Assembly (NCBI GenBank): GCA_025355385.1
Contig: JANXZS010000220.1
Span: 1 to 41,214, forward strand
Source: Acidobacteriaceae bacterium
Lineage (GTDB): Bacteria; Acidobacteriota; Terriglobia; Terriglobales; Acidobacteriaceae
DNA: 41,214 nt
Reading direction: 5' to 3'
The notes under the pieces are model-generated. The model was given only the letters and a program-made list of their open reading frames with translations. It searched no databases and was not told the origin of the DNA. A program made the position numbers and the translations under genes. This document shows, piece after piece, positions 1-41,214 of this stretch (positions are counted from its first letter, which is position 1; the number at the start of each line of letters is the position of its first letter).

Positions 1-70
1 TCTTCACCCCGGCCTCATGCTGCTTCAATATCCCAATGATCTGCTCTTCCGTGTACAGGCTCTTCTTCAT
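1..70 (-). CDS. IS3-family transposase OrfA, N-terminal part (runs off the window)
   Basis: The 23 visible codons start with ATG at 70 and read MKKSLYTEEQIIGILKQHEA plus three more residues. This is the characteristic opening of OrfA of IS407/IS1222-like IS3 elements, a small helix-turn-helix protein that binds the IS ends and is normally joined to the DDE catalytic OrfB by -1 frameshifting. The rest lies to the left of the window, so it cannot be said whether the transposase is intact. Confidence 0.75.
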   Translation of the reverse strand, partial: MKKSLYTEEQIIGILKQHEAGVK

Positions 71-141
71 CTTCCGCTCCCTCGCTTTACATTACGAGAG
101 AACTCCAACTCAGACTGGTAGAGTTTTTCGGGGGCAGGTCA
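1..141 (-). mobile_element. End of an IS3-family insertion sequence, cut by the window edge
   Basis: The minus strand carries the first codons of an IS3-type transposase OrfA. Beyond its start the DNA ends at 130-141 with GGGGGCAGGTCA. Read inward as TGACCTGCCCCC, this resembles the terminal inverted repeats of the IS407 subgroup from memory. From base 142 a reading frame of an unrelated gene (SRAP) begins in mid-protein, which fixes the junction near 141/142. The other end and the target duplication lie outside the window, so the exact boundary is inferred. Confidence 0.6.
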
Positions 142-306
142 CTCGAACCTAAAGGTTATAACCGTTGGCTAGAGCGGGTGGACGGCGAACTCCTGCCGGT
201 CGACCTGCTTCGGCCTTTCCCGGCCGAGCAGATGAAAGCTAAGGAAGCTCACAAGGATGTGGGCAATGTGCGCAACAATCATCCTGAGTTGCTGAACAGT
301 GCCTAA
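142..306 (+). pseudogene. C-terminal remnant of an SOS-response-associated peptidase (SRAP; YedK/HMCES family)
   Basis: One frame runs from the IS junction to a TAA at 304-306, giving 54 residues with no start codon. It contains the SRAP C-terminal pattern: a YNRWL segment, then LLPVDLLRPFPAEQM, then GNVRNNHPELL near the end. SRAP proteins use an N-terminal Cys2 to form a thiazolidine crosslink with abasic sites in single-stranded DNA and so protect stalled forks. That cysteine and most of the fold are missing here, displaced by the IS element, so the product is non-functional. The rest of the gene may lie beyond the IS to the left. Confidence 0.8.
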
Positions 307-412
307 CGCAGGGCACGGGAATTTGTGGACCACTAACTGATTACCTGAAAGAAGGAGTAGTTATGACCCGCCCTCCAAGTTCTGGAGACGTGACCGACAA
401 AATTGTGTGATC

Positions 413-2689
413 TTAGCGGCGCCGAAAGTAGTAAGTAGCCGAAGCGCTGACATAGGACTTCAGCGGGAAACCGGTAATGCGTTCGGTCGGCGGATCTTCT
501 GCGGGAAGCGCAAGGGTTTCCAGGGTCTGGCCCCCGTATCCGCTGGCTACGAACACGTTGACGCCGACCTCCATGCCCTTTGACTGAAAGCGCCGGATCA
601 CAGCGCCGCGAAATTCGCGGACCGGCACAGCGATGAATTGATCACCCAGAGGCTTGCGTCCCACTTCTTCATATTCACCTCGAGCCACCAGGTGCAACGG
701 CAGTCTGTCCACCGTGGCGAGAATATCCCAAATCTGCCGTGGCGCTTCTGGTGTGGGCAGGCCGGTGATGCGATCGCGTGCGTCCGCCTTCGAGAACAGT
801 CCCTGCACGGAGCCGTATGGGAAATTGTGCCGGACGGTGAATGTTAGTGACTTCACAATTCCCGGACCCTCATCCTGCTGCAAGCCGGTGTCATTGGAGA
901 TGCGGGCAAGTTGCTGCGCGGTGGTGACGTGGGCCAGGTTCAGGCGAAACTCAGTCCGGGCCATGATTTTGCTGGCCACTAACTGATAAGCTTGTGCCTT
1001 GGCGACGACGGTGCCGCCCGAAACAGCCGTGGTGCCGATGCGGGGATCCTCAACATGGAAAGCCTGGCCGTAGCTTAGCGAGACGGTTGGCAGAAAAGAC
1101 AGTAATGCTGGAGGCAGGAACGTCAATGTCGCCTTCGGCGAACCAACTGTTGCATCCCGATTAAAAGAAAAGCTCGGCCGGAGTAAGTCCTGATTTTTGA
1201 CCGTGACTTGATCCAAGCGGTAGCCCGCGTTGTAGTGCAGCACATGCAGCAGCGCACCATCCAGCGCGACGAACGGACTGTAAAAATTGATGGTGATGTT
1301 ATTTGAAGTGTCCGGGATAAACACGCCTGCAGCATCGGCCTTGTCCAGATTCAGCGCCCGTGGTGCTTCTCGTCGGAGGTCAACGCCGGCCAGCAGCGAG
1401 GCCGCGTTGCTGAATCGTTCCGTGTAAAGTATGTCTTCCGAGTTGACAGTGCGATGTTCACTCTGCCGGATTAGTCCATCGGCGAAATTTGGCCGCACAT
1501 CGAGCGCGTAATAACGGTAGAACCCGGAAAACTGGAACTGACGATGATTGGTGAGATGCCACACGTCGTTGAAGATTACAGCTCCGTTCGAAGTCTCTTC
1601 GTGCTGGCGGGCATCAATCGTGTCATCGGGAACTGGGACATCGATCGGTATCAGCCCCGGCTGGAAGGCACTACCGTAATAGCCGATGCCATAAAACGTC
1701 AGCTCATGTTTGCCGAAGTTGAATACCTTAGAGATGTTGCCCTTATATTGCTTGCGATGTTCCAGTCGCTTGAGATAGCCGTTACCAGAAGAGACTTCGA
1801 CTCCTACCCAACTCCGGTTGGACGGATTAGCCGGGCTCCAGCCGGCAACCAGATTCAGATCACGATAGTCGCCTGTAAGCCGGAGCATCGGCTCAATGCG
1901 ATCACGCAGGCCAAACGTGATAGAGGAGTTCACTGAATTGTTTCCCTCCCGCACGTTAAAGGCAGCGCCATCGGTTTGCACGCTCTCGATCGCGACCGGG
2001 ATGATTACATTGGGGTCGGCATAACCATTGCCGTGCGCGTTGGCAGGCAGATTATTCGGGAATAAATATCCGCCAACCTGGAAAAACATCGCTATCGGCT
2101 CACCGTGATCTCCAGCTACGCCGGGCGCGAAATATTGTGGGGGCTTCACGCCGCCGGCGGGAGACTCCACGGGCATGCCTGGAATCGATACCGGCATACC
2201 GGGCCGCCCAGGATTCGCATCTAGAGTTTCATCGCGGATCATGACCCGCTGGGCCGGGTCTGGCTCGAAGACGCCCACATCTGATATCGCGGCGGTGACG
2301 GTTACTGATTCATTCTGTGACGCCAGGCTGGAGAACTGTAAGTTTTCGGTCTGAGCACCATCGGCATCCACCGCAATGGTCCGCATGAGGAGCGCGAAGC
2401 CAGGAGACTCCGCCGTCAGGCGGTACTCACCGCCATCGAGAGCAGCAAAGGAGAACCGCCCCTGCGCGTCGGTCTCCGCCTCCCGCCGGGTGGAGTCCGC
2501 GCGGCGCAGGAGGCGCACCGTTGCACCGGCCACCACACTACCCTTAGGATCGCTTAAGCTTCCCGAGAAACTTGTGGATGCTACCGCACCAAGAGCACAA
2601 ACGGCGAGAATCCAAAGCACACAAGCAGCGGAGCAGAGAAACTGCAGAGACTTTCGGGAAACCAGACTGCGATACCGAATATGAATCAT
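413..2689 (-). CDS. TonB-dependent receptor with carboxypeptidase-regulatory-like N-domain, probably for nickel
   Basis: The frame extends back to a GTG at 2743; I chose the ATG at 2689 because it places a basic, then hydrophobic, signal peptide at the N-terminus. The exported part opens with a beta-sandwich carboxypeptidase-regulatory-like domain (SFSGSLSDPKGSVVAGATV to about residue 120). A plug-like segment and a long beta-barrel with many aromatic turns follow. The C-terminus (ATYYFRRR) is not the textbook terminal Phe. Such receptors carry scarce ligands across the outer membrane using TonB energy. The gene is divergent from nikR, next to two nickel transporters and shares a 230-base control region with nikR, so a nickel chelate is the likely cargo. 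That substrate is inferred from context only. Confidence 0.85.
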   Translation of the reverse strand: MIHIRYRSLVSRKSLQFLCSAACVLWILAVCALGAVASTSFSGSLSDPKGSVVAGATVRLLRRADSTRREAETDAQGRFSFAALDGGEYRLTAESPGFALLMRTIAVDADGAQTENLQFSSLASQNESVTVTAAISDVGVFEPDPAQRVMIRDETLDANPGRPGMPVSIPGMPVESPAGGVKPPQYFAPGVAGDHGEPIAMFFQVGGYLFPNNLPANAHGNGYADPNVIIPVAIESVQTDGAAFNVREGNNSVNSSITFGLRDRIEPMLRLTGDYRDLNLVAGWSPANPSNRSWVGVEVSSGNGYLKRLEHRKQYKGNISKVFNFGKHELTFYGIGYYGSAFQPGLIPIDVPVPDDTIDARQHEETSNGAVIFNDVWHLTNHRQFQFSGFYRYYALDVRPNFADGLIRQSEHRTVNSEDILYTERFSNAASLLAGVDLRREAPRALNLDKADAAGVFIPDTSNNITINFYSPFVALDGALLHVLHYNAGYRLDQVTVKNQDLLRPSFSFNRDATVGSPKATLTFLPPALLSFLPTVSLSYGQAFHVEDPRIGTTAVSGGTVVAKAQAYQLVASKIMARTEFRLNLAHVTTAQQLARISNDTGLQQDEGPGIVKSLTFTVRHNFPYGSVQGLFSKADARDRITGLPTPEAPRQIWDILATVDRLPLHLVARGEYEEVGRKPLGDQFIAVPVREFRGAVIRRFQSKGMEVGVNVFVASGYGGQTLETLALPAEDPPTERITGFPLKSYVSASATYYFRRR

Positions 2690-2765
2690 TCTGCGTGTTT
2701 CGGACTCGAGCCGCCCTGTCTCTTTGTGTATCCTGACACGCACTGAAAGTTACCCCGATTGGTAT

Positions 2766-2790
2766 TAACACGAATTCTAAAATCGTGCTA
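2766..2790. promoter_or_regulatory. Inverted repeat between receptor gene and nikR, candidate NikR operator
   Basis: Arms TAACACGA (2766-2773) and TCGTGCTA (2783-2790) are inverted with one mismatched pair and separated by 9 bases. The dyad lies in the divergent intergenic region between the receptor gene and nikR. NikR tetramers bind long dyads, with known half-sites of the GTGTTA or GTATGA type. TAACAC here is the complement of GTGTTA, but the arms point outward and the spacing is shorter than in characterised sites. The assignment is therefore tentative. Confidence 0.35.
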
Positions 2791-2827
2791 CGTCGTTAGG
2801 ATGCCGTTCAAAGAAATTGGATCTGAT

Positions 2828-2854
2828 TTGCAAGATTTATTTTGGATCTATGAT
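2828..2854 (+). promoter_or_regulatory. Possible sigma-70-type promoter of nikR
   Basis: TTGCAA at 2828-2833 and TATGAT at 2849-2854 are separated by 15 bases, slightly short of the 16-18 optimum. They lie about 60 bases upstream of the nikR start in AT-rich DNA. A good ribosome-binding site (AAGGAG) precedes the nikR ATG. Confidence 0.3.
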
Positions 2855-2916
2855 GAGAACGGGTTGCAGGTTATCCAAAACTCATTGTTTTATTCGCTGT
2901 GTAATAAGGAGCAGGC

Positions 2917-3333
2917 ATGCCAGATTTGGTAAGAACCGGGCTTTCGCTGGAGCGGGACTTGTTGGAGCAATTCGACAAGACGATTGCCAAACGGGGCTAC
3001 AACAACCGCTCCGAGGCAATCCGCGATCTAATTCGCGAGCATCTGATCTCCGAAGAGGGCGATCAGAACAGGGTTATTGCCGGTACCCTCACCATGGTTT
3101 ATGACCATCATCAGCCCAACCTGACCGAACGTGTTGTCGAGATCCAGCATCACGCCCACGCTCACGTCCTGGCCGCTACACACGTCCACCTTGATCACCA
3201 CAACTGCCTGGAAGTCGTCATCATGAAGGGACGCAGCGCGGAGCTAAGGACCATCGCCGACCAGATTCTCAGTCTGCGAGGAGTCAAGCACGGAAAACTG
3301 GTGATTACGACTACCGGAAAAGACCTGAAATGA
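2917..3333 (+). CDS. nikR: NikR, nickel-responsive transcriptional regulator
   Basis: The 138-residue product has the family's usual length and order: an N-terminal ribbon-helix-helix DNA-binding domain (residues 1-45, with RSEAIRDLIREHL) and a C-terminal ACT-like metal-sensing domain. By alignment to E. coli NikR (His76, His87, His89, Cys95) the high-affinity nickel ligands fall at His78, His89, His91 and Cys97, and all are present. Extra histidines surround them. The ATG at 2917 has AAGGAG seven bases upstream. The gene is divergent from a TonB-dependent receptor and convergent with a nickel transporter 18 bases away. It probably represses nickel uptake genes when nickel is sufficient. Confidence 0.95.
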   Translation: MPDLVRTGLSLERDLLEQFDKTIAKRGYNNRSEAIRDLIREHLISEEGDQNRVIAGTLTMVYDHHQPNLTERVVEIQHHAHAHVLAATHVHLDHHNCLEVVIMKGRSAELRTIADQILSLRGVKHGKLVITTTGKDLK

Positions 3334-3351
3334 CCTTGGCAGTTCCCTGCC

Positions 3352-4158
3352 TCAACGCGGTATCCAATGCGGATTGGCCGTAAAGAGGCCGTCGACGAAG
3401 CCTATCTGGAAGGTGATGAATAAGCCAAATGCAACGCTGATGAGCCCGGACGCAACTCCCAGACCGCGGTTCAGATTTGCGAATCGCTTTCCGGTGTAGG
3501 CGAACGGCGCGCCAATAATCATCGTAATCAGCATCATTCCCGCAATCGTTCCGAACCCGAATATCAACAGGTAGAGGACCGCCCACCGGGGATCCCCGAT
3601 TGTGGTTAGAACCAGTAGAGCGACTGCAGCAGAACCGGCGAGGCCGTGCACGATCCCAACCGCCAGCGGTCGAAGAAGCTGGTACAGGCCAAATCGCGCC
3701 AAAGCGTTTTGAAACGCACCTTCAGGCTTCTGCTCCAGGTTCAGGTGCACCTCCGGATTATGACCATGAATAAGGGCATGTTCGTCGCTACCATGAGCGT
3801 GAGCGTGTGCGTGTAGAGCTCCCCCGTGACTATGAGCCGGCATGAACCTGTCGGTGACCCACTGCGTGACTCCAGTCAGGTTGAGAACTCCGAGAAATAT
3901 GAGCATCAGGCCCACGGCCAGTTCCATGGTGAGGCCAACGCGGGGCGGGATCACCAGGTTGAAGAGAATGATCGCCGCGCCGACGAACAAAATGGTGATC
4001 GTGTGGCCAAGGCCCCAGAGTATTCCAATCAGGCCCGCATGCCGGATACTTCGCTGCCGGCTTACTATCGTAGTCACGGCAATGACGTGGTCAGGATCCG
4101 TCGCGTGGCGAATTCCCAGCAGAAAACCCACGCCAACTACTGTCAGCAAGTTGACCAT
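3352..4158 (-). CDS. Nickel/cobalt transporter, UreH/NiCoT-like membrane protein
   Basis: This 268-residue, strongly hydrophobic protein has about six to eight membrane segments. Near the N-terminus it carries RHATDPDHV, a version of the H-x4-D-H nickel-binding signature of NiCoT-type permeases, followed by the second-helix motif GLGHT. A cytoplasmic or periplasmic loop around residues 108-135 is rich in histidine (HAHAHAHG), a likely metal-collecting stretch. The ATG at 4158 has AAGG eight bases upstream. The gene follows a NicO/RcnA-like gene by 42 bases on the same strand and faces nikR. Uptake is more likely than efflux given the signature, but direction cannot be read from sequence. Confidence 0.85.
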   Translation of the reverse strand: MVNLLTVVGVGFLLGIRHATDPDHVIAVTTIVSRQRSIRHAGLIGILWGLGHTITILFVGAAIILFNLVIPPRVGLTMELAVGLMLIFLGVLNLTGVTQWVTDRFMPAHSHGGALHAHAHAHGSDEHALIHGHNPEVHLNLEQKPEGAFQNALARFGLYQLLRPLAVGIVHGLAGSAAVALLVLTTIGDPRWAVLYLLIFGFGTIAGMMLITMIIGAPFAYTGKRFANLNRGLGVASGLISVAFGLFITFQIGFVDGLFTANPHWIPR

Positions 4159-4200
4159 CGAATTTACCTTGAACTCCCCTCGCTGAAATCGACGTTAGCT

Positions 4201-5883
4201 TCATAACCTGATCTGCAGAATTCCACCCGTCACCAGCGACCGTATTGCCAGCGCAAGCCCCAGAAAGGTGATCGCGGCAGCTGAGGTCAGCGGCAGCCAG
4301 CGTGTGATCCACAGACCATCGCTCCGGAACTTAGTCATGAATCTACGCGCGTAAACCATCAGCATGCCCACGGCAATCAATACTGCTGCCAGGCCCAGAC
4401 TAAACGCGACTATCAAAAACAATCCAAATCCGATCCGATTAAGTGCCACAGCACTGAGCAGCACTACCAGCGCGGCCGGACACGGAACTATACCCCCGGT
4501 TATGCCCAGGGCCAGCAGCTGGCGGTATGAGACATCGCCCTGAATCTCATGCTGATGGTGGTCGTGCTCGTTATGGGCGTCGTCACTATGCTGATGCCCG
4601 TCCGCGTGGGTGTGACTATGACCATCGTGGTGATGGTGTCCTCCAGGACCGTGAGAATGTCCAACTTCATGGCCAGCATACCGCTGCAGGAATAAGTAAG
4701 ACCCCAGCGCTGCAATCAAAAGTCCCGAGATCGCTCCCAGCCACGGATACAGCTGCTCCGGAACAATGTATTGGGACGCATAGAGAGTTACGGCTCCCAG
4801 TGCAAACACGCTCGCGGTGTGAGACACCGTCACAATCAGTCCCAGCAGAAATGCGTGATAAGCCGTTCCTTTTGATCCCACCAGGTACGCGGCGACAATC
4901 GTTTTTCCATGTCCCGGCTCGAGCGCGTGCAAAGCCCCGAGGCCAGCAGCAATGCCAGCCGCCACAACCAGGAACCAGATGCCGAATCGCTTAGTGGTCA
5001 TCAGCTCCGTAAATCTACTCTGTGGCGTACTTTGTTTGTTGGGTTGTAGTGACGATTCCGGATTTGGCGCACTGAGAGCCTTTGTCGCATTTGGGTTCGA
5101 CTCAATAGTCCCGATTGGCGCCGACACCGCATGCATGGAATTCTGCTGCCCAGACGGGGTTCCGTCCTTTGACTTCACAATTTCAGCCTTTGCCGTACTC
5201 GGCGTGGCTGGACTACTGGACTTCTGATCGGCTGCCACTGAGTCCCGCCGCAGACTAATACTCGCTTCGAGATCGAGAGGAGGACTATTCAGGAGGTCTG
5301 TTGGATAGTTTGAAAGTTGTGCGCTGCGATCCTTCGCAGGAACGGAAGTATTCACGATCTTAACTCCCGATCCCGCAGTGACCACTACCTCTTTCCAGCC
5401 GACCCGACTCGGAAAGTTGCCATCGCGATAATAGAGAGCGTAATCGGCCCTGCTCGCTTTTCCTGGATCGGGCTGAGGAATAGCGGCCCTGTAGAGAAAG
5501 GCCATCTTCATGGTAGGAAGGCCGCCCGCTCCCGGGGGAAAGATGACTTCCGCCGATTCAGTTCTCAGTGTCAAAGGATGGCCGTTTAGGGTAAGTAGCA
5601 ATGCAGCACGGAAGACTTCGCCTTGTTTCGAGACGTACTTGCGTGCACTGGCATCTTCTGGCTTGGCCACCAGGCCATTTTGCTGGATCTCCTGAAACGT
5701 CGGAATCTCGGCCATGTCGATCAGGTAACGAATTTGGACAAAATCTCTCTCGCACCGTATCCCAGCATAGTGACTGATGCTGAAGTTGCCCATCGGATGA
5801 GCAAAGCTCACAGACGAAAGCAGAAGCCAGCACAAAACCAAGAACAGGTAACGCGAGTGCCTGGTTCTCCATGCGGCTTTCAT
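4201..5883 (-). CDS. NicO/RcnA-family nickel/cobalt transporter with a large periplasmic N-domain
   Basis: The product has 560 residues. A signal peptide (residues 1-28, ending SFAHP) precedes a domain of about 200 residues that begins HPMGNFSISHY and is often joined to NicO proteins. A Ser/Pro/Asn-rich linker follows. The membrane part starts near residue 300 and contains the NicO motif HALEPGHGKT. Later come a His/Asp-rich loop (around 408-445) and a second core motif, GGIVPCPAALVVLL. The family moves Ni2+ or Co2+; RcnA exports it, while other NicO members import. The ATG overlaps the stop of the upstream TPR gene (ATGA), indicating translational coupling. Placement beside nikR supports nickel. 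Confidence 0.85.
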   Translation of the reverse strand: MKAAWRTRHSRYLFLVLCWLLLSSVSFAHPMGNFSISHYAGIRCERDFVQIRYLIDMAEIPTFQEIQQNGLVAKPEDASARKYVSKQGEVFRAALLLTLNGHPLTLRTESAEVIFPPGAGGLPTMKMAFLYRAAIPQPDPGKASRADYALYYRDGNFPSRVGWKEVVVTAGSGVKIVNTSVPAKDRSAQLSNYPTDLLNSPPLDLEASISLRRDSVAADQKSSSPATPSTAKAEIVKSKDGTPSGQQNSMHAVSAPIGTIESNPNATKALSAPNPESSLQPNKQSTPQSRFTELMTTKRFGIWFLVVAAGIAAGLGALHALEPGHGKTIVAAYLVGSKGTAYHAFLLGLIVTVSHTASVFALGAVTLYASQYIVPEQLYPWLGAISGLLIAALGSYLFLQRYAGHEVGHSHGPGGHHHHDGHSHTHADGHQHSDDAHNEHDHHQHEIQGDVSYRQLLALGITGGIVPCPAALVVLLSAVALNRIGFGLFLIVAFSLGLAAVLIAVGMLMVYARRFMTKFRSDGLWITRWLPLTSAAAITFLGLALAIRSLVTGGILQIRL

Positions 5884-7256
5884 TGGCGGGGGACTTCCAA
5901 ATTCTCTGCTCGCCTGGTCTGCATTTCTTCCAGAGCTCTCCTGGCAGCGTCGGCATAAAAGATGTGGAAGTGCGGATTGATTGCCAATGCGCGCCCTAGA
6001 AAGTCCCTTGCCGCGTCCGCGTCACCAAGGTCGCGATGGATCATTCCGGCATGGAAATAAAACATTGAGTCTTTGGTTCCCATGCTCAGCGCTTTATCGA
6101 TCGTGCCGGCAGCTTCTTTCAATTTCCCGTTCTTGTACAGCGACCAGGCAAGTACATCCTGCGTGTATACGTCGCGCCTGACCTCGAGTTCCCCTTGCGC
6201 CAACTCCAGCGACTCGCGCAGCTTGATGTCCCGGTCCGCGTAAAAAATGGCCAGTTCCCGATTGTATGTGTACTTGTTGAGTTTGGTCAGATATCCAATG
6301 TACTCCACGAGGTCGTATTGCTTCTTGGCGGCGTCCTGCTGTCCTATCTTTACATAGAGGTCGCCCAGCGCAGCGACATACTCAGGAAATGGAATCTCTT
6401 CAATTGCCTTCTTGTAGAGATCAATTGCATCCTGATATTTCTGTTGCGTGACCCGCACCTTGGCCAAACCACTAAGAGCGCGATAGTAGCCGGGAAGCTT
6501 GTTTACAGCATCCTGATAAGCCGCCTCGGCACCAGCCATATCCCCCGATTGAAACAAGTATTCTCCTAGTTGAAAGTAGGTCCAGGCCACGTTTTCATTC
6601 GGCATATGGGCTTCGATGGCGATATTCGCGGCCTTCTTCGCCAGTGCGATTGCACCTTCATTGTCTCCGTGGATGAACTTCAAATACGACACTCTGCTGT
6701 CGTGCATGTAGACGAGGCCCCGGGGAGGTTCGTCTGATGCGAGATGAAGGACAAGTTTTTCGTATTCCTCAGCGGCTTGGTCGTAGTCTCCCATATCGGC
6801 GTGGGCATCTCCCAGCAGACCAAACGCGGACAGGTCTCCAGACCCGAGGGCCAGCGCACGTTCAGCGCAATCTGCTGCGTCGAAGAATCGATGTTCGGCC
6901 ATATAGACGGCAGCGAGATGGGTCAGGGGCGCGGCCGCTGACATATCCACCGGCGACGCCAGCGCCAGCGATTTAGTTAGGGCCTTCTCCGCCAATTCGT
7001 AGTATGCAAAGTCGGACGTTTCCCGTCCTTTTTGAAGGTATGCGGAGCCAAGCTTGTCGTAATCGCCGGCGGCTTTCGAATGGGAGGCTTGGACTTGGTA
7101 GGACGCGATACGGCGGTCAGTGGCATTTTGTTCACTCAGCGCCACCTCGGTTAACGTGAAGGCAAGAAGGAACAACACCCGATTGCGAATTGTTCCCGCC
7201 TTCCTAAATCCACACCGAGTGAGAGAACAAATCTTGGGTCGAGGTTGCCCGTACAT
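5880..7256 (-). CDS. Secreted or membrane-anchored TPR-repeat protein
   Basis: The product has 458 residues. After a hydrophobic segment at about residues 24-40 (NRVLFLLAFTLTEVALS, probable signal or anchor) come roughly nine to ten tetratricopeptide repeats, for example around residues 110-175, 220-300 and 385-445, with the Gly/Ala and Tyr pattern of TPR helices. TPRs are protein-interaction scaffolds and no catalytic domain is visible. It overlaps the downstream NicO-type gene by four bases and follows another TPR gene by 57 bases, so all belong to one minus-strand transcription unit. The start at 7256 lacks a clear ribosome-binding site and could lie slightly further in. Confidence 0.75.
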   Translation of the reverse strand: MYGQPRPKICSLTRCGFRKAGTIRNRVLFLLAFTLTEVALSEQNATDRRIASYQVQASHSKAAGDYDKLGSAYLQKGRETSDFAYYELAEKALTKSLALASPVDMSAAAPLTHLAAVYMAEHRFFDAADCAERALALGSGDLSAFGLLGDAHADMGDYDQAAEEYEKLVLHLASDEPPRGLVYMHDSRVSYLKFIHGDNEGAIALAKKAANIAIEAHMPNENVAWTYFQLGEYLFQSGDMAGAEAAYQDAVNKLPGYYRALSGLAKVRVTQQKYQDAIDLYKKAIEEIPFPEYVAALGDLYVKIGQQDAAKKQYDLVEYIGYLTKLNKYTYNRELAIFYADRDIKLRESLELAQGELEVRRDVYTQDVLAWSLYKNGKLKEAAGTIDKALSMGTKDSMFYFHAGMIHRDLGDADAARDFLGRALAINPHFHIFYADAARRALEEMQTRRAENLEVPRQ

Positions 7257-7313
7257 TCAAAGCGGGCCAATGACGGCGTTTCCGACGCACGCTCCCATTG
7301 GCTTGGATGAACG

Positions 7314-8522
7314 TCACCTGCGGGGGGCGTCGGCGTCGAGTCTATAGAGTCCGCTGCCATTGCTATCAGGCGCCGCCATTCCGGCTGGCGACGACGCGTC
7401 TTTGAGGGCGGGCTCGTTCAGGCGGGCGAATGTGGCGCGCGCTTCGGCTGCCTCCTTCTTCCGCCCCGCCTTTGCGTAAGCCCGTGCCAAAGAAAAATAA
7501 AAGCGCGGCTCCGTGGGAACCATGGACTTTGCCGCTTCCAGTTCGGGGATAGCCGTGGCAGCATCCCCGGAATCGAGATAGAGCAGCCCCAGCAGATAGT
7601 GCGCGAAGGGGAACTTGGGATCAAGCTTGACGGCCTCGCTCGCATAAGGGATACCGGCCGCAGAATCTGTCCGATAGTAAATTGCTGCAATCTGCAGCCG
7701 CGCACGAACGTGATTGGGCTGGTTCTTCAGCTCCTGCTCAAACTGCGGAAGCGCTTCCTCCGGCTCCTTGATAGCCAGCAAAAACCTACCGTAGGCGTAG
7801 TGAATGTTGGGGAACGTGGGCGCTGCTTCGACACTTTCCAGATAAAGCTTGTTGGCGGCTTCGTGGGTTTCCATGGAGTCGGAGGCTTCCGCATAGCCAA
7901 TTCGCAGTACTACCGCGCGCTCGTCCGAGCCAAGGGGCGGAAGCTCGGCTGGTTTCATCAGCAGAACGCTCATTCCGTAGGCCAGGTCGATATCTTCACT
8001 GCTGACACCGATCTTGGAGAGCCGGTGCAGCGAATCGATGGCAGATTCGAACTTGCCCTTGCGCACCAGGATCATGCTCTCGTGATACATCAACACATGC
8101 CATAGCTGCGGGTCGTCCTGCATGCCGATCTTCTTGGCTGCCTGCAGATGGAGTTCAGCGCTGTCGTCATCTCCCAGTTCGTACTTGCACAGCCCCAACA
8201 GGAGATGCGCCGTGCCGTTTTGCGGACTCAGCGCCAGTAGATGCTCGAACGCCTTGGCGGCCGGAGCATAGGCTTCGCGGTCATAGAATAGGGTTCCCAG
8301 CGACCACCAGCCTTCAGCCCAATTCGTCTTGAGGCTGAGAGCGCGTTGGTAAAGGCTGATAGCTTCATCAAGGCGATTCGCCTCCCGTGCCTGGGTTGCC
8401 TGCGCGGAAAGGGCGGAGAAGCTGGTAGTGGGGCGAGGAGGTGAGGCTTGGCCGTAACTCAACAGATAAGAGCACGTGAGAATCGCCGCGAACCCTATCT
8501 GTTTGCGGAGCCGCAAGGTCAT
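7314..8522 (-). CDS. Secreted TPR-repeat protein
   Basis: The product has about 400 residues. I chose the ATG at 8522, which gives a signal peptide (MTLRLRKQIGFAAILTCSYL then SYGQASP); the frame continues back to a TTG at 8540. The mature part is built of about eight to nine TPR units (for example LYQRALSLKTNWAEGWWSLG and, later, PLGSDERAV flanked by helical pairs). It ends with a low-complexity tail. It lies 106 bases downstream of the large TonB-dependent receptor gene and just upstream of a second TPR gene. TPR proteins commonly follow Oar-like receptors in this phylum, but their role there is not known to me. Confidence 0.75.
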   Translation of the reverse strand: MTLRLRKQIGFAAILTCSYLLSYGQASPPRPTTSFSALSAQATQAREANRLDEAISLYQRALSLKTNWAEGWWSLGTLFYDREAYAPAAKAFEHLLALSPQNGTAHLLLGLCKYELGDDDSAELHLQAAKKIGMQDDPQLWHVLMYHESMILVRKGKFESAIDSLHRLSKIGVSSEDIDLAYGMSVLLMKPAELPPLGSDERAVVLRIGYAEASDSMETHEAANKLYLESVEAAPTFPNIHYAYGRFLLAIKEPEEALPQFEQELKNQPNHVRARLQIAAIYYRTDSAAGIPYASEAVKLDPKFPFAHYLLGLLYLDSGDAATAIPELEAAKSMVPTEPRFYFSLARAYAKAGRKKEAAEARATFARLNEPALKDASSPAGMAAPDSNGSGLYRLDADAPRR

Positions 8523-8587
8523 AATTGCGTACAAGGGCAAGGCCGCACCCTACATCGCCGTCGGTGGAAAAACAAAGGTAAATTGTT

Positions 8588-8616
8588 GCGCCGGCCCGAT
8601 GGGTTCGGACCGGCGC
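8588..8616 (-). terminator. Stem-loop after the large receptor gene, possible attenuating terminator
   Basis: A seven-base arm (8588-8594) pairs with 8610-8616. After one mismatch, 8596-8599 pair with 8605-8608, leaving a five-base loop. It lies just past the receptor stop codon on the transcribed strand. A T-rich run follows about a dozen bases later rather than directly, so it may reduce rather than stop transcription into the TPR genes. Confidence 0.35.
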
Positions 8617-8628
8617 GGTTGAGCTTAG

Positions 8629-11600
8629 TTAGAACTTGAAGTGAACTTCAAGTTCAATTGTGCGCGAACCAAGCACTTCGTCGGCGCGGCCGAAGTGGGG
8701 ATTGGTGATGCCCGATTCCGGCGTCGCCAGGTTGAGTTGATTAAAGAGGTTGTAGGCGTTGGCGCGAACTTCGAAGTGAGCGCCTTCGCCCAGACCCGGC
8801 ACTCGAGGCAATCCGAAGGCTTTGGTCGCCGCGGCGTCCGTATCGAAGTAGCGCGGACCAACGAACGAGTTGCGTTGAATGCCAGGAAGAAACGGAAGCG
8901 CAGTCGGTTGCGGCGCACTGCCGTCAGCCTGCGGCCAGGAACTGGTGTTCTGGACGACAGGAACTGAAGTGAAGTAGACATTGTCTGCCCCCGAAGCTGC
9001 GGTTGCATTGGAAAAGTTACCGTTGCTCTTTTTGAATGTATCGGTACTCTGGCTGGTCTGCGCTCCGCCGAGGTATTTGGCGGGCCGCAAGTCGCAGTTG
9101 CCGCTGTTCGGGATTACAGCATTACAGGCAACTCCTTGGTACTTTGGATTCCAAGGGTAGCCGGAATGCAGGTTCATTATGCCGCTGAGCGTCCAGCCAC
9201 CCGCAATCTTCTCCAACCAACTGTGATCGCCGCGGAAGAGGATCGGCGACCACAGGCCCCACAGCTTAAATGTGTTGCGGACATCATAGTCGGAAGGGCC
9301 GTGGTTGTAGCCCGGCAGGAAAGTATAGTCGGAGGCTGTGAAAGGGCCAGAGCCATTGTCCAGACTTTTGCTCCAGCGATATTGCGCATCGAGTTCATAG
9401 GTGTGCGCAAACTGATGGTGCAGTTCGCCAAGAAGGGCGTTGAAGTTGGAACTCCCTGTGTCCTCATACCACGTAATATTGTTGAGCCGGGGGTTATAGG
9501 AGACCTGGCCTGCGATTGCCTGAGAAGCGTAAGCGGCGTTGAGGTTGGTTTCTAAAGGCAGATGCCGCCCCAGGCTAGCCTGGTAGCCAAGCGTAGCCAC
9601 CCACTGATGGCCTACGTCGTACTGCCCCTGCAGCGAATACCGGTAGCTGTACGCAGTGGGCAGGTCAGTAGGCAATCCCGTTACGTTAAGGGAAACTCCT
9701 TCTGCGGTAGGCAGGTTCGACGAATCAAAGGTCGTGATCAGATTTGGATTCGCCGGCAGCGCGCCTAGTTGATACAGATTTGCGGACGTTCCATAAACTA
9801 TTTTTGAGCCGGTCAGGGTTCCATTATTCGCGACGAACGGTGGATTGAAGCGCGTGTTCGTCAAGATTGCGGCTTCCAGGCCGGAATAGCCGATTCCGAA
9901 CCCGCCGCGCACGACTAGCCTGTTGTTAAAGCTCAGCGGACTCCACGCGAATCCAACTTGCGGTCCAAAGTTTCCTTTGGGGGCGTTGACCTGATTGCCT
10001 CCGAGCTTGAATGCAATGCCAGAGAGAACGCTTGACCCGGTCCCCAGGCGAAGGTTGGCAATATTTCCTTTCTTTTCCGTCATCCCTCCAAAGTATTCCC
10101 ACCGTAATCCCATATTGACAGTAAGGTTGGGTTTCACCTTCCAGTCATCCTGGGCGAAGAAATTCAGCAGTGTCTGGCGCGTGTCTTTGCGGAAAGTTGA
10201 AGGGACGCCGGTCCTGGGGTCGACAGTGGCGCTCTCTCCAACCGGCGCGTCATTGATGAAGTCCCACAGATTGTTGAAAGAGTAAGTAGGCTGCGCTTCC
10301 CAGGTCGGCTCGTCCTGGTATTCGAGCTTGATCCCTTCCCCTCCGAGCTTCAGGTTATGACTATTGAAGACCTTCGTTACTGTGTCTTTGATGCTGTAAG
10401 TCCACTGGTTAAAGATACTGCCAACGTTGGGGCCAAATTGAGAAAGGGCGCCGGTATCGATGCTCCCGAGCGTGCGTGCACCGTTTGCATCCTGAATCTT
10501 ACTTACGGGCAATCCGTATGGGGTCTGCGGGTTGCTCTTGATCTCGTTCCATTTCCAGCCAGCGGCATCGACGCGAGCTTCATTCAGCAGGGTTGGACCG
10601 AAGGTATGGTTCCACAACAACGTCGTCGCATCGTTCAGCTGTTCATGATTGAAGACGTTGGATGGCCGGGCCGGGCCATTGAAGCTGCGACTGTTCTGGG
10701 GCACGTAATACACGCTGAAAGCGACCAGGTCCTTAGCGGTGGCCTGAAAATCCAGGCGCCCATTGAACTGCTGCGAGGTCTGACTAAAGGGACTTACGGT
10801 AGCGATGTAGAAGAGGTCGGCAATCCCATCTAAGTTGGCCGCGCTCCCTGTACCGTCCCCGCCAAGTCCGGGATGAGATGCACCGACAAAAGAGGGGTCA
10901 TGAGCTCCAAGCGGAACGCCCGTTAGTGGTCGGCCAAGGTCGAGGCCCACCCCGGAGATGAAGTTGCAGGTAGCCCCTTGGACCAGGCCGATGTCGCTGC
11001 AGGTGTGGCTGTCACTCGGTCCCTCAAGGATCTTGTTGAAACTCGCTCCTGCTCCCTTCAATGTCAAATACTTCGAAGAAATGCTTCCGGAAGGTCCGAG
11101 CTTGTCGAACTCCGCAGTTTCATACCAGCCGCCTCCCGTGCTGGTGGACTTGTTGCGTATCGTTTCATAAGAGAAGAACGTAAAGATGTGGTCTCGCCAG
11201 ATGGGCCCACCGAGCGTTCCGCCAAGCTGATTGAACCGGGAAGTATTCCTAACCTCGTTGCCGTTGGGAGAATAACGCTGGAAAGCGTTCAGACCCGGCC
11301 GGTCCACCTTGAAAAACGCGGTACCGTGGAATTGATTGGTGCCATTCTGCGAAATCGCCTGTATCTGGGTGGAGCTGGTGCGACCGTATTGCGCGTCATA
11401 ACCATTCGCGACAACCTTCATCTCCTTGATGGAGTCCTCGCTCGGGGTTACGACTGCAGCACCGGCCCACGTCACGCTGTTGATGCTCACGCCATCCAGC
11501 GTGATGTTGTTCTGGTCCGTTCTGCCGCCGTTACCGGATACCTGGGGCCGATTTTCGGTAGCGAAGACGCCGTCGGTTGACCCTGGGCCGCCCGGGCCCT

Positions 11601-12210
11601 GATTGCCGGGTTGACCCGAAGTACCACCGCCGGAACTCTGTGCCCCATCCCCGAATACTCCGGGAGCAAGCTGAACAAGCTGGAATACGTCACGCCCATA
11701 GGAAGGTAGTTTCGAGATATTTTCCTGCGTGATCGTGCCGCTTATCTGACCGGTCTCAGTATCAAGGAGAGGCTTGTCCGCAGCGTTCACCGTCACGGTC
11801 TCGGTCGCTCCACCAACGTCAATCTGTACGTTGAGCGAGTTTGCCTGTTCGGCAATGATTTTGACATTGTCCTGCACTTGCGTTTTGAAGTTTGGGTGCG
11901 CAACCTCAAGCCTGTAAGTGCTGGGCGCAAGCTGATTGAAAGTAAAGTCGCCGCCGGCGCGAGTCGTGGTGTTAAGCGTGCGATTCGTCTCTTTGTCGGT
12001 CAGAGTGAGCGTGGCGCCCGGAACAACAGCGCCCTGAGCATCCGTGACCGTACCTTGCAGACTCGCTTGGTATTGCCCGTAGGCGCCCGGTGCCGCCAGC
12101 AACGCGAGCATAACGATAATTAACCACGACAGAAACGGTGCAATAGCGGGTGAACTGTGGCTTCCGCGACCGCGCACTGGTGCTTTCGTATTTTTTCTAG
12201 CTTGCATCAT
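8629..12210 (-). CDS. Oar-like TonB-dependent receptor with carboxypeptidase-regulatory-like domain
   Basis: The product has 1193 residues, the size class of the Oar-like receptors abundant in Acidobacteriota. A basic region and signal peptide (to about residue 46, ending APGAYGQ) precede a carboxypeptidase-regulatory-like domain (SLQGTVTDAQGAVVPGATL onward). Next come the plug with TonB-box-like TETVTVNA and a Gly/Pro/Gln-rich stretch near residues 180-215. A long barrel ends in EVHFKF with terminal Phe, as outer-membrane insertion requires. AAGGAG lies six bases before the first of two adjacent ATG codons. The ligand is unknown; the GH144-like gene upstream suggests a glucan fragment, but that is inference. 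Confidence 0.9.
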   Translation of the reverse strand: MMQARKNTKAPVRGRGSHSSPAIAPFLSWLIIVMLALLAAPGAYGQYQASLQGTVTDAQGAVVPGATLTLTDKETNRTLNTTTRAGGDFTFNQLAPSTYRLEVAHPNFKTQVQDNVKIIAEQANSLNVQIDVGGATETVTVNAADKPLLDTETGQISGTITQENISKLPSYGRDVFQLVQLAPGVFGDGAQSSGGGTSGQPGNQGPGGPGSTDGVFATENRPQVSGNGGRTDQNNITLDGVSINSVTWAGAAVVTPSEDSIKEMKVVANGYDAQYGRTSSTQIQAISQNGTNQFHGTAFFKVDRPGLNAFQRYSPNGNEVRNTSRFNQLGGTLGGPIWRDHIFTFFSYETIRNKSTSTGGGWYETAEFDKLGPSGSISSKYLTLKGAGASFNKILEGPSDSHTCSDIGLVQGATCNFISGVGLDLGRPLTGVPLGAHDPSFVGASHPGLGGDGTGSAANLDGIADLFYIATVSPFSQTSQQFNGRLDFQATAKDLVAFSVYYVPQNSRSFNGPARPSNVFNHEQLNDATTLLWNHTFGPTLLNEARVDAAGWKWNEIKSNPQTPYGLPVSKIQDANGARTLGSIDTGALSQFGPNVGSIFNQWTYSIKDTVTKVFNSHNLKLGGEGIKLEYQDEPTWEAQPTYSFNNLWDFINDAPVGESATVDPRTGVPSTFRKDTRQTLLNFFAQDDWKVKPNLTVNMGLRWEYFGGMTEKKGNIANLRLGTGSSVLSGIAFKLGGNQVNAPKGNFGPQVGFAWSPLSFNNRLVVRGGFGIGYSGLEAAILTNTRFNPPFVANNGTLTGSKIVYGTSANLYQLGALPANPNLITTFDSSNLPTAEGVSLNVTGLPTDLPTAYSYRYSLQGQYDVGHQWVATLGYQASLGRHLPLETNLNAAYASQAIAGQVSYNPRLNNITWYEDTGSSNFNALLGELHHQFAHTYELDAQYRWSKSLDNGSGPFTASDYTFLPGYNHGPSDYDVRNTFKLWGLWSPILFRGDHSWLEKIAGGWTLSGIMNLHSGYPWNPKYQGVACNAVIPNSGNCDLRPAKYLGGAQTSQSTDTFKKSNGNFSNATAASGADNVYFTSVPVVQNTSSWPQADGSAPQPTALPFLPGIQRNSFVGPRYFDTDAAATKAFGLPRVPGLGEGAHFEVRANAYNLFNQLNLATPESGITNPHFGRADEVLGSRTIELEVHFKF

Positions 12211-12587
12211 CCCGGACTCCTTAAAGCGACTTCAGATTATTTAGCGGCTGCTGGTCGTCCTCATTTCTCAGCCGTCGTGTTTACGTCCCTCGCAAAAGCT
12301 GACCTTGACGTATGTTTCATATCTTTTGGCAGATTTACCTGTCAAATGCATCTGTTGAGGCGCTCAAAAGTCCAATTCAAGTGGTCCGCCGTGACTGCCC
12401 GACGGGGGCAACGTGGTGGTTTGGGTTTCCACCTTGGGCAAGGGCGGCCTACTGGCCGTTAAGTAAAGAAAATTAATTACTTCTAAACAGCAACCACGCA
12501 GGACTCCCTCCGGCAGAAACCGTCTGGTTGATTCGCTTTTACCAACTCACACCCGGCCAATTGATCGAGATACACAGCTTCGGCGAC
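12211..12587. other. Intergenic region upstream of the Oar-like receptor
   Basis: These 377 bases separate the GH144-like gene from the receptor gene, both on the minus strand. I see no open frame with coding character. The part nearest the receptor holds its ribosome-binding site and an AT-rich block near 12465-12490. The promoter of the receptor unit is probably here, but I cannot pick a convincing -35/-10 pair. Confidence 0.5.
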
Positions 12588-14762
12588 TCATTTCGGCAAA
12601 TGCGTCTTGTCCGGCTGTAACCCGATTTGCTTGACCATGCGAGCCACCTCTGGATTTGCCATGAAGCTGCGCCAGACAAGTTCGCTGCGATGGTTCTCAA
12701 TCATTACCGCCATCGGCGCCTGGTTGAGGCCCATCGTGATGCCCGAGTACCAGTTTTGCTGCTGGTTGAACGAGTCTCGAAAGCCGTAAATGTCCCAAAC
12801 CTGAGCGCCTAGGTCGCGGTAGTAGTGCTTCAGAGCCAGCAGAGATTGCTCCGGAGTGTAAGCGAACGCGCTAATAGCTCCAGTCGGAGCGATGGTTCCG
12901 TCTTCGCGCTTGGCTGTGGGTTCAAATTCGGAGTAACCCTCTGGACCATCCACCGCAGTAATGCCCCAAGTGTCGGCACCATAGCCCTTCCGGTGGCTCG
13001 AGTTCTCGATGCAGTAGGCTTGGTTGACGAGCGACTGGTTCCTATTGTGTTCGAAGTAGTTGGCATATCTGTCGCGGAGATGCCGCGGGTCATAGCCCAT
13101 AAACGAATAGTGTGTGAAGAAGATTGGTCCGCCCGTGCCTTGGCCCACGTCGAGTTTGATGCCGTAGTGAACCGTGCCGTTCTTGTAGGGATTGTGGATC
13201 GCTTCTCCAGCCCATCCCGTGTAGTAGAGGCTTCCGGGTACACCATGTGTCGGGGACGCAATCGCGAGCAGGTAGGTGATCATCACCTCATTCCATCCCG
13301 CAAGCCGATTGGCGATGTAGTAGGAGTAGTCTGGCGACCAGTGCCAATAGAGAGCATCCTTTACGGGAGGCGCTAGGAACCAGTCCCATTCCACTCCCTC
13401 CCAAAGACGAGTTATGCGATCTGTGAGTTTCCCCTCCTTCGGGGTCGTCCCCTTAAAGTACTGGCGTGCGGCAAGCAGACCCTCCATCAAGAAGGAGGTC
13501 TCAACCAGGTCGGCGCCGTTGTCCACCATTCCGAATACGGGTAGACAGCGACCGGTGCTTCCGCTTAGGAAGTGTGGCCATGCGCCGTGAAAGCGATCTG
13601 CGGTATCAAGAAATGCAGTGATTCGCAAAAGCCTGTCGATAGCCTGCTGGCGCGGGACCAAACCACGGTCTGTGGCTGCGATGATTGCCATAATTCCGAA
13701 ACCGCTGGCGCCGACGGCGACGATGTCATCGTTGCCGGGCGTGTTTTCCCGTGTCATGCCGGAGTGCGGTTCCGCCGCCTCCCAGTAGTAGCGGAAGGAG
13801 GCCTCCTGCACCATGGTCAGCAGGTCCTCGTCGCTCATGGGATGAGTGGATGCCTCGGCTGCGCCGGACAGGGGAGACTCATGCAGCGAGGAGGTGCGCG
13901 CGGAGACTTTGTAGGAGGCCTTCGAGTTTGCATCTCCGACATAGTCTGCGAATCGATTCACACCCGCGCGCTGAATTCCTATCGCTCGAAAAGGTTCGCC
14001 ATGCATTGATCGATAGACTACGTACTGAGCGAGAGCCGCATCTACTACGGGGGCCCAGGTCACATCTATATGACGCTCATAACCTTTTGCCTGCACGCTT
14101 CGCGGGGCAGCAGGGGCCGGTAGAGCTGAGTCTGCGTTATCCTCGACGCGGATGTCATCTACATACAGTGTGTGGGATGCCTGATCGGCCGCACCTTGCA
14201 CGAAGCCTACGACCGAGAGACGGCGCGATTCAAATGGTTGCAGAGACGCCGTGTGAAACTCGCTGAGCGGAATTCGCACACGGATCCACTTGCCTCGCTT
14301 CAGGTCTTTCGTGAATCCCGCGATAGAGAGCGGGCGGGTGAAGTTGCCGTAGAGATCGCGCAATGTGATCTTCGGAAGGTCGCGGGCGCGGATCCCTTCC
14401 TTGGAGCAAAGCCATAGAAAGAGACTGTCGCCGAGGAAGTCAACGTCGCGATCGCGCCACTTATAGAGGATGAGCTCCGCTTCCCATCCGCCGTCCTCGA
14501 TTGATTCCCATTGCAGTTGAATTGCGTTGGGCCCGCTGATGAAAGAGGAGGTCTCCACTGGAAGACGGCCATCTATCAATTCCAGCGTGCTGGGAGGGGA
14601 TGCCTTGCCGGAACTGTAGTAGTAGCTGCCGGGCGAAAGACTGTTTTCAAAGAACACCTGTTGGGAATAGCGCTGGTCGGCCACGGCGGGGAGGGCTGCG
14701 CCAAGTAAACAGCTCAACAGTAGTAGGACACCGCCAAGATTCTGCATTCTTTGGTCAAGCAC
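12588..14762 (-). CDS. Secreted GH144-like glycoside hydrolase (glycoamylase-like domain)
   Basis: The product has 724 residues. The N-terminus carries a signal peptide (GGVLLLLSCLLGAALPAVA). Residues of about 30-210 form a carbohydrate-binding-like beta-sandwich ending in HTLYVDDIRVED. A fibronectin-III-like module (about 215-305) follows. The C-terminal catalytic domain begins EDLLTMVQEASFRYYWEAA and has GASGFGIMAI, DNGADLVETSFLMEGLL and WNEVMITYLLAIASPTH. That order is the glycoamylase-like domain whose characterised members are endo-beta-1,2-glucanases (GH144). The GTG at 14762 follows GGAGGT closely. It lies upstream of the large receptor gene on the same strand, which suggests a secreted-enzyme/uptake pair. 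Beta-1,2-glucan as substrate is inferred from the family. Confidence 0.82.
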   Translation of the reverse strand: MLDQRMQNLGGVLLLLSCLLGAALPAVADQRYSQQVFFENSLSPGSYYYSSGKASPPSTLELIDGRLPVETSSFISGPNAIQLQWESIEDGGWEAELILYKWRDRDVDFLGDSLFLWLCSKEGIRARDLPKITLRDLYGNFTRPLSIAGFTKDLKRGKWIRVRIPLSEFHTASLQPFESRRLSVVGFVQGAADQASHTLYVDDIRVEDNADSALPAPAAPRSVQAKGYERHIDVTWAPVVDAALAQYVVYRSMHGEPFRAIGIQRAGVNRFADYVGDANSKASYKVSARTSSLHESPLSGAAEASTHPMSDEDLLTMVQEASFRYYWEAAEPHSGMTRENTPGNDDIVAVGASGFGIMAIIAATDRGLVPRQQAIDRLLRITAFLDTADRFHGAWPHFLSGSTGRCLPVFGMVDNGADLVETSFLMEGLLAARQYFKGTTPKEGKLTDRITRLWEGVEWDWFLAPPVKDALYWHWSPDYSYYIANRLAGWNEVMITYLLAIASPTHGVPGSLYYTGWAGEAIHNPYKNGTVHYGIKLDVGQGTGGPIFFTHYSFMGYDPRHLRDRYANYFEHNRNQSLVNQAYCIENSSHRKGYGADTWGITAVDGPEGYSEFEPTAKREDGTIAPTGAISAFAYTPEQSLLALKHYYRDLGAQVWDIYGFRDSFNQQQNWYSGITMGLNQAPMAVMIENHRSELVWRSFMANPEVARMVKQIGLQPDKTHLPK

Positions 14763-14963
14763 GACACCTCCCCGAGCAGCGAAATCCTCAGAATCGATAA
14801 ATTATCACGAAGGGCTGTCAGTGGGCAGGTTGCAAACCAAACGAGCTGAATATTGTTTGTCTCCTCAAAGAACTTCGCAGGCCGGCACGCGAGCGCATAT
14901 CGGATCGCAGCCGCGCCGTCGAACTAGGGCGTTCATGCTAGGCTTTTAGGAGCAGAGATCGAG

Positions 14964-15518
14964 TCACTTCTGATCCCCACTCTTGAGCTTCATCGACTCT
15001 TCCATCTCCCTACAAGCCAACTCCATCTGCTTTTCGGCGTCCTTCATTTGCTGCTTGGATTCCGGGCTGTCGATGAGAGCTGCCGCCTCAGCCGCTTTCC
15101 GTTGCGCCTCCACCATCTGTTCCCTGAACTCGGGGCTATTCAGCTTTGTTGTCGCCGCCGCCCTCTCCTTCTCGATACGGCGTTGTTGTTCCGGAACAGC
15201 CTTTTGAACCTCGTCGTTCCGTATCGCGAAGAAATTTACGACCGCTCCCTTCGAATGATGGACGTTGGACCTCTTCCCTCCCCCAGGTTGCGCCTTATCA
15301 TTGTGCGCAGTTGCCATCGGCAAAGCGGAAGACCCGATTCCAGACGCGGAAGAGATGGCTGGCGAGGCTGCGGGTGCACTCTGCCCTGCGTCCGGTGCAG
15401 GCGCAGCATCCGACTGCGCCAGGATTGGGGTCACATGGAACATCACCGCTTTCGCGGTTGCGGCCATCATCACCGCACCACCACTCACAGCGCGAGCCAC
15501 CTTCGCCCGCGCACTCAT
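14964..15518 (-). pseudogene. Probable C-terminal half of a broken BlaR1/M56-type protein (184-codon frame)
   Basis: The frame starts with an ATG that overlaps the stop of the M56-like fragment (ATGA). It opens with a hydrophobic segment (SGGAVMMAATAKAVMFHVTP), as in M56 proteins just after the peptidase domain. An Ala/Pro/Ser-rich stretch follows, then a charged, probably coiled-coil tail (about 105-184) with repeated SPE-x-x-x-QM units. It may be the periplasmic C-terminal part of one original M56 protein, now separated by a frame change. Alternatively it is a natural, translationally coupled membrane protein. I recognise no catalytic motif. Confidence 0.45.
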
Positions 15519-15953
15519 CGCTGCTTCGCCACCATCAATCGCATCAGCCGCTCCCCCAGTATGTTGTTATCGAACAACCCCATAGCCTGCACCTCGTCTT
15601 GCGCGCTGCGTCTCCGCAGCATTGCTTGAGAAAGAGTGATGAGGCATCTCGCGTAAGTCGTTTCAGAACGCATCTCCCGCGCCGCCATCGCATCACAAAC
15701 CATCTCGCGAGTCCGGCGTATGCGCTGGTGCAATCCATAAACGACTGGATGCCAGGCCACCGGTAAAGCAGACACCTGAGAAATCAGACTCATCAGATAT
15801 TCCCGCCGCCGGGCTTCCGTGGTTTTTGAGATGTGGGACAGGAGCGCCTGCTACAGCTGCCAGTCCTCGAGGCACGAAATCAACGGTGGGGACGATCCTG
15901 CGCGGGCCAGCAGATACGTTTTCGGGTGTGTCTGGCACGAAAGCCTCCTCCAA
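15515..15953 (-). pseudogene. Decayed BlaR1/MecR1-type M56 zinc peptidase fragment
   Basis: Two minus-strand frames together read as part of an M56 domain. The upstream frame (15953 to about 15810) holds PENVSAGPRRIVPTVDFVPR, resembling the segment before the zinc site. The downstream frame holds EARRREYLMSLI, WHPVVYGLHQRIRRTREMVCD and ARCLITLSQAML, the family's signature after the metalloprotease helix. The expected HExxH is destroyed at the frame change near 15810-15830. The N-terminal transmembrane helices are missing, and no BlaI/MecI partner gene remains. BlaR1-type proteins sense cell-wall stress or beta-lactams and cleave their repressor; this copy cannot. Confidence 0.65.
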
Positions 15954-16255
15954 TAACGCCTTAGGCTAGAAAGACTGCTTTTTACGAGGGAGCCCAGTGT
16001 TGTTCGACAAAAGGGAAGAGCGAGATCAGTACGGAATTAACCCTCTAGCTCGTCTGCCAGCCACGCGAAAGCTATCAGCACTCAGACTTAGTGCCAATAG
16101 CTTTAGTAGGACGGAGGAACTGGGCTTAAAACAACCAGCTGGTAATCGTGACAACAAGCAAGCCTTGGTGAATCCGTTAATAGTCATACGACTAATTACA
16201 GGCGAACGAGCCACAGAATTGACAAGGCCGGCGAGAGAAGGTGTAGCCTGTTTTC
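15954..16255. other. Intergenic region between M56 remnant and ligD-type polymerase gene
   Basis: No convincing gene is present in these 302 bases. Its distinguishing feature is the TAGTC/GACTA dyad at 16181-16194. The promoter of the polymerase gene must also lie here or inside the remnant. Confidence 0.45.
16181..16194. promoter_or_regulatory. Perfect TAGTC-N4-GACTA dyad, candidate BlaI/MecI-type operator
   Basis: TAGTC at 16181-16185 and GACTA at 16190-16194 form an exact inverted repeat around ATAC, in AT-rich flanks. Short dyads of this kind are operators for BlaI/MecI repressors, whose genes usually precede M56 genes. The site lies between the M56 remnant and the polymerase gene (62 bases before its GTG), so it may be a leftover operator or may control the polymerase gene. 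Confidence 0.3.
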
Positions 16256-17593
16256 GTGAAGAAAGAAGAAGCCGCCGAGGTTCTCTCGATCGGGGAGCGC
16301 GAGGTCTGGGTTACGCACCCCGACAAACTTTATTTTTCGAAGCAGACCAGGCTTTCGAAACTTGATCTGGTACGCTACTACCTGTCGGTCGCGCCCGGCG
16401 CTCTCGCCGGAATTCGGGATCGACCGCTCGTACTCAAACGTTTCGTCAACGGCGCCGAGGGCGAGGCGTTCTATCAGAAGCGTGCGCCCACCGAGCGTCC
16501 CGAGTGGCTGCGAACGGTAACGCTGTCATTCCCTTCGGGCCGTACTGCCGAAGAGGTTGTTGTCGATGACGCGGCAGGACTCGCCTGGATCGTCAACCTG
16601 GGCTCGATCGAGCTTCACCCCCATCTGGTACGCTCCGGCGATCTAGAGCATCCGGACGAGTTGCGCGTCGATCTCGATCCGGGCCCTGGCGTCGTTTGGT
16701 CAGACGTGCGCCGTGTTGCACTCGAGGTCAAGTTACTTCTCGAAGAGGCTGGACTTCGCGGCTGGCCTAAAACCAGCGGTTCACGCGGTATGCATATCAA
16801 TGTTCGCATCCAACCACGCTGGAGCTTTACCGAGGTACGCCGCGCCGCCCTCGCGCTGTCGCGTGCAGTCGAGCGACGCGTACCGGCACTGGCCAGTTCG
16901 AAATGGTGGAAAGAGGAGCGTCACGGCGTGTTCCTCGACTACAACCAGAATGCGAAAGACCGCACGACCTGCTCTGCATACTCTGTGCGTCCGCTACCGG
17001 ATGCTCGTGTGTCCACGCCGCTTCACTGGCATGAGGTTCCCGATTGCGAGCCAGCCGACTTTACCGTCCTTACGATTCCGCGCCGCTTTGCCGAGATGGG
17101 CGATCCGCACGAAGGCATTGACGCCGAGCCAGGTTCGCTCGAAAAGTTGCTTGAACTTGCGGCAGAAGACGAGGCCGCAGGCATTGGCGATGCGCCGTGG
17201 CCGCCACACTTTCGCAAGATGGAGGGTGAAGCCCCACGAGTTGCACCTTCCCGCGCCAAGTCCACCGCCAGGAAGTCTTCGCCCGAGAAATCCCCGGCGA
17301 AGGAGCCGCGCACGAAAATGCCTCTCGTGGTTGTCGCCAACTCTCCCAACAAAGACTCTGCGATGAGTGGTCTAGAACGGTGGAAAGGCAAACATCCGGA
17401 GGTGGCCGCGCTGCTTGCTGTGGATGACGTGCTGGTCGATTCCATGCGAGGCAGATACTCGACTTGGACTCGCATCCGTGTGAACCTGCGTCATGTTCCC
17501 GAAGCGCAGCGGCCGCCGCAGGAAACTCCCGATCCTGATGACGATCCGACGCGTGAATTCCGGACAGCGAGCGATTCAAAGGAGGATGCGTGA
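16256..17593 (+). CDS. LigD-type primase-polymerase (NHEJ polymerase domain protein)
   Basis: The product has 445 residues with a GTG start. Residues of about 15-300 form the archaeo-eukaryotic primase-type polymerase domain of LigD: VTHPDKLYF near the N-terminus, the catalytic DLDPGPG motif near 139-145, SGSRGMHI near 174-181, and YNQNAKDRTTCSAYSVRP with conserved basic residues. It fills or extends ends with ribo- or deoxyribonucleotides during non-homologous end joining. Residues after 330 form a Lys/Ser/Pro-rich linker and a C-terminal part (VVVANSPNKDS to EDDP-like acidic tail) that I do not recognise. The ATP-dependent ligase gene is convergent 16 bases away; no ku gene is in the window. 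Confidence 0.9.
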   Translation: MKKEEAAEVLSIGEREVWVTHPDKLYFSKQTRLSKLDLVRYYLSVAPGALAGIRDRPLVLKRFVNGAEGEAFYQKRAPTERPEWLRTVTLSFPSGRTAEEVVVDDAAGLAWIVNLGSIELHPHLVRSGDLEHPDELRVDLDPGPGVVWSDVRRVALEVKLLLEEAGLRGWPKTSGSRGMHINVRIQPRWSFTEVRRAALALSRAVERRVPALASSKWWKEERHGVFLDYNQNAKDRTTCSAYSVRPLPDARVSTPLHWHEVPDCEPADFTVLTIPRRFAEMGDPHEGIDAEPGSLEKLLELAAEDEAAGIGDAPWPPHFRKMEGEAPRVAPSRAKSTARKSSPEKSPAKEPRTKMPLVVVANSPNKDSAMSGLERWKGKHPEVAALLAVDDVLVDSMRGRYSTWTRIRVNLRHVPEAQRPPQETPDPDDDPTREFRTASDSKEDA

Positions 17594-17609
17594 GCCAGTC
17601 TCGCGCGCG

Positions 17610-18698
17610 TCAGCGACCGCTCGAGAAAATCGCCATCAGCTCTTGCGGAGGAACGACTTCAAGCTGGGCATAAGTGCAGTCGCTCGGCTTCTTGTCCGTA
17701 CGCCACCTGCGAAACTGCGACATGTGACGGAAGCGGCTGCCCTGCATGTGCTCATAAGCAACTTCGACCACGAGCTCTGGTCGCAACGGCTCCCATGACA
17801 GATCTTTGCCTTGGCTCCAGCGGCTCTTGCCACCCGGCATGCGGTGCTCACCTTCACCGGTCGCCGGTCCTGAATCCGCCCAGGACTTCCAGGGATGATT
17901 AGCTAGCGCATCCTCGCGATACGGCGCAAGGTATTTTGTCAGCTCATGACGCTTGTCGAGCGTGAAGCTGGAGCAGACGCCGACGTGCTGAAGTGCGCCC
18001 GAATCGTCGAAAAGACCAAGCAGCAGCGATCCGACAGCGGTACGCTCGCCTTTCTTGTACCAGCGAAAGCCAGCAACGACGCAGTCGCAATCGCGCTCAT
18101 GTTTGACCTTGAGCATCACGCGTTTGTCCGGCTCGTAGGCGCCTGAAATCGACTTGACCATGACCCCGTCGAGACCCGCTCCTTCGAAGCGACAAAACCA
18201 ATCCGACGCCACGCTTGTTTCGCGGGTTGCAGGCGTCAGATGAATGGGCGGCATAGCGGATGAAAGCATCGCTTCCAGCTCTCTCCGCCGGCTTCGGAAC
18301 GGTTCGCCCCGCAGATCCCGGTCTCCCTCGCAAAGCAGATCGAAGAACACGATGGAGGACGGGCTTTCCTGCGACAGGAGCTTCACCCTCGACGCCGCGG
18401 GATGTATGCGAAGCTGCAGGGCGTCAAAGTCAAGCCCACTATCCTTTGCCACGACGATTTCGCCGTCGAGCACGCAGCGGGCAGGCAACTGTGACCTCAA
18501 CGGTTCGAGAAGCTCAGGAAAATAGCGGTTAAGTGATTTTTGGTCGCGACTCTGGATCAGGATCTCATCCCCATCGCGAAAGATCAGCGCGCGAAACCCA
18601 TCCCACTTTGGCTCAAAGATCCATGATTCGCCCACCGGTAATTCGGCAACTCGCTTGGCGAGCATTGGCAAGATGGGCGGGTTGACGGGAAGGTGCAC
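17610..18698 (-). CDS. ATP-dependent DNA ligase, LigC/LigD-ligase type
   Basis: The product has 362 residues. The adenylation domain carries FEPKWDGFR with Lys31 as the AMP-accepting residue (motif I), then VLDGEIV (motif III), SIVFFDLL (IIIa), EGLDGVMVK-like GAGLDGVMVK (IV) and MLKVKHERDCDCVV (V). An OB-fold domain follows from about residue 215, ending near the C-terminus. The GTG at 18698 was chosen because family members begin with the same Leu-Pro-Val-x-Pro-Pro-x-x-PMLA sequence. It seals nicks in ATP-dependent fashion and probably partners the convergent polymerase in end joining. No nuclease (phosphoesterase) domain is attached to either gene. Confidence 0.92.
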   Translation of the reverse strand: MHLPVNPPILPMLAKRVAELPVGESWIFEPKWDGFRALIFRDGDEILIQSRDQKSLNRYFPELLEPLRSQLPARCVLDGEIVVAKDSGLDFDALQLRIHPAASRVKLLSQESPSSIVFFDLLCEGDRDLRGEPFRSRRRELEAMLSSAMPPIHLTPATRETSVASDWFCRFEGAGLDGVMVKSISGAYEPDKRVMLKVKHERDCDCVVAGFRWYKKGERTAVGSLLLGLFDDSGALQHVGVCSSFTLDKRHELTKYLAPYREDALANHPWKSWADSGPATGEGEHRMPGGKSRWSQGKDLSWEPLRPELVVEVAYEHMQGSRFRHMSQFRRWRTDKKPSDCTYAQLEVVPPQELMAIFSSGR

Positions 18699-18834
18699 GT
18701 TTCTTGTTATACCGTGCAGATCTACGTTAGGCGAGCATTTGGTGGCTCAGAAGGACATTCACACAAGCTTGCCACCCCGACGCCAGATCGACCCGCTAGC
18801 TTCGTATGAAATGGATTCGCAGGTCAAAGGTGCA

Positions 18835-19665
18835 TTAAGCAGGTAATCCATCAGGGACGGACCGAGCAGCGTAGCTCTCCATCGCCTGACTCAATTGGCA
18901 ATCGACTTCGTCTGCGATCGTCATCACCTGTGTCAATACCGAGCTAAAATCGATGCTGGATAGATTGTTCTGCAACGTCTGAAATATGCAAACCTGCAGT
19001 ATCCGCCACTCTTCGACGATCATTGCCGCAGTATAACCCTGCTCGCGCCTGTCCTCTCCGTGCCTGCAAGCGCCTGAGCATACGACTTCATGGGTGCCTA
19101 GCTTGCGCTCTGATTTGAGACGCTCAACCAGGTCGCGGAAAACCTGGGGCAGATGGGCGCAGCGCAATTTGTGGCTCAATGGAATCGCCATCAATCTGGC
19201 TTCCAATTCAACCAGCCCAAGCCAATTCCTGATGATAGTCTGGGCAGTCCGTTCGAGAATCGACGCGACCGTCTCCAACAGGTGAGGTTGCGGTTGTCCG
19301 GTAGCCAATCTACTCCTGATCGCGTCGATCAGGGCTCCGACATCCATCGGTTTCACCAGAATCTCATCCGCTTGCAGCAGGATGGCCCGGGCTCCGGCGT
19401 CCACATCGGGGTAAGCGCTCAACAGGAACGTCGCCGCTCGTGGATTTGCGTGACGCATAGCGCTCACCACTGTAAGACCATCCCCCGCCCCGGGCATCTG
19501 CAGGTCACTTATTAATACGTCGAAGTCCATTTCATTAATACACTTAAGGGCATGAGGCACGTTCGACGCGATGGTAACGTGAAATCCATTGGCTTCCAGC
19601 ACTTTGGAAAGCGTAAACCGTACGACCACGTCGTCATCGACCAGCAACACCTTGATTCCTCGCAT
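18835..19665 (-). CDS. Response regulator: receiver domain plus RsbRD-like helical domain
   Basis: The product has 276 residues. Residues 1-118 form a CheY-like receiver with acidic pocket DDD (10-12), phospho-acceptor Asp54 in SDLQMPG, and Lys105 in ILVKPMD. Residues of about 125-265 form an alpha-helical domain like the N-terminal RsbRD domain of sensor kinases and stressosome proteins (QGYTAAMIVEEWRILQVCIF). There is no DNA-binding domain, so output is probably through protein contacts. GGAG lies seven bases before the ATG. No cognate kinase is adjacent; two Crp-family genes lie upstream on the same strand, which suggests a stress-signalling locus. Confidence 0.8.
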   Translation of the reverse strand: MRGIKVLLVDDDVVVRFTLSKVLEANGFHVTIASNVPHALKCINEMDFDVLISDLQMPGAGDGLTVVSAMRHANPRAATFLLSAYPDVDAGARAILLQADEILVKPMDVGALIDAIRSRLATGQPQPHLLETVASILERTAQTIIRNWLGLVELEARLMAIPLSHKLRCAHLPQVFRDLVERLKSERKLGTHEVVCSGACRHGEDRREQGYTAAMIVEEWRILQVCIFQTLQNNLSSIDFSSVLTQVMTIADEVDCQLSQAMESYAARSVPDGLPA

Positions 19666-19715
19666 AGTATCTCCGTTGCAATATGATGCTAACGCGACTT
19701 CAGTAGACGTTCCAC

Positions 19716-20180
19716 CTACCCATTCTTGAGCTGTTCAATTTTCCTTCCACGGGTCAAGTCACTCGACCTTGAGGAGCCGATCCATGCTGCGGCTCGCGCC
19801 GATACTGTCGACTTGGCCGGGTGCGAAATGAAGCCGCGTCTTCTGCCTCTTCGCGCGTAGTGTTCCAACGCCTCACGATTGGGGATCTTCAGGGTTGACC
19901 CATGCAACTCTACCAGATGTCGCTGCTTGAAATCGTTCAGGGCGCGGGTAACTGTTTCGCGAGAGGCCGCGATGCACTCGCCGATCCCTTCGTGCGTAAG
20001 TGGCAGCCTGAGCCGAGTTCTACATCCTGTCTGTTGGTCGCCCGCGCTCCACTCCAGGACTTCGAAATCGTTCAGGGCCTCTGGTGACAGGGGCTTGAAA
20101 ATTCGCCTGCTCTCGGAGCCTGACAGCTCTCGTTTCGTTCGATTGTGTAAGCGTTTCCCATTCCATTCATCCTCTTGCAC
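19716..20180 (-). pseudogene. Crp/Fnr-family regulator lacking its cyclic-nucleotide-type sensor domain
   Basis: The C-terminal half is a normal Crp-type winged helix-turn-helix: RLRLPLTHEGIGECIAAS, then RETVTRALNDFKQRHLVELH and GSTLKIPNREALEHYA. Before it, only the beginning of the sensor domain remains (IFKPLSPEALNDFEVLEW), and it runs straight into the region normally found after the dimerisation helix. About 110-120 residues of effector domain and helix are missing in frame. I place the start at a GTG at 20180, because the open frame before it has no family resemblance. The remaining protein could bind DNA poorly as a monomer or be inert. Confidence 0.65.
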
Positions 20181-20402
20181 TCCGTGTGCCTGATCGTGCT
20201 GAGCGGAGCAATTCCAACCCACACGTGCTGTGGTCAGAGTGATTGATGGCGGGGACGTCCTCCCGGACCTTGAAGCATCCGAAGAAAAGGTCTTTCCCCC
20301 GAGCATCACACTTTGATCAGTGGGCAAGTGTCCCATTGCATTAACTTCGATACTATGCAATTTTGCCCACAACTTTCGTTCCGCACCAAGCCAAGCCTTG
20401 TT

Positions 20403-21113
20403 CTAGCTTTGCGGAGCATCGAAAAGAGAAGCACTTACGGCATTGTCATCGAAGGGTCGGTCGTGCAGAACCACGTTTAGGAGTGACTTATGAACGCGTA
20501 TACGACCGTTGTATTCGATGAAGCCCAATTTACGAAATCGGTTCATAAAAAAGCTCACACGGGATCTGGTGGTACCGATCATATCCGCCAAGGTCTCCTG
20601 GGTGATCTCAGGAATCAGAGTTTCCGGTATGCCCGGCTGCCCAAATTCCGCCATCAACAGGAGAATCCTCGCTAATCGCTTTTCGCTGGAGTTGAAAAGC
20701 TGATCGACCAGGTCGGCTTGAGTGCGCATGCTGCGGGCCAGCAAAAATGCCAGGAACAGGTCGGAGAAGGAATGTTCCTCGTGCATCACGCGGATCATTT
20801 CCTCCCTCTTTATTTTGAGCGCCGTACAAGCGATAGTCGCAGTGGCCGTCGCCATGCGTAACCCGGCTACTGCCGCGATCGACTCCTCTCCAATGAAGTC
20901 ACCTGCGGATAGAAGGGTAATAGTGGCTTCCTTGCCGGCTTTCGAAACTACGGTGAGTTTGGCGCGGCCCTTCTGAAGATAAAAAACGGAGTCAGCAGGA
21001 GTGCCCTGCGCAAAGAAAACCTGCTTTGGCTTCAGTTGAATTACTCTTCGTCCCAATCCGGCTTTGGCCAGGAAGGCGGCGACGTCAAATGTAGGTTCTA
21101 TTACCTCAACCAT
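20403..21113 (-). CDS. Crp/Fnr-family transcriptional regulator
   Basis: From the ATG at 21113 (GAAGGGA about eight bases upstream) the product has 236 residues, the usual Crp/Fnr size; the frame extends 30 codons further back without homology. Residues of about 20-130 form the cNMP-binding-type beta-barrel (FFAQGTPADSVFYLQKGRAK, and GDFIGEESIAA). The dimerisation helix follows, then a winged helix-turn-helix with TQETLADMIGTTRSRVSFFMNRFRKLG-type recognition helix. The effector is unknown: the Fnr cluster cysteines are absent, and the Arg-Ser pair typical of cAMP binding is not evident. The SDR and this gene face the same way. Its close neighbour is the truncated Crp-type gene. Confidence 0.85.
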   Translation of the reverse strand: MVEVIEPTFDVAAFLAKAGLGRRVIQLKPKQVFFAQGTPADSVFYLQKGRAKLTVVSKAGKEATITLLSAGDFIGEESIAAVAGLRMATATATIACTALKIKREEMIRVMHEEHSFSDLFLAFLLARSMRTQADLVDQLFNSSEKRLARILLLMAEFGQPGIPETLIPEITQETLADMIGTTRSRVSFFMNRFRKLGFIEYNGRIRVHKSLLNVVLHDRPFDDNAVSASLFDAPQS

Positions 21114-21369
21114 CTCGATGTTCCCTTCGCAAGGTAATAGTCTAGTGAGAGGACAGTTCAGCTGAAACGACACCGCACTGAGAATTAAACAGGGCAATCC
21201 CACGATGTTCGAGGTTTGGAGCAGTCACGTTGCCTATGACTTAAGCACATTCCCCTCGCACCCTCGTTTAGGATTTGCCTTTTTTCTTCCAAACGCCCAC
21301 GTTGCAGGGCTTCTGCTCGTCAGACGACAGCAACCGTCGCCCCCACCTCTTTATCCCTCGTTTAACACC

Positions 21370-22218
21370 CTAAACTTCAGGATAATCGGTGCTGAGCGTA
21401 ACTTGCCGCCAAGAGTCAAAGTTCTGTTTCATAGCTTCGAGCTTCTCATATCCCATTTTCAGAGCTGGCTGTCCCAGCAGCAAGTGAAGTGGCGGATTTT
21501 CTGACTGTACGGCTTGGATAATCGCTTCCCCAGCACGTATCGGATCGCCCTGCTGCTTTCCACTCCGCTCGCGGCTCTGCCGGCGGCGCTCGCCCGCAGT
21601 CGAGTCGTAATCGTCGATAACAATCTTGGACTCAAACAGCGAACGTCCTGCCCAGTCTGTGCGGAAGGGACCAGGCTCCACGATCAGCACCTTGATCCCC
21701 AGCGGAGCGAGTTCGATCGAGAGCGACTCTGACAATCCTTCGAGCGCATATTTGGTCGCGTGGTAGTAGCCGGTTGCGGCGAAGCTCACCAGCCCGCCGA
21801 TGGAAGAAATATTGACAATGTGGCCACTGCGGCGCTTGCGCATCCCCGGCAACACGACGTTGGTAAGCGCGACCAAGCCAAAGAAATTTGTTTCGAACAT
21901 GGCACGAATCTGATCGTCTTCGCCCTCTTCCACGGCCGCAAGATAGCCATACCCCGCGTTGTTGACCAACACGTCGATGCGCCCAAAGATTTGCTCAGCC
22001 TGCCGCACGGCCTGGGCGATCTGCGCCCTGTTCGTCACATCGAGTTGTATAGCGAGCGCATTCTTTTCGTGCCCGGAAACGATCTCTGTCAACTGATCTG
22101 GATTGCGCGCCGTCACTACCGCCCTCCAGCCGCGGGCGAGCACAAGCTTTGCAAGTTCCTTGCCGAAGCCGGTCGAACAACCGGTGATAAACCATACCGG
22201 CGATTGCTGCTGTGTCAT
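21370..22218 (-). CDS. Short-chain dehydrogenase/reductase
   Basis: A classical SDR of about 282 residues. I chose the ATG at 22218, which has GGAG seven bases upstream; another in-frame ATG is at 22230. It shows the cofactor-binding TGCSTGFG motif, an Arg after the second strand (TARNPDQL) favouring NADP(H), NNAGYG, the catalytic Ser in NISSIGG and YYHATK with Tyr and Lys spaced by three residues. Numbering from the upstream ATG, the latter are Tyr156 and Lys160. The C-terminal part (VEPGPFRTDWAG) matches the oxidoreductase subgroup often annotated as retinol-dehydrogenase-like. The substrate is unknown. It is divergent from the GH31 gene with about 230 bases between starts. Confidence 0.88.
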   Translation of the reverse strand: MTQQQSPVWFITGCSTGFGKELAKLVLARGWRAVVTARNPDQLTEIVSGHEKNALAIQLDVTNRAQIAQAVRQAEQIFGRIDVLVNNAGYGYLAAVEEGEDDQIRAMFETNFFGLVALTNVVLPGMRKRRSGHIVNISSIGGLVSFAATGYYHATKYALEGLSESLSIELAPLGIKVLIVEPGPFRTDWAGRSLFESKIVIDDYDSTAGERRRQSRERSGKQQGDPIRAGEAIIQAVQSENPPLHLLLGQPALKMGYEKLEAMKQNFDSWRQVTLSTDYPEV

Positions 22219-22448
22219 TGCGTTCTCCATATTTGAATTCGATGCTCCCTGGTTCCTTCTGGGATCAGAACTCTTGCAGAAAGCTAATTGATCGCCAGGC
22301 AGCGCGCCCTGTTCCGTGATCGGAGCATGCTGTCTTCCTGGTGGTCGATGAGTTCAGCAACGGCCCGTCGCGCCTAAGCCGACGCAAAGACCGTAAGCCA
22401 AGTCGTCAATATAGCCGTACACTATTGAGTAAATCATTAAGGGGACTG

Positions 22449-24632
22449 ATGAAAGAAATCAGCAGACGTGGTTTTGCCGGCAGCCTGCTCGCTGGGGCGG
22501 TCGGTGCGGCGTTGGATACTTCCTCCTTGCGGACAGCCGTAAAAACCGAATCAGTCACAGCAGGCCGCGCAGCCATTTCTGCCAGGTGGCAGCCGCATCT
22601 TCCCGGCATTTGGAAAGCACAAATAGGAGTGCCGGAGCAATCGACTCCGGTTAGCCTCCGCGCGATCGGTCCGTCTCAGGATAAGCTGGCGTCGATGCAC
22701 TCGGTCAGTGCTCCACCCTTGATGGATGTCGAGGGCTGCTCCACTACACGCGGAGTCGAGATCATGCTGCCCCTTGCGGCGGGCGAACTTGTCTATGGAT
22801 TCGGTTTGCAAATGTATTCAGTCATGCACCGGGGATCGAAGAAGACGCTGCGCGTCAATGCCGATCCCAAGGGCGATTCCGGAGATGCCCATGCGCCCGT
22901 ACCCTTCTATGTCACCACACACGGCTATGGTGTTTTGATCGATACCGCCAGGTACGCCAGCTTTTCTTGCGGCTCCACCCGCCTGCACAAAAATCATCGA
23001 GCGCAGGATGAGCCCGCCGCTTATACCGAAGCTCCTCCTCTCGCGCAATTCGATGAGGCGGCTACTATGCGCGTCGAAATCCCCAACGCCAAAGGGGTCG
23101 ACATTTATCTCTTCGCAGGTCCAACGATGCGTGAGGCCGTCGAGCGCTATAACCTCTTCTCCGGGGGCGGAGTGAATCCGCCAGAGTGGGGACTGGGCTT
23201 CTGGTACCGGTGCTATCTCAATTCGAATACCGAGCAGTTGCTGGCGCTGGCGCGGGAGTTCCGCGACAGAAAGATTCCCTGTGATGTTCTCGGTCTCGAG
23301 CCAGGCTGGCAAACTCATGCCTATGCCTGCTCTTTCCTCTGGGATCCCAAGAAATTCTCCAACCCCCCGGCCATGGTCAGCAGCCTGAAGCAGATGGACT
23401 ATCAGCTCAATCTCTGGGAGCACGCCTACACCCACGCCACCGCGCCCAACTATCACGCGCTTGAACCCTACTCCGGCGACTACGAGGTCTTCGGCGGACT
23501 GGTTCCCGACTTCAATATCCCCCAGGCGCGCCGTATCTTTGGCGATCATCAGTCCAGCGCATTTCTCGATCTGGGCATCTCCGGCTTCAAGCTCGACGAG
23601 TGCGACAACTCGGACTACACAGGCGGGTGGGCCTTCCCCGAGTTCAGCCGCTTCCCATCAGGGCTGGATGGAGAGCAGATGCACTCAGTCTTCGGGCTCC
23701 GCTACCAGGACGTAATTCTGGAGGCGTTCAACCGCGCCAACCGTCCCACTTACGGACTCGTACGATCCAGCGGTGCGCTCGCTGCGCCCTACCCCTTCGT
23801 GCTCTACAGCGATCTCTACGATCACCGAGTCTTCATCCGCGCAGTTATCAATTCCGGCTTCACCGGCCTGCTTTTTTGTCCCGAAGTGCGCGATGCCGAG
23901 AGTGTGGAAGACCTGATCCGTCGCATGCAAAGCGTGGTGTTTTCTCCGCTGGCAATGGTCAATGGCTGGTATGTGCAGAACCCGCCATGGAAGCAGGTCC
24001 ACGCATCCTGGGAAACTTTTCACGAGAGAGAACAGAATCCAGGGAATTTCGATGAAGGATGGGAGAAAGTCGAAGCCCAGTGCCGCGAGGTGCTTGGCTG
24101 GCGCATGCAGCTTGTCCCCTACCTGCGCGCCTCCTTCGCCAAGTATGCCTCCCACGGCACGCCTCCATTTCGTGCCCTGATAATGGATTGGCCCAACGAC
24201 CCGAACCTGGCGTTGGTGGAAGACGAATATCTGGTTGGCGACCGCATGCTGGTGGCACCGGTGTTCGCGAAGCAGACAAGCCGCGAGGTTGTATTGCCGC
24301 GCGGCGCCTGGTGTGACTACTGGACAGGCGAGGCAGTGGAAGGGGGCAGGAAGTTTAAAGTGCAGACTCCTCTCGACCGCATCCCCGTTTACGTAAAGTC
24401 AGGGTCGGTCTTCGCAGTCGCCGAGCCCGGAGCATCCGCCCGATCACCCGAGTCGCGCCGACTCACAGTTCGCGTCTACGGCGATGGGTCCATCCCTTTT
24501 GTTATTCGCGAGCAGGGCAAAACCGCAATGGAGATCTCGTGGAACAACCAGACTGGTAAGGGTAGCTTCAGCCCCGGCAAGCCCTCAGGCGCCCCCTACA
24601 CAATCGTCGATTGGAAAAAGATGGGCTCCTAG
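22449..24632 (+). CDS. Tat-exported GH31 family glycoside hydrolase (alpha-glucosidase/alpha-xylosidase type)
   Basis: The frame is open from 22341, but the ATG at 22449 has AAGGGGA upstream and directly starts a twin-arginine signal (ISRRGFAGSLLAGAVGAAL), so the mature enzyme is exported folded. The 727-residue product contains the GH31 barrel: WGLGFWYRCYLN near the start, then SGFKLDECDNSDY with the likely nucleophile Asp, and YGLVRSSGALAAPYPFVLYSDL. The C-terminal beta-sandwich has YLVGDRMLVAPVF and RGAWCDYWTGE. It removes alpha-linked glucose or xylose from glycan ends. The exact substrate cannot be told from the sequence. It lies in a run with no obvious co-transcribed partner. Confidence 0.88.
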   Translation: MKEISRRGFAGSLLAGAVGAALDTSSLRTAVKTESVTAGRAAISARWQPHLPGIWKAQIGVPEQSTPVSLRAIGPSQDKLASMHSVSAPPLMDVEGCSTTRGVEIMLPLAAGELVYGFGLQMYSVMHRGSKKTLRVNADPKGDSGDAHAPVPFYVTTHGYGVLIDTARYASFSCGSTRLHKNHRAQDEPAAYTEAPPLAQFDEAATMRVEIPNAKGVDIYLFAGPTMREAVERYNLFSGGGVNPPEWGLGFWYRCYLNSNTEQLLALAREFRDRKIPCDVLGLEPGWQTHAYACSFLWDPKKFSNPPAMVSSLKQMDYQLNLWEHAYTHATAPNYHALEPYSGDYEVFGGLVPDFNIPQARRIFGDHQSSAFLDLGISGFKLDECDNSDYTGGWAFPEFSRFPSGLDGEQMHSVFGLRYQDVILEAFNRANRPTYGLVRSSGALAAPYPFVLYSDLYDHRVFIRAVINSGFTGLLFCPEVRDAESVEDLIRRMQSVVFSPLAMVNGWYVQNPPWKQVHASWETFHEREQNPGNFDEGWEKVEAQCREVLGWRMQLVPYLRASFAKYASHGTPPFRALIMDWPNDPNLALVEDEYLVGDRMLVAPVFAKQTSREVVLPRGAWCDYWTGEAVEGGRKFKVQTPLDRIPVYVKSGSVFAVAEPGASARSPESRRLTVRVYGDGSIPFVIREQGKTAMEISWNNQTGKGSFSPGKPSGAPYTIVDWKKMGS

Positions 24633-24752
24633 AGCCACTCGCCCTTGGGTGACAATCCCGCCCACGACCTATTCCAGCATCTTGTCCCCCAGGTCGTTGA
24701 GGAACGGATAGCCATGAAAGGGTCGGATGAGGCGGTCGCACTCAATCAGTGC

Positions 24753-25396
24753 TCAACCCGTGTGTTCATCCGCGCGTGTATCGACCACTCTCACTTTACG
24801 AGCATTGGAGCGCGAGCTGCGCGGCGTGGCTTCTACCTCTCGTACCGACAAGGCGGTCAACTGCTTTTCAACTGTGTCGAGAACCACTTTCGATAACGCA
24901 GGATCGGACAGCGCACGAGAAAGCTCGAGCGCTCCAAGCGACGCGCTCAAAATGAGAAGTCCGCGCGCTCTTTTAGCTGCGCAATCGTCGCCCGGCAACA
25001 GACTGGTGTAAAACTCAAGATTGCTTATGACGCGCGCGGTGTAGATGGCCCGGGTCGACTTGCTTGCGCGCCCGATGTCGCCAAGCAGAGCTGCCATGGC
25101 GCAGCCAGTGCCCGGCGCGTCGCGATGCGCTTCGGTCAGGTAGTTTCTTAGATGATCCGCGACGCTCCCAGCTCGACCCTCTCGAACATCCAAACCTTTT
25201 AAAGCCTCCGCAATGGCCTCAACACGAGATGATCTCGGGACGCGAAATGCTTAGAGAAGCCGCCGACAGTCATTCCTGCTTCCTTCATGACATCGGCAAC
25301 TCCAATGCCGTCAAGGCCGAGTTCCCGAAAGCGTTTTGCAGCTATTTTAACGACGCGTGAGTGCGTCGCTTCTTTGTCAGCTCTTGAATGGCCCAT
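24753..25396 (-). pseudogene. TetR-family regulator, frameshifted
   Basis: The first frame (25396-25199) encodes a TetR helix-turn-helix: AAKRFRELGLDGIGVADVM, EAGMTVGGFSKHFASRDHLV. It then ends early after a nonsense tail. The second frame, from about 25224 down to 24753, continues the family sequence: a few codons before GLDVREGRAGSVADHLRNYL, then GTGCAMAALLGDIGR and the ligand-domain helices. The break lies in the CTCGTGTTGAGG context at about 25217-25228; adding one G (GTG GTT GAG) would restore one protein of about 213 residues. The gene is divergent from the dioxygenase/esterase operon it probably regulated. Confidence 0.75.
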
Positions 25397-25415
25397 GACC
25401 TTCTCCCCTACATCT

Positions 25416-25433
25416 GGTTCATATATTTAAACC
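25416..25433. promoter_or_regulatory. Imperfect palindrome in front of the TetR gene, candidate operator
   Basis: The 18-base site GGTTCATATATTTAAACC has seven of nine positions matching between its half-sites. It lies 20 bases before the TetR ATG, where the -10 region of that gene would be, and in the divergent region shared with the dioxygenase gene. TetR repressors usually bind such dyads in their own control region. No binding evidence is available from sequence alone. Confidence 0.4.
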
Positions 25434-25578
25434 TTCCTTGATTCGGCACCACTCACCCACGGCGCTCGCAGAGACAATCATCTCGCGACGCAGCCGTGGA
25501 ATGGGGAAGACCATCTATCGTTTCGCCTGAATCGTTTTCGCCAAACCCGCGTCTTTCATCTAGCAGGAGGAAACTGCT

Positions 25579-26562
25579 ATGCCATCTTCTATTGTTGGAC
25601 TACACCACGTCACCGCCATAGCTTCGGACCCTCAGCAGAATCTGGATTTCTACACGGAGGTGCTAGGTCTCCGCTTCGTCAAGCGTACGGTCAACTTCGA
25701 CGATCCCGGCAGCTATCATCTTTACTTTGGAGATGACGCTGGTTCCCCAGGGACCATCCTTACCTTTTTTCCCTGGCTGCGGGCGGCACGCGGTCTTGCC
25801 GGTCTCGGAGAAGTGACGCGCACCGCCTTCAGCGTTCCGCTTGAATCAATCGACTACTGGGAGCAGCGCCTCCTTGCCAGCAAGGTGCCGGTGGAACGGA
25901 CGGGCAAACGCTTCCAAGAAGAGGTGCTGACACTTGCTGACCCGGACGGCATGAAGATCGAGATCGTTGGCCCTGCCGATGCTGGTTCGGTGAACGCACC
26001 GCGCTATGCCTCGATTCCTCCTGAACATGCCATTCGCGGATTCTTCGGAGTGACCTTATCTGAGGAAAGCGCGGAACCAACGGCTGAGATTCTCGGCATC
26101 ATGGGGTTCCAGCAGGTCGCGGAGGCAGCCAATCGGCTTCGCTTTGCGTCTGACGGCAGTGCCCCCGGCAATCACATCGATCTGATGATCGACAAGACAG
26201 CCCCCTACGGACGGACTGGCGCCGGAACCGTCCACCACATCGCCTTTCGCGTCAGAGACAACGCATCGCAGCTTGAGTGGCGCGCCGAGATTCAAAAACA
26301 TCTCGACGTAACACCCGTACTCGACAGGACTTACTTCCATTCGATCTATTTCCGCGAGCCTGGAGGAGTGTTGTTCGAACTGGCGACCGATCCGCCGGGA
26401 TTCACGCTGGATGAGCCCATCGAATCGCTGGGGGAGGAGCTTCGCATGCCGGCGTGGCTCGAGCCGAAACGCAGTCAGATCGAGCAGCGGCTCCCACCGA
26501 TCGAGCTGCATAAGTCGCTCCCGCCGATAGAGCTTCAGACCGTAACGGGGGAGACCATTTGA
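25579..26562 (+). CDS. Ring-cleaving dioxygenase of the VOC family (MhqO-like)
   Basis: The product has 327 residues with two vicinal-oxygen-chelate domains. The first begins IVGLHHVTAIASDPQQNLDF, with His9 a likely metal ligand, and has DPDGMKIEIVG. The second has AGTVHHIAFRV and PGGVLFELATDPPGF, supplying further His and Glu ligands. The arrangement matches MhqO/MhqA-type enzymes, which are linked to opening of hydroquinone rings and quinone resistance in Bacillus. AGGAGG lies eight bases before the ATG. It overlaps the following esterase gene by four bases, and a (broken) TetR gene is divergent. Substrate specificity is inferred from the family. Confidence 0.88.
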   Translation: MPSSIVGLHHVTAIASDPQQNLDFYTEVLGLRFVKRTVNFDDPGSYHLYFGDDAGSPGTILTFFPWLRAARGLAGLGEVTRTAFSVPLESIDYWEQRLLASKVPVERTGKRFQEEVLTLADPDGMKIEIVGPADAGSVNAPRYASIPPEHAIRGFFGVTLSEESAEPTAEILGIMGFQQVAEAANRLRFASDGSAPGNHIDLMIDKTAPYGRTGAGTVHHIAFRVRDNASQLEWRAEIQKHLDVTPVLDRTYFHSIYFREPGGVLFELATDPPGFTLDEPIESLGEELRMPAWLEPKRSQIEQRLPPIELHKSLPPIELQTVTGETI

Positions 26563-27212
26563 ACGCCGATCCGCATCGCGATCAGCCGGTACTGCGCTCG
26601 GGCGTCTCCCTTGAAAAGGCAGATGGAGCCATCCTTCTCCTTCATGGACGCGGCGGCTCGGCCGAGGATATTCTTGCGCTGGGGAAAGCCATCGGCGCTC
26701 CAGGATTGGCCTACTTGGCGCCGCAAGCGGCGGGCAGTACCTGGTACCCAAACTCATTCCTTGCACCATTGGAGCAGAACGAGCCTGTACTTTCCTCGGC
26801 GCTGCGCAAAGTGCAAACCACGATTCAGCTCGTAGTTGCGGCCCAGGTGCCGGCCGACCGGATCGTGATCTGCGGCTTCTCGCAGGGCGCATGCCTGGCA
26901 ACGGAGTTTGTAGCGCGGCATCCGCTGCGCTACGGCGGCCTGATAGCTTTCACAGGTGGACTGATCGGGCCTCTAGACGCGGACATGAGCCATACGGGAG
27001 ACTTGAAAGGTACCCCGGCATTCTTGGGCTCCGGTGATCCCGATCCTCATGTGCCATGGCAGCGCGTTCAACAGTCCGCAGAAGTGCTCAAACAGATGGG
27101 CGCTTTTGTAACCGCTCGCCGCTACCCGGGAATTGCTCATAGCATTACTCCCGAAGAGATCGAACTCGGACATCAACTTGTCCAGAATGCGTTTTTGGAG
27201 AGGTGCCCATAA
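26559..27212 (+). CDS. Alpha/beta hydrolase, carboxylesterase/phospholipase family (MhqD-like)
   Basis: The 217-residue product starts at a TTG overlapping the dioxygenase stop (TTGA), a sign of translational coupling. It has the oxyanion-loop sequence LLHGRGGSAED, the nucleophile elbow GFSQGACLA (Ser), an Asp in GSGDPDPHVPW and a His in PGIAHSITPEE, so the Ser-Asp-His triad is complete. In Bacillus, MhqD is encoded with MhqO and contributes to quinone or catechol detoxification. The same pairing here supports a shared role. The reaction would be ester hydrolysis in the cytoplasm; no signal peptide is present. Confidence 0.88.
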   Translation: MNADPHRDQPVLRSGVSLEKADGAILLLHGRGGSAEDILALGKAIGAPGLAYLAPQAAGSTWYPNSFLAPLEQNEPVLSSALRKVQTTIQLVVAAQVPADRIVICGFSQGACLATEFVARHPLRYGGLIAFTGGLIGPLDADMSHTGDLKGTPAFLGSGDPDPHVPWQRVQQSAEVLKQMGAFVTARRYPGIAHSITPEEIELGHQLVQNAFLERCP

Positions 27213-27289
27213 CCCCTAGCCACGCTGCTTAAGGGTTGTGATGGGCCAGCCAGACCTGGTCGATTACTCCCGGCGGTCTTGCTGCAGTG

Positions 27290-28930
27290 TCAGAGAACCA
27301 TCCACTGTAACCAGTAAGCCTGAGCAAGAGCTACCATGCCCAGAATTGCAGCAAAGAGGATGCTGTGCCAGAAAGTACCACGCAGAATTTTTCCTTCCTG
27401 TCCGATCAACCCCACGGTCGTGACTCCGACTGCTATGTTTTGCGGTGAGATCATTTTCCCGGCAACCGCTCCTGCAGAATTGGTGGCAGCCAGCAGCACC
27501 GGACTGAGGTGAAGCTGGTGAGCGGCTGCCACTTGAAGGTTGCCGAATAGTATGTTGCTGGCGGAATCACTGCCGCTCAAGAAACACGCCACCCAACCCA
27601 GATAGCTGCTAACCAGAGGAAAGGCTGGCCCCGCACGGGCCACAGCCGCACCCAGCGTGTATGCCATTCCCGAGTAGTTGTAGAGGTAAGCCAGGGCGAC
27701 GATCACCATGACTGTCAGGCCGGGGATTCGCAACTGTCTCAGCGTCTTCGATCCAGACTTCAAGAGGATTGGGAGACGAACTCTGAAGCACAGCGCAGTA
27801 AGCAAGGTCGCGGCGAGAATCGCAGTCCCCGGCCCTAGAGGCTGAAAGGAATAAAGGGCCGAGTAGGGCTTCTGGTAGAGAGTAATCAGAACGGCGTTAT
27901 GCAGGCTGGGAATTGGAATTGTGAGCTGGCCTTTCTGCAAAAGCTTTAAGTAGGACCACAAAACCATGACGCCGGAAAGCATGGCCCACGGTAGCCATGC
28001 AGCGGCGGCCTGTCTCAAGGAGAGTGTGGTGGGCGCGGTATCTGCAGGAGTTATGAGGACAGGAGATTCATTGCCCAGCCGTCTCTGGTCTGCGCCGCCT
28101 GGAGTCCAGATGTGAAGAAAAGCAACCATGGCGGCGATCGAAGCCGAGGAGGCGATCACGTCAGTTGCGTACGGCCCCCACAGGTTCGACACCAGAAACT
28201 GGGCGAGGGCGAAGGTTCCGCCAGCAACTATTGCTGCCGGCCAAGTGCGTTTCAACCCCTTCCCCCTCCCCACGACCCACACTAGATAAGCCGGAAGAAT
28301 GAAGGAGAGAAAAGGAACTTGTCTCCCTACCATGGCAGAGAGTTTGTAGAGGTCAAGCCCGGTCACTCCGGCCAGCGCTACGATGGGAATGCCTAACCCC
28401 CCGAAGGCTACAGGGGCGGTGTTGGCAACGAGAGCGACGATAACCGCCTGGCGTGGTTCAAAACCAAGACCAACGAGCAGACAAGCGGTGACCGCCACCG
28501 GTGCTCCAAAACCCGCGCTGCCTTCGAGGAGCGCACCGAAGCAGAAAGCCACCAGGATCGCCTGGATGCAGGGATCTCCTGAAGCATGCTCTGCCATCCA
28601 TCGGCGAAGCAGGTCAAACTTGCCGGTGTCCTGGGTGAGGTTGTAGAGCAGGAGGCCGCTAAAGACAATCCACAGAATCGGCCAGACCGCGTAGATTACT
28701 CCATAAGCAGCGCTCCACAGAACCAGCGCCAGCGGCATGTGCCAGTCCACGACCGCTAGCAATCCCGCCACACCCAGGCCACACGTCGAGGCAAACAGAC
28801 CGCTGGTGCGAAGGCCTCCCATCAAAACGAGTACAAGGAGGAGGGGAAGGGCGGCCACGAGTGCCGACAGCGCGATGGAGTGAAGCGGGTCAAGCGGCTG
28901 CGGCCACATCGCGGCAATCGCCAAGTTCAT
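27290..28930 (-). CDS. L-lactate permease family transporter (LctP-type)
   Basis: The 546-residue integral membrane protein has about 12-14 hydrophobic helices. It contains LLEGSAGFGAPVAVTACLLVGLGF and NTAPVAFGGLGIPI in the first half, and SGSDSASNILFGNLQV plus NSAGAVAGKMISPQNIAVG in the second half. All are hallmark stretches of the LctP family of proton-coupled lactate/glycolate transporters. GGAGG lies seven bases before the ATG. It is convergent with the esterase gene and no lactate dehydrogenase gene is adjacent. Lactate or glycolate is the likely substrate, based on family only. Confidence 0.92.
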   Translation of the reverse strand: MNLAIAAMWPQPLDPLHSIALSALVAALPLLLVLVLMGGLRTSGLFASTCGLGVAGLLAVVDWHMPLALVLWSAAYGVIYAVWPILWIVFSGLLLYNLTQDTGKFDLLRRWMAEHASGDPCIQAILVAFCFGALLEGSAGFGAPVAVTACLLVGLGFEPRQAVIVALVANTAPVAFGGLGIPIVALAGVTGLDLYKLSAMVGRQVPFLSFILPAYLVWVVGRGKGLKRTWPAAIVAGGTFALAQFLVSNLWGPYATDVIASSASIAAMVAFLHIWTPGGADQRRLGNESPVLITPADTAPTTLSLRQAAAAWLPWAMLSGVMVLWSYLKLLQKGQLTIPIPSLHNAVLITLYQKPYSALYSFQPLGPGTAILAATLLTALCFRVRLPILLKSGSKTLRQLRIPGLTVMVIVALAYLYNYSGMAYTLGAAVARAGPAFPLVSSYLGWVACFLSGSDSASNILFGNLQVAAAHQLHLSPVLLAATNSAGAVAGKMISPQNIAVGVTTVGLIGQEGKILRGTFWHSILFAAILGMVALAQAYWLQWMVL

Positions 28931-29317
28931 TGGAAACCCTCCCGCACAGCCATCAACGTTTCGAGATCTGTGCTTAGGCGATGCTCCTGATCTTCGGTAG
29001 TTTCCGTTTCATCTTGCGCGGCCTCGTACGCTGTATGCCTGCTGCGGCGTTCTCTTCCCTGCGGGCTACTTGCTTCATTGGTCAGGTGACACCGGGCGGC
29101 GCCTGGGTTCAGGCAAAAATATACTAAACTTAGTCGGCTTTTGCTCAAACTTAAACCACGAGACGGCTTGACTGGCGACGCTCATCCCGAGGATTGGTAA
29201 GAAGAAGTGACAACGAGCTTTGCGCTGCATTCTCCGTTACACGTCCGTCGGGGAAGAGCACAGCGCTCGTTGTGAAGGTTGACAGGGCATAACGTCGAAT
29301 CCAGTAAAGGGAACTAT
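28931..29317. other. Divergent control region between lctP-type and ketopantoate-reductase-like genes
   Basis: This region of 387 bases separates two divergent genes. It contains a small perfect hairpin (GCCTG-GGTT-CAGGC, about 29099-29116) followed by an A-rich run, and the longer inverted repeat at 29210-29273. A 73-codon open frame on the minus strand overlaps the lctP start, but its composition is not protein-like. Both promoters must lie here. Confidence 0.45.
29210..29273 (+). repeat. Long-range inverted repeat in the leader of the ketopantoate-reductase-like gene
   Basis: ACAACGAGC (29210-29218) and GCTCGTTGT (29265-29273) are exact complements. A second pair, GCGCTG (29222-29227) and CAGCGC (29261-29266), can form inside or compete with it. 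The element ends 44 bases before the ATG at 29318, so an mRNA leader could fold here. I do not recognise a riboswitch class. Confidence 0.45.
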
Positions 29318-30273
29318 ATGCGTATCCTCGTGGTTGGCGCCGGGCAATCGGCGGCTATTTTGGCGGCAGACTGCTTGAAGCAAATCTGGATGTGACCTTT
29401 CTTGTCCGTTCACAGCGTGCTGCCGAGTTGAACACTTCGGGTCTCAGAATTCGAAGCCGCTATGGAGATGTGAGCTTTCCTCATCCGAGGATCATCCTGA
29501 CCGAGAACCTCCGTGAGACCGTCGATCTCGTGTTGCTGAGTTGTAAGGCCTATGACCTGGAAGACGCGATTGCCTCCTTCGCGCCAGCAGTTGGGCCCGA
29601 CACAGTTATCCTGCCGCTGCTGAACGGCATGCGGCACCTGGACATTCTGGACGAGCGCTTTGGTCCTCAGCGCGTGCTCGGCGGGCAGTGCCTGATTGCC
29701 GTATCCCTCAACGAGGAGCGAGTGATCGTACACCTTAACGACACGCACGAGATGTCGTTTGGCGAACGCGATGGCACACTCTCGGATCGTGTCAAGGAAA
29801 TTGCAAGCTCCTTGGGAGCGGCGCGATTCGACGTTCGATCGAGCACGGAAATCATACTTGAGATGTGGGCGAAGTGGGTCTTCCTGGCTTCGCTGGCTGC
29901 CAGCACCTGCCTGATGCGGGCGACGATTGGAGATATCGCGGCGGCCACAATCGACACCGATCTTGTACTTGGCCTCCTTGAGGAGTGCGGCTCAATTGCC
30001 GCGGCCGAAGACTACCAAGTCCCGCAAGAGCGTGCGAAGCGTGCTCGCGACATGCTCACGGCCCCCGGCTCAGCCCTCACAGCCTCGATGCTCCGGGACA
30101 TTGAACGCAATGCCCCTATCGAAGCAGAGCATATCATCGGAGACCTCCTGCGACGCGGCCACAAGGGCTGTCCCTCTCAAAGCAAACTTTCGCTTCTGGG
30201 AATTGCCTACACCCACCTCAAGGCGTACGAAGCGCGACGAGCACGCATTCTCTCTTCGGCGTCGACTGGCTGA
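29318..30273 (+). pseudogene. Ketopantoate reductase family (ApbA/PanE-like), one-base frameshift near the N-terminus
   Basis: The ATG at 29318 has AAAGGGA upstream and starts MRILVVGAG, the Rossmann dinucleotide-binding strand. The frame then breaks at 29342-29344 (CGGGCAATC). In the next frame the family continues as AIGGYFGGRLLEANLDVTFL and stays open to 30273. One more G would restore GAGAIGG. The rest is complete: LLSCKAYDLEDAI, LPLLNGMRHLDIL, and the C-terminal helical domain with Lys in EMWAKWVFLA and SMLRDIERNAPIEAEHIIGDL. The intact enzyme would reduce 2-dehydropantoate or a related ketoacid with NADPH. A sequencing error in the G run is a real alternative to true inactivation. Confidence 0.75.
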
Positions 30274-30295
30274 GCGTTGAAGTACGCCACCCGAC

Positions 30296-32260
30296 TCATC
30301 GTTGGATTGCTCGCGGCATGGCAACGCGGGTAGCTATTCCTGGGATCGTCACGGGAAGGTGACCGCGAGCTGGCATTTCTCCGAAGAGGAATTTAACCGC
30401 GCTCAATTCGGAGACCGTGGCGCTCGAAAAGGTGCAGACATAGTTCTGGATAGCGGGATACTGAGCGATGACGTAAGGGTTGCCGAGGGCTACCGCCACA
30501 GTCTTCTCGTTGGCGGCCTTGATGACATTAGCCAGCACTGCGGACGAGCCGCGTTCGAGCATGGGTGATCCGGTATCGCTGCCGGTTGCGCGGCCTGCCG
30601 ATGGAGTGACGAAGACGGCGGCGACGACACGCTCGGCGTTCACAGATGCCTCCAAAACGTAGGGAGCGAGCAAGGCGGCCTGCTGATCATCTATAAAAAA
30701 GATGCGTGCATCAGGCACACGCATGCTGACTTCGCGAACAAAGGCGCGGCCGTCGCTGCCGCGCGCGTCGTCAGTAAAAACCAGGACGAGGAGATGATTG
30801 GCGGCGGCCACGGCAGCGTGGTAGGTGTACTCCGACGAAACGGCTGCGCTGCGCGTCAAGGGCAGCAGCTTTGCATCCTCACTGGCATTTAGCGATACTT
30901 TCTGACGCACCACGGTCACGGCATCATCGGCAATTTTCTGCGCGAGCGCGATATTCTCCGGACGGCTGACCTCGTTGTTGACCGAGTTGAGGTCCACCAG
31001 CCGATTTTTGTGCAAGCCCAGGGCTGCCTTGGCGCGCAGGACTTTGCGGACAGATTCGTCAATCCGGCTCGTAGAAATATCGCCGCTCTTCACGGCTTCC
31101 AGAACGCCGTTGTATGCGCCGTCAAGGTCAGCGGGGATGATGATCATGTCGGCTCCGGCCTTGACAGCCTCGACCGCAGCCTTGCCCGCACTCGTCCCTC
31201 TGTCGCCGCCAAAGATGCGGGTTACGCCGTTCATATCCATGGCATCGGTGACGATAATGCCGTGGAAGCCCATTTCCTCCCTCAGCAGTTTCGTGGTGAT
31301 GCTGTGCGAGATCGTTGCTACACGGTTCGGATCCGGCTCCAGAGCCGGGACCGAAAGATGGCCAACCATGATTGCATCCACACCTGCGGCAATGGCAGCA
31401 CGGAAGGGGGGCAGTTCTACCTGATCGAGCCGTTCGCGGCTGGCGGTTATGCGGGACACGGAAAGATGGGAATCCGTATCGGTGTCTCCGTGACCAGGAA
31501 AGTGTTTGGCCGTCGCCATGCCATGGGCCTCATGCACTCCGCGAATGTATGCCTTGACCAATTCACTCACTTCGCTCGGATCTTCACCGAAGGCGCGGGT
31601 ATTGATGATGGGATTGTTGGGATTGGAATTGACGTCTGCGTCAGGATAGAAGTTCCACTGGACACCGATGGCGCGCGCCTCCGCGGCACTTACCCGACCG
31701 AACTGATAGGCGTACTCGATACTGCCCGCGGCTCCAAAGGCCATAGCCTGGGGAAAGACGACGCCGCCGTGGAAGCGCATCGGAAGCCCGCGCTCGAAGT
31801 CGGCTGCGAAGAGCAGGGGCAGAGTACTGTCGCTCTGCAATTGGTTGGTGAGCGACGCCGCATCGAGGGGACTTCCCTTCTTCAGGAGACCACTCTCGAT
31901 GGGAGAAGTAACGACGAAACCTCCCAGGTGAAACTTCTTCATCGCGTCGGCGAGTTCAAGGTATTCGGGTCCGCTGAAGTTGAAGAAATCGACTCTCGCC
32001 CAGGGCATGAACAACTGGCCAACTTTTTCCTCCAGCGACATTTTCTGGAGAGTACCATCGGCCCAGTGAGCGCCGGATGGATCCTTCCCACTTGTCGGGC
32101 TCGCTGTTGTTGCGGCCGCAGTTGTGGCCCGCGCGCTTCGAGCGGTCTCGCTTGCAGCAGAAACAGGTGCGGCGGATGCCACGTCATCCAACACACTGGC
32201 GATCACCCATGCGAGAACGACGAAAGAGATCAACAAGGAATTCCGCATGATGGCAACCAT
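30296..32260 (-). CDS. nagZ: Exported GH3 beta-N-acetylglucosaminidase (NagZ-like)
   Basis: The 654-residue protein has a signal peptide (NSLLISFVVLAWVIASVL) and an Ala/Thr-rich linker. The GH3 barrel starts near residue 70 with MSLEEKVGQLFMPW. NagZ hallmarks are KHFPGHGDTDTDSHLSV, which carries the Asp-His dyad loop used as acid/base, and IIVTDAMDMNGV, whose first Asp is the nucleophile. A second domain from about residue 420 (DDAVTVVRQKV onward) resembles the C-terminal domain of the longer Bacillus-type enzyme. It removes terminal GlcNAc from peptidoglycan fragments outside the cytoplasm. It lies at the edge of the amiE-namZ/murQ region, divergent from it, supporting a cell-wall salvage role. 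Confidence 0.88.
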   Translation of the reverse strand: MVAIMRNSLLISFVVLAWVIASVLDDVASAAPVSAASETARSARATTAAATTASPTSGKDPSGAHWADGTLQKMSLEEKVGQLFMPWARVDFFNFSGPEYLELADAMKKFHLGGFVVTSPIESGLLKKGSPLDAASLTNQLQSDSTLPLLFAADFERGLPMRFHGGVVFPQAMAFGAAGSIEYAYQFGRVSAAEARAIGVQWNFYPDADVNSNPNNPIINTRAFGEDPSEVSELVKAYIRGVHEAHGMATAKHFPGHGDTDTDSHLSVSRITASRERLDQVELPPFRAAIAAGVDAIMVGHLSVPALEPDPNRVATISHSITTKLLREEMGFHGIIVTDAMDMNGVTRIFGGDRGTSAGKAAVEAVKAGADMIIIPADLDGAYNGVLEAVKSGDISTSRIDESVRKVLRAKAALGLHKNRLVDLNSVNNEVSRPENIALAQKIADDAVTVVRQKVSLNASEDAKLLPLTRSAAVSSEYTYHAAVAAANHLLVLVFTDDARGSDGRAFVREVSMRVPDARIFFIDDQQAALLAPYVLEASVNAERVVAAVFVTPSAGRATGSDTGSPMLERGSSAVLANVIKAANEKTVAVALGNPYVIAQYPAIQNYVCTFSSATVSELSAVKFLFGEMPARGHLPVTIPGIATRVAMPRAIQR

Positions 32261-32352
32261 AACACCTGAACAAAAATAGACGCCCTAGCGCCTGTTATGA
32301 AGTTTGCACCAAGATAGGTGCTTACGTTGGCTGGCGAATCTATCGATGATGG

Positions 32353-33493
32353 ATGGATGTCAAGCAAAGGAAAAGTGAGTTATCCGAGCGACGCGAGCCG
32401 AAAGAGCGCTTTGTCGAAGAGCTCGATTATGTGCAGCACATGCATCCGAACACGGTTCGCCGGGAAGGCAAGCTGGGCAGCGACGAGATGTTCGACCTGG
32501 CAGATCGGATGGGAATTTTGATCATGGCGGGCTGGTGCTGCTGCGATCACTGGGAGCACTGGGATAAATGGACGGCTCGCGATCATGAAATCGCGAGCGC
32601 CTCCCTGTTCAGCCAGATCAGCCGCTTGCGCGCCGGCCCCAGCGTGTTCCTTTGGCTGAACGGCAGCAACGGCCCTCCGCCAGCGGAGGTCGAGAGCGCT
32701 TCATCTGGCACCTGTATGACTATTACCTCGTGCCCGGTGGCGGATCTTTCGGTACGCGCAAGGCGAATGAACCGCTGCACGTGCAGTACAGATATGAAGA
32801 CCGTAGAGTTGTGGTGGTCAATTCGACGCTCAAGGCATATCGCAATCTCCGGATCGACGATAGACTGGGCGACCTTTTGGGAAAGCTGCTGTACCGGCAC
32901 AACTATTCTTCAGATGTGCCCCCCGACTCGATTACCGCCGCGTTCTCTCCGCCAGGCGCGAGGAGCTTGGGAACGAGGTCAGACTGGATACCGCAAATAG
33001 GCTTCACCAGCTTCCTGAAACTGGAAATTCGCGATGTTGCAGACAGGGTGTTGAGCGATAACTTTTACGTAGTACTGAAAAAGCCGGCAGATCTGCAGTG
33101 GGACAAGAGAAACTATTTCTATGCTCCGGCGAATAGCTACACTGACCTGCGCGATCTGGAGGAGATGCCAAAGGCTGAAGTTTGCGCGACCTTCGAATGG
33201 GAACCGACTGCCACGGGGGGGTTATCCATATTTCTAATGGCGGAAATCGTATCGCATTCTTCCTTCATATCACGGCGGTGAAGCCTGGCAGTAATGAAGA
33301 GATCGCGCCGGTTCTATGGAGTGACAATTTTATTTCCCTGCTTCCTGGAGAGTCACGCGAGCTTTCGTTTGAACTTCCCAAACTCACTCGCGACCGAGTG
33401 GAAGTCAAGCTTGAAGGTTGGAACATCGCCTCGCGAAACGTGACCGCGAAAAGCGCGAGTAAAACTATCGTTGCGATTCGTGAGCGGAGATGA
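32353..33493 (+). pseudogene. Fragments of a GH2 exo-beta-D-glucosaminidase (CsxA-like)
   Basis: Three consecutive frames match parts of one GH2 enzyme. Frame 1 has VEELDYVQHMHPNTVRREG, KLGSDEMFDLADRMGIL, AGWCCCDHWEHWDKW and GPSVFLWLNGSNGPPPAEVE. Near 32690-32705 it jumps to FIWHLYDYYLVPGGG and KANEPLHVQYRYEDR, so the intervening part of the catalytic region is deleted. A second break in a run of seven G at 33215-33221 shifts into SNGGNRIAFFLHITAV and SDNFISLLPGESREL. The N-terminal third is missing. The intact family removes glucosamine from chitosan ends. This copy is plainly dead. Confidence 0.75.
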
Positions 33494-33497
33494 CAAT

Positions 33498-33677
33498 ATG
33501 CGGAGCGGCGTACAGAATAATAAAAGCATTATGAGGATCGATAGTCGGTCCGCTCAGGCGGGATGTCGATTGCTCCTGTTGATATTCGTACTACTGTGGG
33601 GACCGGTCGCCATTGGCCAGCACTCCATTGCGAAGCCTGACTACGTGGTGTCAGTGCCACATCGGCCTGCCGTTTAG
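33498..33677 (+). pseudogene. Short secreted-protein N-terminus (60 codons), probable gene remnant
   Basis: The frame starts four bases after the end of the GH2 remnant. It has a positively charged start, a hydrophobic segment (GCRLLLLIFVLLWGPVAIGQ) and about 20 residues of mature-looking sequence before TAG. It reads like a signal peptide cut off from its protein. I cannot assign a family. A small exported peptide is possible but unlikely in this decayed stretch. Confidence 0.4.
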
Positions 33678-33756
33678 GGTACTGCCGTCGTAGCTCTACG
33701 GCGTGGTGTTGTGTGATGTGACGTCGGGGCGATGCTCGAGCGCTGGGGGTTTCAGA

Positions 33757-36169
33757 GTGAAACGTCATACTGAGCACCTTCGACTATCGTGCCTTGCTGT
33801 TGCCGTCGCTGCATTTTCCAGCGGATTGTTTGCCCAAAGCTTGCCAGCACAAAACGACGCGACCGTCTCCCATCAGGCGGTAACCCTCGCCAGCGTGGAT
33901 GAAATTATGAACTCAGCGGTTTCGCGCGGCACGATTCCGGGTGGCGTCGTCCTGGTTGGGCATGATGGCGAAGTGGTTTACCGCAAGGCTTTCGGTATGC
34001 GCTCGCTCGAGCCCGACCGGGAAACAATGACCGTGGATACGATCTTCGACCTTGCTTCTCTAACCAAGTGCATCGCCACTGCAACTTCCGCGATAAGACT
34101 GCTGCAGGAAGGCAAGCTGCGACTGAACGACCCAGTGGCGACGTATCTTCCCGAGTTCGGCCGGAATGGGAAAGAAGGTATCACGATCCGACAACTGCTG
34201 ACGCATTTCTCAGGCCTGAGGGAAGACCTCGATCTGAAGGCGCAATGGCAGGGACGCGATGCCGCGTATCAGATGGCCATGGATGAGAAGCCGATATTCT
34301 CCCCCGGATCGCGGTTCCTGTACAGCGACATCAACTTTGAAACGCTGGGATTTGTGGTCGAGCGAGTAAGTGGCATGGGCCTGGACGAGTACGCCGCAAG
34401 GCATGTGTTTCAGCCCCTCGCCATGAACAACACGCGCTTCCTGCCGCCCGCAGAATGGCGTGCTCGTATAGCGCCGACGGAGTACGACGAAAACCACCAG
34501 ATGCTTCGTGGCATTGTGCCATGATCCCACGGCGCGGCGCATGGGCGGCGTGGCGGGACATGCGGGGCTGTTCTCTACCGCGGACGATCTTGCAAAATAT
34601 GCGCAGGACCTGCTGAGCGGCTTCCATGTTCTTACCGCGCTCACGGTCCAGAAGATGTCGACTCCGCAACAACCGCCGACCGCTGCTTCGCTTCGCGCGC
34701 TGGGATGGGACATCGAATCGCCGTTTGCGAGCAATCGAGGAGAATTTCTTCCGGTAGGTTCGTTCGGACATACAGGATTCACGGGAACGTCCATCTGGAT
34801 CGACCCGCTGACGGACTGCTACGTAGTCCTCCTCAGCAATGCAGTTCATCCGCGAGGAGCTAATTCAGCGGTCGTTTCGTTGCGCGCGCGCGTGGCCTCC
34901 GCCGTGGCGCAGGAACTAAGGCTTACGGTGAGCGAGGACCAGAAGCTGCGATTAGCGCGCATTACCGGATACAACGAGACGATGTCATCGGCGCGGCTGT
35001 TGACCGCGCGCAATGGTTCGGTGCACACAGGCATTGACGTGCTGGAGAGCCACGATTTCGCTGAACTTAGAGAGGCGGGCAAGGCTAAAACGAGGATTGC
35101 CATCGTCACCAATCAGACCGGCGTGGATGCGCTAGGCAACCGCACCATCGACGTGCTGGCTTGGGCCCGAGGCATCGAGCTTGCTGCCATATTCAGCCCG
35201 GAGCACGGAGTGGCCGGGAAACTGGACACAACTGCGATTTCCGATTCGAAAGACGCCGCTACGGGAGTTCCTGTGCACAGCGTTTACGGCGATACGAGCG
35301 ACCAACGCCATCCGTCGCTGGAAGTTTTGCTTTCGGTGGATGCGATCGTGTACGACATTCAGGATATTGGGACGCGCTTCTATACCTACGAAACCACGCT
35401 AGGCTACTTCCTGGAAGCAGCGGCAAAGACGGGCAAGAAGATCTTCGTTCTGGATCGGCCCAATCCGATCAACGGCTCGTACGTTCAGGGGCCGATCAGC
35501 GACCGGGGACGCGAGAATTTTATCAACTACGGGTGGATTCCGATTCGACATGGGATGACGATGGGAGAGCTGGCGCGCCTCTATAACTGCGAGCGGGGGA
35601 TCCATGCATCGCTGACGGTGGTCCCGATGGAGGGCTGGCAGCGGGGCGACTGGATGGATTCAACGGGAATCTTGTGGGTGAACCCCTCTCCAAATATGCG
35701 CAATCGGGCGGAAGCTGTTCTCTACCCGGGACTCGGCATTTTGGAGGCGACGAATGTTTCTCTGGGGCGCGGCACCGATACACCGTTTGAAGTATTGGGC
35801 GCGCCTTAGATTCATGCCGTGGATCTGGCTGCCTACCTGAATGCGCGAGAAATCAGCGGCGTGCGCTTTGTACCCATTGAATTCACGCCGGACGTCGACG
35901 TGCACGCACAAAAGAAATGCGGCGGTGTGAATATCCTGGTCACGGATAGAAACGCGCTCGACGCGCCGGAGCTTGGCGTGGAGATTGCGTCCGCGCTGCA
36001 CACTCTGTATCCGGACCAGTTTGAGATGAAAAACCTGGACCACTTAATGCTCAATGATGCGACGATGCGCGCGATCAGTGCCGGGCAGGACCCTAGACGG
36101 GCGTGGATGGATTGGAACGACGCCATCGAGGCGTTCCAGACGATCCGGGTCAAATACTTGTTGTACTAG
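33757..36169 (+). pseudogene. AmiE-NamZ fusion: beta-lactamase-fold amidase joined to GH171 exo-beta-N-acetylmuramidase, with frameshift and internal TAG
   Basis: One gene spans three open pieces. The first (GTG at 33757, signal peptide then VDEIMNSAVSRGTIPGG) is a serine beta-lactamase-fold domain with the SxxK motif in LASLTK and the YxN motif in YSDIN. At 34519-34520 an extra C breaks the frame (RGIV, then HDPTARRMGG resumes). The domain ends with SFGHTGFTGTSIW. From about 35040 a complete NamZ-type (DUF1343) domain follows: FSPEHGVAG, YDIQDIGTRFYTYE, LDRPNPINGSY, PSPNMRN. At 35807-35809 GAP is followed by TAG where the family has Trp; the same frame then continues to YLLY and a TAG at 36169. 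Repaired length would be about 803 residues. AmiE-type enzymes cut MurNAc from stem peptide; NamZ releases terminal MurNAc. Confidence 0.82.
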
Positions 36170-36457
36170 TGCCGAAGGAAAGCTGCAGCGTCGAAGTATT
36201 TTTTTTGCGCGCCCATCCTTACGAGATGCGTTCATCCATCCTATTGCGGCGCTAGAGGATGGGATGCAGGCCGAGCGAGTCGAGCGTCCGGTGCGCTTGC
36301 TCCTGGCCAACCTGATCGATAAGAACCTTGCACAACTCGTCAGGAACCTACTTTGCTTTGCTGTGGATCAAGACTGACTGTTGATCTACCATGACCGTTT
36401 GTGATCGGACGCTACTGCTTGTTCGGTTTAGCGAGACACCAGGAGAGTGCGATACCC
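36170..36457. other. Gap before the symporter gene, with a possible antisense gene remnant
   Basis: A run of eight T at about 36209-36216 follows the stop of the AmiE-NamZ gene, but with only a weak short palindrome before it. On the minus strand, 36392-36252 reads MVDQQSVLIHSKAK, TAG, then VPDELCKVLIDQVGQEQAHR and LGLHPIL before a second TAG. The composition is protein-like and suggests the tail of a gene, but I cannot name the family. A Shine-Dalgarno-like AGGAG at 36441-36445 belongs to the symporter. Confidence 0.35.
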
Positions 36458-37954
36458 ATGGGGCTAAATGTTCTGGATATAGCCGTCATCGTGCTGTACC
36501 TGGCTTGCGTCACCACATTTGGTATGCGCTTCCGCAAGCAGCAGAGCACAATCAAGGGTCACTTTCTCGCCGAGAAGACGATCCCGTGGTGGGCCATTTC
36601 CCTCTCCATTGTTGCCGCGGAGACGAGTACGCTAACCATCATTAGCGTGCCGGGGATGGCCTACGAGAAGGATTTCGGCTTTCTTCAATTGGTGATCGGT
36701 TACCTCATCGGGCGCGTCATTATCAGCGTGCTGTTGATTCCGCATTATTTCCGTGGCGACCTGGTGACCGCGTATCAGCTGATCGAGCGGCGCTTCGGAC
36801 AGAGATTGCGTCCGCTCACGGCGGGCTTGTTCCTGATCACGCGCGCTGCCGCCGAAGGCGTCAGTGTCTTCGCCGTGGCCATCGTAGTTGGCATTGCACT
36901 CTCTGGTTTGCTCGGCAGTTTCAGCGACTTTGGGCGTGATGTTACGGCCATCGCGATCGTGACGATCCTGACTCTGCTCTACACTTTCAAGGGTGGCATG
37001 GCGGCCGTGATCTGGACCGACGTTGTACAGTTGACGGTCTACGTGACCGGAACTCTGATCGGCTTCGTCACGATTCTTCATCTTGTTCCGGGCGGGTGGC
37101 ATACGGTATACAGTGTCGCCTCAGCGGCGGGCAAGTTCCGGATCTTCGACTTCTCGTGGAACTTTTATGCGACCTATACGTTCTGGTCCGGAGTGATTGG
37201 AGGCTCCTTCCTCACCACGGCGAGCCATGGCACCGACCAGTTGATTGTTCAGCGGTTGCTTTCGGCCAGAAGCGAACGTCAGTCGAAGGTTGCGCTGCTC
37301 GCCAGTGGCGTGATGGTGCTGTTCCAGTTTTCGCTCTTCCTGATGATCGGCGCGATGCTGTTTGACTTGTATAGACTAGTTCCACCGGCGGTAGCGTTCA
37401 CGAGATCAGATACGATTTTCCCAACCTTTGTTGTCACTCGCATGCCGCACGGCATGAGTGGTCTGCTGATCTCGGCAATTCTGGCTGCGGCCATGTCCAG
37501 CCTGAGCGCTGCGCTCTACTCGCTCTCCTCAACGACCATCGTGGACTTCTACTCCAGGATCAATCCGGACGCGAGCGAGAAGCGGCGGCTTTTTTTATCG
37601 AGGGCAGCAACGGTTAGTTGGGGAGTGGTGCTGTTTGCGCTGGCGATTGTGGCGAGGCACGGAGGCAAGGTGCTTGAGGTGGGCCTCTCAATTGCCTCCG
37701 TGGCGTACGGCTCGCTCCTGGGAGTTCTGACGCGGAAAGCCTCTGAGAGTGGGTCTATGGTGGGCATGCTATGCGGATTCGTGCTGAACATTTATTTGTG
37801 GCAATTCACCAGGGTTCCGTTCACGTGGTATGTCCCGATGGGCAGCATCGCAACCTTCGTGATCGGCTATGGCGCAAGCTTCGTTCTGCTTAGGCCTGCA
37901 ACGGCGCTACCAGCAACAATCAGCGGAGCAATAGGGGGAATCGATGCGGCTTAG
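36458..37954 (+). CDS. Sodium:solute symporter (SSS family), candidate amino-sugar/MurNAc importer
   Basis: From the ATG at 36458 the product has 498 residues and about 13 membrane helices. AGGAG lies 12 bases upstream, and the frame is open for 19 more codons before. SSS features are KTIPWWAISLSIVAAETSTLT in the unwound first core helix, YLIGRVIISVLLIPHYFRGD, AAEGVSVFAVAIVVG, and TASHGTDQLIVQRLLSAR with the conserved Thr/Ser sodium-site region. The gene overlaps murQ by 11 bases and follows the AmiE-NamZ gene, so it probably imports a sugar released from peptidoglycan, such as MurNAc or anhydro-MurNAc. The solute is inferred from context; SSS-type import would leave the sugar unphosphorylated. 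Confidence 0.87.
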   Translation: MGLNVLDIAVIVLYLACVTTFGMRFRKQQSTIKGHFLAEKTIPWWAISLSIVAAETSTLTIISVPGMAYEKDFGFLQLVIGYLIGRVIISVLLIPHYFRGDLVTAYQLIERRFGQRLRPLTAGLFLITRAAAEGVSVFAVAIVVGIALSGLLGSFSDFGRDVTAIAIVTILTLLYTFKGGMAAVIWTDVVQLTVYVTGTLIGFVTILHLVPGGWHTVYSVASAAGKFRIFDFSWNFYATYTFWSGVIGGSFLTTASHGTDQLIVQRLLSARSERQSKVALLASGVMVLFQFSLFLMIGAMLFDLYRLVPPAVAFTRSDTIFPTFVVTRMPHGMSGLLISAILAAAMSSLSAALYSLSSTTIVDFYSRINPDASEKRRLFLSRAATVSWGVVLFALAIVARHGGKVLEVGLSIASVAYGSLLGVLTRKASESGSMVGMLCGFVLNIYLWQFTRVPFTWYVPMGSIATFVIGYGASFVLLRPATALPATISGAIGGIDAA

Positions 37955-38837
37955 CGGGCTGAAGACGGAGCGGCAGAACCGCGAATCGGCAAACCTGGAG
38001 AGGCTGAGTGCGCTGCAGATTGTAACGCTAATGAATCGGCAGGATGCCAAAGTTCTACGCGCAATCCGCCAGGCGCTTCCTGCGATTGCCCAGGCGATTG
38101 AGGTGATTCGTGGTCGCCTGGAACAAGGTGGGCGAATGATCTATGTGGGAAGCGGAACAAGCGGAAGAATTGGCGCACTGGACGCTTCGGAGTGCCCACC
38201 CACATTCGGCACGGATCCGGCCATGATCCAGTACCTGATAGCCGGCGGCGACCTTGCGTTGACCATTGCCAGCGAAGCGAGTGAGGATTCGGCTGTGCTG
38301 GGCGCGAGCGACATGGCGGCGAGACGACCGGGGAAAAAGGATGTTGTTGTGGGACTCTCCGCCAGCGGCCAAACCCCGTATACCGTCGCGGCGCTCAAAT
38401 ACGCAGCGGTAAAGGGCACGGCCACCATCGCGATCGCCTGCAATTCCGGCTCGCAGTTGGGAAGGGTTTCCGATGTTGCCATCGAGGCCGTGGTAGGTCC
38501 GGAAATACTCACCGGCTCCACTCGTCTGAAAGCCGGAACCGCACAGAAACTGATTTGCAACATGCTTACAACGGGCGCCCTATCTCGTCTCGGCTACGTG
38601 TATTGCAACCTGATGGTCAATGTCCAACTGAAGAACGAGAAGTTGATCGAGCGCGGAATTTCGATTGTGCAGCGCGTTGCCAAGGTAGACCGGACCGTTG
38701 CGCTCAACAGCCTGGCAGTCGCGGACATGAAAGTTCCCGTGGCGTTGGTAATGCTCTGCGCCAAAGTGGACAAGCGAGAGGCCGCGCGCCGCCTGAAGCG
38801 CTCACAAAACAACATCCGCAAGGCGATTGAAGCGTAA
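37944..38837 (+). CDS. murQ: MurQ, N-acetylmuramic acid 6-phosphate etherase
   Basis: The 297-residue product has the SIS fold of MurQ with all family marks: MIYVGSGTSGRIGALDASEC with the catalytic Glu (Glu83-equivalent), a second Glu in IASEASEDSAVLG, GLSASGQTPY for phosphate binding, and TGSTRLKAGTAQKLICNML. It cleaves the lactyl ether of MurNAc-6-phosphate, giving GlcNAc-6-phosphate and D-lactate. It overlaps the symporter gene by 11 bases, so the two are translationally linked, with GGGGG about six bases before the ATG. A kinase must supply the substrate, since the transporter is not a PTS; none is visible. The gene itself is intact. Confidence 0.95.
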   Translation: MRLSGLKTERQNRESANLERLSALQIVTLMNRQDAKVLRAIRQALPAIAQAIEVIRGRLEQGGRMIYVGSGTSGRIGALDASECPPTFGTDPAMIQYLIAGGDLALTIASEASEDSAVLGASDMAARRPGKKDVVVGLSASGQTPYTVAALKYAAVKGTATIAIACNSGSQLGRVSDVAIEAVVGPEILTGSTRLKAGTAQKLICNMLTTGALSRLGYVYCNLMVNVQLKNEKLIERGISIVQRVAKVDRTVALNSLAVADMKVPVALVMLCAKVDKREAARRLKRSQNNIRKAIEA

Positions 38838-38959
38838 CGGAACTAATGTTTGATTCGGCTGTCTGGCGAAATGACCCCAAGGCTGTTGTGATAATCAACC
38901 GGATCGGGCCGCGGTTGTGCCGCTCAATCGGTATCGTCAGGGACATCGAAGCTAACAAG

Positions 38960-39088
38960 TTACCTCCTGAATCCGCGAGTCTTGACAGCACCGTATGCCA
39001 CGCCTGTGAGCAGCCAGAGAGCACCGAAGATCTTAGTGGTGGTGGCCAAGTTCCACCAGATGAAGGCGCAGATGGCGAAAGTCAGGGT
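38960..39088 (-). pseudogene. C-terminal remnant of an APC-type amino-acid permease
   Basis: The 42 codons before a TAA read TLTFAICAFIWWNLATTTKI, then FGALWLLTGVAYGAVKTRGF and two Arg. Two hydrophobic helices and the tail resemble the end of APC-superfamily permeases. A TAG in the same frame lies just upstream and no further homology precedes it, so only the last part of the gene remains. The surrounding 38838-39190 gap holds nothing else I can identify. Confidence 0.45.
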
Positions 39089-39190
39089 CTAGGCGGCTAG
39101 GCCGGAACGTTCTGATTTCGCTTTACGCGAATGATTGATGCTGATTGTATCCGAGAGCTTCTTTTACTCAACAAGCTGAAACGAACAGCT

Positions 39191-39952
39191 TCAAACGATG
39201 GTGATTTTGATTCCGCTTGCGCGTAGTTCGTCCAGCATCTTGGCGGGTGCCTACTTGTCGGTGATGATCTGGTGAATGGCTGTAATAGGAACGATCGACG
39301 AGAGGCTGCGGCAGCCAAACTTACTGGCGTCGCAAACGGCCACCACCTGCTGGGCCGCGTGAACCATCTTGCGATTCAGCACAGCTTCCAGCATGTTGGA
39401 GGTTGAAAGACCGAATCGCGGGTCAATTCCCTCCACGCCCAGGAACAATATGTCTGCTTTTAAGTGGGCCAGTGAATCTTCAGCCAATGGGCCGATCATC
39501 GAGAAAGAGTGCTTGCGCATCATTCCGCCGGTGAGGATCACATCCACTGTTCCGCCTGCAAGTTCAGTGGCGATATCAATGGCGTTGGTGATGACCGTCA
39601 ACCGATTGAAGAAGCGCAATTGGCAGGCGATAGCCGTGGTGGTGGAATCAGAGTCCAGTAAAACGGACTGGCCATCTTTGACGAACTTTGCAGCGGCGGC
39701 GGCGATCCTGAGTTTTTCGCGCGGATGCTGAATTTCGCGCTCGATCAGGCTTTGATCCGCATCCAAGGATCCGAGGACGTAAAGCGCTCCGCCATGCGTG
39801 CGGCAGACACGCCCCCGGTGATCTAATACGTCCAGATCACGCCGAATCGTGATGTCCGAAGTTCCGAATAGCCGGGCCAAATCGGAAACCACTGCGCGAC
39901 CGTTTCGCTCGATTACTCCAACAATGCTTAGTCGCCGTTCTTCGATGAGCAT
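39191..39952 (-). pseudogene. DeoR-family regulator with a TAG 22 codons before its natural end
   Basis: The open frame from ATG 39952 runs 233 codons. Residues 5-55 form the DeoR helix-turn-helix with the signature SDITIRRDLDVLDHRGRVCR and THGGA. The rest is the sugar-phosphate-sensing DeoR domain (LDSDSTTTAIACQL, TNAIDIATELAGG, ILTGGMMRKHS, LGVEGIDPRFGLS, VVAVCDASKFG). At 39251-39253 TAG follows IITDK, and the same frame then continues with the usual family ending (APAKMLDELRASGIKITIV) to TGA at 39191. A CAG-to-TAG change would explain it. The shortened protein may still work. It is convergent with murQ and probably senses a phosphorylated amino sugar. Confidence 0.8.
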
Positions 39953-40253
39953 GATCGAATGTGTGTTTTATTGAGAGTTTCTGTTAGGCCTTGATTTAAT
40001 TCGTCACGATATCACGCAGGAATGGTCGTGTGCCTTTTTATTTGTGGGCTATGGCGCATCCGATGCTGATAGGGAGAGCTTCAGCCAGTGAATATCGCGC
40101 GGCCCGAAGGCAAGCCCTGAGCGGTTGATGGTCGACAAAGGCTGCTACGCTCTTTCAATGCCGATTGCGCAATTCGCTTCAGTTTTACACTGATTACTGA
40201 GCCCTCTTCGCGCAAAAAGCGAAACTTACGAAGTCCACATCAGGAGTCAAATT
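39953..40253. other. Gap upstream of the carbonic anhydrase gene, with a possible antisense remnant
   Basis: The 301 bases hold the control regions of the divergent DeoR and carbonic anhydrase genes; CAGGAG at 40241-40246 serves the latter. On the minus strand, 40144-40049 reads QPLSTINRSGLAFGPRDIHW then LKLSLSASDAP and TAG. It looks like the end of a lost gene, but I cannot name the family and no start is visible. Confidence 0.3.
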
Positions 40254-40833
40254 ATGAAAAGTGTTTTACACGAAGTTCTGCAAGCCAATCAGCTATACAG
40301 CGATTCGTTCGGAGATAAAGTCGACCTCGCACTGCCACCGGCTCGGCGTTTCGCCGTACTAACCTGCATGGACGCCCGCCTTGATCCGGCCAAGTTTGCC
40401 GGCTTGTCCGAAGGGGATGCCCACGTCATTCGACGCCGGCGGCCGGGCCAGCGATGATGCCATTCGATCCCTTGTCATCAGCTACAAGTTACTCGGCACT
40501 CGCGAATTCTTCGTTATCCACCACACAGACTGCGGCATGGAATTGTTCACCAACGACGTAATCCGGGAATTATTAAACAACAGCCTCGAGACGGCTCAGC
40601 TGACCTCCAGTGGCTTTTCGGATGTCGGCAACGGTCCGGGGTCGCGCGCCGGCGAGTTCATTGAATGGCTTACGATTACCGATCAGAAGCAGGCTGTCAT
40701 CGACGATGTGTTGCGCATCCGAAACCACCCTTTGGTGCCGCGCTCCATTCCCATTTATGGGTACGTCTACGACGTTAAAAGCGGCAAGCTGCTCGAAGTG
40801 GAAGGTGCCGCAGCAGCGGGCGTGGCGCGGTAA
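40254..40833 (+). pseudogene. Beta-carbonic anhydrase, frameshifted
   Basis: Frame 1 (ATG 40254, AGGAG eight bases upstream) gives [19 protein letters not shown], where Cys and the Asp-Arg pair belong to the zinc site, then GDAHVIR. At about 40431-40434 CGACGCC replaces the family's CGC-AAC-GCC (Arg-Asn-Ala), a two-base loss. The next frame continues [20 protein letters not shown] and [14 protein letters not shown], which supplies the zinc-ligand His and Cys, to a TAA at 40833. Repaired, the protein would have about 193 residues and interconvert CO2 and bicarbonate. Both halves are otherwise well preserved, so the lesion is recent or a sequence error. Confidence 0.82.
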
Positions 40834-40903
40834 ACAGTTGCACATCGTAAGACTTGCCCGGATGGTGGTATTCGATCAACTATGCGGATGGCCAACACGT
40901 CAG

Positions 40904-41011
40904 GGCAGTGCCCTCATGTAACTCAGCATTCTTACAACACCTGGACGGAAGGCGAGAACGATGCGCTCAAGGCAGGCAGTGCCCTCACGTAACTCAGCAT
41001 TCTTACAACAC
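40904..41011. repeat. Pair of 37-bp direct repeats separated by 34 bp
   Basis: Bases 40904-40940 and 40975-41011 are identical except for one T/C difference at repeat position 14. Each unit begins with GGCAGTGCCCTCA and ends with CTTACAACAC. The 34-base spacer starts CTGGACGG, and the complement CCGTCCAG occurs just after the second copy (41014-41021). I saw no third copy at the same period and no copy elsewhere in the window. Confidence 0.85.
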
Positions 41012-41042
41012 TGCCGTCCAGGCTCCAACCGAGGCCGGGTTA

Positions 41043-41214
41043 GGGAGACTCTGCATAAGTTCGTGATCCACAAGCAGCTTGGATAAAGTTGTCAGTAGAT
41101 AGGAGGTGCGATATTTCAGTCTACCTTTGGGTCACAGTCGAGCTTCGAGAAGTATGGTTTTAATAGTAAGCGTGAGCAGTTTCTGGAAACGATGGACGGG
41201 CCCATTCCGTGGCG
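41043..41214 (+). mobile_element. Left end of an IS5-like insertion sequence
   Basis: An IS5-type transposase frame runs off the right edge. About 65 bases before it, GGGAGACTCTGCATAAG (from about 41043) resembles an IS terminal inverted repeat. The boundary is provisional because the right end and the target duplication are not visible. Confidence 0.5.
41111..41214 (+). CDS. IS5-family transposase, N-terminal part with unclear start codon
   Basis: The frame reads FQSTFGSQSSFEKYGFNSKR, then EQFLETMDGPIPW, to the window edge. This matches the N-terminal helical domain of IS5-group DDE transposases (a SFEKY...REQFL pattern, then IPW). AGGAGGT at 41101-41107 is a strong ribosome-binding site, but the codon where ATG is expected is ATA or ATT (GATATT), so the normal start seems mutated. 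The catalytic domain is outside the window. Confidence 0.65.
   Translation, partial: MFQSTFGSQSSFEKYGFNSKREQFLETMDGPIPW

Follow-up and report, generated by a model that had tools for sequence, protein, structure and literature searches.

A candidate non-PTS MurNAc salvage locus in an Acidobacteriaceae bacterium and the genomic linkage of its symporter family

Gene content of the locus

The window, a stretch of 41,214 nucleotides from an Acidobacteriaceae genome (assembly GCA_025355385.1, contig JANXZS010000220.1), carries the following genes and gene pieces:

30296..32260 (-), GH3, NagZ-like, predicted secreted exo-beta-N-acetylglucosaminidase (PF00933, E 9.6e-81)
32353..~33493 (+), GH2-like remnant, broken, in several frames (three-frame translation)
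33703..34524 (+), N-terminal piece of an AmiE-like beta-lactamase-fold domain, as far as a frame change (PF00144, E 4.4e-52)
34508..35809 (+), C-terminal piece of AmiE, NamZ_N and first part of NamZ_C, closed by an in-frame TAG (Pfam: PF00144, E 1.3e-14; PF07075, E 4.3e-74; PF20732, E 5e-10)
35810..36169 (+), remainder of NamZ_C beyond the in-frame stop (PF20732, E 2.9e-27)
36401..37954 (+), SSS-family symporter, putative importer of MurNAc or another amino sugar (TIGR00813, 208 bits, cut-off 184)
37944..38837 (+), MurQ, MurNAc-6-phosphate etherase (TIGR00274, 343.8 bits, cut-off 302)
39251..39952 (-), DeoR-class regulator (PF00455, E 4.2e-47; PF08220)

The best NCBIfam model of the GH3 protein is PRK05337 (140.5 bits, below the cut-off of 207), and its N-terminus resembles a signal sequence by eye. 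The GH2-like remnant sits between the NagZ and AmiE genes; one of its pieces has a weak NCBIfam match to GalB (E 2.4e-5) and two have no Pfam match. The frames of murQ and of the symporter overlap by exactly 11 bp, as the first-pass annotation had reported. This annotation had also grouped the NagZ-like GH3, AmiE-NamZ, the symporter, MurQ and the DeoR regulator as one set. All these genes and domains are present, but AmiE-NamZ is not one open frame and the DeoR gene does not travel with the symporter. The latter gene, located 413 bp beyond murQ on the opposite strand, has AgaR as its best NCBIfam model (226 bits, below the cut-off of 260), and no homologue of it was found within 7 kb of the symporter in any of 113 related loci. 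It probably lies outside the conserved unit and was dropped as pathway regulator, which leaves the proposal that the locus is controlled by a different regulator class unsupported.

Integrity of the AmiE-NamZ and symporter genes

In six related loci (L040, L090, L092-L094 and L097), AmiE-NamZ is encoded by a single frame of 772-932 aa. In the window, the frame changes within the beta-lactamase domain (at about 34508-34524) and an in-frame TAG (35807-35809) interrupts NamZ_C. The symporter, whose relatives begin where the window has an ATG at 36458, shows a 15-bp in-frame deletion by comparison with L090. This deletion removes five residues of a conserved helix near residue 440, a stretch that all 13 remaining rows of alignment A1 retain. 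The AmiE-NamZ gene, and perhaps the symporter too, is damaged in this genome: the copy of the window may have been recently inactivated, or the sequence may be faulty.

The whole locus might even be a decaying relic that no longer supports a working pathway, a reading that we regard as less likely than not. It would account for the frameshift and stop in AmiE-NamZ, all the more since a profile search found no other NamZ_N match in the genome, for the GH2 remnant and a possible panE-like frameshift seen by eye at about 29.3 kb, and for the symporter, which combines its deletion with four changes at sites on which 97% or more of the remaining rows agree (median one). These four changes are however unexceptional, as there are seven in each of L169 and L171, six in L150 and four in four further rows, and near-universal columns are also gapped in L104 and L199. 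Furthermore, MurQ and NagZ retain open frames, and a further AmiE-like gene is found on another contig (C151). Relative to L090, dN/dS values are 0.076-0.148 for the AmiE-NamZ pieces (0.076 for the piece 35810..36169) and 0.084-0.094 for the open genes of the locus (0.084, with a saturated dS, for NagZ), these values being crude (dS 1.1-2.5). They suggest that any loss would be recent or that the lesions are sequence errors.

Fold and conserved residues of the symporter

The best of five structure models of the symporter (mean pLDDT 69.2, 37.6-43.4 for the others) was used for fold and helix count only and shows 13 membrane helices according to our own grouping. The closest solved protein in both sequence and fold is SiaT, the sialic acid symporter of Proteus mirabilis (5nv9/5nva; 27% identity in the fold alignment), which transports an acidic amino sugar. 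Residues were counted, and the symporter tree was built, on 105 rows, 9 of 114 symporters being left out. The equivalent of the Na3 residue Asp182 of SiaT is kept in all 105 rows, whereas the substrate-binding Arg135 is replaced by Ala in all of them. At the Na2 site, the equivalent of position 342 is Ser in 102/105 rows; the ligand Ser343 is replaced by Asn in 101/105, whereas the symporter of the window has Ser.

Neighbourhoods of the symporter in relatives

Among 150 genomes sampled from the bacterial family, 113, that of the window included, carry the symporter (E<=1e-120). In a set of 113 symporter loci of the family other than that of the window, 92 have at least one marker (NamZ, MurQ, BadF kinase, GH20 or NagZ) within 7 kb, against 21 that carry none within this distance. 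The homologues are thus not consistently found beside unrelated sugar genes, and their context supports the earlier assignment of the symporter to amino-sugar and peptidoglycan genes. This context supports MurNAc as the proposed substrate. NamZ is adjacent (27 loci) or fused (11 loci) to the symporter in 38/113 loci; the BadF kinase is found in 55, GH20 in 28, NagA in 10, NagZ homologues in 6 and MurQ in 4. In the symporter tree, linkage to NamZ occurs in two separate supported clades, one of 34 rows (SH-aLRT 100) and another of 10 rows that includes the window (99) and is itself nested within rows linked to a BadF kinase. Seven symporter-linked MurQ proteins, including that of the window, form one clade (support 100/97).

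Outside of the family, 11 of 20 hand-picked loci carry a marker and nine carry none. In L305, genes encoding BadF kinase, MurQ, symporter, NagZ and AmiE/NamZ lie in a row on one strand, and in L306 MurQ, symporter and BadF kinase are likewise in a row; the kinase is part of the cluster in these two loci and in L299, all from one other family (f30). Gene order in relatives ties the symporter to NamZ, MurQ and kinases of the MurNAc/GlcNAc class.

Symporter-AmiE-NamZ fusions

Single chains joining the symporter to AmiE-NamZ are encoded by 22 of 166 distinct acidobacterial loci, from Granulicella, Edaphobacter and others, the window not being among them (the named loci comprise the 80 best of 562, and 27 of these 80 repeat loci of the first set). 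The fused frames range from 1258 codons, in a case truncated where the contig ends, to 1582 codons, and a signal-like segment separates the transporter from the hydrolases. Pfam searches confirmed the single-chain fusion in all eight cases examined; an AlphaFold model of 960 residues of the fused chain of L277 (mean pLDDT 41.4) was set aside. Such a protein could be a transporter equipped with its own extracytoplasmic wall-digesting enzymes that free MurNAc at its mouth, or else a polyprotein that is cleaved at this internal segment. In either case, the fusion would be Rosetta-stone evidence for MurNAc uptake by the symporter family, including the member encoded by the window, an interpretation to which we give an even chance. 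No report of a NamZ or exo-N-acetylmuramidase fused to a sodium symporter was found in the literature searched, which covered a minority of subscription journals.

Kinases and other MurNAc routes in the genome

Profile searches found no kinase match (PF03702, PF01869 or PF01636) on the contig of the window. The first-pass statement that no kinase is in view is therefore right for the window but not for the genome, in which a search for MurNAc kinase families retrieved two BadF-type kinases (PF01869), AnmK and an AmgK/MurU-like pair, all encoded on other contigs. The best solved match of both BadF kinases is 8zo3, an "N-acetylmuramic acid/N-acetylglucosamine kinase" (E 1.3e-26 and 1.8e-25). Both match the human GlcNAc kinase (E 3.5e-13 and 9e-11) better than 8ow9, a "Putative novel MurNAc kinase" (E 8e-5 with one, no listed match with the other). 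One of the two genes adjoins nagA (314.9 bits, cut-off 225.65). The AmgK-like protein, which carries a RapZ C-terminal domain, is far below its cut-off (62.6 bits vs 500), and the MurU-like protein also scores below its own (132.2 bits vs 250).

No PTS EIIC (PF02378) was detected in the genome (control matches in 7/14 genomes) and the PTS route was dropped. MurNAc would therefore enter the cell unphosphorylated, as proposed for uptake by a symporter in place of a PTS. As in AmpG-NagZ-AnmK recycling, the genome encodes a NagZ that appears cytoplasmic by eye and AnmK, in one operon on contig C241 (NCBIfam NF003740, 233.8 bits, cut-off 207; NF007148, 482.6 bits, cut-off 387), but no AmpG match (TIGR00901) was found at E<=0.001 (control matches in 5/14 genomes; a divergent AmpG could escape), and AmpG was also dropped.

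The symporter could instead import GlcNAc, or N-acetyl-hexosamines in general; the BadF kinases would then be NagK-like, and MurQ and NamZ would be neighbours because peptidoglycan and chitin also yield GlcNAc. The GH20 and NagA genes near the symporter would fit, as would the NCBIfam model that the three BadF kinases examined match best, NagK_SO3507, albeit below cut-off. Two of 37 genomes of the family (G004 and G030) encode the symporter and a kinase but no genuine MurQ (best E 3.3e-4 and 6.6e-4), which makes GlcNAc import or a MurQ-independent route possible. However, the NamZ adjacent or fused to the symporter in 38/113 loci frees MurNAc, not GlcNAc; the murQ frame of the window overlaps that of the symporter, and in L305 and L306 the genes for MurQ, symporter and BadF kinase follow one another; we therefore regard GlcNAc import as rather unlikely. 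Import of 1,6-anhydro-MurNAc or of a disaccharide, with AnmK as the kinase, is very improbable: although AnmK occurs in 53/61 genomes searched and here shares its operon with NagZ, it adjoins the symporter in none of the 113 loci, whereas kinases of the free-sugar class do, and the product of NamZ is free MurNAc; AnmK was accordingly dropped as dedicated partner.

Proposed pathway

Taken as a whole, the locus more likely than not represents non-PTS MurNAc salvage in an acidobacterial form, for which the following model can be drawn. The secreted NagZ would remove GlcNAc, and the AmiE-like and NamZ domains, normally parts of one fused secreted protein, would strip the peptide and free MurNAc. 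The symporter would take up free MurNAc, and perhaps GlcNAc too, presumably with sodium. An unlinked kinase of the BadF/MurK class would then produce MurNAc-6-P, which MurQ, encoded with the symporter, would convert to GlcNAc-6-P. The latter would be deacetylated by NagA, encoded on a kinase contig. Alternatively, the AmgK/MurU-like pair could route MurNAc to UDP-MurNAc. The model builds on gene content, family assignments, the kinase genes and linkage in relatives, from which the substrate, sodium coupling, enzyme activities and choice of kinase are inferred. Acidobacteria are abundant in soil and must meet much dead-cell peptidoglycan; in this genome, which gave no PTS EIIC match, the symporter family offers a concrete candidate importer of MurNAc.

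Comparison with known systems

The mur set of Bacillus subtilis (murQ-murR-murP-amiE-nagZ-namZ) relies on a PTS permease and an RpiR-class regulator. The window encodes MurQ and the domains of the same hydrolases, predicted by eye to be secreted and with AmiE-NamZ in a broken frame, but has an SSS symporter in place of the permease, AmiE and NamZ domains belonging to one protein, and a DeoR-class rather than RpiR-class neighbour.

A non-PTS system, murT-murK-murQ, is described for Tannerella forsythia (PMC5790795). By this description, the two systems share a transporter of the sodium symporter superfamily, a BadF-class (PF01869) kinase, MurQ, co-located with the transporter in the window, and the lack of PTS-type transporters. 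They differ in phylum, and in that the locus of the window has no linked kinase gene but includes genes for the predicted secreted NagZ and for a fused AmiE-NamZ. Salvage of MurNAc by a symporter is hence not a new kind of pathway; if true here, it would broaden the Tannerella model to a second phylum. What is new is the family-wide linkage pattern and the symporter-AmiE-NamZ fusions. In SSS-domain sensor kinases such as CbrA (PMC7918813), an SSS domain is also fused to another function, whereas the partner in the acidobacterial chains is a probably extracytoplasmic pair of AmiE-NamZ hydrolases behind a signal-like segment. This transporter-hydrolase fusion is an unusual object for study.

The window genes and their lesions

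The window is an entire contig (C81, 41,214 bp) of a 4.63-Mb genome assembled as 321 contigs. The gene set proposed by the first-pass annotation is confirmed by Pfam and NCBIfam: a NagZ-type GH3 protein, domains resembling AmiE and NamZ, an SSS symporter (above the TIGR00813 cut-off), MurQ (above that of TIGR00274) and a DeoR-class regulator. The symporter gene and murQ overlap by exactly 11 bp (37944–37954), as reported, and no PTS EIIC was found in the genome.

Lesions bunch at 29–38 kb, in a panE-like gene (28940–30273; possible frame change near 29.3 kb, judged by eye), a GH2-like remnant, AmiE-NamZ and the symporter. The AmiE-NamZ gene, the sole NamZ_N match of the genome, is broken twice, by a frame change near 34,515 and a TAG at 35807–35809; the GH2-like remnants sit between NagZ and AmiE. 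Five residues are missing from the symporter around residue 440; against a related locus (L090), this is an in-frame loss of 15 bp between imperfect repeats. The symporter also deviates at four sites common to 97% or more of the remaining rows (median, one). As three other rows carry more substitutions (seven, seven and six), as does the truncated L199 (seven), and as the symporters of L104 and L199 are also gapped at near-universal columns, only the deletion stands out. Compared with L090, the AmiE-NamZ pieces have dN/dS values of 0.148, 0.080 and 0.076, and those of NagZ, symporter and MurQ are 0.084–0.094; dS is close to saturation. Therefore either the damage is recent or the sequence is at fault in this stretch.

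Symporter neighbourhoods

Of 150 genomes of the family, 113 have a symporter match (E ≤ 1e-120), including that of the window. The 113 loci examined besides the window's come from 112 genomes, one of which has two copies; a gene was counted as a neighbour if it lay no more than 7 kb away and its BLAST match reached 28% identity and 60 bits.

Genes associated with the symporter at 113 loci of the family
NamZ, adjacent: 27/113
NamZ, fused: 11/113
BadF/BadG-class (PF01869) kinase, near: 55/113 (51 + 4)
MurQ, near: 4/113
GH20, near: 28/113
NagA, near: 10/113
Secreted NagZ, near: 6/113
Any marker (NamZ, MurQ, BadF, GH20 or NagZ): 92/113

Gene order in related genomes thus bears out the linkage of the symporter to marker genes at 92 of the 113 loci. 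It does not extend to the DeoR regulator, regarded by the first-pass annotation as part of the unit, as no match to it was found within 7 kb of any of the 113 symporters. No marker was found within 7 kb at 21 loci, 13 of which retain an APC permease common at BadF-linked loci; some stop close to contig edges. By chance, roughly 0.4 NamZ neighbours would be expected in 113 loci, assuming one NamZ per 4.5-Mb genome. A second set, the best 80 of 562 loci, adds 53 new ones, 42 of which carry a marker. Across the phylum, symporter matches reach E ≤ 1e-75 in 169 genomes out of 396 (129 outside the family, by our own count); 20 hand-picked loci outside the family comprise 11 with a marker and nine with none. 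At one of them (L305), BadF kinase, MurQ, symporter, NagZ and AmiE-NamZ are consecutive on one strand, and at L306 and L299, from the same family (f30), the first four share a strand and NamZ points away.

MurQ-linked symporters were found at seven distinct loci besides the window, including one of Terracidiphilus gabretensis. The window MurQ and six of these seven form one clade (100/97); the seventh (L049/L014) falls elsewhere. The symporter tree was built by a quick method from 105 of the 114 rows, rooted at the midpoint and given SH-aLRT support only. In it, the window belongs to a clade of 10 rows (99), some linked to MurQ, some to NamZ and some unmarked, nested in a larger BadF-linked group and distant from a 34-row clade (100) of NamZ-linked, fused and GH20-linked rows. 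On this tree, NamZ linkage thus occupies separate clades and was gained or retained at least twice.

Some other neighbours were observed. Next to the BadF kinase lies a protein of some 265 aa that matches no Pfam family (L100:11725–12522) and has homologues at 44 of the 113 loci. The clusters of L040, L097 and L187 include an enolase-superfamily gene, whose best NCBIfam matches in L040 are DgcA racemase, then L-Ala-D/L-Glu epimerase, both below cut-off, which hints that the peptide part is also used. L282, from a record labelled Verrucomicrobia and possibly mislabelled, carries an SSS-NamZ fusion, GH20, NagA and BadF, resembling Acidobacteriaceae loci.

Fusions of the symporter with AmiE-NamZ

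The symporter frame runs on into NamZ at 11 of the 113 loci and 12 of the best 80, i.e. 22 distinct cases. All eight tested with Pfam, including those of Granulicella sp. S156, Edaphobacter lichenicola and E. aggregans, combine SSF, Beta-lactamase, NamZ_N and NamZ_C in a single chain. In unfused relatives, the two genes are at closest 0–5 bp apart or overlapping. Past the last symporter helix, the fusions carry a short, often basic stretch, then another hydrophobic segment, which hydropathy picks out in at least eight of the 11 fusions of the first set. In several, this segment ends like a signal peptide, with a strict A-x-A before Q in four of 11 (by eye). The sialic acid transporter SiaT has 13 helices and its C-terminus inside, according to excerpts of PMC5931594, and the window symporter model also shows 13 by our own grouping; with this topology, the extra segment would place the fused hydrolases outside.

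Proposed pathway and substrate

In established pathways, NagZ, AmiE and NamZ free MurNAc outside the cell, MurK-class kinases produce MurNAc-6-P and MurQ converts it to GlcNAc-6-P. The genes, families, linkage and fusions are observed here; by inference, the symporter would import MurNAc and would be Na+-coupled. A strict MurNAc role is weakened by two of 37 family genomes (G004 and G030), which have the symporter and lack a true MurQ, and by the many neighbours (GH20, NagA) compatible with GlcNAc. Among the SiaT residues compared (excerpts of PMC5931594), equivalents of Ser342 (102/105 rows), Ser345 (105/105) and Asp182 (105/105) are kept and that of Ser343 is Asn in 101/105, a pattern giving mixed support to Na+ coupling.

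Candidates for the kinase noted as not in view are present elsewhere in the genome, namely two BadF/BadG-class kinases, which may act on MurNAc or GlcNAc; a BadF kinase is linked to the symporter at L305, L306 and L299. The best solved-structure match of both is 8zo3, 'N-acetylmuramic acid/N-acetylglucosamine kinase'. Human GlcNAc kinase ranks third or lower, and for one of the two the entry 8ow9, 'Putative novel MurNAc kinase', is matched at only 8e-5. The kinase gene on contig C91 is convergent with nagA. In the kinase tree, the two group (100/100) with four relatives' kinases that adjoin NagA near NamZ-linked or NamZ-fused symporters, apart from the other kind of symporter-linked BadF kinase (51 members). 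The genome's second BadF kinase shares part of its reading frame with a CutC-like gene (L111:7335–9123), and such a gene also adjoins the symporter in L096 (146–1042).

Other contigs of the genome carry further amino-sugar genes. C241 (L001/L039) holds an operon for AnmK and a NagZ of cytoplasmic type, in which the AnmK gene overlaps nagZ; an SBP_bac_5 solute-binding protein follows. C246 (L205:1348–3530) encodes a protein that joins an AmgK-like APH domain to the C-terminal domain of RapZ, then a MurU-like transferase, the AmgK-like and MurU-like proteins both being below NCBIfam cut-offs. No AmpG was found with TIGR00901, and muropeptides may therefore be taken up through an ABC transporter. 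C151 (L038:8096–11666) carries a second murQ, with AmiE-like and MurA-like genes (the latter by eye) beside it. Similar clusters recur in L041, L043, L045, L048, L050, L051, L056 and L057, several with an additional AmiE-NamZ gene; the family's other murQ sits in a conserved recycling-plus-synthesis cluster.

Comparison with known systems

Symporter-based MurNAc salvage is already known, since in Tannerella forsythia the symporter gene murT and the kinase gene murK share an operon with MurQ (excerpts of PMC5790795 and PMC10465942); the pathway is therefore not of a new kind. In the literature searched, partly by title, no description was found of the acidobacterial version with AmiE-NamZ or of the single-chain fusion, and the part that may be new is this variant, above all the fusion. 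The systems also differ in the location of the kinase gene: in the operon in Tannerella, according to the same excerpts, on other contigs in the genome of the window, and linked to the symporter at L305, L306 and L299.
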